Shown in pieces: positions 1 through 64,000 of a DNA stretch of 64,000 bases. The stretch lies in NCBI GenBank assembly GCA_947624415.1, contig CANQKH010000004.1, forward strand, positions 1 to 64,000. The letters run 5' to 3'. The DNA comes from an uncultured Clostridia bacterium (lineage in GTDB: Bacteria; Bacillota; Clostridia; Christensenellales; UBA1242). The notes under the pieces were generated by a model. It saw only the letters and a program-made list of their open reading frames with translations. It was not told the origin of the DNA and did no database searches. Position numbers and translations under genes: made by a program. How positions within the stretch are numbered: the stretch's first letter is position 1; each line of letters begins with the position of its first letter.

Positions 1-1
1 G

Positions 2-77
2 TGGTCGGGGTGGAGGGTCTCGAACCCCCGACCTCATGGTCCCAAACCACGCGCTCTACCAACTGAGCCACACCCCG
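2..77 (-). tRNA. tRNA-Pro(TGG)
   Basis: Reverse complement CGGGGTGTGGCTCAGTTGGTAGAGCGCGTGGTTTGGGACCATGAGGTCGGGGGTTCGAGACCCTCCACCCCGACCA folds as a cloverleaf; anticodon loop TTTGGGA, CCA encoded. Confidence 0.96.
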
Positions 78-291
78 TCAGCACAAGTTTGCATTGCTAT
101 TTTAATATATTTTGTAAAATTTGTCAAGGGAAAAATATAACTTTTTTTATTTTTTTTTAATTTGAAGTAAATAATTCAAATATATTATATTTAGCATATC
201 TATTTTATGAAAAATATTTAAAATAATCTTTATTTTTTTTGTTATTTTTATATTTTTATTATATAATTAAATATAAATTTTGGAGTGAAAA

Positions 292-1023
292 ATGAAGAAA
301 AGTGTAATTGTAATTGGTGCGTCTGGTGGAATAGGTTCGGCTGTGTGTAGAGTTTTTGCAAAAGATGGATATAATATTATTGCAACTTATTTAAATAGCG
401 ATGTAGAAGAATTAGAAAGTTATTGTATTAAGTATACAACTTTTTTAAAATACAAGTTGAATATATGTGATGGTGAAGAAATAAAAATTTTTTTTGAAAA
501 GGTTTTTAAAGAAAATGCTTTTATTGAAAGTGTAATTAACTGTTCTGGTATTTCAATGTCCGAAAAAATGCTTATAGATGAAACAGATGAAAACATAGAT
601 AGAATTTTAAATGTTAATTTGAGGGGGACAATTTTTGTATGCCGTGAGGCCATGAAAAACTTTGTTAAATATAGACATGGCAGTATAATAAATATAGCAT
701 CTATTTACGGAATTTATGGTGGGAGTTGCGAAAGCGTATATTCAGCAACAAAAGGGGGGATTATCGCTTTGACAAAGTCATTGGCTTTGGAATGTGCAAG
801 TTTTAATGTTAGAGTAAATGCGATAGCACCAGGTTTTATATCTACAAATATGACAAAAGTATTTAATAATGATGAAAAAGAGGAGATTGCAAATGCAACA
901 CCTTTAAAAAGGTTAGGCGAGCCAGAAGATGTTGCAAATGTGGCAAAATTTCTTTCAAGTGAAAGTGCAAGTTTTATAACGGGAGAAATTATAGAGGTTG
1001 CTGGAGGTGCAATCAAATTTTAA
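292..1023 (+). CDS. SDR-family oxidoreductase, 3-oxoacyl-ACP reductase-like
   Basis: GASGGIGSA Rossmann motif, YSATK catalytic motif, GG at C-terminus; RBS TGGAGTG upstream. Confidence 0.9.
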   Translation: MKKSVIVIGASGGIGSAVCRVFAKDGYNIIATYLNSDVEELESYCIKYTTFLKYKLNICDGEEIKIFFEKVFKENAFIESVINCSGISMSEKMLIDETDENIDRILNVNLRGTIFVCREAMKNFVKYRHGSIINIASIYGIYGGSCESVYSATKGGIIALTKSLALECASFNVRVNAIAPGFISTNMTKVFNNDEKEEIANATPLKRLGEPEDVANVAKFLSSESASFITGEIIEVAGGAIKF

Positions 1024-1146
1024 AATTAATCAAAATTAGAAGGGGCTTATTTAGTCCTTTCTTTTTTATTTGCTAAATTTCGTGTATAAGTCTTATTTTT
1101 TGCAAGTTTATTTATGCTAGAATTTTTTTGTGCAAAGGAGGGGAAA

Positions 1147-1455
1147 ATGCATATAAAAAGCAGAGTATATAATGGCACACTTTATGTAGTTCTTTGTGGA
1201 GAGTTAGATGAAAATTCGGCAAGCAATGCAAGAAATACGCTAGATGATATATTTGATGCAAGCAATTTTAAACAAATAATTATTGATTTATCCGAACTGG
1301 AATTTATGGATAGCACGGGAATAGGTGTATTAATTGGAAGGTATAAAAAAATGAAAATAAAAAGAATTCCAATATATATTTGCAATCCATCAAGACAAGC
1401 TGAAAAAATATTTAAAATGACAGGGCTTTATGACATAATGCCCAAAATAGTTTAA
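1147..1455 (+). CDS. spoIIAA: anti-sigma F factor antagonist SpoIIAA (STAS domain)
   Basis: LEFMDSTGIGVLIGRY phospho-Ser motif; followed by spoIIAB and sigF; start moved to 1147 behind AAAGGAGGGG. Confidence 0.94.
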   Translation: MHIKSRVYNGTLYVVLCGELDENSASNARNTLDDIFDASNFKQIIIDLSELEFMDSTGIGVLIGRYKKMKIKRIPIYICNPSRQAEKIFKMTGLYDIMPKIV

Positions 1456-1465
1456 AGGAGATAAA

Positions 1466-1915
1466 ATGGTTAAATCAAATTTTATGGAAGTTAATTTCAA
1501 AGCACTTTCTATTAATGAAGGCTTTGCAAGATTATGTGTTGCAGGTTTTTGTCTTCAATTAAATCCTTCTATTGATGAAATTGGGGATATAAAAACAGCA
1601 GTTTCAGAAGCTGTTACAAATTGCGTAGTTCATGCGTATCCAAGGCAAAATGGTATTATAACTCTACGATGTGAAATTGAAGGAGATAGCATAAAAATTA
1701 TTATAAAAGATAGTGGCATAGGTATAAAGGATATTGCTAAGGCGAGAGAGCCGTTTTTTACAACAAAGCCTAATGAGGAACGTAGTGGAATGGGTTTTTC
1801 TGTGATGGAAAGTTTTATGGATAGGGTTGAAGTTGAAAAAAATGAGCAAGGAGGAACAACGGTAACCATGTTTAAACAGATAAGTAATGATGCATTACAG
1901 GTGGGGAATGCTTAG
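1466..1915 (+). CDS. spoIIAB: anti-sigma F factor SpoIIAB (serine kinase)
   Basis: GHKL ATPase motifs (EAVTNCVVHAYP, DSGIGI, GMGFSVMESFMD); operon context. Confidence 0.94.
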   Translation: MVKSNFMEVNFKALSINEGFARLCVAGFCLQLNPSIDEIGDIKTAVSEAVTNCVVHAYPRQNGIITLRCEIEGDSIKIIIKDSGIGIKDIAKAREPFFTTKPNEERSGMGFSVMESFMDRVEVEKNEQGGTTVTMFKQISNDALQVGNA

Positions 1916-2633
1916 CAATGAACAAATTTTGCAGTTGGTCGAAAAAGCTCAACAAGGGGACCAAGACGCGAAATCGGTGCTTATAGAAGAAAATTCGCCA
2001 CTTATAAAGAGCGTTATCAAACGTTTTAGAGATAAAGGTGTTGAGTATGATGACTTATTTCAACTTGGGTGTATGGGGTTCTTAAAAGCTATAAAAAATT
2101 TTAATCCTCAATTTGGGGTAAAGTTTTCAACTTATGTAGTTCCTATGGTTATTGGCGAAATCAAAAGGTTTATGAGGGATGACGGCTCAATTAAAGTTTC
2201 AAGAGCATTAAAAACATTAAATCTTCAAATAAATAAATTTGTAGAAAAATATAGTCATGAAAATGAAAAAAGTCCATCAATTGAAGAAATTGCTAAGCAT
2301 TTTAATGTTGATGAACAAGACGTTGTGATGGCAATGGATTCAGCTAAAATGCCATTATCACTTTATACTCCTATTGAAGATGATTCAGAATCTTTAAATC
2401 TAATAGATAGATTAGAATCTCAGGATGATATAAATGGCAAAATGATTGATAATATTGCACTAACAGAACTTGTAAAGAGATTGGAAGAGAGAGATAGAAA
2501 AATAATCTTACTTAGGTATTATTTCGATAAAACACAAAGTGAAATTGCAAAGGAATTAAAAATTTCCCAAGTTCAAGTGTCAAGATTGGAAAATAAAATT
2601 CTTAATAATTTAAAAAATAAATTGACATCATAA
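1908..2633 (+). CDS. sigF: RNA polymerase sporulation sigma factor SigF
   Basis: Sigma-70 regions 2-4; overlaps the end of spoIIAB; start at second Met-rich position (MLSNEQILQLVEKAQQGD). Confidence 0.93.
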   Translation: MLSNEQILQLVEKAQQGDQDAKSVLIEENSPLIKSVIKRFRDKGVEYDDLFQLGCMGFLKAIKNFNPQFGVKFSTYVVPMVIGEIKRFMRDDGSIKVSRALKTLNLQINKFVEKYSHENEKSPSIEEIAKHFNVDEQDVVMAMDSAKMPLSLYTPIEDDSESLNLIDRLESQDDINGKMIDNIALTELVKRLEERDRKIILLRYYFDKTQSEIAKELKISQVQVSRLENKILNNLKNKLTS

Positions 2634-2662
2634 AAACATAGCATTGTTGTGCTATGTTTTTT
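2632..2662. terminator. bidirectional Rho-independent terminator between sigF and the convergent lipoprotein gene
   Basis: AAAAACATAGCA-TTGTTG-TGCTATGTTTTTT. Confidence 0.85.
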
Positions 2663-3683
2663 GAATACATTCCGGGCATTCTTCTTTAACAGGAGAATTA
2701 TTTTTAAATCGTTCATCATTTGCAATCCTTTCATTTGTATTGTTTAGTGGCATGATACCAGTTTCATTATAGTTATTAAAATTATTATAATAATAAGGGT
2801 TGTATCTATATGTGTCAATGTTTTTATTATAAGGGTAGAAAGTGTCTGTATTTCTGTTTGGGTTGAATCTATTATATCCATAATATCTATACCCATATCG
2901 ATTATAACCTTGATTTCCAAATGGTTTATAGCCATTATAATAATATTCAGGATTATTTTCTATAACAGGATTATTTGTGGATAAATTTTTTTCATCTATG
3001 TTATCTAGTGCAGAATTATTAAAACTATCTATATTTTTTTTATAAGTTTTATTATTTTCATCAGATTGCTGTGGTGTAAAGTCGGAATTGGTATTATTAT
3101 CTATTGATAAATCTTCATTAATTATACCTTTTGCGAATTGTAAATTATCATAAATATTGCATAGATAAGTATATCTTTCATTCATACTATTGTTTAACAT
3201 AATATAGGCTCTTTCGGCGTTTTGCACATCTATTTTTCCAATGACTAAATTGCGTTTAATGGTGTCTACTGATAATCTTACATCTTCTTTAGTTTCATTT
3301 AATAAATTAGAATATTTTTCCAAATTTTTATTTAATTGTTTTAAAATTTCCTTTTTATTTTTAGATAATTTTATTTTTTCGCTTGGAATGTTTTTAATAT
3401 ATGCACTTACAGAGAGGATTTGCTGTCTTATATTTTCTTCTCTCATCATATTTTCATATGAATTGGCTCTATGAAGTTGTATTGGATTTTTAAAGTCAAC
3501 CACTTCGTAATTTGTTGCAGGACTTATTTCATAAATTTCACTTGAACTTGTGTTTCTTATGACAGCCTCTGTATTTTCAAGATGTTTATTAAAATTAATT
3601 AAAGCTTTGTTATCATTTTTAGTACACCCAAACATAGAGATTGTTGACAATATAATCAAAAGAATTAATAACCCTTTTTTCAT
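2652..3683 (-). CDS. predicted lipoprotein with Tyr/Asn-rich low-complexity C-terminus
   Basis: Signal peptide with lipobox MKKGLLILLIILSTISMFGC; RBS GGAGG; C-terminus rich in YNRYGYRYYGYNRFNPNRN. Confidence 0.75.
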   Translation of the reverse strand: MKKGLLILLIILSTISMFGCTKNDNKALINFNKHLENTEAVIRNTSSSEIYEISPATNYEVVDFKNPIQLHRANSYENMMREENIRQQILSVSAYIKNIPSEKIKLSKNKKEILKQLNKNLEKYSNLLNETKEDVRLSVDTIKRNLVIGKIDVQNAERAYIMLNNSMNERYTYLCNIYDNLQFAKGIINEDLSIDNNTNSDFTPQQSDENNKTYKKNIDSFNNSALDNIDEKNLSTNNPVIENNPEYYYNGYKPFGNQGYNRYGYRYYGYNRFNPNRNTDTFYPYNKNIDTYRYNPYYYNNFNNYNETGIMPLNNTNERIANDERFKNNSPVKEECPECIQKT

Positions 3684-3785
3684 AATTTTCCTCCATGTAT
3701 TTATTTTGCACAAAACAATGTGTATTATTCAAAATTAATGTATAAAAATATGTATTAACGTTAATAAACATAAAGGAGTGAAAAT

Positions 3786-4232
3786 ATGGATGAGAAAAAA
3801 AGAAATGAAGCCTATAATAATTATGTAAAAGCAAAAATTCCAAAGACAAGACCTTGGCCTAGTTTATTTAATTCTTTTCTTGTTGGTGGAATAATTTGCA
3901 CTATAGGGCAGGGAATTAACGATTTAATTATGCTTTGGTTTCCAAACCTTGCAGAGCAAACGGCATGGGGATACACATTGGTAATCCTTGTATTTATTGC
4001 TTCATTTTTGACTGGTATAGGTGTATATGATAAAATTGGCAAATTTGCTGGCGGAGGGTCAATAGTTCCAATAACTGGGTTTTCAAATTCTATTACTTCA
4101 CCTGCGATAGAATTTAAACATGAAGGAATTATTTATGGTATATGCGTGAAAATGTTTACCATAGCAGGACCTGTTATTGTGGCTGGTATTGTTTCAAGCA
4201 TTATCGTAGGATTAATATATTTGTTTATTTAA
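3786..4232 (+). CDS. spoVAC: stage V sporulation protein AC
   Basis: Multi-TM protein with FAGGGSIVPITGFSNSITSPAIEFKHEG typical of SpoVAC; followed by spoVAD. Confidence 0.94.
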   Translation: MDEKKRNEAYNNYVKAKIPKTRPWPSLFNSFLVGGIICTIGQGINDLIMLWFPNLAEQTAWGYTLVILVFIASFLTGIGVYDKIGKFAGGGSIVPITGFSNSITSPAIEFKHEGIIYGICVKMFTIAGPVIVAGIVSSIIVGLIYLFI

Positions 4233-4242
4233 AGAGGAAAAT

Positions 4243-5328
4243 ATGAGTTATAATCAAACAATTGTTTTTAAAAATAAGCCTGTAATTATAGGAAGTTATT
4301 CGATAGTGGGACCAAAGGAAGGAAAAGGAAATTTTGGTCCATATTTTAATTATGTTATGAAAGATGATAGTTTTGGTGAGGATTCCTATGAAAAAGCCGA
4401 GAAAAAAATGCTTGAAAGTGCTATCGTTGGGGCAATTGAAGACGCAAAAATAAAACCTAAAGACATACAAATAATTTTAGCGGGAGATTTATTAAATCAA
4501 ATAATTTCATCTTCTTATGCAGCAAGAAATTTTGATGTTGCCTTTCTTGGACTATTCGGTGCGTGCTCTACTATGGCTGAGAGTTTGGCAATAGGTGCAA
4601 CATTTATTGATTCATCTCATTTTGATAAACTTGTTTGTGCGACAGGATCTCATTTTTCATCTGCGGAAAGACAATTTAGATTTCCGCTCGAACTTGGTAA
4701 TCAACGTCCACCAGCATCGCAATGGACTGTAACTGGGGCGGGAGCAACAGTGTTATCAAAAACAGGAAAAGGCCCTAAAATAACAATGGCAACTTTTGGA
4801 AAGGTTATTGATTATGGCGTAAACGACGTAAATGATATGGGGGCAGCCATGGCACCTTCGGCAATGAATACAATGCTTGCCCATTTCAAAGATACAGGAA
4901 GGACTCCAGATGATTATGATTTAATTGTTACAGGAGATTTAGGGAAATTGGGAAGTGAAATACTTGTTGATTTAATGGAATATAATGGTATAAAGTTAGG
5001 ATTGAACTATAATGATTGTGGGCAGATGTATTTTACCAGAAATCAAAATACACTTTCTGGAGGAAGCGGATGTGGTTGCAGTGCAACTGTATTTAATTCT
5101 TTTATAATAGATAAATTAAGAAAGGGAGAATTGAAGAGAGTTTTATTTATGCCTACAGGTGCATTAATGTCAACCACAGCCTCTCAACAAGGAGAAACCA
5201 TACCAGGAGTATGTCATGCTATTGTTATAGAAAGTGATATTGAAGAAAATAAAAAGATAGACCAGAATAAAAAAAGAAGGGTAACCACAACAAGAAAGGT
5301 AAGTTATGGCAAAAAAAAGGAGGCTTAA
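4243..5328 (+). CDS. spoVAD: stage V sporulation protein AD
   Basis: Thiolase-like SpoVAD, e.g. LFGACSTMAESLAIGA; operon context. Confidence 0.95.
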   Translation: MSYNQTIVFKNKPVIIGSYSIVGPKEGKGNFGPYFNYVMKDDSFGEDSYEKAEKKMLESAIVGAIEDAKIKPKDIQIILAGDLLNQIISSSYAARNFDVAFLGLFGACSTMAESLAIGATFIDSSHFDKLVCATGSHFSSAERQFRFPLELGNQRPPASQWTVTGAGATVLSKTGKGPKITMATFGKVIDYGVNDVNDMGAAMAPSAMNTMLAHFKDTGRTPDDYDLIVTGDLGKLGSEILVDLMEYNGIKLGLNYNDCGQMYFTRNQNTLSGGSGCGCSATVFNSFIIDKLRKGELKRVLFMPTGALMSTTASQQGETIPGVCHAIVIESDIEENKKIDQNKKRRVTTTRKVSYGKKKEA

Positions 5329-5331
5329 TTT

Positions 5332-5688
5332 ATGTATTATTTATGGGTATTTCTTATAGGTGGACTTGTATGTATGCTAGGGCAGGTGTTGATAATTTAC
5401 ACAAATATTACTTCGGCTAGAATTTTAGTTACATTTGTTTTGATAGGTGTTGTACTTGAGGCTTTTGGTATTTTTGATCCTATATCAGAGTTTGCCAAGG
5501 CGGGAATTAATGTTCCAATTATAGGTTTTGGAGCTTCATTAGCAAAGGGGGCAATTGGTGCTGTGAAAGCACGAGGAATTGTCGGAGCGTTTACTGGAGG
5601 ATTGGAAGCGACTGCTGGAGGTATTGCGGCGGCGGTTTTATTTGCATTTATTTTTGCTCTTATTTTTAAATCAAAAACAAAAAGTTAA
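5332..5688 (+). CDS. spoVAE: stage V sporulation protein AE
   Basis: EFAKAGINVPIIGFGASLAKGAIGAV; follows spoVAD. Confidence 0.93.
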   Translation: MYYLWVFLIGGLVCMLGQVLIIYTNITSARILVTFVLIGVVLEAFGIFDPISEFAKAGINVPIIGFGASLAKGAIGAVKARGIVGAFTGGLEATAGGIAAAVLFAFIFALIFKSKTKS

Positions 5689-5714
5689 AGAATGTGGAAA
5701 GGCACATTCTTTTT
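5687..5714 (+). terminator. terminator after spoVAE
   Basis: AAGAATGTG-GAAAGG-CACATTCTTTTTT. Confidence 0.8.
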
Positions 5715-5754
5715 TATAGTAAAACTTTATTTTTTAAAAGCATATAAGTATATT

Positions 5755-6417
5755 ATGCAAGTTGCAACCACAAAAACAATTAAAAAGCACAAGCCTTTAA
5801 AACATAAATTTAGAATTGTTTTATTCTTTTTGCTTGTAATATTGATTTTAGCATTTATATATTACATAAAAATAGTATGTCCAGTAGTGGCAAGGTTGAG
5901 CGAAGAAAAAGTTAGAGCGGTTGCGACAAATTCAATAAGTGAAGTTGTTGGAGATGTTTTATCAAAAGGAAATATAACTTACAGTGATTTAGTTGAAATA
6001 AAGTATTCTAGCAATAATAAAGTAGAATTAATAGAAATTGATTCTGTAAAAACAAATCTTCTCATTAGAGAAATAACTAAAGGAGTTCAGTCCAAATTTG
6101 ATAATTTGGGTGATGAAAAGATTGGAGTAGCGCTAGGAACATTTTCTGGCATTCCTTTTTTATATGGTGTTGGGCCCAATATATCTTTACAACTAGTTCC
6201 AGTCGGCACTGTTACGACGAAATTCATATCTAATTTTAAGTCTTCAGGCATAAATCAAACTCTTCATCAACTTTATTTTTCTATAAATGCAAACATTGGA
6301 TTAGTTATGCCAACCAAAACCCAAAACTTTAATACACAACTTGAAATAATCATTTGTGAAAGTGTAATAATTGGGAGTATTCCAAGCGTATATCTACAAG
6401 ATAGAGTGTTTGAATAG
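5755..6417 (+). CDS. yunB: sporulation protein YunB
   Basis: N-terminal TM plus AVATNSISEVV and LGTFSGIPFLYGVGPNISLQLVPVGTV motifs; the ORF-track start at 5692 lies inside a terminator. Confidence 0.85.
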   Translation: MQVATTKTIKKHKPLKHKFRIVLFFLLVILILAFIYYIKIVCPVVARLSEEKVRAVATNSISEVVGDVLSKGNITYSDLVEIKYSSNNKVELIEIDSVKTNLLIREITKGVQSKFDNLGDEKIGVALGTFSGIPFLYGVGPNISLQLVPVGTVTTKFISNFKSSGINQTLHQLYFSINANIGLVMPTKTQNFNTQLEIIICESVIIGSIPSVYLQDRVFE

Positions 6418-6536
6418 TTATTTTACATATTTTGTAATAAAAAAGTAATTATTGAATAAATATAAAAATTTTTTAAAATAAAAAAAGGAATTTAGAGATT
6501 TATGTAGTATAAATAAAGTAAAAGGATAGTTTTGGG

Positions 6537-8312
6537 GTGCTAAATAAGGGATATCCAGCAGATTGGTTGGCGGAATTAAAACAGAGAAATAATATTGTTT
6601 CAGTTGTAGGAAAATATATTCATCTAGACAAAAAAGGTAGTAAGTATTGGGCGTGTTGTCCTTTTCATAATGAAAAAACGCCCTCATTTACTGTGAGCGA
6701 GGATGATGGTTTTTTTTATTGCTTTGGATGTAAGGAAAGTGGAGATGTTATTTCCTTTGTGCAAAAATACGAATCCTGCGATTTTCCTCAAGCAGTAGAG
6801 ATATTGGCAAAACAAGCCAATATGGAAATACCAGAATTTAGGGGCGAAAAGGAAGTTGTAGAGAAAAAACAAAAAAGAGAACGTATTTTGGCACTTTTAG
6901 ATTTTGCATATAAGCATTATATGAAAAACCTTTATTTGCCTCAAGCAAAGCCTGCCCAGGACTATATAAAACAACGAGGATTTACAAGACGCGAACTAGA
7001 AGATTTTAAAATGGGATATTCATTAAATTGGAATGAATTGATAGAGGCATTGCGTAGACAGGGATTTACATATAGCGAAATGATGGACGCTGGTGTTGCA
7101 CAAACAAAAAATAATCATTATTATGATGTAATGGCTGAAAGATTGGTTTTCCCGATATTTAATTCTTTTGGGGAATGTGTGGGATTTAGTGCAAGAGTTT
7201 TGGGTAAAACCGATTACGCAAAATATAAAAATACGGCAGAAACATTACTTTTTCAAAAAGGAAAGGTTGTTTTTGGGATTAATTTGGTAAAAGCCTTAAA
7301 GCAAAAAGAAGGTTTAAAATCGGTTATAATAGTTGAAGGACAAATAGATGTGATTGCTATGCATAGAGCAGGGTTTAAAAATACAGTTGCTTGCATGGGG
7401 ACTGCATTAACAAAAGAAAATGCTAAAGAGATAAAAAAACTTTCTCCAAATGTAATATTGTGTTTTGATGGGGATGAAGCGGGCATAAAGGCAACAATAA
7501 GAAGCATTGATATTTTAAAAGAAGAAGGAGTTAATGCTCTCATAGTTTCATTGCCGGACAAGCATGACCCAGACGAAATAATAAAAGAAAAAGGTGTGCA
7601 ATATTTAGAAAGTTTAATTAACAATGCAATGCCAGTTACCGATTATTTATTATCGCTAGAGTTAAATAAATATAATCTAAACAAACCAGATGAAAAAGTG
7701 AAATATATAAAAGGTGCATTAGATGTAATATCGAAGTTAGATTCAAATAGTGCCGAAGAAACTTATTTAGAAAAAATCAAAGATATAGCATCTATACCTA
7801 TCGATGTTTTAAGAAGAGACTTAGCGAATTTAAAAAAAACAAAACCAAAAAATGTCGAAAATATCAATACAGATGTTTTAATTGCCCGAGAAAATGGGAA
7901 TATTAGGGCTATAAGATTTATTTTGAGTTCATTAATTTTTAGAAAGAACTTCGTAAATAAGTTTATTGATTATAAAAAACTTTTACCTAAGTATAAAGAC
8001 ATTATTGAATTAGCACAAAAAGATACGCCGATTTCCGCATATTATGATTATTTTGATGTAGATAATTATCCTGTGCTGAAAGACTGTTTAGGCATGGACT
8101 TCGCACGATATAAGGATAATGACAAGCAATACTTTGAAGAGTGCATTTGGCTTATTGTAAGTCAGGAGTTGGTTAAAGAACAAACTAAATTGACCGAGAA
8201 ATTTAAAGAATGTCAAGACAGGGAAGAACGAGTAAGAATTGTAACAAAATTAAACGCCTTGAATAAGGCTATTCGAGAGAAAAATATGGAGGAATTTTAT
8301 GTCAGAAATTAA
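6537..8312 (+). CDS. dnaG: DNA primase (GTG start)
   Basis: CHC2 zinc finger [13 protein letters not shown]...[21 protein letters not shown]...DGDEAG. Confidence 0.97.
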
Positions 8313-9354
8313 TAAAGTAGATATAGAAATGAAAAGAATATTTGATATTGCTGCGAAGAAGGGTTCTATTAATGAGGAAGAGGTTTACTTTAAACTTCTT
8401 AAATATGACCTTTCTGCACAAGAAATACAAAAATTTATTAAAAGTATGGAAAGCCACTCTATTAAAATACTTAAAACAACAGAAAGCGATTTAGATACAG
8501 AAGATTTCAATTTTGATGGGTTTATGTCAGTTGACGATCCAGTAAAAATGTATTTAAAAGATATTGGGAAAGTCCCTTTATTGACAGCGGATGAAGAGGT
8601 GGATTTAGCAAAAAGAATATTAACTGGTGATCCAGAAGCGAAAGCGAGATTATGTCAAGCAAACTTAAGATTGGTTGTATCAATAGCAAAGAGATGGGCA
8701 AGCACAAATGCACTTTCCTTTCTAGATTTAATACAAGAAGGGAATATGGGACTTTTAAGAGCAGTGGAAAAATTTGATTATACAAAAGGATTTAGATTTT
8801 CAACATATGCTACGTGGTGGATTAAGCAAGCGATTACAAGAGCAATAGCAGATCAGTCAAGAACAATAAGATTACCAGTGCATATGGTTGAAACAATAAA
8901 CAGATATTCAAGAACAGTTCGACAATTAACCCAAGAATTATCGAGAGAACCAACTATAGAAGAAATAGCAGAGGCGATGGGAATAAGTGAACAAAAGGTT
9001 GTTGAAATAAAAAAGAGTGCCTTAGATCCTATTTCTCTAGAAACACCAATAGGTGAAGAGGAAGATAGTAAGATGAGCGACTTCATCGAAGATGAATCTG
9101 CTAAAAGCCCAATGGAAATTGCCACGCAAAAATTATTACACGAACAATTATTGGCTGTTATTGAAACACTTACCCCAAGAGAACAACAAGTTATCAGGGA
9201 GAGATATGGGTTGATTGACGGGAAGAGCAAAACTCTCGAAGAGGTTGGAAAGGAATTTAGCGTAACAAGGGAGAGAATAAGACAAATTGAAGCAAAAGCA
9301 TTAAGAAAGTTAAAAAATCCTAACAGAAGCAAAAAACTTGTGGATTTTAAATAA
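8299..9354 (+). CDS. rpoD: RNA polymerase primary sigma factor SigA/RpoD
   Basis: [32 protein letters not shown] and region 4 [27 protein letters not shown]; follows dnaG. Confidence 0.98.
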
Positions 9355-9365
9355 AAGGAGGGGAT

Positions 9366-10070
9366 ATGAAGGTAGAGAATATTTTAGAATATCAAAAATT
9401 AGATGTTGAGCTTTATAAAATAGAAAAGCAGATTAATGAAAATCCCAATAAAAAGATGGCAGAACAATTACATGAAAATATGAGAGTTGCCCAGGCACGC
9501 TCAGTCAAATTAGAAGAAAAAGCAAAAGAATTGTTAAATGAAATTGATAAAGTCAAGAAACAATGCAAAATACAAGAAGACAAATTAAATGAATTTTTAT
9601 CGATGAATGTCGAAAAAATGAGCAAAACTGATGTCGAAAAATTGAGCAACCTAAAAGATAAATTAAATCAAAATTTAACTATTTTAGAGAAGAATTTGAC
9701 AACGCTTGCGGAGAATATGAATGCAGTATTGGCCGATTTTAACAAAACAATAAAAACTTTTAATAATGCAAGAGATGAATATGCAAAAAGAAAAAATGCT
9801 TATGAAACAGAAATAAAAAAGATTGAAAAAGACAAATTAGAGATAAATAAGCGTTTATCACAAATAGCATTATCGGTAGATGTTGAAATAATGGAGGCAT
9901 ATAGAAAAAAGAGGAGTGAAAAGGTTTTCCCTGTTTTAGTTCCATTAAAAGGAAAATTTTGTGGTGGTTGCAATACAGAATTACCGCTAGCCATACTTAC
10001 CAATTTGAGTAAGGATGGCATCACTACGTGTGAGCATTGTCGAAGGCTTGTATACAATACTCAGCAATAA
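9366..10070 (+). CDS. coiled-coil protein with C-terminal C4-type zinc ribbon (COG1579-like)
   Basis: Long coiled coil, CGGC...CEHC zinc ribbon. Confidence 0.8.
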   Translation: MKVENILEYQKLDVELYKIEKQINENPNKKMAEQLHENMRVAQARSVKLEEKAKELLNEIDKVKKQCKIQEDKLNEFLSMNVEKMSKTDVEKLSNLKDKLNQNLTILEKNLTTLAENMNAVLADFNKTIKTFNNARDEYAKRKNAYETEIKKIEKDKLEINKRLSQIALSVDVEIMEAYRKKRSEKVFPVLVPLKGKFCGGCNTELPLAILTNLSKDGITTCEHCRRLVYNTQQ

Positions 10071-10142
10071 ACAATAGTTATTGTAGTATGTATGTTATAC
10101 AACATACAATATATACAAAATTTAAGAAATTTAAATAAAAAT

Positions 10143-10180
10143 GGCATTATATTATTTTTAATCGTATAATGTCTTTTTTT
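10143..10180 (+). terminator. terminator upstream of recJ
   Basis: GGCATTATA...TATAATGTCTTTTTTT. Confidence 0.7.
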
Positions 10181-10252
10181 ATTTTTTATCGAAAATCACT
10201 TGCCTAATGCTTTTGAATTTAATATAATTAAAGCATAAGAAGGCAAAAGGCA

Positions 10253-12643
10253 ATGATTTTAAAGAAGTTTTTTAATAAAGACGCCGATAAAGCCAAAGAA
10301 TTTTCGGATAAGTTTAATTTATCTTCAAGAATTTGCGAACTTATATTATCAAGAGGGGTAAACAACGAAGAAGAGTTTGAAGAATATCTTAATCCTAAAA
10401 GATTGAATGATCCCTTCAAATTAAATGGTATGCGTGAACTTGTTGATAGAGTAAAACTTGCAAAAGAACTTAAAGATAAGGTCTTAATCTTTGGCGATTA
10501 TGATGTTGACGGTGTCAGTGCCACAGCAATAATGCTTAAAACGTTGGCACAATTTGGAATAAAAGCAGAATATTATCTACCTAATCGATATATCGATGGG
10601 TATGGATTAACGAACGCAGTTATAGATAAGGTGAATGATATGTATAGTCCAAATCTTATCATCACAGTTGACTGTGGCATTTCTTGTGCAAATGAAGTAG
10701 AGTATGCTAAAAGTCTAGGAATTGAGGTTATTGTAACTGACCATCATGAGATTCCAGACGTTATACCAAACACAATAGTTGTAAATGCAAAACTAGATAA
10801 TCAGGAGTATCCTTTTAAGGAGTTATGCGGAACTGGCGTGGCTTATAAATTTGCGGAGGCATTGCTTGGAAGGGAGGAAGCAGAACAATATCTTCCTATA
10901 GCAGGAATTGCAACAATTGTAGACATTGTCCCATTAAAAGATGAAAACAGGACAATAGTTGCTAGAGGGTTAAGTCTTTGCGAAAAATATTTGCCTATAG
11001 GGCTTAAAATGATGTTTAAGGAATATGGGATTAACATTAAAAATCCAAGTTCCACAAATATTTCATTTAAGGTTGGACCTAAGCTTAATGCATCAGGAAG
11101 AATGGGAGATGCTGCCGATTCTTTAAAGATTTATATGGAGACAGATCCTGTTATTATCAAAACTTATTTAAGTAAAATTAAAAAACATAATCTAAAGAGG
11201 CAAGAACTTTGCAATAAGATTTACGATGATTGTGAAAAAGCACTTAAGAGAATAGATTTAAAAAATCAAAGAGTGATTACTTTAGCATCTAGTAAATGGG
11301 ACAAGGGTGTTTTGGGTATTGTTTGCTCGCGACTAGTCGAAAAGTATCACAAACCAACATTTTTATTTGTTAAAGAAGGAGATATTCTAAGTGGCTCGGG
11401 TAGAAGTATTGATGATATAAATATTCACGAATTACTTTCATCATTAAAAGACATTCTCGTTACTTTTGGTGGACATTCAATGGCTGCGGGACTTTCGTTA
11501 AAATTGGAAAATTATAATTTATTTTCGCAAAAAATTAATGCATTTGCATCCAGCAAGATCAACGATTCTGTCTTTATGCCAATAGAATATTACGATCAAG
11601 AAATTGACGAAGAGGATTTAAATGAAGACTTTTTAAAGGAACTCTCATTATTAGAGCCGGTTGGTTGTGGAAATCCAAGACCTCGTTTCAAGATTACAAC
11701 ACAAGAATTGGAAATAAAACCATTAAAGAAAACTCCTCAACATGCTTATTTTTATATTGGGAAATTAAAATTAATATATTTTAATTATGTTGAAAATTTA
11801 ATAAAATTTGATTTCTCAAGGCAAAAAACATTTATTTTTGAGTTGGATTCTGATTCAACAAACGGAACAATTGTTCAATTTGATGGTGGTAGTTTTATAG
11901 TAGAAGATGCGTATAAGAAGTTAAATGCGATTGAATTAAATCAATTAAATATAGATGATAACGGTGATGCAAAATTTAATTATTATCCACAAAGTGAACT
12001 GGCAAATTTTGTTGGAGGAACTTCAAATACAGTTTTTGGGACTTGCTTTGTTACTTATTCATGTTTTGAATATGTAAATTTTTGTCAGCAATATGATACA
12101 AAGGGATTGTATTATTTTGGATTTTACGATTCTAATGTTTTGGGTTATAATTCAATATTGCTTTCACCGAGAGGGCTTGATTGGGCAAAAAACTTTTCTA
12201 AAATTGTGTTTTTGTCGCCTGTTTTAAATTTTAATTTCGTTGCGAAATTAAATAAAATTACAAGTGCAGAAATTTATATTCCTATAGAAAAGGTTGCAGA
12301 TGCAAGAAAGTTTAGTGGAATTGACCTATCAAGGGAGGTATTTGGCTGCATTTTTAAAGCACTTTGCAAATATAACGAAAAGAATATAAGAAATATTTTT
12401 GAACTTTATGATAAATGCGAGTTTGAAGATATATCTTTCTTTACATTTTATGCAGCGTTGCTTGTTTTTAGCGAATTAGGATTTATAGAATTTACCGAAA
12501 CAGATATTTTAAGACTTAAAATAAATAAAGACAAGAAAAGTGAATTGTCTCAATCTAAAATTTATAATGAAATTTTAAAATTAAAAGAATCTTTGCATGG
12601 GGAGGTGAATGGTGCAAGAAATGAACCTCAATCTAAAAAATAA
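10253..12643 (+). CDS. recJ: single-stranded-DNA-specific exonuclease RecJ
   Basis: GDYDVDGVSATAI, VTDHHEIP, GGHSMAAG. Confidence 0.95.
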   Translation: MILKKFFNKDADKAKEFSDKFNLSSRICELILSRGVNNEEEFEEYLNPKRLNDPFKLNGMRELVDRVKLAKELKDKVLIFGDYDVDGVSATAIMLKTLAQFGIKAEYYLPNRYIDGYGLTNAVIDKVNDMYSPNLIITVDCGISCANEVEYAKSLGIEVIVTDHHEIPDVIPNTIVVNAKLDNQEYPFKELCGTGVAYKFAEALLGREEAEQYLPIAGIATIVDIVPLKDENRTIVARGLSLCEKYLPIGLKMMFKEYGINIKNPSSTNISFKVGPKLNASGRMGDAADSLKIYMETDPVIIKTYLSKIKKHNLKRQELCNKIYDDCEKALKRIDLKNQRVITLASSKWDKGVLGIVCSRLVEKYHKPTFLFVKEGDILSGSGRSIDDINIHELLSSLKDILVTFGGHSMAAGLSLKLENYNLFSQKINAFASSKINDSVFMPIEYYDQEIDEEDLNEDFLKELSLLEPVGCGNPRPRFKITTQELEIKPLKKTPQHAYFYIGKLKLIYFNYVENLIKFDFSRQKTFIFELDSDSTNGTIVQFDGGSFIVEDAYKKLNAIELNQLNIDDNGDAKFNYYPQSELANFVGGTSNTVFGTCFVTYSCFEYVNFCQQYDTKGLYYFGFYDSNVLGYNSILLSPRGLDWAKNFSKIVFLSPVLNFNFVAKLNKITSAEIYIPIEKVADARKFSGIDLSREVFGCIFKALCKYNEKNIRNIFELYDKCEFEDISFFTFYAALLVFSELGFIEFTETDILRLKINKDKKSELSQSKIYNEILKLKESLHGEVNGARNEPQSKK

Positions 12644-14711
12644 AGTATATGAATGTTTTTCATTTGATGAAAACGAAAAAAAAATTATTGAAGAAGCATT
12701 AAATTGCGATTTAAATTGGGCGAGAGTTTTCAAAATAGTTAGCTTAATTGTCGACATGAAGTTAGATAAAAATTCTTGTATAGCATTTTTAGTGTATCAA
12801 TTTTATAAAGTTAAAAGTGTTGAAGGGGACGAGTTGGCAAAAAGATTGTCATTAGAGCAGCAAGAGATGTATAATGATTTTAAAACGATAAAGGATATTA
12901 ACAGGTTAACGAAAAGTGAAGAAATTGAAGATATAAAAAGAATGTTTATAGTTATGAGCAGAGATTTGCGTATTGTCATTATTAAGATGTTTGGAATCTA
13001 TTATGACATCGCAAGCCTTGAAAATCCTTTAACAGAAGAGCAAAAGCTTTTTGTTAAGCAAGTAAAAGATATCCATGTTCCTTTGTCTGAACGTTTGGGA
13101 CTTGACAAGTTAAAGCAAAACTTATACGATAATGTTATTCGTTTAGAGCATCCAAATGAATATGCAAGATTGAAAAAAACAATAGAAAGCGAGCAAGAGG
13201 AGAATAGTAAACAGCTTGAATTGACAAAGACTAAAATCCAGAAAATTTTAGATGAAATGCATATTAATGGAGAAATTTTAAGCAGAATTAAGCATATTTC
13301 ATCAATTTTTAATAAATTACACAATAAAAACCTAACCTTGAATCAAATTTATGATATTTTAGCTATGAGGGTGATTGTAAATAATATTGAAGAATGTTAT
13401 GCTGTTTTGGGGCGTATACATGGTATATATAAACCTATGATAGGTCGCGTGAAAGACTATATTGCGAACCCAAAGCCCAATGGCTATCAGTCTTTGCACA
13501 CAACTATAATAGTGGAAAATCAGCATCCGCTTGAAGTGCAAATAAGAACGGTGGAAATGAATCGCGAGGCAGAGTATGGTGTTTATTCCCACTGGTTGTA
13601 TAAAGAAAAAAAATCAAAACAAGATGCATTTGATCAAAAAATGACATGGTTTAGGCAAACGATTGACAATGCCAAGAATATGTCAAACGAAGATTTTATT
13701 GAAACTTTAAAAAGTGATTTATACGAAGGATTGTTGCTTGTCCAAACACCAATGGGTAAAGTGCTTGAATTTCCTGCAGGGTCAACTATAATTGATTTTG
13801 CTTATGCAATACACTCTGATGTTGGAAATAGGTGTGTAGGTGCAAAAATAAATGGACAATTAAAACCATTTACAACCACATTACATAATGGGGATATTGT
13901 TGAAATAATCACAAATCCTCATTCAAAAGGACCTTCTAGAGATTGGTTAAAGTTTGTTAAAACTGCAAGTGCTAGAAGCAAAATAAAGGCATTTTTTAAA
14001 AATGAGTTGAAAGATGAAAACATAAAATTAGGCAAGTCAATGTTTAATCAAGCAATGATGGATAGAGGATATAACTCAAATCAACTTCTTTCATCTAAAA
14101 TTTTAGAACAAATTTTTAAAAAATATAATTTAGAATCTCTTGAAGAACTCTATGCTTCAATAGGGTCAGGGTCGTTATCTGCTGGCCAAGTTTTATCTCG
14201 CTTTATCATGATATATAATAACGAAAATAAACAATTACCAAAACTTGATAACGTTGTTCATTTAAAAAGAAACAAAGAGGGCGTGCTAATTGATGGCGAT
14301 AGTGGAATGATGGTTCGTTTTGCTCGTTGCTGTTCTCCAATAGAAGGCGATGATATTATAGGATATATAAGTAGAGGTAGAGGAGTTACAATTCATAGAA
14401 CAAATTGTCCTAATTTGGATTATCTCGAAAAAGAAAGGTTGATTGACGCACAGTGGCAAATTAAGGAAGATGCATCATTTACTGCGAACATTAAGGTTAT
14501 TGCAATAAAGTCGGATAATAATATTGGTAGACTTACAAATTTAATAACAGGTTTGAAAATAAATATAAAAGGGTTTGATGCCAAAGATATTGGCGAAAAT
14601 TTCCTATGCACGCTTGTAGTTGAAGTTAAGAATAAATCAGAACTCGAAAGTGCAATAAATTCAATACGAAATATGAAAAATGTTACTAATGTTTATAGGA
14701 GTGAGAGATGA
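12609..14711 (+). CDS. rel: RelA/SpoT-family (p)ppGpp synthetase; N-terminal HD hydrolase domain appears degenerate
   Basis: Synthetase GRVKDYIANPKPNGYQSLHTT...LEVQIRT; TGS, CC-rich and ACT domains present; no HD motif. Confidence 0.93.
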   Translation: MVQEMNLNLKNKVYECFSFDENEKKIIEEALNCDLNWARVFKIVSLIVDMKLDKNSCIAFLVYQFYKVKSVEGDELAKRLSLEQQEMYNDFKTIKDINRLTKSEEIEDIKRMFIVMSRDLRIVIIKMFGIYYDIASLENPLTEEQKLFVKQVKDIHVPLSERLGLDKLKQNLYDNVIRLEHPNEYARLKKTIESEQEENSKQLELTKTKIQKILDEMHINGEILSRIKHISSIFNKLHNKNLTLNQIYDILAMRVIVNNIEECYAVLGRIHGIYKPMIGRVKDYIANPKPNGYQSLHTTIIVENQHPLEVQIRTVEMNREAEYGVYSHWLYKEKKSKQDAFDQKMTWFRQTIDNAKNMSNEDFIETLKSDLYEGLLLVQTPMGKVLEFPAGSTIIDFAYAIHSDVGNRCVGAKINGQLKPFTTTLHNGDIVEIITNPHSKGPSRDWLKFVKTASARSKIKAFFKNELKDENIKLGKSMFNQAMMDRGYNSNQLLSSKILEQIFKKYNLESLEELYASIGSGSLSAGQVLSRFIMIYNNENKQLPKLDNVVHLKRNKEGVLIDGDSGMMVRFARCCSPIEGDDIIGYISRGRGVTIHRTNCPNLDYLEKERLIDAQWQIKEDASFTANIKVIAIKSDNNIGRLTNLITGLKINIKGFDAKDIGENFLCTLVVEVKNKSELESAINSIRNMKNVTNVYRSER

Positions 14712-16105
14712 CAATTCAGTCCAACGTAGATGATTACATTATCGAAATGCAAGACCTTATTAAATTATTTGCTATTGATAATCAGGATTTAATAATTCAT
14801 GAAGAAGTATCAAATGGAGAGTTGTATGTTGAGAACTTTAAAATTATAAACCCTTTAAAAAGTAAGGAATTTAGTTATGAATTTATAACAGAAAAGGAGT
14901 TAAGTGATTTAAGAAAAAAGTCTATAAGAAAACGAAGGGTAAAAAATTACCTTTATGAAATCATTTCAAATGAATATAGTATAAAATTACCGTGGGGCTC
15001 TTTAACTGGTGTTCGTCCAACCAAATTTGCAAGAGATTTAGTTGCATATGGCGAGGCAAAGGAGCATACTATACCAGAAATTATGGCAAGGGATTATTTT
15101 GTTGACGTTGAAAAAGCCAGGCTTGTCGGTAAAATAATTAAAAACCAAAGGGGCATAATTCGAAATGATAACCTTGTTGATATTTATGTGAATATTCCAA
15201 TATGTCCAACAAGATGTAGATACTGTTCGTTTATATCAAATGAATTGGCAAGGGTAAAAGATAAGGTTGATGTTTATTTGGATTGCTTAATAAAAGAAAT
15301 TAATTGTATTAAAGATATTATAAAGAGAAAATCGTATATTGTCCGAAATGTTTATATTGGAGGAGGAACGCCTTCTGTTCTTTCTGCAGAACAATTAGAT
15401 AGACTTTTAGAAGCACTGCGTTTTCCAGTTAATGAATTTACAGTTGAGTGTGGGCGTCCAGACACCATAACTGAGGAGAAATTGGATGTTTTAAAAAATC
15501 ATGGAGTAACTAGAATTTCAATAAATCCACAAACTTTTTGTGAGGCAACATTAAAAAGAATAGGAAGGAAACAAAAAAATCTTCAAGTTTTAAATGCTTA
15601 TTCAATGGCACTAGAAAAAGATTTTATTGTAAATATGGATGTTATAGCTGGATTACCTGGCGAAAAATTGGGGATTTTTAAAAGAACCATTAAAACACTG
15701 CTTGAATTATATCCTCATAACATTACAGTCCACACTTTGTCAATAAAAAATGGTGCATTATTAAAAAACGACAAAATAGAAGACAAAGATGTTGTCAAGA
15801 TGATCGATTTTGCAGAAAATGAACTTGCAAAAAACGGGTATCATCCATATTATATTTATAGACAGAAAAATCAACTTAAAGGTTTGGAAAATGTAGGGTA
15901 TTATCGCGATGAATTCCTTTGTATGTTTAATGTGGAAAGCATGGAAGAAACAAACAGCATTTTGGGTGTCGGAGCGGGTGCAATAAGTAAAAGAATTTTC
16001 AACTTAGAAAACCGAATAGAGAGGCAGGCTAATGTGAAATTTATTGAGGATTATATTCAAAGAATTGATGAAATGATTGAAAAGAAAAAAGAATTTTATA
16101 TTTAA
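14708..16105 (+). CDS. hemZ: HemZ-like coproporphyrinogen dehydrogenase, radical SAM
   Basis: CPTRCRYCSF cluster motif, IGGGTPS, PWGSLTGVRPTKF N-terminal domain. Confidence 0.88.
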   Translation: MTIQSNVDDYIIEMQDLIKLFAIDNQDLIIHEEVSNGELYVENFKIINPLKSKEFSYEFITEKELSDLRKKSIRKRRVKNYLYEIISNEYSIKLPWGSLTGVRPTKFARDLVAYGEAKEHTIPEIMARDYFVDVEKARLVGKIIKNQRGIIRNDNLVDIYVNIPICPTRCRYCSFISNELARVKDKVDVYLDCLIKEINCIKDIIKRKSYIVRNVYIGGGTPSVLSAEQLDRLLEALRFPVNEFTVECGRPDTITEEKLDVLKNHGVTRISINPQTFCEATLKRIGRKQKNLQVLNAYSMALEKDFIVNMDVIAGLPGEKLGIFKRTIKTLLELYPHNITVHTLSIKNGALLKNDKIEDKDVVKMIDFAENELAKNGYHPYYIYRQKNQLKGLENVGYYRDEFLCMFNVESMEETNSILGVGAGAISKRIFNLENRIERQANVKFIEDYIQRIDEMIEKKKEFYI

Positions 16106-16162
16106 TTTAAAAAATATTAAAAATTTTATAGACTTTTAAATAAATTTATGTTATACTTAACA

Positions 16163-16226
16163 AGTCGATTATCCTTTTACGCAGCATTTAGAAACCTTCT
16201 GACTTCTTGCTTCGTTAAAGGAATTA
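16163..16226 (+). promoter_or_regulatory. putative structured rpsO (S15) leader
   Basis: TCCTTTTACG (16172-16181) pairs with CGTTAAAGGA (16213-16222), enclosing AAACCTTCTGACTTCTTGCTT, 20 nt upstream of rpsO RBS. Confidence 0.5.
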
Positions 16227-16247
16227 ATTTAAAATAGGAGGAAAAAT

Positions 16248-16508
16248 ATGGAAAAGAAAGAGATTATTGAGAAATTTAAGTTATCTGAAAATGATACAGG
16301 TTCAGTTCAAGTTCAAATTGCTCTTTTAACTGAAAGAATAAATCACTTAAACGAACACTTAAAAACTCATAAAAAAGACAACCATTCACGACGTGGACTT
16401 TTACAAATGGTTGGTAAGAGAAAGGGTTTCTTGCTTTATCTTAAAGAAAAAGATATTGAAGCTTATAGAAATCTTACTAAAGAACTCAAAATAAGAGATG
16501 TTAAATAA
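16248..16508 (+). CDS. rpsO: 30S ribosomal protein S15
   Basis: [43 protein letters not shown]. Confidence 0.98.
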
Positions 16509-16514
16509 TAAAAT

Positions 16515-16540
16515 AGGGAGGGCTTTTTGCTCCCTTTTTT
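16515..16540 (+). terminator. terminator/attenuator between rpsO and pnp
   Basis: AGGGAG-GGCTTTTTG-CTCCCTTTTTT. Confidence 0.75.
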
Positions 16541-16565
16541 AAAGTTTATATAAAGGAGATATTTT

Positions 16566-18725
16566 ATGAAAGAAGATGCAAAAATTTATCAAGTTGAAAT
16601 TGGTGGAAAAACAGTTACATTCGAAACGGGAAGATTATGTGAACAATCAAATGGTTCATGTCTTGTAAGATGTGGTGAAACAGTCGTTATGGTTAATGTA
16701 ACCATGTCGAAAGAACCTAGACCTGGAATTGATTTCTTTCCATTGTCTGTCGATTTCGAAGAAAAAATGTATTCTGTTGGAAAGATTCCGGGTGGATTTA
16801 AGAAAAGAGAAACTAGACCTTCCGACAAAGCAATACTTACCTCTAGACTAATAGATAGACCTTTAAGACCTTTATTTCCAAAGGGTTTTTATCATGATGT
16901 CTGTGTCGTTGCAACGGCATTATCGGTTGATCCAGATGTAGCACCAGAACCTCTTGCTATGTTAGGTTCTAGTTTTGCTTTAACTATTTCCGATATACCT
17001 TTTATGGGGCCAACAGGTTCAGTTCAAGTTGGGCTAGTAGATGGCAAATTTATAATTAATCCAAATGCAGCAGAGAGAGAGGCTTCACTTATGAACTTAA
17101 CTGTTTCTGGAACGGATGAGGCTGTGTTAATGGTTGAAGCTGGTGCGAAAGAAGTTCCAGAAGAGACAATGCTTGATGCAATTATGTTTGCTCATGAAGA
17201 AATTAAGAAAATTGTCGAATTTCAAAAAAGAGTTAAGGCGGAAATTGGAAAGCCTTTATGCGAACATTTAGTTTATGATATTGTGCCAGATGAAATTGAT
17301 AAAGAGGTGCGAGCATATGCAGATGAAAAACTTGATTATGCACTTGACACCTTTGATAGACAGGAAAGACAAGCAAGACAGGATGCTTTGGACGTTGAGG
17401 TAAAAGAACATTTTGCGGAAATTTTCCCAGAAAGCGAAAAATTTATTGGACAAGTCTTGTATAAGATGACAAAAGAAAAGGTAAGGGCAAAAATATTAAA
17501 TCATGGTATTAGACCTGATGGAAGAAAATTAACAGAGATTAGACCTATTTGGTGTGAGGCAGGTGTTCTTCCAAGAACACATGGAAGTGCAATATTTACA
17601 AGAGGACAAACTCAAGTTCTTACAACTTTGACATTAGGAACTGTTTCTGATATGCAAAAACTTGAAGGTCTTGATGATGAAGAGGTAAATCGTTATGTTC
17701 ATCATTATAATATGCCTGCATATGCAACAGGTGAAGCAAGAGGAATAAAAAGCCCTGGCAGAAGAGAAATAGGGCATGGTGCTTTGGCGGAAAGAGCGCT
17801 TGAACCTGTAATACCAAGCGAAGAGGAATTCCCTTATGCACTGCGTTTGGTTTCTGAAGTCCTTTCTTCTAACGGCTCTTCTTCTATGGCATCTGTTTGT
17901 GGCTCTACATTGGCATTGATGGATGGAGGTGTGCCTATTAAAAGACCTGTTGCCGGCATAGCAATGGGATTGATAAAAGACGAAAATTCGAAGCAAGTTG
18001 CCGTTTTATCTGATATTCAAGGGCTTGAAGATTTTCTTGGTGATATGGATTTTAAAGTTACAGGAACAACTGTTGGCGTTACTGCGATTCAAATGGATAT
18101 AAAAATAAAGGGTATCGACAAGGAAATATTAACTACCGCATTGAAACAAGCCAGAGAAGGTAGAATGTTTATTATGAATAAACTTCTCGAAGAGATACCT
18201 GAACCTAGAAAAGAACTTTCCAAATATGCACCTAAAATTATATCATTTAATATTGATCCAGATAAAATTAAAGATGTTATTGGAACTGGCGGAAAGATGA
18301 TTAATAAAATCATTGATGAGACCGGTGTTAAGATTGATATTGATGATGATGGTTTAGTTTTCATTGCTACACAAGATTTGGAAATGGCAGAGAAAGCGAA
18401 AAAGATTATTCTTGGAATAGTTGAAGAAGTTGAAGTTGGTGATGTCTATGACGGAAAGGTTGTTCGCATCATGAATTTTGGTGCTTTTGTAGAGTTTGGT
18501 GGAAACAAGGAAGGAATGATTCACATTTCGAAACTATCAAGAAAAAGAGTGGAAAAAGTTGAAGATGTTGTAAAAATAGGCGACATTGTAGAGGTTGAAG
18601 TTATAAAGATAGATGATAAAGGGCGTATAGATTTAAGAAGACTTGAACCAAAGGTAAATAAGCCTGAGACAAGTGAAAGTTTGCAAGAAAATGAATTGCA
18701 AGAAAGTAAACCTGAGGTTGAGTAA
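16566..18725 (+). CDS. pnp: polyribonucleotide nucleotidyltransferase
   Basis: Two RNase PH domains, KH ([15 protein letters not shown]), S1 domain. Confidence 0.98.
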
Positions 18726-19868
18726 TTAAGTATTAGTCAATGATTTACTTAAATGCTTAACTGCAAGAATTAGTTTTTGAATTTCTGTAAATGAATTAAA
18801 ATAAGATATAGAAACACGAATTGCACCTTGTGGTATGGTTTTTAGTGCTTTATGCTTTAATGGAGCACAATGGAAACCTCCGCGGGTGCATATTTCGTAT
18901 TTTTCACTTAAAATACTTGCGACTTCTGAAGAATCTATATCACCAATATTAAATGATAATACTCCAAAAGAATTTTCTGGTTCTGTATATGTTTTTATTC
19001 CAATTTTGTGAAGTTCGAAGTTTAAAAACGTTGTTAAATCATCTATTTTTTCGTTTATTTCACTGAAATTATTTTCAACAAATTCAATTCCTGCTTCTAA
19101 ACCTAATATAAGCGGAGTAGATATTGTTCCACTTTCCAAACGCTCTGGGAATATGTCTGGTTGATAAAGTTCCAAGGAATTAGTTCCCGTTCCTCCAAAT
19201 CTTATTGGTTTTGGCCTAAAATTATCATTCATTACTAGACAACCAATGCTTTGTGGAGCATAGAAGCCCTTGTGTCCTGCAACAGCTAAATAGTCAATAT
19301 TACTTGTTTTTAAATTTATTTTTATATGACCACAGCTTTGTGCTCCATCAACAAGAAATATATAACCTTGTTCCTTGCAAAATTTACCAATTTTATCTAT
19401 TTCGCATATATCACCATTTACGTTAGAGATATGATTACAAATAATCATATATGTTTTTGGTGTAACCTCTTTTTTTATATCATCTAATGTAATACCACCA
19501 CTGTTGTGTTGATAGGCGACTGAATAAGTAATTTTATTGGTGTTTTTTAAGTATTCTAGTGGACGAAGCACAGAATTATGCTCGTTTTCGGTGCAAACTA
19601 TATGTCCGCCTTCTTTTACGCTGCCTAATATTGCTAAGTTTAATGCTTCTGTGCAATTTTGTGTCCAGATAACATTTTCAGGACTGGTAATTCCAAAATG
19701 GTTTGCGACCCTTTCTCGGGCTTCTTCGATTTTAAGGGCGGCTTTTATGCTTGCAATATGTCCACTTCTACCAGGATTAGCAGAATAATGTATAAGGCTG
19801 TCATTTACCGCTTTTATAACCTCTTTGGGTTTTACAAATGTTGTTGCACTATTATCTAAATATATCAT
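18726..19868 (-). CDS. aminotransferase class V / cysteine desulfurase family protein
   Basis: AGHKGFYAPQ PLP-Lys region, CTRGGFHCAP C-terminal Cys loop. Confidence 0.9.
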   Translation of the reverse strand: MIYLDNSATTFVKPKEVIKAVNDSLIHYSANPGRSGHIASIKAALKIEEARERVANHFGITSPENVIWTQNCTEALNLAILGSVKEGGHIVCTENEHNSVLRPLEYLKNTNKITYSVAYQHNSGGITLDDIKKEVTPKTYMIICNHISNVNGDICEIDKIGKFCKEQGYIFLVDGAQSCGHIKINLKTSNIDYLAVAGHKGFYAPQSIGCLVMNDNFRPKPIRFGGTGTNSLELYQPDIFPERLESGTISTPLILGLEAGIEFVENNFSEINEKIDDLTTFLNFELHKIGIKTYTEPENSFGVLSFNIGDIDSSEVASILSEKYEICTRGGFHCAPLKHKALKTIPQGAIRVSISYFNSFTEIQKLILAVKHLSKSLTNT

Positions 19869-19939
19869 TTATAAACATTCCTTTATAATTACAATATAAT
19901 GTAAAAGGGGGATTTTTGTGCAAGAAAGGGAGGTTTTTT

Positions 19940-20200
19940 ATGAGTTTTTGTTTGGCCGCTTTTCGTTCTAGGAATGAGACATTATATTTGGCTAATATAC
20001 TAAATAATGGTGGATATCGTGTTTCAATAATCAATACTCCCAAGGATGCTGGTTTATCGTGTGGAATTTCTGTTAAATTTGAAGAACGTTTTTTGCCTAT
20101 AGTAAGAAGTGTTATTATGTCAAAACCTTTTCGCTCATTTGCCGGAATGTATCGTGTGGTTTGCGAAGGGCAGAGAAATACGTATGAAAGATTATTCTAA
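19940..20200 (+). CDS. DUF3343-like putative Se/S carrier protein
   Basis: Small protein FRSRNETLYLANILNNGGYRVSIINTPKDAGLSCGISVKF; divergent to a cysteine desulfurase; RBS AAAGGGAGG before 19940. Confidence 0.75.
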   Translation: MSFCLAAFRSRNETLYLANILNNGGYRVSIINTPKDAGLSCGISVKFEERFLPIVRSVIMSKPFRSFAGMYRVVCEGQRNTYERLF

Positions 20201-20235
20201 TGTATTTTTATAATTTAATTAAATAAAATAAATAT

Positions 20236-20772
20236 ATGAAAGTATTTTTTTCAATTTTAAGTTTGTCAATTTTAGCAGTGGTTTTATCATATTCGCTGGG
20301 GTGCTTTTATGCTTATGCCTATCCTATGAGTTTTAAAGACGAGATAGAATCTTGTGCCGATGATTTTTCTGTTGAGGGAGCTTTGATAGCGTCGATTGCA
20401 AACGTAGAAAGCAACTTTAATGCAAATGCTTTATCTAATAAAGGTGCTGTTGGAATAATGCAGTTAATGCCTTCGACTGCTGCGTGGATTGCGGGAAAAT
20501 TGGATCTTGAATATGATGAAAAATTATTGTATGAAGCAGATTACAATATTAAGTTAGGAAGTTATTATATTTCTTATTTAATTAACTATTTTAAGGATGA
20601 AAAACTGGGATTATGTGCCTATAATGCCGGTTTGGGAATGGTTAAAGAGTGGTTGAAAGATGAGCGATATTCAAAAAATGGTAAACTATTAAAAATACCT
20701 TATAAAGAAACATTAAATTATTATAATAAGATTTTAAAGAACTATAAATATTATAAAAACAAGTATAAATAA
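20236..20772 (+). CDS. lytic transglycosylase (SLT domain)
   Basis: ASIANVESNFNANALSNKGAVGIMQLMPSTA...LCAYNAG. Confidence 0.93.
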   Translation: MKVFFSILSLSILAVVLSYSLGCFYAYAYPMSFKDEIESCADDFSVEGALIASIANVESNFNANALSNKGAVGIMQLMPSTAAWIAGKLDLEYDEKLLYEADYNIKLGSYYISYLINYFKDEKLGLCAYNAGLGMVKEWLKDERYSKNGKLLKIPYKETLNYYNKILKNYKYYKNKYK

Positions 20773-20823
20773 TTTGACTTTAAAATGAAAAATATGTTAA
20801 TCTATAACGTAAAGGAGATTAAC

Positions 20824-22287
20824 ATGAATGATACACAAGCATTGTCTAGCGAGGTAGACATAAGAAGAAAAAAAATAGAAGATTTGATTGAAAGAGGAGA
20901 GATTCCATATAAAGATAAGTTTGATAGAACCTGCACTATTGATGAAGCGAGAAATAAGGTTGGTGAAAGGGTTAAAATTGCAGGTCGAATAATTTTTAAG
21001 CGTGTTATGGGCAAGTTTGGGTTTATCCAAATAAGAGATTTAAAGGCAAAAATACAAGTTTCTGTCGGTAGAAATGAGTTAAATGAAGAAGATTACGATT
21101 TTTATAAAAAAATGATTGATATTGCTGATTTTGTAGGAGTCGAGGGTGAAGTATATTTAACTCAAACAGGCGAGGTTACTGTAAGATGTGAAAAGATTGT
21201 ATTGCTTTCTAAAACATTGAGACCTTTGCCAGAGAAATTTCATGGTCTTAGCGACACTGAAACTATTTATCGTCAAAGATATCTTGATTTAATTTCAAAT
21301 GAAAATTCTAGGAAAGTGTTTTTAACAAGAAGTAAGGTTGTTTCATTTTTGAGAAGATATTTGGAGGATAACGGATTTATTGAAGTTGAAACTCCAATTT
21401 TACAAACAAGCGTTTCCGGGGCGAGTGCCAAGCCATTTTTCACTCATCACAATGCTCTGGATCTTGAATGTAATTTAAGAATAGCAAAAGAGTGTTGGTT
21501 AAAACAATGCATAAGTGCGGGTTTTGACAGGGTATTTGAAGTTGGAAAGGATTTTAGAAATGAGGGAATGGATACCACTCATCTTCAAGAATTTACGCAG
21601 GTAGAATGGTATGCTTCGTATTGGAATTATGAAGACAATATCAACTTTTTTCATAAGTTAATTTTGCAATTATTAAATGAGTGCTTAGGAACAACAAAAG
21701 TTAACTATCAAGGTAAGGAAATTGATTTTGCACAAGAATGGGAAAGAATTGATTATGTTGCCAAAATGAATGAATTACTCGGCTTTGAATTTTTAGATAT
21801 AAGCGATGTCGATGAATTTAAGGCTAAAGTTGTAAAAAAGGGATTATATTCATTGAAAGAATTGGATGAGTGCAAAACGGTGAGAACCCTTATTGACTAC
21901 ATTTATAAACGACACATTAGAAATTTAGTAGTAAATCCAACTATAATCTATAATTATCCGGCTGTGTTGATGCCTTTGGCCAGAAGAAACGACAAAGATG
22001 CCAGAATTGTTGATGCTTTTCAAGTTGTTGCTGGAGGAGCGGAGTTAGTCAAAGCATATTCTGAACTTGTAGATCCAAAAATTCAAAGAAAATTGCTTAT
22101 TGAACAACTCCAAGAAAAAGCTCTTGGTGATGAAGAGACAATGGATGTAGATGAAGATTTCTTATTGTCGATGGAACATGGAATGCCTCCAATATCTGGT
22201 TTGGGATTTGGAATAGATAGATTCCTTCAATTTATATTTGATTTACCTAATATAAGAGATACGGTTCTATTTCCTACAATGAGGTAA
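20824..22287 (+). CDS. lysS: lysyl-tRNA synthetase, class II
   Basis: Class II motifs (FEVGKDFRNEGMDTTHLQEFTQVEWY, GFGIDRF); RBS AAAGGAG before ATG 20824. Confidence 0.97.
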   Translation: MNDTQALSSEVDIRRKKIEDLIERGEIPYKDKFDRTCTIDEARNKVGERVKIAGRIIFKRVMGKFGFIQIRDLKAKIQVSVGRNELNEEDYDFYKKMIDIADFVGVEGEVYLTQTGEVTVRCEKIVLLSKTLRPLPEKFHGLSDTETIYRQRYLDLISNENSRKVFLTRSKVVSFLRRYLEDNGFIEVETPILQTSVSGASAKPFFTHHNALDLECNLRIAKECWLKQCISAGFDRVFEVGKDFRNEGMDTTHLQEFTQVEWYASYWNYEDNINFFHKLILQLLNECLGTTKVNYQGKEIDFAQEWERIDYVAKMNELLGFEFLDISDVDEFKAKVVKKGLYSLKELDECKTVRTLIDYIYKRHIRNLVVNPTIIYNYPAVLMPLARRNDKDARIVDAFQVVAGGAELVKAYSELVDPKIQRKLLIEQLQEKALGDEETMDVDEDFLLSMEHGMPPISGLGFGIDRFLQFIFDLPNIRDTVLFPTMR

Positions 22288-22289
22288 AG

Positions 22290-22922
22290 ATGAATGCAGA
22301 GGATGTAGTAGATAAAATGAATTCATTGTTCCCAGAGCCAAAATGTGAGTTAAAGTATAATTCAATATATGAGTTGCTTGTTGCTGTTATTTTATCGGCA
22401 CAATGCACAGATAAGCGGGTAAATATTGTAACAAATGAGTTATTTAAAAATTTTAATACCCCTTACAAGATGATAAAACTCTCAGTAGAAGAATTGGAAA
22501 AGAAAATTCATTCTTGTGGATTTTATCATAATAAAGCGAAAAATATTCTTGCGATGAGCAGTGATTTAATTGAACGTTTTGGTGGTGAAGTTCCCAATAA
22601 TAAGGATGATTTGCAAACTCTGGCAGGGGTTGGAAGAAAAACTGCCAACGTAGTTTATTCTGAAGGTTTTAATGGTGATGCAATAGCTGTTGATACCCAT
22701 GTATTAAGAGTCTCTAATAGGTTGGGATTTGTAAAAACCGACAATCCCTTAATATGCGAAAAAGAATTAATGAAAATTTTTGATAAGAAGGACTGGAGTA
22801 GGTTGCATTTACAATTTGTTTTATTTGGGCGTTATGTTTGTAAATCTCAAAATCCAAATTGTGCCAAATGTCTTTTTCAAAAAGATTGTCTATATTATAA
22901 AGAAAAAGCGAATACTATATAA
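22290..22922 (+). CDS. nth: endonuclease III
   Basis: HhH LAGVGRKTANVV, AVDTHVLRVSNRLG, C-terminal 4Fe-4S Cys. Confidence 0.96.
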   Translation: MNAEDVVDKMNSLFPEPKCELKYNSIYELLVAVILSAQCTDKRVNIVTNELFKNFNTPYKMIKLSVEELEKKIHSCGFYHNKAKNILAMSSDLIERFGGEVPNNKDDLQTLAGVGRKTANVVYSEGFNGDAIAVDTHVLRVSNRLGFVKTDNPLICEKELMKIFDKKDWSRLHLQFVLFGRYVCKSQNPNCAKCLFQKDCLYYKEKANTI

Positions 22923-22963
22923 AGTATTTTGTATGCAAGACATAATACAAAATGAGGTGATTT

Positions 22964-24232
22964 ATGTTTTTAGACAGAACAAAAATATTTATTAAGGCAG
23001 GAAATGGCGGAAATGGAGCCACTTCCTTTTTGCATACCAAACAAACTGCGGACGGAGGTCCAGATGGTGGTGAAGGCGGCAAAGGTGGAGATATTATTTT
23101 TCAATCGTCTAAGGATCTAAATACCTTGTATGATTTTAGATTTCACAAAAAGTTTTATGCAGATAATGGTGAAAATGGCTCTTCTAGGCTAAAAACAGGT
23201 GCAAACGGAAAAGATATAATAATAAGGGTGCCGTGTGGAACAGTTTTGTTAGATGCGGAGAGTGAAAAGGTTATAGCTGATTTATATGAGGATGGTATGA
23301 GGTTTGTAGCATTAAGGGGCGGCAATGGCGGTCATGGCAATGCTTATTATAAGTCATCTATAAAAAAAGCACCACATTTTTCACAACTGGGAGAGGAAAC
23401 AAAACCCAAAGAGGTAATTCTTGAGTTAAAAACAATTGCTGATGTTGGTCTTGTTGGTTTTCCTAATGCAGGAAAATCTACTTTGTTATCTTGTATTTCA
23501 AATGCAAATCCAAAAATCGCAAACTATCCTTTTACCACACTTTATCCTAATTTGGGAGTTTGTGAAGTGAAGGGCGAAACATTTGTAGTCGCTGATATTC
23601 CTGGCTTGATTGAGGGAGCGAGCGAGGGACAAGGTTTAGGTCATTATTTTTTGAAACATATAGAAAGAGTAAGGTTGATTGTCCATTTAGTGGATGTATC
23701 ACAGAGTGATGGACGAGACTTTATTGACGATTATAAAAAAATTAACAAAGAATTAGAATTGTATAGTATTGAACTTTCCAAAACGCCACAAATTGTCGTT
23801 TTAACAAAAATTGATTTACTTGATGAGGCAACATTAAAAGAACGAATAAATAATTTTAAAAATAACTATAATGAGGAATGTTTTTTAATTTCTGGTGCAA
23901 CATTTTCAGGAATAGAGGAATTGAAGCTGAAAATTTTAGAAAAACTGAGTAAAATTCCTAAAAAACCACCGCTTCAAGTGGAAAAAGTTGACTTTGACAT
24001 AAAAGATAAGGAGTCTATAGTTATTTCGAGAGATGATGAAGGGGCGTTTGTGGTTTCGGGCGGAAAGATTGATGAATTTGTGCGAGGGGTGGTTCTTTCT
24101 GATACACGCTCTTTTGCCTATTTTCAAAAAAGGCTTGAAAGTATGGGAATAATTGAAATGCTAAAAGAAAAAGGCCTAAAAAGTGGACATACTATTAAAA
24201 TCAAAGGAATAGCCTTTGAATATGTAGAATAG
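22964..24232 (+). CDS. obg: GTPase Obg/CgtA
   Basis: Gly-rich Obg fold, GFPNAGKSTLL, C-terminal OCT domain. Confidence 0.97.
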   Translation: MFLDRTKIFIKAGNGGNGATSFLHTKQTADGGPDGGEGGKGGDIIFQSSKDLNTLYDFRFHKKFYADNGENGSSRLKTGANGKDIIIRVPCGTVLLDAESEKVIADLYEDGMRFVALRGGNGGHGNAYYKSSIKKAPHFSQLGEETKPKEVILELKTIADVGLVGFPNAGKSTLLSCISNANPKIANYPFTTLYPNLGVCEVKGETFVVADIPGLIEGASEGQGLGHYFLKHIERVRLIVHLVDVSQSDGRDFIDDYKKINKELELYSIELSKTPQIVVLTKIDLLDEATLKERINNFKNNYNEECFLISGATFSGIEELKLKILEKLSKIPKKPPLQVEKVDFDIKDKESIVISRDDEGAFVVSGGKIDEFVRGVVLSDTRSFAYFQKRLESMGIIEMLKEKGLKSGHTIKIKGIAFEYVE

Positions 24233-24262
24233 TTATGATTTTATAATTATAAGGAGGAAAAT

Positions 24263-24559
24263 ATGATTACTACAAAGCAAAGAGCATTTTTGCGTGGACT
24301 CGGTAATGCACTTGACCCAGTTATGCAAATTGGTAAGGAAGGATTTAGTGATGGTGCAAAAGAAACATTGCAGGGGTTATTAGAAGCAAGGGAATTAGTA
24401 AAAATAAAGGTATTAAAAAATTGTGAAACAACACCAAAAGAGTTAATGGAATTAATATGTAAAACACTCAATGCAGAGCCTGTGCAAGTAATCGGTGGAG
24501 TCTTGATTGTTTACAGAAAATCTTCCAAAAAAGATTTTAAACATATAGAATTGTTGTGA
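24263..24559 (+). CDS. yhbY: YhbY-family CRM RNA-binding protein
   Basis: [23 protein letters not shown]. Confidence 0.95.
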
Positions 24560-25366
24560 TTAAAGTAATTCGCAATCTGCTTTTTTGTTGTATTTAGGAT
24601 TAACATACGAAACTAAAGCAAATAATAAAAGAATGGTTGCTATTACACAATAATATACATTGACGCGAACAAAAAATGATGTAATAAAAAGTATTATCGC
24701 AGAAAAAACATAGCCTTTAGTTCTAGAACGATTAAAAGAATAAGCAATTAAGTCTTTCAATGATAAATTGCTTGTTTTTTTATATTTATTAGTAATTTCT
24801 GGGAAAAATTGATATTCCTTAAAAAGTAGTGCATAAGATTCATCTTTATTAAGGAGCAAGATGTTGTTGTCAAAATTTTTAATAAAGAGAGGGCAGTCTT
24901 TTGTGTAATCATAGCAAGCAATTATTATTTTTTGTATATTTTCTTTTAGTGAGTTTTTTTGAATGTTTACTATATCTTGTGGAGTAAGGGCGTCTAATTT
25001 TAAGAAAGGATATAATAGTATTCTTTCCTTTTCATTGTTTGTAACAATTAAATAATCTTTTTTTCTTAAAACATTATTATGTCTTGTTTTTGCCAAATTT
25101 TCAAAAAATTCAATACCATTTGTCATTGAAATAAGCGAGAAAAACATATTTTCTGCATCTTCACGTTCTTTCAATTTAAGATTCATTTTATTATTGTTTT
25201 TCTTCTTAAAAATATATATTGCAAGTTCAGTCAGGCAGGTTATTGCTAAAGCAAGAGTAAAAGACAGCCATAATTTATGAAGAAAAAATCTTAGCCAAAT
25301 AAAAGCAATCAAAAAGATTAAACTGCATTTTAATATAAATTGAAATAAAAATAATATTTTTTTCAT
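24560..25366 (-). CDS. orphan membrane protein with a cytosolic domain between TM pairs
   Basis: Two N-terminal and two C-terminal hydrophobic helices around a soluble alpha/beta domain. Confidence 0.7.
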   Translation of the reverse strand: MKKILFLFQFILKCSLIFLIAFIWLRFFLHKLWLSFTLALAITCLTELAIYIFKKKNNNKMNLKLKEREDAENMFFSLISMTNGIEFFENLAKTRHNNVLRKKDYLIVTNNEKERILLYPFLKLDALTPQDIVNIQKNSLKENIQKIIIACYDYTKDCPLFIKNFDNNILLLNKDESYALLFKEYQFFPEITNKYKKTSNLSLKDLIAYSFNRSRTKGYVFSAIILFITSFFVRVNVYYCVIATILLLFALVSYVNPKYNKKADCELL

Positions 25367-25455
25367 ATAAATTTATGGACAAAATATAAAATATTTAGAC
25401 AATTATTTGACTTTAAACTAAAAAATATTTATAATTACTATGAAGGTGAGAACTA

Positions 25456-25782
25456 GTGATTAATCAAATTGGTGAAATTTTAACATATTTAAGTGAAAAA
25501 AAATGTAAGGATATTTCAGCGTATGACCTATCGAAAGAGGAACAATCTTATGATTATATAATTTTAATGACAGTATCTTCGGTTTCTAATAATAAAAAAC
25601 TTGCAAATATTCTTATGAAAGATTTTGGCTTAGAAAAATATCCTGAGGGTTACAATAGGGGCGAGTGGATTATATATGATTTAGGAGAACTTGTAATTCA
25701 TTCATTTATTCCGCAATCGCGAGAAAAGTATAATCTGGATAGATTATGGCAATCAAAGAAAATATCGTTTAAAAAAGATTAA
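25456..25782 (+). CDS. rsfS: ribosomal silencing factor RsfS (GTG start)
   Basis: YDYIILMTVSSVSNNKKLA..., EGYNRGEWIIYDLGELVIHSFIPQSREKYNLDRLW. Confidence 0.94.
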   Translation: MINQIGEILTYLSEKKCKDISAYDLSKEEQSYDYIILMTVSSVSNNKKLANILMKDFGLEKYPEGYNRGEWIIYDLGELVIHSFIPQSREKYNLDRLWQSKKISFKKD

Positions 25783-25788
25783 AGCGAG

Positions 25789-26223
25789 TTGGAGATGGAA
25801 AAGATTTGTTTTGTTTGTACGGGTAATACTTGTCGCTCGATTATGGCGGAGAGGTTATTAAAAAAACAACTGAAAGATGCTCATATAACAAATATAAAAG
25901 TATTTTCAAAAGGTTTAAGAGCGAAAGGCGACAATATAGCAGAAAATGCAAAAAAAGTTTTAAAAAGTTTGGGTGCTTTATCGTCAAATCGAAAATCAAT
26001 TAAACTTGGGAAAATTGACAAAGATATGCTTTATATAGCAATGAATGAAAATATGCTTAAATATATCCAATCTTCTAATGTAATAACAATGAAAAATTTA
26101 ATTGGTCATGATATAGATGATCCTTATGGGCAAAGTGAAGATGTTTACATGAAAACTGCACTTGAAATCATGGAGGCAAACGATAAATTAATTGAAATTA
26201 TAAAGAGGTGGAGAAAACAATGA
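25789..26223 (+). CDS. ywlE: low-molecular-weight phosphatase, YwlE-like protein-arginine phosphatase
   Basis: P-loop CTGNTCRS with Thr; DDPYGQS; adjacent to rpiB. Confidence 0.85.
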   Translation: MEMEKICFVCTGNTCRSIMAERLLKKQLKDAHITNIKVFSKGLRAKGDNIAENAKKVLKSLGALSSNRKSIKLGKIDKDMLYIAMNENMLKYIQSSNVITMKNLIGHDIDDPYGQSEDVYMKTALEIMEANDKLIEIIKRWRKQ

Positions 26224-26642
26224 TTATATTAGCCAGTGATCATGCCGGATATCCTTTAAAAGAGGAAATTAAAAAATTTTTTAACAAAGAAAATATTATT
26301 GCTATTGATGTCGGCTGTTATTCTAAGGAGCAGCTTGATGATTATCCAGATTTCGCAAAGGCAGGTAATGCAAAAATATTGGAAGACCCTAGAAATGTTG
26401 GAATTTTTATTTGCGGAACGGGAATAGGAATGAGCATAGTTGCAAATAGAAATCCCAAAATTAGGGCAGCATTATGCCACAACGAAAATTATGCATCTTT
26501 AGCAAGAAGACATAACGATGCAAATGTATTATGCTTGTCAGGGAGATATACTTCAGTAAGGAAGGCTATTAAGATTGTAAAAGTATTCCTTACCACTGAT
26601 TTTGAAGGTGGCAGACATTCAAGGAGAATAAAAAAATATTGA
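26220..26642 (+). CDS. rpiB: ribose-5-phosphate isomerase B
   Basis: ASDHAGYPLKEEI, GIFICGTGIGMSIVANR; ATGA overlap with ywlE. Confidence 0.96.
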   Translation: MIILASDHAGYPLKEEIKKFFNKENIIAIDVGCYSKEQLDDYPDFAKAGNAKILEDPRNVGIFICGTGIGMSIVANRNPKIRAALCHNENYASLARRHNDANVLCLSGRYTSVRKAIKIVKVFLTTDFEGGRHSRRIKKY

Positions 26643-26650
26643 GGTAATTT

Positions 26651-28458
<1,808 letters not shown>

Positions 28459-28466
28459 GAGACTTA

Positions 28467-28775
28467 ATGGAAGAGAATAACAATAAAAAAGAAAAGAAAG
28501 TTTCTACAAAGCGCAACATGGGATTTAATAGCATCCTTTCGCTTATATCATATGTAGGAATCGGCTGTATAGCGGTAGCCCTCATTTTGGCATTAATATT
28601 TGAGGGTAACTCTAAATTACCTCAGGCCTTTAGTGCAGTTGGGCAGGTTATTGCATACATTATTTGTATGGTTCTTGCTTTTTCGTGGGTTAGAACGCAT
28701 AAACAAATTGCCTGGCTTGTTTGCTATGTAGTTTTTGTCGTAACAATAATAGTTTTATTTATTTTAACAATATAA
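28467..28775 (+). CDS. small membrane protein
   Basis: Three TM segments; start moved downstream of gap stop. Confidence 0.7.
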   Translation: MEENNNKKEKKVSTKRNMGFNSILSLISYVGIGCIAVALILALIFEGNSKLPQAFSAVGQVIAYIICMVLAFSWVRTHKQIAWLVCYVVFVVTIIVLFILTI

Positions 28776-28776
28776 G

Positions 28777-29142
28777 ATGAAAAATTGGATAATAACTGGA
28801 ATATTTTTGACATTAATGGTAGTGTTTGCTTGTTTAAAATTTGTTTGGGCAAACTTTCTTTATTTTGCCTTGGCTTGCATTATATTGATTTGTATGTTTT
28901 GGGTTATACAATTATCATTGTATTATTATATAGATTACTACAAGGACTATGAAGATGATTTTAAAAATTTTAAAGCAGAAATTATCAATTCTAAAAATAT
29001 AACGCAACAAGAATTTGATGACAATATAGATTTTTACATAAAGTTACATAAAAAGAATAGAAGTTACTACAAGGTGATTGATATTTTTAAAATTCTTTTT
29101 GTTCTTGTTATAATGATTATTTCCATAGCAGTTATACGTTAA
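28777..29142 (+). CDS. small membrane protein
   Basis: N-terminal TM pair and C-terminal TM, 1-nt gap to previous gene. Confidence 0.7.
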   Translation: MKNWIITGIFLTLMVVFACLKFVWANFLYFALACIILICMFWVIQLSLYYYIDYYKDYEDDFKNFKAEIINSKNITQQEFDDNIDFYIKLHKKNRSYYKVIDIFKILFVLVIMIISIAVIR

Positions 29143-29173
29143 AGATTTGTGTAAAAGGGCAAATCTTTTTTTT
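29141..29173 (+). terminator. Rho-independent terminator
   Basis: AAAGATTTG-TGTAAAAGGG-CAAATCTTTTTTTT. Confidence 0.85.
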
Positions 29174-29261
29174 AATTTATGTCAAATTAAAATTAATTAA
29201 ATTTGCTTGCTATAAATTTAAAAATATGTTATTATTGAAGAGTTGAAATAAAGGAGATATT

Positions 29262-30545
29262 ATGTATAATTTTGAACAAAAAGAAAAACAAGGAATTTTA
29301 AATGTTAAAATTTCAAGCGAAGAATGGGGAAAAGCCGTAGAGCATTCATATGAAAGAAATAAATCAAAATATAGTGTTCAGGGTTTTAGGAAGGGCAAAG
29401 TCCCAAGAAAAGTTATTGAACAAAATTATGGAGATACTGTTTTTTTTGACGATGCGTTTGATGAAGTAATTTCAAATGAATATTCAAAATTTTTGCAGGA
29501 AAATCCAAAAGTTGTTCCAGCAGGTCATCCACACGTTGATATGAATAAATTCACTGTAGATGCTGGGCTTGAAGCGGTTTTGAAATTTGATTTAATGCCA
29601 GAATTTAATTTACCAAATTTAACAGAGCTTAATGTAAAAAAGAAAAAGGTTAAGATAACAGATGAACAAATAGCTCACGAACTTGAAACAACCAGGGCTG
29701 CACACGCAAGATATGTTGAAGAGGAAAAACCTGCAGAAAATGGCGATTTTGCCACTATAGATTTTGTTGGCTATTTAAATGGTGAAAAGTTTGAAGGCGG
29801 CGAGGCAGAAAATTATAGGTTGGAACTTGGTTCCCACACATTTATTGAGGGTTTTGAAGAGCAAGTTGTTGGAATGAAAAAGGGTGAACAAAAAGATTTG
29901 AATGTTACTTTCCCTGAAAATTATGGTGCCGAAAATTTAAAGGGCAAACCAGTAGTTTTTAAAGTAACTTTGAAGAAGGTTGAAAAAAAGGTTCTTCCTG
30001 AAATTGATGATAAATTTGTTTCTGATACAACAGAGTTTGAAACTCTCGAAGAATATAAGAAGTCTGTAAAGGAAAATCTTGCAAAGGCTGAGGAAGAAAG
30101 AATAGAGAGAGACTATGAAGTTGACCTTTTAGATGCGATAGCAGAGAAGAGCGGAATTGAAGTTCCAAATTCTATGATTGAGCATGAATTGCACCATATG
30201 ATTGAAGATTTTGAGCATAGATTATCTCATCAAGGAATGACGATGGATAATTATTTGAGTTATTTGGGTAAAACCCTTGATGAATTTAAGGAAGAAAGAA
30301 AACTCGATGCAGAAAAAAATATTAAGACAAGGCTTGTGCTTCAACGCATAATTTCTGAAAATGAGATAACAATAACTGAGCAGGAAGTAGATGATAGTAT
30401 TAATGATTATGCATCGAGATATCAAATGACACTAGAGGATTTTAAGAAGGCAATGCGCCCAGAAGATTATGCATTCTTTGAAAACAACGCAATTATGACA
30501 AAAGTTTTAAATTTTATCAAAGAAAAGAATGAAAATAAAAAATAA
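29262..30545 (+). CDS. tig: trigger factor
   Basis: VQGFRKGKVPRKVIE, FKBP domain, upstream of clpPX. Confidence 0.97.
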   Translation: MYNFEQKEKQGILNVKISSEEWGKAVEHSYERNKSKYSVQGFRKGKVPRKVIEQNYGDTVFFDDAFDEVISNEYSKFLQENPKVVPAGHPHVDMNKFTVDAGLEAVLKFDLMPEFNLPNLTELNVKKKKVKITDEQIAHELETTRAAHARYVEEEKPAENGDFATIDFVGYLNGEKFEGGEAENYRLELGSHTFIEGFEEQVVGMKKGEQKDLNVTFPENYGAENLKGKPVVFKVTLKKVEKKVLPEIDDKFVSDTTEFETLEEYKKSVKENLAKAEEERIERDYEVDLLDAIAEKSGIEVPNSMIEHELHHMIEDFEHRLSHQGMTMDNYLSYLGKTLDEFKEERKLDAEKNIKTRLVLQRIISENEITITEQEVDDSINDYASRYQMTLEDFKKAMRPEDYAFFENNAIMTKVLNFIKEKNENKK

Positions 30546-30582
30546 ATTTGGCATATAATTTAATTGTTAATGGAGGAAGAAT

Positions 30583-31176
30583 ATGTTAATACCCATGGTT
30601 GTTGACCAAACTGGTAATAGTGAGAGGTCTTATGATATTTATTCAAGACTTTTAGAAGATAGAATTATTTTCTTAAATGGCGAAATTGATGATAATGTTG
30701 CTAATATTATTGTGGCACAGTTGATTTATCTCGAAGGGAAAAACCCAAATAAGGATATTTCCATATATATCAATAGTCCGGGAGGCAGTGTGAGTGCAGG
30801 CTTGGCAATATATGATACAATGAAATACATCAAGTGTGATGTTTCAACTATTTGTGTCGGAAGAGCAGCATCAATGGGTGCATTTCTATTAGCGGGTGGC
30901 ACAAAGGGAAAAAGATTTGCTTTACCTAATAGTGAAATTATGATTCACCAGCCACTAGGTGGTGCACAAGGTCAGGTAAGCGATATTCAAATACAAGCAA
31001 ATCATATTCAATATATTAAAGATAGAATGAATTCAATGTTAAGTGAAAACACAGGTAAACCGCTCGAAATTGTTGAAAAAGATACGGATAGAGATAACTA
31101 TATGACAGCACAGGAGGCAAAAGAATACGGAATTATTGATGAAATTTTCGTATCTAGGAATGTAAAACAAAACTGA
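30583..31176 (+). CDS. clpP: ATP-dependent Clp protease proteolytic subunit
   Basis: [36 protein letters not shown]. Confidence 0.98.
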
Positions 31177-31189
31177 AAGGGAGGTTACA

Positions 31190-32461
31190 GTGAACGATTT
31201 GGAATATAAATGCAGTTTTTGTGGGAAGGGGCAACGTGAAGTAAAAAAATTAATAGCAAGTCCCAATGGAGAGGCTTACATTTGTGATGAATGCATTGAT
31301 ATTTGTAAAGATATTATAGTAGATGTTATTCCCAAAAGTGAGTTTGAAAAAATTGAATTACCAACTCCAAATGAAATAAAATCTAAACTTGACGAATATA
31401 TAATTGGTCAAGACGAGGCAAAACGAGTTTTATCGGTTGCTGTTTATAATCACTATAAAAGATTAAATTTTAATCTTGATAAGGAAAATCAAAAAGAAAT
31501 AGAAAATGTTGAATTGGAGAAAAGTAACATTTTGATGGTTGGCTCAACTGGTTCTGGTAAAACTTTGCTTGCAAAAACCTTGGCTAAAGTTTTAAAGGTT
31601 CCTTTTGCTACTGCTGATGCGACAACATTAACTGAAGCTGGTTATGTTGGTGATGACGTTGAAAACATCCTATTAAAACTTATACAAAATGCTGATTATG
31701 ATATAGAGAGAGCACAAAGAGGTATTATTTATATTGATGAAATAGATAAAATAGCCAAAAAAACTCAAAATGTATCTATTACAAGAGATGTCGCAGGAGA
31801 GGGTGTTCAACAAGCCTTGTTAAAGATTCTTGAAAGCACTGTTGCTTCAGTTCCTCCACAGGGCGGCAGGAAACATCCCCATCAGGAAATGTTGCAAATT
31901 GATACAACTAATATATTGTTTATTTGCGGTGGAGCCTTTGTAGGCTTAGATAAAATAATTGAAAGCAGAAAGAATGACACCTCATTAGGGTTTAATGCTA
32001 ATATAAAAGTTAGTGAAGAAGAAAATAATTCCAAATATTATAAGGACATCCAACCAAATGATTTGATTAAGTTTGGATTGATACCTGAATTTATTGGAAG
32101 ATTACCTGTAGTTGTAGGTCTTGATGATCTCAACGAAGATGCTTTAGTAAGAATTCTTCAAGAGCCAAAAAATTCATTGATTAAGCAATATAAACTAATG
32201 TTTAAAATGGATAATATAAATATTGAGTTTACCGATGACGCTATTAGGTCAATTGCAAAACGGGCAATGGAATTAAAAACTGGAGCAAGAGGGCTTAGGT
32301 CAATAATTGAGTCTAAAATGACAAAAATAATGTTTGATGCTCCTAGTTATCATAATATTGAAAAAATTGTTGTAACGTCGCAATGTATTGAATTGGAGAA
32401 TGGTCAGCCAGAAATTATAAGAAAAGAGGAAAATATTAACAATAAAAAAGAGGTTTGCTAA
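31190..32461 (+). CDS. clpX: ATP-dependent Clp protease ATPase subunit ClpX (GTG start)
   Basis: N-terminal C4 zinc domain, Walker [24 protein letters not shown]. Confidence 0.98.
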
Positions 32462-32471
32462 ACCTCTTTTT
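32445..32471 (+). terminator. terminator overlapping clpX stop
   Basis: AAAAAGAGGTTT-GCT-AAACCTCTTTTT. Confidence 0.85.
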
Positions 32472-32603
32472 CTATTCCTTGTTTAATTTGATTCAATTAT
32501 TAATTTTTGGAAATACATTTTAAAATTTAAAAAATATTTTATTAAAATACTTGACAAATTTCGTGTTGATTTATATAATAATAGGGTATTTTTAAATTCA
32601 TGT

Positions 32604-32685
32604 GCGGGCGTGGCGGAATGGCAGACGCGCTTGTTTAAGGGGCAAGTTCGAAAGAGTGTGGGTTCGACTCCCACCGCCCGCACCA
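32604..32685 (+). tRNA. tRNA-Leu(AAG)
   Basis: GCGGGCG acceptor pairs with CGCCCGC; anticodon stem CTTGT/GCAAG, loop TTAAGGG; class II variable arm; T arm GTGGG-TTCGACT-CCCAC; encoded CCA. Confidence 0.93.
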
Positions 32686-32688
32686 AAT

Positions 32689-32732
32689 AAATTCGCTTTG
32701 ATATCCGTAAGGAGGTTGGAGCGAATTTTTGT
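32689..32732 (+). terminator. hairpin/terminator-like element after tRNA-Leu
   Basis: AAATTCGCT (32689-32697) pairs with AGCGAATTT (32720-32728), followed by TTGTTT; inner TCC-GTAA-GGA mini-hairpin. Confidence 0.6.
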
Positions 32733-32753
32733 TTGGAATAAAAAGGAGGTATT

Positions 32754-32960
32754 ATGATTGAAAAAAAAATTGTGATTGAAGGTATGGGGTGCTCAAATTG
32801 TGTAAAAAAGGTAAAAAAAGCACTGAAACAACTTGAAGGAATAAAGACAGTAAAGGTGGAATTAGACAGTGGAAAGGTGTTGATAAAATCGCTAGATATG
32901 GTTGATAATGAAAATATTCAAAAAGTAATAGAGGAAATCGGCTATAAAGTGATTTTTTGA
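32754..32960 (+). CDS. heavy-metal-associated (CopZ-like) domain protein
   Basis: GMGCSNCVKKVKKAL. Confidence 0.9.
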   Translation: MIEKKIVIEGMGCSNCVKKVKKALKQLEGIKTVKVELDSGKVLIKSLDMVDNENIQKVIEEIGYKVIF

Positions 32961-33039
32961 TTATAAATTATTAAATTAACTTTTAAAATTGTTTTGCTTA
33001 TTAATAAATATTATGATATAATAAATGCGGAGATTTTAT

Positions 33040-34776
33040 ATGAAAACAAATTACTATCATACACATAATTGTGGAGAATTGAGAATTGAAAATGTTGGGC
33101 AAGATATTGTCCTTTCTGGGTGGCTTGCCACGATAAGAAAATTAGGAGGAATCGTTTTTGCCACCTTACGAGATCATTTTGGAGTTACACAACTTCTGTT
33201 TCATGATGAAAGGATTTTAGATGGCATCAATAAGGAAACAGTTGTCCGTGTTGAAGGTTGCGTATCTGAGCGTTCTTCAAAAAATCCAAATATGGAAACT
33301 GGTGATATAGAGGTAGTAGTAAAGGATTTGATTGTTTTAGGAAAATGTCAAAGTGTTCTACCTTTTGAAGTTGCTGAAGCACCTAATACAAAGGAGGATT
33401 TGAGATTTAAATATAGATATATTGATTTAAGAAATCCAATTACACATCAAGTTCTTGTGAAAAGGGGTGAAATTTTAAGATATATAAGAAATTGTTTCTA
33501 TGATATGGGCTTTTTAGAAGTTCAAACACCTATTTTAACTTCAAGTTCTCCAGAAGGGGCAAGAGATTATATTGTTCCCACGATTTTTTCGAAAGGTGAA
33601 TTTTATGCACTTCCTCAAGCACCACAACAATTCAAACAGTTATTAATGGTGTCGGGATATTCAAGTTATTTTCAAATAGCACCTTGTTTTAGAAATGAGG
33701 CAGGAAGGGCAGACAGAATGACCGGGGAATTTTATCAGGTCGATTTTGAGATGTCATTTGCAACACAAGAAGATATATTTGAAGTGTGTGAAAAATTTAT
33801 AACTGGACTTTATAATAAATTTACGACTTTTAATGTTTGCAAATCACCATTTGTAAGAATTCCATATAAGGAAGCAATTGAAAAATATTGCTCAGATAAA
33901 CCTGACTTAAGAAATCCTCTAATAGTAAATGATGTTACTGAAATTTTCAAAAACACCACTTTTAATGCTTTTAAGGATAAAACTATAAAAATGATTTTTG
34001 CAAAATGCGAAGAAAAACCAAGAAGATTTTACGATGAATTGGGTAAATTAATAGTAAGTTATGAAGGCAAAGGCTTGGCTTGGTTGAAATATGATGGAAA
34101 TGATTTTTCTGGCTCTATTGCAAAATTTTTGTCAGAACAAGAAAAGAAGGATTTAATTTCAAATTATTCTATTTCATCTGGAGATTCACTATTTTTTATA
34201 GCAGATGAGAAAAAGATGGCAATATTATTATCTAATGTTTTAAGAAATGAACTTGGAAAACAATTAAACTTAATAAATAACAATGATGTAAAATTCTGTT
34301 GGATTGTTGATTTTCCTTTTTATGAAATTAATGAAGAGACTGGAGGACTTGATTTCTCACACAATCCTTTCTCTATGCCTCAGGGTGGACTTGAAGTATT
34401 AAACAACAAAAATCCACTAGATATTGTTGCATATCAATATGATCTTGTTTGCAATGGTTATGAGATGTTGAGTGGTGCAGTTAGAAATCATGACCCAGAA
34501 ATAATGATAAAAGCCTTTAATTTGGCAGGATATGATGAAAATGTTGTTAAAGAGAAATTTTCGGCTCTATTTAATGCGTTTAGTTATGGTGCACCTCCTC
34601 ACGCAGGCGGTGCGTTTGGTTTAGATCGAATGTTGATGCAAATTTTTGGTTATGATGTTATACGTGAGGTTGCAGCATTTCCGCTTAATAAAAATGGAAG
34701 AGATTTGCTCATGAATGCACCAAGCAAAATAGATGAAAAAACTTTAAAAGAACTGGGAATAAAAGTTATTGATTGA
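33040..34776 (+). CDS. aspS: aspartyl-tRNA synthetase
   Basis: LRDHFGVTQLLF, QFKQLLM, GAPPHAGGAFGLDRM. Confidence 0.96.
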   Translation: MKTNYYHTHNCGELRIENVGQDIVLSGWLATIRKLGGIVFATLRDHFGVTQLLFHDERILDGINKETVVRVEGCVSERSSKNPNMETGDIEVVVKDLIVLGKCQSVLPFEVAEAPNTKEDLRFKYRYIDLRNPITHQVLVKRGEILRYIRNCFYDMGFLEVQTPILTSSSPEGARDYIVPTIFSKGEFYALPQAPQQFKQLLMVSGYSSYFQIAPCFRNEAGRADRMTGEFYQVDFEMSFATQEDIFEVCEKFITGLYNKFTTFNVCKSPFVRIPYKEAIEKYCSDKPDLRNPLIVNDVTEIFKNTTFNAFKDKTIKMIFAKCEEKPRRFYDELGKLIVSYEGKGLAWLKYDGNDFSGSIAKFLSEQEKKDLISNYSISSGDSLFFIADEKKMAILLSNVLRNELGKQLNLINNNDVKFCWIVDFPFYEINEETGGLDFSHNPFSMPQGGLEVLNNKNPLDIVAYQYDLVCNGYEMLSGAVRNHDPEIMIKAFNLAGYDENVVKEKFSALFNAFSYGAPPHAGGAFGLDRMLMQIFGYDVIREVAAFPLNKNGRDLLMNAPSKIDEKTLKELGIKVID

Positions 34777-34785
34777 GGAGAAAAC

Positions 34786-36168
34786 ATGAAAAAGATAGAT
34801 ATCAAAAAAATATATGATGAAAGAGAGGGGCTTTTTAATAAAGAAATAATTGCGGCAGGTTGGGTAAAGTCATCTCGTAGCAATGGTAATTTGGGATTTA
34901 TTGATCTCAACGATGGAACTTGCTTTAAAGGACTTCAAATCGTTTTTACTAAATCTGATCTTGCAAATTTCGATATTATCGAAAAATTAAATACCGGATC
35001 ATCTATCCTTTGTAAAGGACTTCTAGTTTCAACTCCTAATAACAAACAACCTTTTGAGTTACAAGCAAAAGATATAACGGTTATTAACGCGACAGATAAT
35101 GAATATCCTTTACAGAAAAAGAGACATTCTTTGGAATTTTTAAGAGAAATTGCATATTTAAGACCAAGAACAAATTTATTTAATGCTGTTTTTCGTGTTA
35201 GAAGTAAACTTGCTTTTTTACTTCATGAATTTTTTGAAAATAAAGGTTTTGTTCACGTCCATACACCTTTGTTAACATCTTCAGACTGTGAGGGTGGAAG
35301 CGAACTCTTTAGAGTTACAACACAAAATATTTATGATGAAAAAGGGCCTTTTGATCCTAATAACGAGTTATTTGGGAAAAAAGTATATCTTTCTCCTACT
35401 GGTCAACTAGAAGGAGAGGCTGCCGCCTTTGCTTTTGGGAAAATTTACACTTTTGGACCTTCTTTTAGGGCTGAAAATAGCAATACAACTCGCCATCTTA
35501 ATGAGTTTTGGCACTTGGAACCAGAGGTTTGTTTTATGAATTTAGATGAACTTATGGACTTAGAAGAAGAAATGATGAAATACATTATTTCTAATATTTT
35601 AAAGAAATGTCCAGACGAAATGAATTTCTTTAATGAATTTGTAGAACCGGGGCTGTTTGATAAGTTGAATAATATTGTTAATAGTGAATTTGCACATATC
35701 ACTTATACCGAAGCAATTGAAATTTTAAAAAAGAATAACAAAAAGTTTGAGTTCCCGGTAGAGTGGGGAAGCGATATTCAAACTGAACATGAAAGATATT
35801 TATCAGAAGTTGTCTTTAAAAAGCCTGTTTTTGTTACCGACTATCCAAAAGCAATCAAAGCATTTTATATGAAACAAAACGACGACGGAAAAACTGTAAG
35901 AGCCTGTGATTTACTATTTCCTGGCATTGGCGAGGTAACTGGTGGAAGCGAGAGGGAAACTGATTATCAAAAATTAAAAAATCATATGAATAATTTAAAG
36001 TTAAAAGAAGAAGATTACTGGTGGTATTTAAATTTAAGAAGATTTGGTTCTGTAGAACATAGTGGTTTTGGCCTTGGTTTTGAAAGAATATTAATGTATA
36101 TAACTGGGGTATCTAATATTAGAGATGTTATTATGTTCCCACGAACACCAAATAATTGTGAATTTTAA
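34786..36168 (+). CDS. asnS: asparaginyl-tRNA synthetase
   Basis: LYLSPTGQLEGE, GPSFRAENSNTTRHLNEFWHLEPE. Confidence 0.97.
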   Translation: MKKIDIKKIYDEREGLFNKEIIAAGWVKSSRSNGNLGFIDLNDGTCFKGLQIVFTKSDLANFDIIEKLNTGSSILCKGLLVSTPNNKQPFELQAKDITVINATDNEYPLQKKRHSLEFLREIAYLRPRTNLFNAVFRVRSKLAFLLHEFFENKGFVHVHTPLLTSSDCEGGSELFRVTTQNIYDEKGPFDPNNELFGKKVYLSPTGQLEGEAAAFAFGKIYTFGPSFRAENSNTTRHLNEFWHLEPEVCFMNLDELMDLEEEMMKYIISNILKKCPDEMNFFNEFVEPGLFDKLNNIVNSEFAHITYTEAIEILKKNNKKFEFPVEWGSDIQTEHERYLSEVVFKKPVFVTDYPKAIKAFYMKQNDDGKTVRACDLLFPGIGEVTGGSERETDYQKLKNHMNNLKLKEEDYWWYLNLRRFGSVEHSGFGLGFERILMYITGVSNIRDVIMFPRTPNNCEF

Positions 36169-36214
36169 TAAAAAAAGATCTTGCATTTTGAAGTATTTTT
36201 AAAAATATGGTATT

Positions 36215-37090
36215 TCAATTAAGCGAGGTCTTTTTTATTAAGGAAACTATGTCGTTTGGATAGTCTACTTCAAATGTAAGTTCCTTTTGCAAGAAGGGAT
36301 GGTAAAATACTATTTTTTTACACAATAAAGCAGTATGATTAATAAAATAAGATTTTTCACCATAAAGTTCATCTCCAACCAGTGGGTGGCCAATGCTTGC
36401 CAGATGAACTCTTATTTGATGTGTTCTACCATGGTCTAAAATAAGTTTTACTAAAGAAAATTCATTATTAAATTTTATTGGTGTTATATAAGTGGTTGCT
36501 GAGAGGCCGTCAGGAGATATAATTCTCTTTATTTCATTTTTTCCATTATTACAAATTGTTTTTATTTTTTTATTTACAATAATTTCCTCATCGATTTTTC
36601 CATTACAAATCGCATGATACTCTTTTTCTATTATTGTTAATTTATTCTGTGATATGCTATCTTTTGCAATTACTATAATGCCTGAGGTGTCTTTATCTAA
36701 TCTATTCACCATTCTCAAAACAAAATTATCATCTTTTGTGCTCATATAATTGCAAATTGCTCCTGCAAGATTAAACATATAATGACTTCTGGTTGGCATA
36801 GAGGAAATGCCACTTTCCTTGTTAATTAGTAGGTAGTATTCATCTTCATATACAATATCAAGGGGTAGTATGCAACTTTTTGTTTCAGTTTTATTATTTG
36901 GATTGTTGTTAATTTCAAGCAAATCACCAGCGTATATTTTGGTGCTAGTGTTTGCTGATTCTCCGTTTACTTTTATAAAATCTTCTTTTTTACGTAAATT
37001 CTTAATAAAATTCTCAGAGAATCCCTCGTCTTTTAAAAAATAATAAACTGATTTGTAATTTTTCGATATTATAAATTTAGAGTAATTCAT
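36215..37090 (-). CDS. RluA-family pseudouridine synthase
   Basis: VNRLDKDTSGIIVIAK, GRTHQIRVHLASIGHPLVGDELYG. Confidence 0.95.
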   Translation of the reverse strand: MNYSKFIISKNYKSVYYFLKDEGFSENFIKNLRKKEDFIKVNGESANTSTKIYAGDLLEINNNPNNKTETKSCILPLDIVYEDEYYLLINKESGISSMPTRSHYMFNLAGAICNYMSTKDDNFVLRMVNRLDKDTSGIIVIAKDSISQNKLTIIEKEYHAICNGKIDEEIIVNKKIKTICNNGKNEIKRIISPDGLSATTYITPIKFNNEFSLVKLILDHGRTHQIRVHLASIGHPLVGDELYGEKSYFINHTALLCKKIVFYHPFLQKELTFEVDYPNDIVSLIKKTSLN

Positions 37091-37135
37091 TTAAATATTA
37101 TAACATAAAAAATAATAAAAATAAACTGATAATAG

Positions 37136-37163
37136 TTGACAAAAAAAAATAATTATATATAAT
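37136..37163 (+). promoter_or_regulatory. sigma-A-like promoter for pheST
   Basis: TTGACA-16 nt-TATAAT. Confidence 0.7.
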
Positions 37164-37174
37164 TAAATAGGGAA

Positions 37175-37407
37175 AGGCAATGATAAAAGAGTAGTAACAT
37201 ATGGATTTATCTCAGAGAGTTTGTTCTACGGCTGGAAAACAAATATAATGAAGTATGCGAATTCGCTTTTTAGCTACATTTACGAAATTATAGTAGTTTA
37301 TGTCGTGATTCTGCGTTAATGAAAAATAAGGATAGAAGAAATTTCTATCGAAATTAGGTGGTACCACGAAAAGTTCTCTTTCGTCCTAAGACATGGAGAA
37401 CTTTTTT
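37175..37407 (+). promoter_or_regulatory. T-box leader of pheST
   Basis: T-box AGGTGGTACCACG at 37356-37368; terminator AAAAGTTCTC/GAGAACTTTT; candidate UUC specifier at 37262-37264; GGCTGGAAAAC distal loop. Confidence 0.93.
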
Positions 37408-37443
37408 ATATTTTACAAACTTAATTATAAAAATGGAGGGATT

Positions 37444-38469
37444 ATGTTAACAGAAGACTTAGAAAATTTAAAACGGGAAATATGTGGCGAAATTGATGAA
37501 ATTGATTTTTCAAATAAAAAAGGCCTTGCGGATATTCGGGTTAAGGTGTTCGGGAAGGCGGGATGTTTAACTTTACTTTCCAAAGGCATGAGGGATTTAT
37601 CTCCTGAGGAGAGGCCTGTTGTAGGGGCTTTAATTAATGAGGTTAGGAATTTTTTGGAAGAAAAAATCAGTTCAAAGGAAAAAGATTTTGAAAAACAAGA
37701 ATTACGTGAAAGATTAGAGAAGGAGAAGATTGATATAACTGAGCCTTCAAGAGAAAAGATAGGAGCGGCTCATCCAATATCAAATGTGTTAGATAGGTTA
37801 ACTGACATTTGTGTGAGTTTGGGCTTTTCTGTTGTTGAAGGACCAGAGATAGAAACCGATTATTATAATTTTGAGGCGTTAAATACCCCCAAAAACCATC
37901 CTGCAAGAGATATGCAAGATACTTTTTTCATTAATGATAATATCTTGGTTCGCTCGCAGACATCTGCTGTCCAGGCAAGAGAGATGGAGGTAAGAAAACC
38001 ACCATTTAAAATAATTTGCCCTGGTAAAACTTATCGAAATGATAGTGATTCAACGCATAGTCCTGTATTTCATCAACTTGAGGGACTTGTTATAGATGAA
38101 AATATCTCAATGGCTGATTTAAAAGCAATGCTTACAATTCTTATGAAAAGGTTGTATGGTGAGGATACAACTATAAGATTTAGGCCATCTTTCTTTCCTT
38201 TTACAGAGCCAAGTATTGAAGTGGATGTTTCTTGTCCTAACTGTCATGGTAAAGGATGTCAAACTTGTAAGGGAACGGGTATGTTGGAATTGCTTGGTGC
38301 AGGAATAGTAAATCCAAAGGTGCTTGAGATGTCAGGAATTGATAGCAAGAAATACAGAGGATTTGCTTTTGGTTTTGGACTTGACAGAACTGCAATGATA
38401 TTAAATAGCATAAATAATATAAGATATTTTTATAGAAATGATATAAGATTCTTAAATCAAATGAAATAG
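37444..38469 (+). CDS. pheS: phenylalanyl-tRNA synthetase alpha subunit
   Basis: GPEIETDYYNFEALNTPKNHPARDMQDTF; start set behind GGAGGG at 37444. Confidence 0.97.
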   Translation: MLTEDLENLKREICGEIDEIDFSNKKGLADIRVKVFGKAGCLTLLSKGMRDLSPEERPVVGALINEVRNFLEEKISSKEKDFEKQELRERLEKEKIDITEPSREKIGAAHPISNVLDRLTDICVSLGFSVVEGPEIETDYYNFEALNTPKNHPARDMQDTFFINDNILVRSQTSAVQAREMEVRKPPFKIICPGKTYRNDSDSTHSPVFHQLEGLVIDENISMADLKAMLTILMKRLYGEDTTIRFRPSFFPFTEPSIEVDVSCPNCHGKGCQTCKGTGMLELLGAGIVNPKVLEMSGIDSKKYRGFAFGFGLDRTAMILNSINNIRYFYRNDIRFLNQMK

Positions 38470-38479
38470 AGGAGAAAAC

Positions 38480-40885
38480 ATGAAAGTAACATATAATTGG
38501 TTGAAAGAAATGGTGGATATTGATATTTCACCTGAAGAGCTGGCAAAAAAATTAACTTCAGCAGGAATGGAGGTAGAAGAGATTATTTATCAAAACGAAC
38601 ATCTCCATGATGTTGTTGTTGGACGAATTATTCAAATAGAAAAACATCCTCATGCAGATAGATTGGTTGTATGCAGAGTAGATTTGGGAGGGGGTAAGGT
38701 TACTCAAATTTTAACGGCGGCAACAAATGTGTTTGTAGGTGCAGTTGTTCCTGTAAGCCTAGAAGGTGCAGATCTTGTAAATGGAGTAAAGATTCAAAAA
38801 ACTGTTATGCGTGGTGTTGAATCATGCGGAATGTTTTGTTCTGGAGAAGAATTAGGCATTGATGAAAACTATTACGAAGGAGCTGGCGTTAATGGAATTT
38901 TAATTTTACCTTCGAATTTAAAAATTGGACAACCTATAGAGGAAGCTTTAATGCTAAATGATGTTGTTTATGATATAGGAATAACACCTAATAGGGCAGA
39001 TTGCATGAGTGTTATTGGTATTGCACGGGAAGTATGTGCTCTTCTTGGTAAAGAGTTGAAAAAAATTAATTTAAATTACAATATAGATGTTTATTCAAAA
39101 GATACAGTTAGAAATTATGTAAATGTCGATGTTCAAACCGATAATTGTCATAGATATATGGCAAGTGCAATTACAGACGTGAAAATAGAAAAATCGCCTC
39201 TTTGGCTTAGAGCGAGACTGAATGCTGTTGGTATAAAACCTATAAATACTATGGTTGACATAACAAATTATGTTCTTATAGAAATGGGACAGCCTTTGCA
39301 CGCTTTCGATCAGAAAAATATCAGGGGAAGTCATATAATTGTTAGACAGGCAAAACCTGGAGAAACAATTAGTGTTCTAAATCATAATAGTTATGACTTG
39401 ACAGAAGAAAATATGGTTATAGCTGACGATGAAGGTCCAATGGTCATTGCCGGTGTTATTGGCGGGGTAGATTCTTGTATAACCGATGAAACAAAAATAT
39501 CGGTTTTAGAAAGTGCTGTGTTTGATTTGAAATCCATACGTATTACAAGCAGAAAACTTGGAGTGAGGACAGATTCTTCTGCAAGATATGAAAAAGGAGT
39601 TAATGTAGCTAATGCAGAATTGGGCTTGGCTAGGGCATTGCATCTTGTTACGGAATTGGGCTGTGGACGTGTTGTTCGTGGTGTTATAGATATATGTAAC
39701 AAAAAGAATGAAGCAAGAGAGGTTGTTGGGTCAATAAAATTAATAAATGACATACTTGGGGTTGAAATTCCAACAGCGGATATGGTTAGAATTCTTAATA
39801 ATTTAGGAATTCAAACAAAGGCTTATGGTGATAAACTTAATTGTAAAGTTCCTCCTTATAGGGAAGACATTGAAAATGACTATGATTTAGCAGAAGAAAT
39901 TATAAGGCTTTATGGATATGATGTTTATGACAATTTAAATTATAATTTATTTGAGAATGCGACTATAACAGAAGGGCATACACATCCAAGATTAAGCCTT
40001 GAACGAAAATACAGGAATGCGTTAATAGAAAGAGGATTTTATGAAAACATTTCTTACACTTTAGTTTCGGGAAAAATAAATGAAATGTTATTATTGCCTG
40101 ATGATGATTATAAAATAGTAAGAATTGCCAATCCAATAAGTGAAAGTATATCTTGTATGAGAACTTCACTAGCACATTCATTATTTCAAAATATAAATTA
40201 TAATTTAAGTGTTGGAAATAAAGATTTAAGAATATTTGAATTTGGTAAAGCGTTTAGGGCTAAAACTCTCCCTTTGCAAGAATTGCCTTATGAGGATAAT
40301 ATGTTGGCAATTGCTGTTTGTGAAGATGGGTATAGTTTCTTTGACTTAAAAGGAGTTTTAGAATCGTTATTAAGCAAAACGTCTTTAAAATACACTTTGG
40401 TTCGTTCAAACAAAAGTTTTCTACATTTAGGTGTATCAGCAGACGTTTTGGATGAAAATGGCATAGTTGTAGCATCTTTTGGTAAAATTCATCCTGTTGT
40501 TGCCAAAAACTACGACATACCAGTTAATGTATTCTATTGTGAAGTCAACACACAATATCTAGCAGATTTACCAGAAAAGGTTTACAATGTAAAATCAATT
40601 TCAAAATATCCAATAGTAGAAAGGGATATTTCTGTTGTTGTCAATGAAAATGTTACTGTAGAAGAGATATTGACTTCAATAAAATCTGCTTGCGGCATCT
40701 TGTATTATGATAGTTATTTGTTTGACATATATAGAAACAATTCTTTGGGAGAGAATAAGAAGAGTTTAGCTTTTAAAATAAAACTTTCTGATATAAATAA
40801 AACATTAACTGATGATGAAGTTCAAAATGTTGTTAATAAGGTTTTGAAGGCATTATCTTATAAACATGGAGCGGTTTTAAGATGA
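38480..40885 (+). CDS. pheT: phenylalanyl-tRNA synthetase beta subunit
   Basis: KVTYNWLKEMVDI, B3/B4 and FDX-ACB domains. Confidence 0.98.
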   Translation: MKVTYNWLKEMVDIDISPEELAKKLTSAGMEVEEIIYQNEHLHDVVVGRIIQIEKHPHADRLVVCRVDLGGGKVTQILTAATNVFVGAVVPVSLEGADLVNGVKIQKTVMRGVESCGMFCSGEELGIDENYYEGAGVNGILILPSNLKIGQPIEEALMLNDVVYDIGITPNRADCMSVIGIAREVCALLGKELKKINLNYNIDVYSKDTVRNYVNVDVQTDNCHRYMASAITDVKIEKSPLWLRARLNAVGIKPINTMVDITNYVLIEMGQPLHAFDQKNIRGSHIIVRQAKPGETISVLNHNSYDLTEENMVIADDEGPMVIAGVIGGVDSCITDETKISVLESAVFDLKSIRITSRKLGVRTDSSARYEKGVNVANAELGLARALHLVTELGCGRVVRGVIDICNKKNEAREVVGSIKLINDILGVEIPTADMVRILNNLGIQTKAYGDKLNCKVPPYREDIENDYDLAEEIIRLYGYDVYDNLNYNLFENATITEGHTHPRLSLERKYRNALIERGFYENISYTLVSGKINEMLLLPDDDYKIVRIANPISESISCMRTSLAHSLFQNINYNLSVGNKDLRIFEFGKAFRAKTLPLQELPYEDNMLAIAVCEDGYSFFDLKGVLESLLSKTSLKYTLVRSNKSFLHLGVSADVLDENGIVVASFGKIHPVVAKNYDIPVNVFYCEVNTQYLADLPEKVYNVKSISKYPIVERDISVVVNENVTVEEILTSIKSACGILYYDSYLFDIYRNNSLGENKKSLAFKIKLSDINKTLTDDEVQNVVNKVLKALSYKHGAVLR

Positions 40886-42000
40886 TTTATCTTGATAATG
40901 CTGCAACAACAAAAATGTATGAAGAATGTGCAGACATTTATAAAGAATATGCCTGCAATTCTTTTTATAATCCTTCTGCTGAATATAGAGTTGCGTTAGA
41001 AATAGCAAAAAAAATCAACCAAGTTAGAGACTTAATACTTAAAAAATTAGGTGCAAGTAAAGGCAATATCGTTTTTACTAGTGGGGCAACTGAAAGTAAT
41101 AATTTGGCAATTCTGGGAAGTAAAAGAAATGGAAAATATGAATATATTTTTTCGCAAGGGGCTCACCCAAGTGTTTACAATGTTGCCAACGAATTAAAAA
41201 GACAGGGCTTTATTGTTCATTTTGTTGGTCTCAACTCTAATGGACAAGTTGATTATGATAAAATATCATCACTTATAAATGAAAATACAAGACTGGTTTC
41301 GGTAATCCATGTGAACAACGAAACAGGTGCTGTAAATGATTTAAAAAAGATTTCTTTGATGATTCGACAAAAGTCTAAAAACGTATTGTTTCATGTTGAT
41401 GGGGTTCAAGCGTTTTGTAAAATTGCTTTTAACCTAGATGAATTAGATGTTGACCTTTATACTATTTCATCGCATAAGTTTCATGGGCCAAAAGGAGTTG
41501 GGGCGCTTTATGTAAAAAACATTAATGCATTAAAACCAATAGTTTTTGGGGGTGGACAAGAAAATGGTTATAGGTCTGGCACTGAAAATGTTAGTGGTAT
41601 AATTGCCATGGGCAAAGCAATTGAAATGATAAATATTGAAGATAACTATAAAAAAATAGAAAGCCTGCGAAATAATTTTTTGTCAAATTTAAAAAATGTT
41701 GAAGGCGTTAAGATAACGGCAGGTCAAAGTCCTTATATTTTAAGTATTTCATTTAAGGGAGTTAATGGTGAAACGCTTATGAGGGCATTGCAAGATAAAG
41801 GTGTCTTGGTTGGAAAAGGAAGTGCTTGTTCCTCAAAAAAATCAGGTAATAGAGTGCTTGAAAGCATGGGAATTCCTTTGGAAGAAATAAAATCTCATAT
41901 TAGAGTTTCATTTAGTGAGTTGAATACATTAGAGGAAGTAGAAGAGGCAAGTAAAATTATAGTTAATGTTTATAATGATATAAGGGAGAAGATTTCATGA
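40882..42000 (+). CDS. cysteine desulfurase, NifS/IscS type
   Basis: SSHKFHGPKGVGALY, GSACSS active loop; coupled to thiI. Confidence 0.95.
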   Translation: MIYLDNAATTKMYEECADIYKEYACNSFYNPSAEYRVALEIAKKINQVRDLILKKLGASKGNIVFTSGATESNNLAILGSKRNGKYEYIFSQGAHPSVYNVANELKRQGFIVHFVGLNSNGQVDYDKISSLINENTRLVSVIHVNNETGAVNDLKKISLMIRQKSKNVLFHVDGVQAFCKIAFNLDELDVDLYTISSHKFHGPKGVGALYVKNINALKPIVFGGGQENGYRSGTENVSGIIAMGKAIEMINIEDNYKKIESLRNNFLSNLKNVEGVKITAGQSPYILSISFKGVNGETLMRALQDKGVLVGKGSACSSKKSGNRVLESMGIPLEEIKSHIRVSFSELNTLEEVEEASKIIVNVYNDIREKIS

Positions 42001-43160
42001 ATGTTTTATTATTGAGATTTGGGGAGTTATATTTAAAAGGAAATAACAGATATATTTTTGAACAACAACTTATTAATAATATAAAGTCTAAACTGAGCGG
42101 AGAAAATTTTAAATTTGAAAAAACATTTGGAAGGTATGTAATAAGTGAATACGATAAAAGTAGAGAAAAGTTTATAATTGAAAAATTGAGGCAAGTTTTT
42201 GGACTATATAGTTTGAGCCCAGCAATGGAAGTAGAAGCAATCATACAAAAAATAGAAGAGGCGGCAAAAAATGTAAACCTCTCGTGTGGTAATACCTTTA
42301 AAGTTGCTGTAAAAAGAGCAGATAAAAGATTTCCTATAACATCTATGGAATTAGCAAAAGAGCTTGGCGGTGTAATTTTAGAAAAAAATCCAGAGGCGAA
42401 AGTTGATCTTTATGATCCGCAATTTGTGTTTAATGTAGATATAAGATTAAATGGTAAGGCTTATATATATACTGAAATTATAAAATGTCAAGGTGGATTG
42501 CCTTTAGGCTCGGCTGGCAAAGGCTTATTGTTGCTTTCTGGCGGTATAGATAGTCCGGTTGCCGGGTATTTGATGGCGAAAAGAGGGCTGGTATTTGATG
42601 CATTGCATTTTCATAGTTATCCCTACACGTCAGAACAGGCAAAAGATAAGGTTTTAGAATTAACTAAAAAATTAACAAATTACGTTGGGGATGTTAATTT
42701 GCATATTATATCATTTACAAAAGTGCAAGAGTCGATTCATATGAATTGTTCAAGTGAGTATATGATTACGATTATGAGAAGAATAATGATGAGGATTGCA
42801 GAAAAAATATGCGAAAAAAATAATCTTCAATCTATTATAACGGGTGAAAGTTTGGGACAGGTCGCCAGTCAAACTATGCAAAGCATGACAGTTACTGGTC
42901 AAGTTGTAAAAACATTGCCAATATTTAGACCTTGTATTGCGATGGACAAGGAGGAGATTATGGCAATTGCAAAACAATTAGAAACTTACGAAATATCAAT
43001 TTTGCCTTATGAAGATTGCTGCACTGTTTTCCTGCCAAAAAATCCAGTTATTAAACCAACAATAGAAAAAGTCTTAAAAGAAGAGGCGAAAATTAATGTA
43101 GAGAAGTTGGTTGAAGAATGCTTGGCCAATGAAGAACTAATTCAAATAAAAAGAGCGTAG
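41997..43160 (+). CDS. thiI: tRNA 4-thiouridine synthase ThiI (no rhodanese domain)
   Basis: THUMP domain; SGGIDSPVAGYLMAKRG PP-loop. Confidence 0.96.
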   Translation: MNVLLLRFGELYLKGNNRYIFEQQLINNIKSKLSGENFKFEKTFGRYVISEYDKSREKFIIEKLRQVFGLYSLSPAMEVEAIIQKIEEAAKNVNLSCGNTFKVAVKRADKRFPITSMELAKELGGVILEKNPEAKVDLYDPQFVFNVDIRLNGKAYIYTEIIKCQGGLPLGSAGKGLLLLSGGIDSPVAGYLMAKRGLVFDALHFHSYPYTSEQAKDKVLELTKKLTNYVGDVNLHIISFTKVQESIHMNCSSEYMITIMRRIMMRIAEKICEKNNLQSIITGESLGQVASQTMQSMTVTGQVVKTLPIFRPCIAMDKEEIMAIAKQLETYEISILPYEDCCTVFLPKNPVIKPTIEKVLKEEAKINVEKLVEECLANEELIQIKRA

Positions 43161-43225
43161 TTTTAAGTGTGTTGTAAAAGGTGCATTTTACTGATGCTCT
43201 TTTTTTATGTCATTAATAAGGCTAG

Positions 43226-43412
43226 TTAATGTATTATGCAAAAATATGTATAATGCATTATTTTTATTAATCAGGAATTTATAAACTTGCATATTATGCA
43301 ATATATATCAAAAATGAATGAATAAATATGCAAAAAACACTTGCATAATTATAAATAATGTTGTATAATAATCAAAAATGAATGAATAATGATGAATTTA
43401 TATTTATTCATA
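43226..43412 (+). promoter_or_regulatory. repeat-dense argR upstream region, candidate ArgR operator array
   Basis: TGTATTATGCA, TGTATAATGCA, TTGCATATTATGCAA, TATGCAA...TTGCATA; two exact copies of ATCAAAAATGAATGAATAA; ATGAAT...ATTCAT. Confidence 0.6.
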
Positions 43413-43465
43413 AATCGCTACATTTGGCTTAAATAGGGAGATATAGCGTTTAAAGGAGAAAGAAT

Positions 43466-43918
43466 ATGGCTAGGAGTGCCAGACAGTCAAAAATCTTGGA
43501 ACTTATTTCTACAAAGGAAATAGAGACGCAAGACGAACTCGCCAGAGAGTTAAGAAATGCAAATTTTGAAATTACACAGGCAACCATTTCCAGAGATATA
43601 AAGGAATTAGGATTGACTAAGATTTTGTCAAGTTCTGGGAAATATAAATATTGTTTTGTAGGCTCTGATGAGCAATTAATTTCCAATAAGTATATTTCTA
43701 TTTTTAAGGAATCCGTTATATCTGTTAAAATTGCAATGAACCTTGTAGTTGTTAGAACTATGAAAGGTATGGGGGCCGGCGTATCAAGTTTTGTGGATAA
43801 ACTTAATATAAATGAACTTATGGGTGCTGTTAACGGCGATGATACTGTTATGCTTATTTTCCCAACTACGACGACAGCAAGTCAAGCAGTAGTTACTTTA
43901 AATGATATGCTTAAATAG
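43466..43918 (+). CDS. argR: arginine repressor ArgR/AhrC
   Basis: wHTH TQDELARELRNANFEITQATISRDIKELGL; C-terminal GDDTVMLI. Confidence 0.96.
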   Translation: MARSARQSKILELISTKEIETQDELARELRNANFEITQATISRDIKELGLTKILSSSGKYKYCFVGSDEQLISNKYISIFKESVISVKIAMNLVVVRTMKGMGAGVSSFVDKLNINELMGAVNGDDTVMLIFPTTTTASQAVVTLNDMLK

Positions 43919-43933
43919 GGCTAGAGGTGAAAA

Positions 43934-45601
43934 ATGTTGCAATCATTATCAATAAAAAATGTTGCTTTGATATCAAAGTTAGATATAGAATTTGGAAAAG
44001 GATTAAATATTTTGTTAGGTGAAACTGGGGCAGGAAAAAGTATTATTTTCGATGCTCTTAATTTTGTTTTAGGAGATAAGGCCGACAAAACTTTGATACG
44101 CTATGGTGAAAATGAAATGCGAGTGGATGCTGTTTTTGATAATCTTTCTACAAATACAATGGCTCAATTATCCAATTTGGGTTTTGAAGGAAGTGAAATT
44201 GCATTGTCAAGAGCATTAAATAATGAGGGAAAAACAAGTATTAGGATAAATGGCCTTCCAACCATTCAAAGTGTTTTACGCGAAGTTGGTAAAATTTTGG
44301 TTGATAGTTATTCTCAGCATGAAAGTATAGATTTGCTAAAAACTAAGAACCATCTCAATATGCTTGACAAGTTTGGCGGAAGAGAAATAGAAGTAATTAA
44401 AGGAACATTAAAAGATAAATTTGAATGTTTAAAAGAGATTAATAATAAAATAAATGCTTTGGGTGGAGATGAATATGATAGAGAACGCAGAAAATCACTT
44501 TTAGAATTTCAAATAAAAGAAATTGAAGACGCAAATCTTTCTATAGGTGAAGATTTAGATATAGATGAAAAATTAAAAATCATTGAAAATGCAGAGAAGA
44601 TTAAATTGGCCATATCAGAATGCGAGAACAATTTAGTTGAAGGAAATAATGCTTGCGTAAATCAGTTGTATAATTCTATCAATGCACTTTCCAATCTTAA
44701 CGGCTTTAGTAATATAGATGATTTAAATGAAAGATTAAAAAGTGTAATGATTGAAGTTGAGGATATCAGTGAAACTCTAAAAGATATATATAATTCTACA
44801 TATTTTGATGATAGGGAATTTGAAGAATTGGATAAGAGAAGAGACCTTATAAAATCATTAAAAAAGAAATATGGAGGCACTATTGAAAGTGCACTTGAAT
44901 ATCTGGATAAAATTAAAGATGAATACTGTAACTTAGAAAATAGCGAAACTTTAATTTTAGAATTGCAAAAAAAGCAAAAAGAGATCATGCTTGAATTGGA
45001 GGGTTTAAGCGATAAACTAAACTTCCAAAGAAGGGAGGCTTCTAAAGTAATAAAAGAAAAACTACTTGCCGAACTTAGTCAACTTGGTATGAAATCAAGT
45101 AAATTTGATGTTAATTTTAAAAGACTAGAAAATATAACTCCAAATGGTTATGATGATGTTGAATTTGTTTTTTCGGCAAACAAGGGACAAGAAGTTAAAT
45201 CGCTTTCCAAAACGGCATCTGGTGGAGAATTAAATAGATTTATGTTGGCATTAAAAAATATATTTGCAGAAATGGAGGGAGCAGAAACGTTGATATTTGA
45301 CGAAATTGATGCGGGCATAAGTGGCGAAACGGGAAAAATGGTTGGAGCAAAGTTAAATAATATAACCAAACACTTTCAAATTATATGTATAACTCATTTA
45401 CCTCAGGTTGCCTGCTATGGTGATGATTTCTATGTTGTATCAAAGAAAGAATTAGAAGATGGGACTATAACAGAAATAAAGCATTTAAATAATGATGAAA
45501 TAGACGAAAATATTTCAAAATTAATTGTTGGAAATGATATAACACCGATGGCAACAAATCAAATTAATGATATGCGTTTAAAATTAAAGAATAAAATATA
45601 A
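43934..45601 (+). CDS. recN: DNA repair protein RecN
   Basis: GETGAGKSIIFDAL, SGGELNRFMLALK, DEIDAGISGETG. Confidence 0.97.
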   Translation: MLQSLSIKNVALISKLDIEFGKGLNILLGETGAGKSIIFDALNFVLGDKADKTLIRYGENEMRVDAVFDNLSTNTMAQLSNLGFEGSEIALSRALNNEGKTSIRINGLPTIQSVLREVGKILVDSYSQHESIDLLKTKNHLNMLDKFGGREIEVIKGTLKDKFECLKEINNKINALGGDEYDRERRKSLLEFQIKEIEDANLSIGEDLDIDEKLKIIENAEKIKLAISECENNLVEGNNACVNQLYNSINALSNLNGFSNIDDLNERLKSVMIEVEDISETLKDIYNSTYFDDREFEELDKRRDLIKSLKKKYGGTIESALEYLDKIKDEYCNLENSETLILELQKKQKEIMLELEGLSDKLNFQRREASKVIKEKLLAELSQLGMKSSKFDVNFKRLENITPNGYDDVEFVFSANKGQEVKSLSKTASGGELNRFMLALKNIFAEMEGAETLIFDEIDAGISGETGKMVGAKLNNITKHFQIICITHLPQVACYGDDFYVVSKKELEDGTITEIKHLNNDEIDENISKLIVGNDITPMATNQINDMRLKLKNKI

Positions 45602-45608
45602 AAAAATG

Positions 45609-45639
45609 AATAGACTAACTGATAGTTAGTCTATTTTTT
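45609..45639 (+). terminator. terminator between recN and spoIVB
   Basis: AATAGACTAACT-GAT-AGTTAGTCTATTTTTT. Confidence 0.88.
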
Positions 45640-45651
45640 GGAGGATAAAGG

Positions 45652-46857
45652 TTGAAGCGGTGGAAATTTTTAATCATTGTAAGCGTATTTATTGGACTTT
45701 GTCTTTGCTTTGTAGATATTAAGTTTTATGAAATAGCGTGTATTCCTGAAAACTTTTATGTTAACTTTGATGAAGTTGACAGAGCAAACAAAGAAAATAT
45801 TTTTGGCCGCTTAGTTAGTGTATCGTTAAAAGAAAAAGATATTAAAACAGGAGATAAAAGAGAAAATGAAGGGGAGTTTATAGTAAAATTGTTTGGGTTT
45901 TTGCCTATTAAAAAGATTAAGGTTAATTTGTTGCCTGAAGAGGAGGTTTATATAGGGGGGATTCCCATTGGTTTAACAATTCATTCTCAAGGTGCGATGG
46001 TAATAAGTGATACAATGATTGAGGATTTGACAATTATTAAAAATGAAAAATTGCAAAATGGAGATATAATCAAGGAGATTGATGGGAAAAGTATAGGAAG
46101 CATTGATGACATACAAAATATTGTAAATTCGACAAAAAACGACAGCGTGCAAGTGCTTTTACAGCGAGATAACAAGGAAAAGTTGTCTACTCTGCCTATA
46201 ATAAAAAATAAAGAAGGCGAAAAGAAACTTGGAATTTGGGTTAGAGATGATTTATCAGGCATTGGGACATTGACATTTGTAAGGAAAGATAGTAAAGAGT
46301 TTGCGGCATTAGGACACGCCATAACTAGTGGAAAGGATAACAATATTATTCCAATTAATGGAGGAGAAATCTATAACGCTTCACTTATAAACATAGAAAA
46401 AGGATTAAAAAATAAGCCAGGGGAACTGAGATGTGTTTTTGTTCAAAGAGATAAGCAGGGTGAAATTGAAAAGAACACTAATGTTGGCATATATGGAAGA
46501 ATCGAAAATATAGAAAACATTGTCGATTTAAATAAAACTATTAATTTAGGGGGAAGACTAAGTGTAAAACCTGGAAAGGCAAAATTAGTTTCTAATATTA
46601 GTGGAATTAATGAAGAATATGAAATAGAAATAATAAAAGCAAATTATCAATCAAAATCAACAGACAAAAGTTTAGTTATAAGGGTAACAGATAGAAGATT
46701 GCTTGAATTGACAGGAGGAATTGTTCAGGGTATGAGCGGCTCACCAATAATTCAAAATGGCAAATTAGTTGGTGCGGTAACTCATGTTTTCGTAGCCGAT
46801 CCCACAAAAGGTTATGGTGTTTATAGCGATTGGATGTTGGAACAATTTGATTTATAA
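45652..46857 (+). CDS. spoIVB: SpoIVB peptidase (TTG start)
   Basis: PDZ domain, GHAITSG, GMSGSPIIQNGKLVGAVTHVFV; follows recN. Confidence 0.95.
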   Translation: MKRWKFLIIVSVFIGLCLCFVDIKFYEIACIPENFYVNFDEVDRANKENIFGRLVSVSLKEKDIKTGDKRENEGEFIVKLFGFLPIKKIKVNLLPEEEVYIGGIPIGLTIHSQGAMVISDTMIEDLTIIKNEKLQNGDIIKEIDGKSIGSIDDIQNIVNSTKNDSVQVLLQRDNKEKLSTLPIIKNKEGEKKLGIWVRDDLSGIGTLTFVRKDSKEFAALGHAITSGKDNNIIPINGGEIYNASLINIEKGLKNKPGELRCVFVQRDKQGEIEKNTNVGIYGRIENIENIVDLNKTINLGGRLSVKPGKAKLVSNISGINEEYEIEIIKANYQSKSTDKSLVIRVTDRRLLELTGGIVQGMSGSPIIQNGKLVGAVTHVFVADPTKGYGVYSDWMLEQFDL

Positions 46858-46883
46858 AAAAGAGCATTTAAATGCTCTTTTTT
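46855..46883 (+). terminator. terminator after spoIVB
   Basis: AAAGAGCATTT-AAATGCTCTTTTTT. Confidence 0.85.
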
Positions 46884-46921
46884 ACGTCTAGTATGTTATG
46901 TTTTAATAATATTTACATAAT

Positions 46922-46960
46922 ACCAAAAAGGAGTTGCATACTGATTGTAACAACTCCTTT
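46922..46960 (-). terminator. terminator for the minus-strand recombinase gene
   Basis: AAAGGAGTTG/CAACTCCTTT perfect 10-bp inverted repeat, T-run on minus strand. Confidence 0.75.
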
Positions 46961-47032
46961 CCGGTTAATGTGAAGCATATCTCCTTCACACTATTATCTT
47001 GTGCAGTATTAGTAATATTATGCATTACAATT

Positions 47033-48076
47033 TTAATTATTTTCATTTATTAATACCTTATTTGCAACACTTTTCCTCATATCCTCACTAATAGCGGCAT
47101 AATGTTTCTTTGTTGTGTTTACATCTTTATGGCCTAGAATGTCGGCAACTATATAAATATCTTTTGTTTCTCGGTATAAGTTGGTGCCGAAAGTGCTTCT
47201 TAATTTATGGGGCGAGATTTTCTTTAGAGGTGAAGCAATTAAAGCAAATTTTTTTACAAGATTTTCTACAGCTCGAATAGAAATTCGTTTATTTTGAAGA
47301 GAAATAAACATAGCGTGTTCATCATTTGATAATGGCAATGTTGCTCTTTTTTCCAACCATGTTTTTAAGGCCATAGCAACTTCATTTGAGAAATATAGAG
47401 TCGTTTGATTGCCACCTTTACGTGTTACAAGAAAGGCATTTTGAGAAAAATCAAAACTTTCTAAATTAAGTCCTACAAGTTCAGATATTCTTATACCTGT
47501 TCCCAAAAATAGTGTGATAATTGCATTATCTCTTTCAAAAGTATTTTTGTTATAATTAAATTGTCGTTGAGAAAACTCTGCAGGATTCTCAACAGCATTC
47601 ATAAGTTTTGTAACTTCATTTTTCTCGAGTCTTATAATTTCCTTATTATGTAATTTTGGAGTTTCAATTTTGGATACAACATTAGATGATATTAAATCAT
47701 GATTAAATAAATATTTAAAAAATGAGCGTAGAGAGGCAAGTTTTCTTGCCTTGCCTTTTTCGTCATTTTTATATGATTTTCCGTCTAATTCATAATATGA
47801 AATATAAGACAAATATTGCTCAATATTTCTTGCTTGTAATGTGTCTAAATCACTTAATTGTATTTCAATCTCTTTCTTATGAAACTTGTAACATGATAAA
47901 AAATTAAAGAAAACATATAAATCCATTGAATAGTTGTATCTCGTTAACGATGAAGTATTGTTTTCAATTCCAATAAAAAAGTCGGTGCAATAATCAGGTA
48001 ATTTTTCAGTATATTTTGCCATCTTTAAGCGGTTTTGTAAATCTCTTTTTTGATAAAATGTTAAGTTATTTTTCAT
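47033..48076 (-). CDS. tyrosine recombinase (XerC/D-like integrase)
   Basis: GTGIRISELVGL, TRKGG, HKLRSTFGTNLY, GHKDVNTTKKHY: complete R-K-HxxR-H-Y set. Confidence 0.94.
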   Translation of the reverse strand: MKNNLTFYQKRDLQNRLKMAKYTEKLPDYCTDFFIGIENNTSSLTRYNYSMDLYVFFNFLSCYKFHKKEIEIQLSDLDTLQARNIEQYLSYISYYELDGKSYKNDEKGKARKLASLRSFFKYLFNHDLISSNVVSKIETPKLHNKEIIRLEKNEVTKLMNAVENPAEFSQRQFNYNKNTFERDNAIITLFLGTGIRISELVGLNLESFDFSQNAFLVTRKGGNQTTLYFSNEVAMALKTWLEKRATLPLSNDEHAMFISLQNKRISIRAVENLVKKFALIASPLKKISPHKLRSTFGTNLYRETKDIYIVADILGHKDVNTTKKHYAAISEDMRKSVANKVLINENN

Positions 48077-48157
48077 AACAAGAATTATATCATCAATTTA
48101 AAAAAAAGTAAATCATTTTTTATCTATGCGTAAAATATTTTAATTTATCTTTTTTAT

Positions 48158-48186
48158 TTGACTAATCACTTGCTTATGTATATAAT
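48158..48186 (+). promoter_or_regulatory. sigma-A promoter of serS
   Basis: TTGACT-17 nt-TATAAT. Confidence 0.75.
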
Positions 48187-48205
48187 ATTTACATTGGAGG
48201 AAAAA

Positions 48206-49507
48206 ATGATTGATATAAATATTATAAGAGCAAATCCAGATTTAGTTAGAAATAATATTAGAAAAAAATTTCAAGAGCATAAATTGCCTTACGTGGATGA
48301 AATTCTTAAGTTAGATGAAAAAATAAGAGATTTAAAAAAGGAAGGTGATAATCTTCGTTCTCAGAGAAATAATTTGAGTAGTCAAATTGGTAAATTGATG
48401 AAAGAAAAAAATATTGAAGAAGCGAATAAAATAAAAGAAGAAGTTGTTAAAAATAATGAAAGAATAGAACAAATAGAGCGTGAAGAGAATGAACTCTCTA
48501 TTAATTTAAAAAAATTAATGTGTTCTATTCCAAATATAATTGATGAAGATGTTCCTATTGGAAAAGATGATAAAGAAAATGTTCAGAGGCTTACTGTTGG
48601 CGAAGCAAGAGTTCCAGATTTTGAAATACCTTATCATGTTGATATTCTAGAAAGTTTAAATGGACTTGACCTAGATAGTGCCAGACGAACAAGCGGAAAC
48701 GGATTTTATTATTTGACCGGAGATATTGCCAGATTGCATTCGGCAATTCTGTCCTACGCAAGAGATTTTATGATAGATAAGGGATTTACTTATTGTATCC
48801 CTCCTTTTATGATAAGAAGCGATGTTGTTAATGGCGTAATGAGTTTTGAAGAAATGGAAAATATGATGTATAAAATTGAAGGGGAAGACTTATATTTAAT
48901 TGGAACAAGTGAGCATTCAATGATTGGTAGATTTAAAGATACAATATTAAAGGAAGAGGATTTGCCATTATGCTTAACATCTTATTCACCATGTTTTAGA
49001 AAGGAAGTGGGTGCACATGGAATAGAAGAAAGAGGAATTTACCGTTTGCACCAATTTGAAAAGCAAGAAATGATTGTAATTTGCAAGCCGGGTGAATCGA
49101 GAGAGTGGTATAATAAAATGTGGCAAATTTCATCTGAATTTTTTAAGACCTTAGACATACCACATGAGGTTATGGAGTGCTGCAGTGGTGATTTGGCGGA
49201 TTTGAAAGTTAAATCATGCGACATAAATGCTTGGAGTCCTCGACAAAAGAAATATTTTGGTGAATTAGGTTCATGTTCAAATCTCACTGATGCACAAGCA
49301 AGAAGGCTTGGTATAAGATATAAAACGCAAGATGGTAAAATAGCACTTGCACACACTTTAAATAACACAGTTGTAGCACCACCAAGAATGCTTATTGCTT
49401 TCTTAGAAAATAATTTAAATGCTGATGGCTCTGTAAATATACCTGAAGTTCTTAGAAAGTATATGGGCGGAAAGGATAAAATACAACCTCAGGTTAAAGG
49501 TAAATAA
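48206..49507 (+). CDS. serS: seryl-tRNA synthetase
   Basis: MIDINIIRANPDLVRNN, YLIGTSEHSMIG, CFRKEVGAHG; RBS GGAGG before 48206. Confidence 0.97.
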   Translation: MIDINIIRANPDLVRNNIRKKFQEHKLPYVDEILKLDEKIRDLKKEGDNLRSQRNNLSSQIGKLMKEKNIEEANKIKEEVVKNNERIEQIEREENELSINLKKLMCSIPNIIDEDVPIGKDDKENVQRLTVGEARVPDFEIPYHVDILESLNGLDLDSARRTSGNGFYYLTGDIARLHSAILSYARDFMIDKGFTYCIPPFMIRSDVVNGVMSFEEMENMMYKIEGEDLYLIGTSEHSMIGRFKDTILKEEDLPLCLTSYSPCFRKEVGAHGIEERGIYRLHQFEKQEMIVICKPGESREWYNKMWQISSEFFKTLDIPHEVMECCSGDLADLKVKSCDINAWSPRQKKYFGELGSCSNLTDAQARRLGIRYKTQDGKIALAHTLNNTVVAPPRMLIAFLENNLNADGSVNIPEVLRKYMGGKDKIQPQVKGK

Positions 49508-50463
49508 TGGCGACAGTAAAAATCACGAAAGAACTTATAACGTCAGTTGCGAATCAAGACAAAGATCAATTTGTTGACGATACCAATGAAAAGGTTAACA
49601 GTCTTCTTTCTTCGGCTATAGATTCCCTCTCAAAAAAAGTTTCTTATATTAGTCTTGAAAATGTTATATTGCAACCAATTAACGAATTGTTAAATGGAGC
49701 ATTTGTTGACAATTCAAGTTTTTCATATATTTTGGCAATAAATAATCCTCAACTTGAATTAAACACTTATAAGAAAATTAATTTTTGGAGAAATTTTAAG
49801 GAAAGGTTTAAATATGCCTGGAAAAATAGGAAAAAAAATAAGAAAAAAAGATTTAGATTTAAAAGAAAACGTAAACAAGAAGAAGTAAAAGAGGTAAGAT
49901 TTGATCCGACAAGGTATAATATTTATGATATGGCAGAAGATTTACAAAATAGTCTGTTACCTTTTTTGAGTGAAACAACGTTGGTAAATTTACAGGATAA
50001 TGTTATAAGAATTTATGGTAAAGAAGATTTTGGAGTAAATACAGCCATTGTTTTATACTTAGCAAATTATAATACTGCCAATGTTTTTAAATATTATAGA
50101 GGTCGAAAAAAGGGCTTTATCGATATTAATTTAGAGAATCGAATATCAAATTTAAGAAAAAAAATGAAGGCTACAGGAAAAAATTTTACTAAAATTTTAA
50201 AGATATTTAATACAATTTTCTATAATATAAATAATTTCATGCCAAATCAAATCTATATTGAAAGTGTTTTATGTTTCTGTCCAAATGAATTGTTTAAAGG
50301 TAAAGATATTTATAAAATATTTATGAAATTGATAAATTATATAACTATTAAAGGAGTAAGAAATATTCCTTCTATAAATGATGAAACTAAAACAATATAT
50401 AATGACGAGGTTTGCGGCAATACTGGAATAGCTTTTGCAAAAATGCTTGCAATATTTTCATAA
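49507..50463 (+). CDS. uncharacterised protein translationally coupled to serS, strongly basic internal segment
   Basis: ATG overlaps the serS TAA by 1 nt; KNRKKNKKKRFRFKRKRK segment. Confidence 0.75.
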   Translation: MATVKITKELITSVANQDKDQFVDDTNEKVNSLLSSAIDSLSKKVSYISLENVILQPINELLNGAFVDNSSFSYILAINNPQLELNTYKKINFWRNFKERFKYAWKNRKKNKKKRFRFKRKRKQEEVKEVRFDPTRYNIYDMAEDLQNSLLPFLSETTLVNLQDNVIRIYGKEDFGVNTAIVLYLANYNTANVFKYYRGRKKGFIDINLENRISNLRKKMKATGKNFTKILKIFNTIFYNINNFMPNQIYIESVLCFCPNELFKGKDIYKIFMKLINYITIKGVRNIPSINDETKTIYNDEVCGNTGIAFAKMLAIFS

Positions 50464-50537
50464 TTTATAAAATATATAAAAAATTAATAATTATAAAAAA
50501 ATAACAAAATAGTCCTAAAATTCATGCTAGTATGCGG

Positions 50538-50574
50538 TTATCTATGCGTAAAACTTGTGTTTTACGCATAGATA
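50538..50574. repeat. perfect 16-bp inverted repeat with 4-nt loop; left arm shared with 48120-48135
   Basis: TATCTATGCGTAAAAC-TTGT-GTTTTACGCATAGATA. Confidence 0.95.
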
Positions 50575-50716
50575 TTATAATTGCCCTACGCGATTTAAAT
50601 TTGTAATTTTTAAAATTATATGCTTCTCTAATCATTTATTTCCTTGATTCTTTGCAAAATTATTTCTTCTAAAAACTCCCCTAATGTAAAATAATTCTAA
50701 AAAGGATTAAAAAACC

Positions 50717-50745
50717 TTGACTTAAATTTATTAATAATTTATAAT
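50717..50745 (+). promoter_or_regulatory. sigma-A-like promoter of the PadR-like gene
   Basis: TTGACT-17 nt-TATAAT. Confidence 0.7.
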
Positions 50746-50763
50746 TTTAATAGAGGTTATTTT

Positions 50764-52521
50764 ATGGAACTTTACGCAAAAGGACAATTATCTTTCTTAA
50801 TACTAACCTGCTTACAGGAAAGAGATTTTTATGGACTTGACATTATAAGTGAAATTTCTGCTAGAAGTTATGGGAAAATAAATCTTAAAAAACCTAGCGT
50901 ATATTCAAATTTGACAAGAATGGAGAAGCAAAACTATGTTTCCTCATACTTGCAAAGCAGTAATTATGGTCCAAATAGAAAATATTATTCATTAACAGAA
51001 AAAGGAAGAGGCTTTTATCAGGAGTTAAAGGCTTATTTTGACATGAATAAGATAGACGTATTTAGAGATTTTGCAGATATAGATGCATTAGAATCACCTA
51101 TTCGACAAGAAAGGCAAAACAATGAAACGTCAACTGAAAAGAATAATGAAGAATTAATGAATAAAGAAGTTTCATCTACAAGCCAAAGTGATGAATATTT
51201 TGACTTTTCTAATATTGAAAACGATAACGAAGATGACAATGTTATAATAAACAAGCAAGAAAATGATAAGGAGGATATTGGAGAGAAAGCTCCTCTCCCC
51301 GCTAATCAATCGACTATTATTGAACATATTTACCCTAATCAGTCAGCAAATCTGTTTAATAATTACATTATTACAAACGCCTCACCTTTCAATAGCAATG
51401 CCGAACAAAATGAAAATGATACAAGTAAAAATACCGAAAACATAGGTGCTGCAGAAAAGAAAGATGATGCAGTATTATTGCCAAAGGAAGATAATGCCGA
51501 GGAATATAACCAAAGACTGTATGATATATCAAAAGATATAAATAAGATAAAGAGAAAAAGAAGTTTTGCAGAAGATCAAATAGCAATAGCCGCTACAGAT
51601 CCTTTAATTGAATCCAATGATAAGAAACGTGCGAGTAGAGAGGAATTTAAAAATTCTATACTAGAAAATAAAATGAAATATCGCACAACAGGTATGACAA
51701 ATGTTGATCTTCCAAAAAGCAAAAGTTACAATAATATATTTAATAATACACCTGAACCTATTCCACCTAAAGTGGCTGAAATTAAGCAAGAAGTAAAAGA
51801 TGATGCAAAACTTATAACTGGAAGAATTGATGAAAATTCTATTGGAAAAGCAAGGAAAATTGAACCTCCAAGGTTAAAGATAGTATCTGAAAACACAAAA
51901 GATACAAGGCTACCTGCCCCAAAGAGAGATACATCTATAGACCCTTCACATAGAGAAATTTTAAATAAATTATATTCAAAGACAAAAGATAGTTCTTCAA
52001 GCGAAATAAGAGACGATGCAATTTACGATTATAATGATTTAAAAGAATTTTACGAAAGTCAAAACATTTCTTTCAATATTTATAAAAAAGCAAATGAGAA
52101 AAAGGAACATAATACAAATTTAATATATTTATTGGTAAGTTTTGTTACTTTTCTAGTGGCTGCAGTCTCCTCTACTTGTCTATTCTTGATTTTGCATTTT
52201 ACACACGAAACTTTTGCTAGCACAAATTTTCTATACATATTATTGCCAGCATTATTACTTATTGATGTTGCATGGAAATTTTATAACTATAAAATGTATT
52301 CAAGTTGGTTGCCAAATCAAATTAATCCAAATTGGAAAATATGGGCATTCTTTTTACTTTCATCTTGTATTGTTGTAGGGTTAAATCTAATATTCGGAGT
52401 GGCAACAAAAGATTTTGTTTATTATGCAACCACCCTAATATTACCTATCATAATTTTGTTTATAGTTTTGCCATTAAGATATTATATTAAGAAATTTGCT
52501 TTGGTTAAATTTTGGAAATAA
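50764..52521 (+). CDS. PadR-family wHTH fused to long acidic linker and C-terminal membrane domain
   Basis: N-term MELYAKGQLSFLILTCLQERDFYGLDIISEI...KPSVYSNLTRMEKQNYVSSYLQSS...YYSLTEKGRGF; several TM helices at C-terminus. Confidence 0.85.
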   Translation: MELYAKGQLSFLILTCLQERDFYGLDIISEISARSYGKINLKKPSVYSNLTRMEKQNYVSSYLQSSNYGPNRKYYSLTEKGRGFYQELKAYFDMNKIDVFRDFADIDALESPIRQERQNNETSTEKNNEELMNKEVSSTSQSDEYFDFSNIENDNEDDNVIINKQENDKEDIGEKAPLPANQSTIIEHIYPNQSANLFNNYIITNASPFNSNAEQNENDTSKNTENIGAAEKKDDAVLLPKEDNAEEYNQRLYDISKDINKIKRKRSFAEDQIAIAATDPLIESNDKKRASREEFKNSILENKMKYRTTGMTNVDLPKSKSYNNIFNNTPEPIPPKVAEIKQEVKDDAKLITGRIDENSIGKARKIEPPRLKIVSENTKDTRLPAPKRDTSIDPSHREILNKLYSKTKDSSSSEIRDDAIYDYNDLKEFYESQNISFNIYKKANEKKEHNTNLIYLLVSFVTFLVAAVSSTCLFLILHFTHETFASTNFLYILLPALLLIDVAWKFYNYKMYSSWLPNQINPNWKIWAFFLLSSCIVVGLNLIFGVATKDFVYYATTLILPIIILFIVLPLRYYIKKFALVKFWK

Positions 52522-52554
52522 GAACAGCAATTTGATGGTTATATTTGTAAAAGA

Positions 52555-52584
52555 AAAATAGGAGCATTAAATCTCCTATTTTTT
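52555..52584 (+). terminator. Rho-independent terminator
   Basis: AAAATAGGAG-CATTAAAT-CTCCTATTTTTT. Confidence 0.88.
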
Positions 52585-52650
52585 GTATAAATTATTTTAT
52601 ATCATTTTAGGTTAAAAAATAATTAAAAATTGAATTATATAAAAATTTAT

Positions 52651-53238
52651 TTAACTAGATTTTTTCCTAGATTTGAACATAGAAATAAACAAATCTATAA
52701 ATAAAAATATAATAATTATTAATAAGGATATTATTAAAATATATGATAAAGATGTTGAAAACAAGCAACACAACAATGTTATAGCACCTGCAGAGATAAT
52801 ATTTCCAATTAAAATTGAGAGAAAAGACCATTTGATGTTTAAATTGGAAAATCCTGCAATTAAACTTCCTGACCATACCCCTGTCAACGGAAATGGAATG
52901 GCAACAAAGCCTGTTAATAAAAGATATTTCTTAAAGTTTGATTCTTGTTTATTTATTTCTTGGCTTTTTTGAATATATTTACTAGTTATGAATCCTGTTG
53001 CTCTATTTTTTAGTTTCCTTGCTATCAATATTATAAAAATACTTGGAAGAAGAGACCCTGCAAAAGCTATAACAAAAGATAAAAAAGGTGAAAATGAGGA
53101 TGTTCCCCAAATTTCACTATTCATTGCTAATGGTATTGCGATTTTGCTCTCTAATGTGGGAATCATTGCAACTAAAATTATGGCTAACCATACACAATTT
53201 TCAAAATTATTTGATAAAAAATCTGTTAATGAAATCAT
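52651..53238 (-). CDS. small multidrug export family protein (COG2426-like)
   Basis: PTLESKIAIPLAM and multi-TM, FVAIPFPLTGVWSGSLIAGF. Confidence 0.85.
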   Translation of the reverse strand: MISLTDFLSNNFENCVWLAIILVAMIPTLESKIAIPLAMNSEIWGTSSFSPFLSFVIAFAGSLLPSIFIILIARKLKNRATGFITSKYIQKSQEINKQESNFKKYLLLTGFVAIPFPLTGVWSGSLIAGFSNLNIKWSFLSILIGNIISAGAITLLCCLFSTSLSYILIISLLIIIIFLFIDLFISMFKSRKKSS

Positions 53239-53417
53239 AGTATAAATATATTGTTATTATTATATTAATATTCTAAAATCAAATAATATTTTTTAATTTT
53301 CAATCCTTGTTTTAATTGAAACCTTAAATTTTAAATTATTATTTATAAAAAACACCCTATGAATGAACCTCAAAAGTTGGATGACTTAGAAGTGCATATC
53401 AATAAGGTGTTTATTCT

Positions 53418-55007
53418 TTATTTTGCTGTTTCGGTAAATCTTTTTTCTCTTACCACAACGACTTTTATTTGACCTGGATACTGCATTTCATTTTCAATTT
53501 TCTTTGAAATTTCTTTAGAAAGCATAAATGCTTCGTTGTCGTTTATTTGATCTGGTTTTACAATTATTCGTACTTCTCTACCTGCTTGTATAGCATATGA
53601 TTTTTCAACTCCACTAAATCCATTGCAGATATTTTCAAGTTGTTCAAGACGCTTGATGTAATTTTCAAGATTTTCCCGTCTTGCACCTGGTCTGGCACTT
53701 GAAATCGCATCTGCGACCTGCACAAGAATTGCTTCGATAGAGTTAAAAGGCACTTCGCCATGATGAGCGTGTATACAATGTATGACTGCGTCCGATTCTT
53801 TATATTTTTTTGCTAATTCAACGCCAATAGAAACGTGAGTTCCTTCAACCTCATGATCTAAAGCCTTTCCAATGTCATGCAATAAGCCACCCCTTTTTGC
53901 AACCTGAACATTCACGCCTAATTCAGTTGCAAGAAGTCCTGCAATAATAGAAGTTTCTATGCTATGTTTGAGACAATTCTGCCCATAACTTGTTCTATAT
54001 TTAAGTCTTCCAAGAATCTTCATAAGTTCAGGATTCATATTGTAAATTCCAACATCGTTACAAGCGTTTTCACCTGCTTCTTTTATGATTTTATCAACAT
54101 CTCTTGTGGCTTTATCTACAATTTCTTCAATCCTTGTAGGATGAATTCTTCCATCAATAATAAGCTTTTCAAGGCTCATTCTTGCAATTTCTCTTCGGAC
54201 AGGGTCGAAACTTGATATAGTTATTGTTTCAGGAGTGTCATCTACAATAAGTTCAACACCTGTTACACTTTCTAGTGAACGAATATTTCTTCCTTCACGA
54301 CCAATAATTCTTCCTTTCATTTCTTCATTAGGTAAAGCCACAGAAGTTATAGTCATTTCAGAAGATAAATCTGTTGCACATTTTTGAATTGCACCAACAA
54401 CAATATCTCTTGCAATTTTTTCACCATTTTCTCTAGCATCGTCTTCAATTTGTTTGACCAAAACACCTGCATCCTTTTTTGCCTCTTCGGTTATGCTTTG
54501 GATTAAAAGAGCTTTTGCGTCTTTTTTTGTAAGTCCAGAGATTTCTTCAAGTTTTTGTGTTATTTGGAGTTTTAATTCTTCTTGCTCTTTTAATTTATTT
54601 GCTAAATTTTCTCTTTCTGCGTCAAGCGTGCTTTTTTCATTGCTTAATTGTTCGCTTTTACTGTCGAGTAAGGTTTCCTTTTTTGTAAGATATTCCTCTC
54701 TTTGGTCAAGTCTTTCTTCTTGTTTTTGAATTTCATTTCGTCTTTCTTTGGCTTCGCTATTCGCCTCTTCACGAATCTTTTGAGCTTCTTCTTTTGCTTC
54801 TAATAAAGATTCTTTTTTTATGCTTTTCGCTTCTGCATACGCCTCTTCAATTATTTTAACAGCATTTGATTTGCTTTTTCCAATTTTTTTGCTTGCGAAT
54901 ATATTATAAACTAATACACCTACTGCTATCCCTACGATAAGTGCGATAATTCCGCTAACAAGTCCGGCGGTTACAGCAGCATTGCATAATATGCTTAAAC
55001 TGCTCAT
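53418..55007 (-). CDS. rny: ribonuclease Y
   Basis: N-terminal TM, coiled coil, KH ([11 protein letters not shown]), HD ([12 protein letters not shown]). Confidence 0.97.
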
Positions 55008-55113
55008 TTTATCCCCTTTTTAGGTAGAACTTGTCTACCATAAAAATTATAATATATTCAAAAATAATTGTCAACTGAAACGATGTTACTTTTTTATGAT
55101 TTCAAATCTTACA

Positions 55114-56277
<1,164 letters not shown>

Positions 56278-56293
56278 CTACATACGATATCTT

Positions 56294-57340
56294 CTAAAAT
56301 AAAAACATTGCATCGCCAAAAGAAAAAAATCGGTATTTTTCTTTGACTGCAATATCATATAATCTCATTGTGTTATCATATCCAGCAAATGCTGAAACAA
56401 GCATTATAAGAGTGCTTTCCGGCAAATGAAAATTGGTAATTAAGGCATCAACAATTTTAAATTTATATGATGGGTAAATAAATATGTTTGTTTCTTTTTT
56501 GGCAGGGACTACTCTCCCATTTTCATCTGCACACGATTCCAAAACCCTAACCGATGTTGTTCCAACCGCAATGATTCTTTGCCCATTTTCTTTTGCCTGA
56601 TTAATAATTTGAGCATTTTCTTTTGACATCTCAATGTATTCGCTATGCATTTGGTGGTTTAAAATATTTTCCTCTTTTACCGGTCTGAAGGTTCCCAGCC
56701 CGACGTGTAGCAAGACTTCTACTATTTTCACCCCTTTTTCTTGTATTTTATCAAGTAATTCCTTAGTAAAGTGAAGACCGGCTGTTGGAGCCGCCGAAGA
56801 ACCCTCAATTTTAGAATATACTGTTTGATAACGTTCCTTGTTGCTTAATTTTTCATGAATATAAGGTGGCAAAGGGACTTGTCCAACTTCAATTAAACGC
56901 TCTTCAAACACTCCTAGAAATTCAAATTCTATTTTACAAGAACCAAAATCACCTATTTCAATAATTTTACATGAAAGATTTTTGCTAAAAGTTACAATTT
57001 GGTTAACTTTAAGTCTTTTTATTGGCCTTGCTATAACTTCCCACGTTTTTAAATCAATTCTTTTTTGTAATAGAATTTCAATCTTCGCCCCTGTTTCTTT
57101 AAAACCATAAAGTCTCGCAGGTAGCACCCTTGTATTATTTACAACTAAAATATCACCCTGTTTTAAATAATCTACTATATCTCTAAAAATTTTATGTTCT
57201 ATTTTATCATTTTTAATATCATATGTTAAAAGTCTTGAACTATCTCTGGGTTCGACTGGCGTTTGTGCGATCAACTCTTCAGGTAAATAATAATTGTAAC
57301 TACTCTTTTGTAGTAAATCTTTGTTTTGTATATTATCCAT
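56294..57340 (-). CDS. queA: tRNA preQ1(34) S-adenosylmethionine ribosyltransferase-isomerase
   Basis: [33 protein letters not shown]. Confidence 0.97.
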
Positions 57341-57341
57341 T

Positions 57342-58352
57342 TTACTCCTTTATCGGCATAACCTTATTAAAATGTTTGTAGGCAGGTTCTAAGGCGACTC
57401 TTCCTCGAGGGGTTCTTGAAATAAATCCCAACTGTAAAAGATAAGGCTCATATACATCTTCTATTGTAGTTGCATCTTCGCTTATAGTTGCCGCCAATGT
57501 ATCCAACCCTACCGGCCCTCCGGCAAATTTGTCTATTATGGAAAGCATTATTTTTCTATCAATTGTATCCAATCCTAAATCATCAATTTCCATTATTTGC
57601 AATGTTGTCATAGCAATATTTTTAGATACTTGTCCTTCTCCCAACACTTGTGCATAATCACGCACTCTTTTTAAAAGCCTATTCGCAATTCGAGGAGTTC
57701 CTCTAGACCTTTTTGCTATTTCAGTGCTTGCTTCATCTTCTATTTTGACTCCTAATATTTTTGCTGATCTATTTATTATTATTTTCAATTCTTCAGGTGT
57801 ATACAATTCCAATCTGCAAATAACACCAAATCGATCACGTAATGGATTTGTCAACATACCCGCCCTTGTGGTAGCACCAATTAAAGTAAAAGGCTTTATT
57901 TTTAATCGCATATTTCTTGCAGACGGTCCCTTACCAACAATGAAATCAAGTGCAAAATCTTCCATTGCTGGATATAAAATTTCTTCTACAGTTTTATTTA
58001 ATCTATGAATTTCATCGATAAATAAAACGTCGTTTTGATTTAAGTTTGTTAATATTGCGGCAAGATCAGCAGCGTGCTCTATGGCAGGTCCAGATGTTAC
58101 TTTAAATTGTGAACCGAGTTCATTTGCGATTATATGCGATAAAGTTGTTTTTCCAAGCCCAGGAGGTCCATAGAGAAGAACATGGTCTAGGCTTTCTTTT
58201 CTTGCTTTTGCCGCCTGTATATAAACGTTTAAAGCCTCTTTTACCTTTGTTTGTCCAATATATTCATCAAATGATGTAGGTCTTAAAGAGTTTTCTATTT
58301 CGGCATCAGTTAAATTTTTGGTGCTTGTTATAAATCTTTCAGTATCTTCCAT
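57342..58352 (-). CDS. ruvB: Holliday junction helicase RuvB
   Basis: [32 protein letters not shown]. Confidence 0.98.
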
Positions 58353-58942
58353 TACCCTTTATACCCCCTTAATGCTTTTGCTATTATTTCCTCGGCTGAT
58401 GCATTATTCCCAGCATTTGCTCTTGCCAACATATATGCATCATTTTTGTTTATTCCCAAACTTATTAAAGTATCAGTAGCCATTTGAACGGAATCCTCAT
58501 TGTAATCTTCTTTGAATTGTAAATCATCTTGGTTACTTACAGGATTTAATTTGTCTTTTAATTCAACACATAGACGCTCTGCAGTTTTTTTACCCAATCC
58601 TTTAATTTTTGATAATATTTTTAGGTCATTTTTTATTATTGCAATAACTAAATCTGAAATATTCATTCCCGATAGAATTGAAATTGCCATTTTAGGGCCA
58701 ATGCCACTAACTGTTATCAATTTTAAGAATAATTCTTTTTCCTCTATATTTGAAAAACCATAAAGACTTATATCATCTTCACGAACCGCCATATATGTAA
58801 AAATTTTAACGTTATTTCCTTCCATAGGAAGACTTCCAAGCGTATTTGAAGAAACTGATAATTCAAATCCAACACCTTGAACATTTAATATTAATGTATT
58901 TTCTCTTTTTTCTTCAATTAATCCAACTAAAAATGATATCAT
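58352..58942 (-). CDS. ruvA: Holliday junction helicase RuvA
   Basis: [33 protein letters not shown]. Confidence 0.96.
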
Positions 58943-58953
58943 TAATTCTCCTT

Positions 58954-59442
58954 TTAAGCACGGTTGTTATTTAATAACGGACTTGTTTGACTGTGGCATA
59001 TAGCCACTGCTAAGGCATCTGCTGCATCGTCAGGTTTGGGAATGGTATTAAGATTTAAAATTGCTTTAACCATATATTGAATTTGTGCTTTTTCTGCTCG
59101 TCCATTTCCTGTTAACGCTTGTTTAATTTGTAAAGGCGTATACTCATATATATTTCCACAATATTTTTGACAGGCTAAGATTATAACACCTCTTGCTTGT
59201 GCAACTTGAATTACCGTTTTTTGATTCTTAAAATAAAAAAGCTCCTCTATTGCAACAACTTCTGGCTTGAATTTATCAAATAAAAACTTAAGGCTTGAAT
59301 CTATCGCTTCAAGTCTTACAGGCATAGAATCATCCTTTGGTGTTGTAATTGCCCCATAATCGACAACCATATCGGGTTTGTCTGTATCTATAACCCCATA
59401 TCCTATAATAGCATATCCGGGGTCTATTCCTAATATTACCAT
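58954..59442 (-). CDS. ruvC: Holliday junction resolvase RuvC
   Basis: LGIDPGYAIIGYGV, AIEELFYFKNQKT, DDAADALAVAICH. Confidence 0.97.
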   Translation of the reverse strand: MVILGIDPGYAIIGYGVIDTDKPDMVVDYGAITTPKDDSMPVRLEAIDSSLKFLFDKFKPEVVAIEELFYFKNQKTVIQVAQARGVIILACQKYCGNIYEYTPLQIKQALTGNGRAEKAQIQYMVKAILNLNTIPKPDDAADALAVAICHSQTSPLLNNNRA

Positions 59443-59511
59443 AATTAAATTTTACATATTTTGTCAAAACAAGTCAAATAAAAAAGGCATATTGCCTTTT
59501 TTAATATTTTA

Positions 59512-60246
59512 TTACTCTTCCTCTGGTAAGTTTACATTATGATAAACTTGTTGAACATCATCTAAATCATCAAGAGCATCTATCATTTTTGTAAATTTTA
59601 AAACTTTTTCATCATCTAAATTAATATATGAATCTGGTATTAAAGTTGTTTCAGCATTTAAAACATTATAGCCCTCTTTTGTTAAAGCTTCACTTACCGC
59701 CGTATGAGCGTTTGCCTCGGTAATAACTTCACAATAATCATCATATTCTACAAAGTCGACAGCCCCCAAATCAAGTGCTAACATCATAAGGTCGTCAGTA
59801 TTAACACTATCATTTTTTTCAATTTCGACTATTCCTTTTCTTTGGAATAAATAACTTACACAACCATTTGAGCCAAGAGAACCGCCAAATTTATCAAAAG
59901 TATGTCGAACATCGCCAGCAGTCCTATTTTTATTATCTGTTAAGCACTCGACAATAACGGCAGAGCCTCCTTGACCATATCCTTCATAAGTGCAACTTTC
60001 ATAGTTTACACCAGATAACTCGCCGGCGGCTTTTTTTATACTTCTTTCAATTGAATCATTTGGCATGTTATTTTGTTTAGCCTTTGCAATAACATCTCTG
60101 AGCTTTGGATTTGAAACAGGATCTGCTCCTCCCTGTTTAACAATAACAGCAATTTCACGACCTATTTTAGTAAATATTTTACCTCTTTGAGCATCGCTTT
60201 TGCCTTTTTTTGCTTGTATATTGTGCCATTTTGAATGTCCTGACAT
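59512..60246 (-). CDS. yebC: YebC/PmpR family protein
   Basis: [28 protein letters not shown]. Confidence 0.97.
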
Positions 60247-60258
60247 AAATAACTCCTT

Positions 60259-60987
60259 TTATAATTTATCTTTATTGATTTGATACATTATTATAGCTCC
60301 GGAAATAGAAGCATTTAAACTCTCTATTCCTTCCTGCATAGGTATTCTAATAGTTTTGGTGCAAATTTCAAAGATTTCATCACTAATTCCTTGCCCTTCG
60401 TTACCGATTACAACACCTATTTGACCTTCTAATTGTGATTTAAAAACGTTTTCACCATGCATATCAGTTGCAACCAACTGAATTTTCCATTCCTTTAGCA
60501 TTTCGACAAAATCTAATCTTTGAACAGAATATACATTTGCGTGAAAGATACTTCCAACACTACTTCTAATAACTTTCGGATTTGTAGGATTTACACTTGA
60601 CACCAAATAAACATAATTAAACCCGCAAGCATAGGCAGTCCTGATTAATGTTCCAACATTGCCTGGGTCTTGTAAACCATCTAAAATTAAAAAATTCGTT
60701 GTGGGCTTCTCTACAATATGTTGAGTGTATTCTATAACACATAATACCCCTTGTGGTGTTTTTGTATCTGCAAGTTGCTGTATAACTTTATCCTCGGTTA
60801 AAAGAATTGGGCAATAAGAATAATCGAATGTTGAAATATTTTTTTCGTTTACAAGTATATAAATTGGTTTTAATCCACTGCTTATAGCATCTTTGATTAT
60901 TTTTATATTATCCAAAAAAAGCAAAGAGGAATTTTCTCGCTTTTGCTTTTTTAAAGATTGAATAAAGTTATTGCTTGCTTTTAGCAT
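60259..60987 (-). CDS. TrmH/SpoU family RNA 2'-O-methyltransferase
   Basis: DGLQDPGNVGTLIRTAYACG, VIGNEGQGIS, IPMQEGIESLNASISGAI. Confidence 0.95.
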   Translation of the reverse strand: MLKASNNFIQSLKKQKRENSSLLFLDNIKIIKDAISSGLKPIYILVNEKNISTFDYSYCPILLTEDKVIQQLADTKTPQGVLCVIEYTQHIVEKPTTNFLILDGLQDPGNVGTLIRTAYACGFNYVYLVSSVNPTNPKVIRSSVGSIFHANVYSVQRLDFVEMLKEWKIQLVATDMHGENVFKSQLEGQIGVVIGNEGQGISDEIFEICTKTIRIPMQEGIESLNASISGAIIMYQINKDKL

Positions 60988-61328
60988 TATTTTACTTGTC
61001 CAACAAGAGAAGCAAAGGCCTCAGGTTCTCTTACCGCCATATCCGCTAAAACTTTTCTATTAAGTTCTATTCCTTTACTTTTTAGCCCAGCAATAAATTT
61101 TGAGTAGGAAATTCCATTTTGTCTGCATCCTGCATTAATTCTTGTAATCCACAAGGCTCTAAAATCTCTTTTCTTTTGTTTTCTTCCAATATAAGCATAC
61201 TGTCCGCTTCGCATAACTTGAGTTTTTGCTGATCTATAAAGTTTTGATTTTGTTCCCTTATATCCCTTTGCACTTTTTAATATTGAACGACGTTTTTTTA
61301 CTGCATTAACTGCTCTTTTAATTCTCAT
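60987..61328 (-). CDS. rplT: 50S ribosomal protein L20
   Basis: [61 protein letters not shown]. Confidence 0.98.
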
Positions 61329-61339
61329 ATTTAGTCCTC

Positions 61340-61534
61340 CTATTTAGCCAAAAGGGATTTAATGTTTTGAGTATTTTTTCCAGCGATATAAGATCCCTTT
61401 CTAAGTTTTCTTTTATTTGATTGTGATTTCTTTGTAAGAAAGTGTCCTTTCCCAGGTCTGGCAAATTTTACCTGACCATTTGCAGTTAAGCGAAAGCGTT
61501 TTTTGCATCCGCTATGTGTTTTTTGTTTTGGCAT
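61340..61534 (-). CDS. rpmI: 50S ribosomal protein L35
   Basis: [24 protein letters not shown]. Confidence 0.98.
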
Positions 61535-61549
61535 AATTTTAATTCTCCT

Positions 61550-62068
61550 TTATTTTGATTTTTTTGGGGATATAATAACAAATACATTTTTGCCCAAGAG
61601 TTCAGGGGCTTTTTCTGTAAACCCTACTTCATTTAAGCGATTACAAAATTCGTTGACTATTTCTATAGCTTTTTTTACATAAGCTTGCTCACGCCCTCTC
61701 ATTCTTAATGAAATCTTGACTTTATTGCCGTCTTGTAAAAATTTAGTTGCACTTGATACCCTATATGCGATATCATGTTCGTCAATAGTCATTGAAAGCC
61801 GAACCTCTTTTGTTTCAATGATTTTTTGAGATTTCTTTATTTCCTTATCTTTTTTTAGTGCATCATATTTGTATTTTCCGTAATCCAAAATCTTGCAAAC
61901 TGGAGGATTTGAACCTGTAGCAATGAGAACCAAGTCAAGTCCTGCTTCTTCTGCTTTTGCAAGTGCTTCGTTTCTAGATACTATTCCAAGTTGTTCACCG
62001 TTTTCTCCTATTAATCGAACTTGTGATGCATTTATTTGTTCGTTTATAAATAATTCCTTAAAAATAAT
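61550..62068 (-). CDS. infC: translation initiation factor IF-3, AUU start codon
   Basis: In-frame upstream extension IIFKELFINEQINASQVRLIGENGEQLGIVSRNEALAKAEEAGLDLVL restores full IF-3 N-domain; ATT at 62068-62066 after AAAAGGGGAT. Confidence 0.93.
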   Translation of the reverse strand: MIFKELFINEQINASQVRLIGENGEQLGIVSRNEALAKAEEAGLDLVLIATGSNPPVCKILDYGKYKYDALKKDKEIKKSQKIIETKEVRLSMTIDEHDIAYRVSSATKFLQDGNKVKISLRMRGREQAYVKKAIEIVNEFCNRLNEVGFTEKAPELLGKNVFVIISPKKSK

Positions 62069-62082
62069 CTTAATCCCCTTTT

Positions 62083-62230
62083 AAAAAAAATTGGTGGAAG
62101 CACAAAATTCCACCAAAAAACATAATTAAAAATTAAGTTTTTACCAAATCTAACTATACTGTTGACTGGTGAGAAGTGGAACTTCTACTTTCATGTTTAT
62201 TATAATATCATAAAATTTACATATTGTCAA
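62083..62230 (-). promoter_or_regulatory. infC-rpmI-rplT leader with promoter and attenuator hairpin (L20-leader-like)
   Basis: Minus strand TTGACA-17-TATTAT promoter; AGAAGTTCCACTTCT hairpin; GGTGGAA-TTTTGTGC-TTCCACC-AATTTTTTTT terminator just before infC. Confidence 0.75.
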
Positions 62231-62832
62231 CTACTTTTTTTGTTTTTATTCTGCTTTTTTATTTTTTTTCTATTAAATAATATTTCAAAGATATATCCTA
62301 TTCTTAAAATTATAAGATTAGACTTATTTAATGCTCGTTCTTTCATAATTGCTTTAAAAAAAATTGTAATTCCTGCAATTGTTGCGGAAACCGCTATTGA
62401 CGCAAGGAGAATTAAATTCAAGTTGGTAAGTTTCTTTGTTATTGTAGCTATTATACAAGCACCGCCTGCCCCACAAAGTGTGCTACAAATATCACCAATT
62501 ACATCAGCACAAACACAGCACATTTTTTCTGAATTTTCACAAAGAATTAAGCCATATTCAGCACCTTTTATTCCTTTATCTTTCCACTTTTTAAAGACTT
62601 CAATATCCGCCGATGCAACTGCTATACCAATCATATCAGAATAGACAGCGAGGAATATAAAAACACAAATACACAATGAAGCAACAACTACTCCCATGCT
62701 ATTTAACAGTGCTTGACTAACGAAGCCAAAGAACAATGAAAAACATATAGCAACAACAAACATTTTTATTGCCCATTTATATTTTGATGCACCGCTATAA
62801 TTTTGTGTATAAATTTTTTTAATTTGTTTCAC
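62227..62832 (-). CDS. uncharacterised multi-TM protein with Cys-rich central segment
   Basis: Hydrophobic helices; CENSEKMCCVCADVIGDICSTLCGAGGACII. Confidence 0.7.
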   Translation of the reverse strand: MKQIKKIYTQNYSGASKYKWAIKMFVVAICFSLFFGFVSQALLNSMGVVVASLCICVFIFLAVYSDMIGIAVASADIEVFKKWKDKGIKGAEYGLILCENSEKMCCVCADVIGDICSTLCGAGGACIIATITKKLTNLNLILLASIAVSATIAGITIFFKAIMKERALNKSNLIILRIGYIFEILFNRKKIKKQNKNKKSS

Positions 62833-62863
62833 ATATTAATATATTTTTATTTAATTGTGTTTA

Positions 62864-63070
62864 TTACTCTTCTTCTAAATTGCCCAAAACATTTTTAATT
62901 TCAGTCAATTGCCCTTTGGCTTTATCTAATTCGCCGTAACATAGTTTTATTAATTCTTGACCTCTTTCTAAAAGTTTGGTTGCTCTTTCAATAGTAATAT
63001 TACCTTCATCTAGTAATTTCACTATATTATTTAACTCTTGAATTGCATCTTCATAATTGATTTTTTCCAT
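62864..63070 (-). CDS. xseB: exodeoxyribonuclease VII small subunit
   Basis: INYEDAIQELNNIVKLLDEGNITIERATKLLERGQELIKLCYGEL. Confidence 0.95.
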   Translation of the reverse strand: MEKINYEDAIQELNNIVKLLDEGNITIERATKLLERGQELIKLCYGELDKAKGQLTEIKNVLGNLEEE

Positions 63071-64000
63071 TATCCACCTCATAAGATTTGGCATTTATTT
63101 TTCCGTCAGCAAACACGACTTCAAAATTGTTAAATTTGTCCAAATCTTTAATTTTCTTAATAGCTTTTCCTTTTTGCTCTATTTTTGCGTATCCTCTCTT
63201 TAATATTTCTAAAGGATTTAATTTATTTATCGTATTTTCAATCAAACCCATTTCATACGCTCGCTGATTAATATAACTTTCAAATGAGTTTATAAAGGTT
63301 TGCTTTATTTTTGCGGTATTTTTTGTATAATTAGAAAGTATTTTTTCAAAATTATTAATTAGCACTAATTTAAAATATGCAATATTATCAATATTATCAT
63401 CAATGTAATTTTTGGCTGCTTTAAAAAAAACATTTGTCAAATTTTTTAATTCATTTTTTTTATCATCTAAGTTAAAAGTAACAAGTTCTGCGGCCGCGGA
63501 TGGTGTCGGTGCTCTTAAATCACTAACAAAATCTAGTATAGTAAAATCCGTTTCATGGCCAACTGCTGAAATAATTGGTATGGGACAATTAAATGCTGCT
63601 CTTGCCACTTTTTCCGTGTTGTAAGCCCAAAGATCTTCAAGAGAACCGCCCCCTCTTGCAACAATAATTAAATCAATTTTTTTGTATTTCCCAAAATTAT
63701 TTATAGCATTAGCAATCTCATCTTCAGCACCAATTCCTTGAACTTTTGTATTATATAAAACAATATCCAAGAAAGGATTTCTTCGCCAAGCCACATTTTT
63801 TATATCTTGTATAACGGCACCTTCTTTTGACGTTATAACTCCTATACGATTAATACTTTTAGGCAATGGTTTTTTATTTGAAGCATTAAAAAGACCTTCA
63901 AGTTCTAATTTTTGTTTTAATTTTAAAAAATCTTCAAATAGATTCCCCAGGCCTAGAGTCTCAACTCTTACCGCATTAAAATTCAACTTTCCGCCTTTTA
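63051..64000 (-). CDS. xseA: exodeoxyribonuclease VII large subunit, 5' part outside window
   Basis: KPLPKSINRIGVITSKEGAVIQDI, IVARGGGSLEDLWAYN, AVGHETDFTILDFVSDLRAPTPSAAAEL; frame open to the window edge. Confidence 0.95.
   Translation of the reverse strand, partial: KGGKLNFNAVRVETLGLGNLFEDFLKLKQKLELEGLFNASNKKPLPKSINRIGVITSKEGAVIQDIKNVAWRRNPFLDIVLYNTKVQGIGAEDEIANAINNFGKYKKIDLIIVARGGGSLEDLWAYNTEKVARAAFNCPIPIISAVGHETDFTILDFVSDLRAPTPSAAAELVTFNLDDKKNELKNLTNVFFKAAKNYIDDNIDNIAYFKLVLINNFEKILSNYTKNTAKIKQTFINSFESYINQRAYEMGLIENTINKLNPLEILKRGYAKIEQKGKAIKKIKDLDKFNNFEVVFADGKINAKSYEVDNGKNQL

Follow-up and report, generated by a model that had tools for sequence, protein, structure and literature searches.

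The window analysed here is a stretch of 64,000 nucleotides from an uncultured Clostridia bacterium, and the open reading frame under study within it is a real long RSH (Rel), preceded by recJ and followed by a gene for a Radical-SAM protein resembling coproporphyrinogen dehydrogenase HemZ (Table 1). This last product is putatively named HemZ, after the gene order known in Firmicutes. The 5' end of rel overlaps the end of recJ, and M5 (position 12,621) is a possible true start. The protein is matched by TIGR00691 (spoT_relA) at 522 bits, and its Pfam domains follow the order HD_4 (weak), RelA_SpoT, TGS, RelA_AH_RIS and ACT_4, which is the architecture of long RSHs. Its best-scoring solved relative is the Rel of B. 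subtilis (6yxa), and its predicted structure matches Rel, RelA and SpoT entries in the PDB. The order recJ-rel-hemZ is found in 54 to 55 of the 55 loci of the genus and in most outgroups of the order, which marks it as the orthologue of Rel and argues against its acquisition from elsewhere. Contamination was considered and rejected, as rel sits on a 102-kb contig with its canonical neighbours.

Table 1. Genes of the rel locus and domains of the Rel protein
Feature	Coordinates	Strand	Residues	Evidence
recJ (DHH/DHHA1/RecJ_OB), upstream neighbour of rel	10253..12643	+		domains, gene order
Long RSH (Rel), predicted degenerate hydrolase and intact synthetase	12609..14711	+	700 aa	TIGR00691, Pfam
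Putative pseudo-hydrolase (HD_4-like) domain	12729..13103	+	41-165	HD_4 49 bits, alignment, predicted fold
(p)ppGpp synthetase domain	13272..13613	+	222-335	RelA_SpoT 136 bits
TGS domain, conserved H402	13734..13919	+	376-437	Pfam TGS 75.6 bits
Helical and zinc-finger (RIS) region, conserved C574, C575, H596, C600	13941..14438	+	445-610	RelA_AH_RIS
ACT domain	14466..14699	+	620-697	ACT_4
Radical-SAM protein resembling HemZ, downstream neighbour of rel	14708..16105	+		Radical_SAM Pfam match

The hydrolase domain of this enzyme is apparently dead, every catalytic residue having been replaced. The original prediction had proposed as much by eye, reading FLVYQFYKV and MFGIYYDIASL where the hydrolase motifs were expected and noting that the upstream HP motif was absent. 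This is borne out when the protein is aligned against 29 Rels of the order's other families, in each of which the HP, HDxxED and D-R-x-H-N motifs are intact: the two peptides sit exactly at the ligand and catalytic columns, and no metal ligand and neither residue of the ED pair survives. The substitutions, with reference residues in S. equisimilis Rel numbering, are H53 to R39, H77 to Y63, D78 to Q64 and E81 to K67, followed by D82 to V68, D144 to G129, R145 to I130 and N148 to D133; R39 falls shortly before the matched HD_4-like domain. The HD_4 profile matches the window Rel weakly (49 to 53 bits, against 162 to 195 bits for intact Rels from the order's other families) and only from profile position 22, so that the part preceding the first His ligand is absent. 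The ligands are replaced in all 54 full-length Rels of the genus as well, where several of the new residues are nearly fixed (R39 and Q64 at 98%, K67 and D133 at 100%). This conservation indicates that the site was swapped for a different set of conserved residues, and is not drifting freely.

The remainder of the protein is strongly conserved. The synthetase domain of the window Rel holds R226, K228, S232, K236, D249, K289, N291, Y293, H297 and E309, together with the signature RVKD, and none of the 13 synthetase residues that we checked varies among the 56 sequences of the genus. All 56 have an RxKD signature (RMKD or RFKD in two of them). The TGS histidine and the C-C-H-C residues of the RIS region are likewise invariant across these sequences. 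The synthetase motifs and the TGS and ACT modules are intact, as had been anticipated, and alignment, phylogeny and structure prediction agree with the broader proposal of a synthetase-only Rel carrying RxKD. Since the half of the protein that senses ribosome and tRNA is kept, starved ribosomes should still trigger ppGpp synthesis by this enzyme.

How far does the loss extend? Rels of the genus share 47 to 89% identity with the window protein, once the divergent L074 and L078 are left out; the latter, an RSH with an intact HD domain from a metagenome-assembled genome with 6% contamination, was set aside. In a quick tree of 84 long RSHs, all members of the same order, computed with the HD columns removed and without bootstrap, a single clade (SH-aLRT 98) unites the dead-HD Rels of g1, the genus of the window, with those of about 18 other genera; its sister group is made up of Rels from other families. 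Inside this clade, the residues found at the former ligand positions vary between genera. Judged from these comparisons, the dead HD domain is a clade-wide trait and not the oddity of one gene, a point that the original prediction had missed. The domain has decayed separately in g77 (L184 to L186) and in one copy of g75 (L160). In g55 and g70 the dead-HD copies are not linked to recJ, and some exchange of the gene between genera is therefore possible. No RSH match was found in several genera of the family. Among 391 sampled genomes of the class, those outside the family that have an HD_4 match almost all reach an E value of 1e-38 or better; the exceptions are a handful, namely family f70 and some incomplete genomes.

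The altered domain has nonetheless not been left free to decay. Mean pairwise identity of the HD domain is lower within the genus (0.48) than within the order (0.59), whereas the synthetase, TGS, RIS and ACT regions each show the reverse, with higher conservation in the genus than in the order, and this contrast indicates that constraint was relaxed specifically on the HD domain. However, the ratio of HD dN to whole-gene dS is 0.02 to 0.07 in the closest usable pairs, a handful with few substitutions (distant pairs were excluded because their dS is saturated), which points to purifying selection on the pseudo-domain. An AlphaFold model computed from a 36-row alignment (pLDDT 81.9 and pTM 0.58 overall) contains an ordered helical HD-like domain, with block pLDDT values mostly of 88 to 94 except at residues 90 to 120. 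For RelA of E. coli, the pseudo-hydrolase domain has been shown to control the synthetase (PMC8012599), and by analogy the pseudo-domain of the window Rel probably holds or regulates the synthetase.

If the hydrolase is dead, ppGpp removal would need another enzyme, for which a stand-alone MESH1-like hydrolase had been suggested. This expectation holds in part: some relatives carry candidates of three kinds, all with H...HD..ED...D intact, whereas none was detected in the window genome, which is 90% complete, or in 20 of the 35 genus genomes that are at least 95% complete. The first kind consists of small MESH1-like HD_4 proteins of about 180 to 320 aa, present in about a third of the genus genomes with all ligands. 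In 22 of these proteins, which have a single HD_4 domain and are predicted hydrolases, H23, H38, H62, D63, E66, D67, D123 and N127 are invariant; their distribution is sporadic and they fall into several distinct subtypes. The second kind, found in g1, g42, g48, g57, g63 and g71, is a protein of about 480 aa with an intact HD domain, a middle part devoid of synthetase motifs, and a TGS domain. It aligns end to end with long RSHs through the synthetase region to the TGS domain (hhalign E 8.6e-58), its model matches SpoT best, and its HD domains form one clade among those of long RSHs, apart from the small hydrolases. Taken together, these three observations suggest a truncated, hydrolase-only RSH.

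The third kind is a full-length hydrolase-only RSH, seen in g70 as one half of a reciprocal pair: one RSH has a dead HD domain and keeps the synthetase motifs, and the other has an intact HD domain and a synthetase altered by R226W, K228E, D249G and E309K/S. The predicted hydrolase is the copy linked to recJ; its dead-HD counterpart clusters with g55. It is possible that the dead-HD copy was acquired from another genus, after which the resident enzyme lost its synthetase. The SpoT[Hs]-like combination of an intact HD domain with lost synthetase residues was found in the g70 partner proteins L149, L151, L153, L155, L167 and L202.

An RSH-type hydrolase is present in 24 of the 55 genus genomes (15 of the 35 that are at least 95% complete), and presence or absence has changed at least 10 times on the tree. 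The window genome has one RelA_SpoT match and one HD_4 match, both of them the window Rel, and thus no second RSH; neither the small hydrolase of its nearest relative, G047, nor the profile of the small hydrolases of the clade finds a match in it. The HAD-SAH-LysR block of G047, in which that small hydrolase lies, is also wholly unmatched there. In nine genus genomes that are 99 to 100% complete (G016, G020, G023, G030, G041, G044, G050, G052 and G053), a Pfam HD_4 search at E values up to 1 gave no partner hydrolase, G041 yielding a 34-position match at chance level; the profile of small hydrolases found none in those that belong to the 36-genome set, and no full-length SpoT-like partner was seen in genus genomes at this completeness. 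Ppx-GppA proteins occur in the window genome and in nearly all its relatives. GppA works at the 5' end of pppGpp and is not known to remove the 3' pyrophosphate, and on this ground we rejected the family as the replacement hydrolase. The window genome has 11 NUDIX matches; the hydrolase-lacking G005 and G026 have none. It is possible, if less likely than not, that some species (for example G026, G005, G016 and G053) have a live, ribosome-triggered synthetase and no RSH-type hydrolase, two of them being also devoid of NUDIX matches, and that they possess an unknown remover or reset the signal by other means than enzymatic 3'-hydrolysis.

We consider it highly probable that the window Rel is a monofunctional (p)ppGpp synthetase derived from a bifunctional Clostridia Rel, whose HD domain lost its function once and was kept as a pseudo-domain, removal having partly moved elsewhere. 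All metal-binding and catalytic residues of the HD domain would have been lost in the ancestor of the genus and of about 18 related genera. The pseudo-domain would have stayed folded, probably holding or regulating the synthetase, and the C-terminal half would have been kept, such that ppGpp is still made on starved ribosomes. In part of the family, removal may have been taken over by the truncated HD-pseudosynthetase-TGS RSH, by small MESH1-like hydrolases or, in g70, by the synthetase-dead RSH. The replaced residues, their distribution and conservation, the phylogeny and the occurrence of hydrolase genes were observed directly, whereas the activities, the regulation through the pseudo-domain and the order of the losses are what we infer from sequence comparison.

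Other scenarios have to be considered. The HD domain could still hydrolyse ppGpp by means of rearranged ligands (R39, Y63, Q64 and D133, for instance), leaving the enzyme bifunctional. The high conservation of the replacement residues, the preserved fold and the many genomes devoid of another RSH-type hydrolase would fit such an activity, but the four metal ligands and the ED pair were lost together, mostly in favour of Arg, Tyr, Gln, Lys and Gly, which do not build the known Mn site; moreover, the loop before the first His is deleted, and the positions vary between genera of the dead clade. We regard this scenario as very improbable. That the gene is a decaying pseudogene or an assembly artefact has a negligible probability: the genomes are reduced and RSH matches are missing from several genera of the family, yet 54 orthologues of the genus have full open frames with no stops, their synthetase and C-terminal domains are strongly conserved, and dN/dS is low. 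Chance and a sequencing or frame error were rejected as the cause, the pattern being clade-wide in these 54 full-length orthologues.

Two further scenarios bear on the fate of ppGpp. Every species may have a hydrolase that lies in unassembled parts of its genome, and the 90% completeness of the window genome, together with the unmatched block of G047, leaves room for this; however, the nine genomes of 99 to 100% estimated completeness with no HD_4 partner make it quite unlikely as the explanation. Alternatively, the synthetase may be so quiet or weak that no dedicated hydrolase is required, ppGpp being lost by dilution, by NUDIX or Ppx-type enzymes, or through slow side activities. The 20 nearly complete genomes with no RSH-type hydrolase, the near ubiquity of Ppx-GppA and the NUDIX matches of the window genome would all agree with it. 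Against it stand the full conservation of the catalytic and ribosome-sensing residues, the end of pppGpp at which GppA works, and the two hydrolase-less genomes that have no NUDIX match either. There is a precedent in E. coli, which survives without SpoT when it carries hypomorphic relA alleles or overproduces the NUDIX enzymes MutT or NudG (PMC7593582). We find this last scenario unlikely, although it is compatible with a monofunctional synthetase.

In Firmicutes, the single long RSH is regarded as a bifunctional protein and as the principal enzyme of ppGpp degradation (PMC3153485; 2023 review PMC10117726). Hydrolase-dead long RSHs are described in beta- and gammaproteobacteria, and some RSHs of plants have a degraded HD domain (PMC3153485, PMC10117726); we found no report of hydrolase-dead Rels in Clostridia in the open-access literature searched. 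In the large family of small-genome Clostridia described here, the activity appears to have disappeared a single time in a broad clade, and the domain decayed at least twice more in other members of the family. Intermediate and reciprocal RSH states are found side by side, a natural series for asking why the two activities split, which also bears on the role of the pseudo-hydrolase and on whether a ppGpp synthetase can be tolerated without a dedicated hydrolase.

Compared with the bifunctional Rel[HS] of Firmicutes (B. subtilis Rel, RelSeq), the window Rel has the same locus, domain order and synthetase signature, close solved structures, and the synthetase residues with RxKD; it differs in that all hydrolase ligands (H/HD/D) and the ED motif are gone. 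Its predicted combination of an inactive HD domain with an intact synthetase corresponds to RelA[hS]. E. coli RelA has likewise lost the HD ligands, kept the synthetase and the TGS, RIS and ACT regions, and retained a pseudo-hydrolase (PMC3153485, PMC8012599). Unlike RelA[hS], it has RxKD (RVKD in place of an ExDD-type signature) and the Clostridia recJ-rel-hemZ locus, no SpoT partner was detected in most genomes, and its score against the RelA equivalog PRK10872 (425 bits) is below the cut-off of 728. Locus, signature and family score identify it as a Clostridia Rel and not a proteobacterial RelA.

The small HD_4 proteins of the relatives resemble MESH1 and RelH in their size and in having all ligands, but they are sporadic, of several subtypes, and were not found in the window genome. 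The g70 pair is comparable to the SpoT[Hs] and RelA[hS] of Moraxellaceae (Acinetobacter SpoT, PDB 7qpr), where the split is also complete and reciprocal (PMC9974481). In contrast to Moraxellaceae, it would be a separate Clostridia event in which the hydrolase is the recJ-linked copy, and the hydrolase RSH of g1 and of further genera stops after the TGS domain, at about 480 aa. As a whole, the sequences describe a clade-wide, RelA-like specialisation of small-genome Clostridia, apparently convergent with the proteobacterial one.

Partial decay of the ppGpp hydrolase (HD) domain was observed in genera g75, g76 and g77 of the family, where either the ED pair or the HD motif is altered and the remaining ligands are retained; judging from their motifs, these proteins are possibly intermediates in independent hydrolase loss. 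Another family of class Clostridia (f70; genomes G320, G374, G505 and G607, 1.2-1.7 Mb, completeness 97-100%) gave unusually weak best matches to HD_4 (1e-18 to 1e-34), and may be a further lineage with a decaying hydrolase domain. As a separate observation, the window genome (1.45 Mb) encodes a YunB-like sporulation protein.

RSH-type genes and related features in sequence stretches (L), genomes (G) and genera (g)
Feature	Location	Coordinates	Strand
HD motifs partly decayed	L188, L199 (g76); L184-L186 (g77); L160 (g75)		
~480-aa RSH type	L114, L118, L122, L125, L132, L135, L140, L142, L146, L147, L204-L206		
Small hydrolase frame and long RSH gene with intact HD	L148	2693-5489	same strand
Small hydrolase frame and long RSH gene with intact HD	L164	1554-4371	same strand
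Genera of the family with no HD_4 or long RSH match	g39, g41, g53, g61, g64, g66 (G101, G103, G115, G123, G126, G128)		
YunB-like protein (Pfam Spore_YunB)	window	5692-6417	

The proteins of ~480 aa combine an intact HD and a TGS domain with an eroded synthetase, and ACT is absent: a predicted hydrolase-only, truncated RSH type, of which we found no published description. At two loci, a small hydrolase frame lies immediately next to the long RSH gene, with slight overlap. In the genomes listed for g39, g41, g53, g61, g64 and g66 (90-99% complete), neither HD_4 nor long RSH gave any match, and RSH-based ppGpp metabolism has probably been lost.

In genus g70, the hydrolase motifs are intact and the synthetase is dead in the full-length RSHs L149, L151, L153, L155, L167 and L202; five of these six lie next to recJ, and the L202 stretch contains no recJ. 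Most of these genomes have a second, dead-HD copy at a separate place, a pair whose motifs point to a RelA/SpoT-like reciprocal split within Clostridia.
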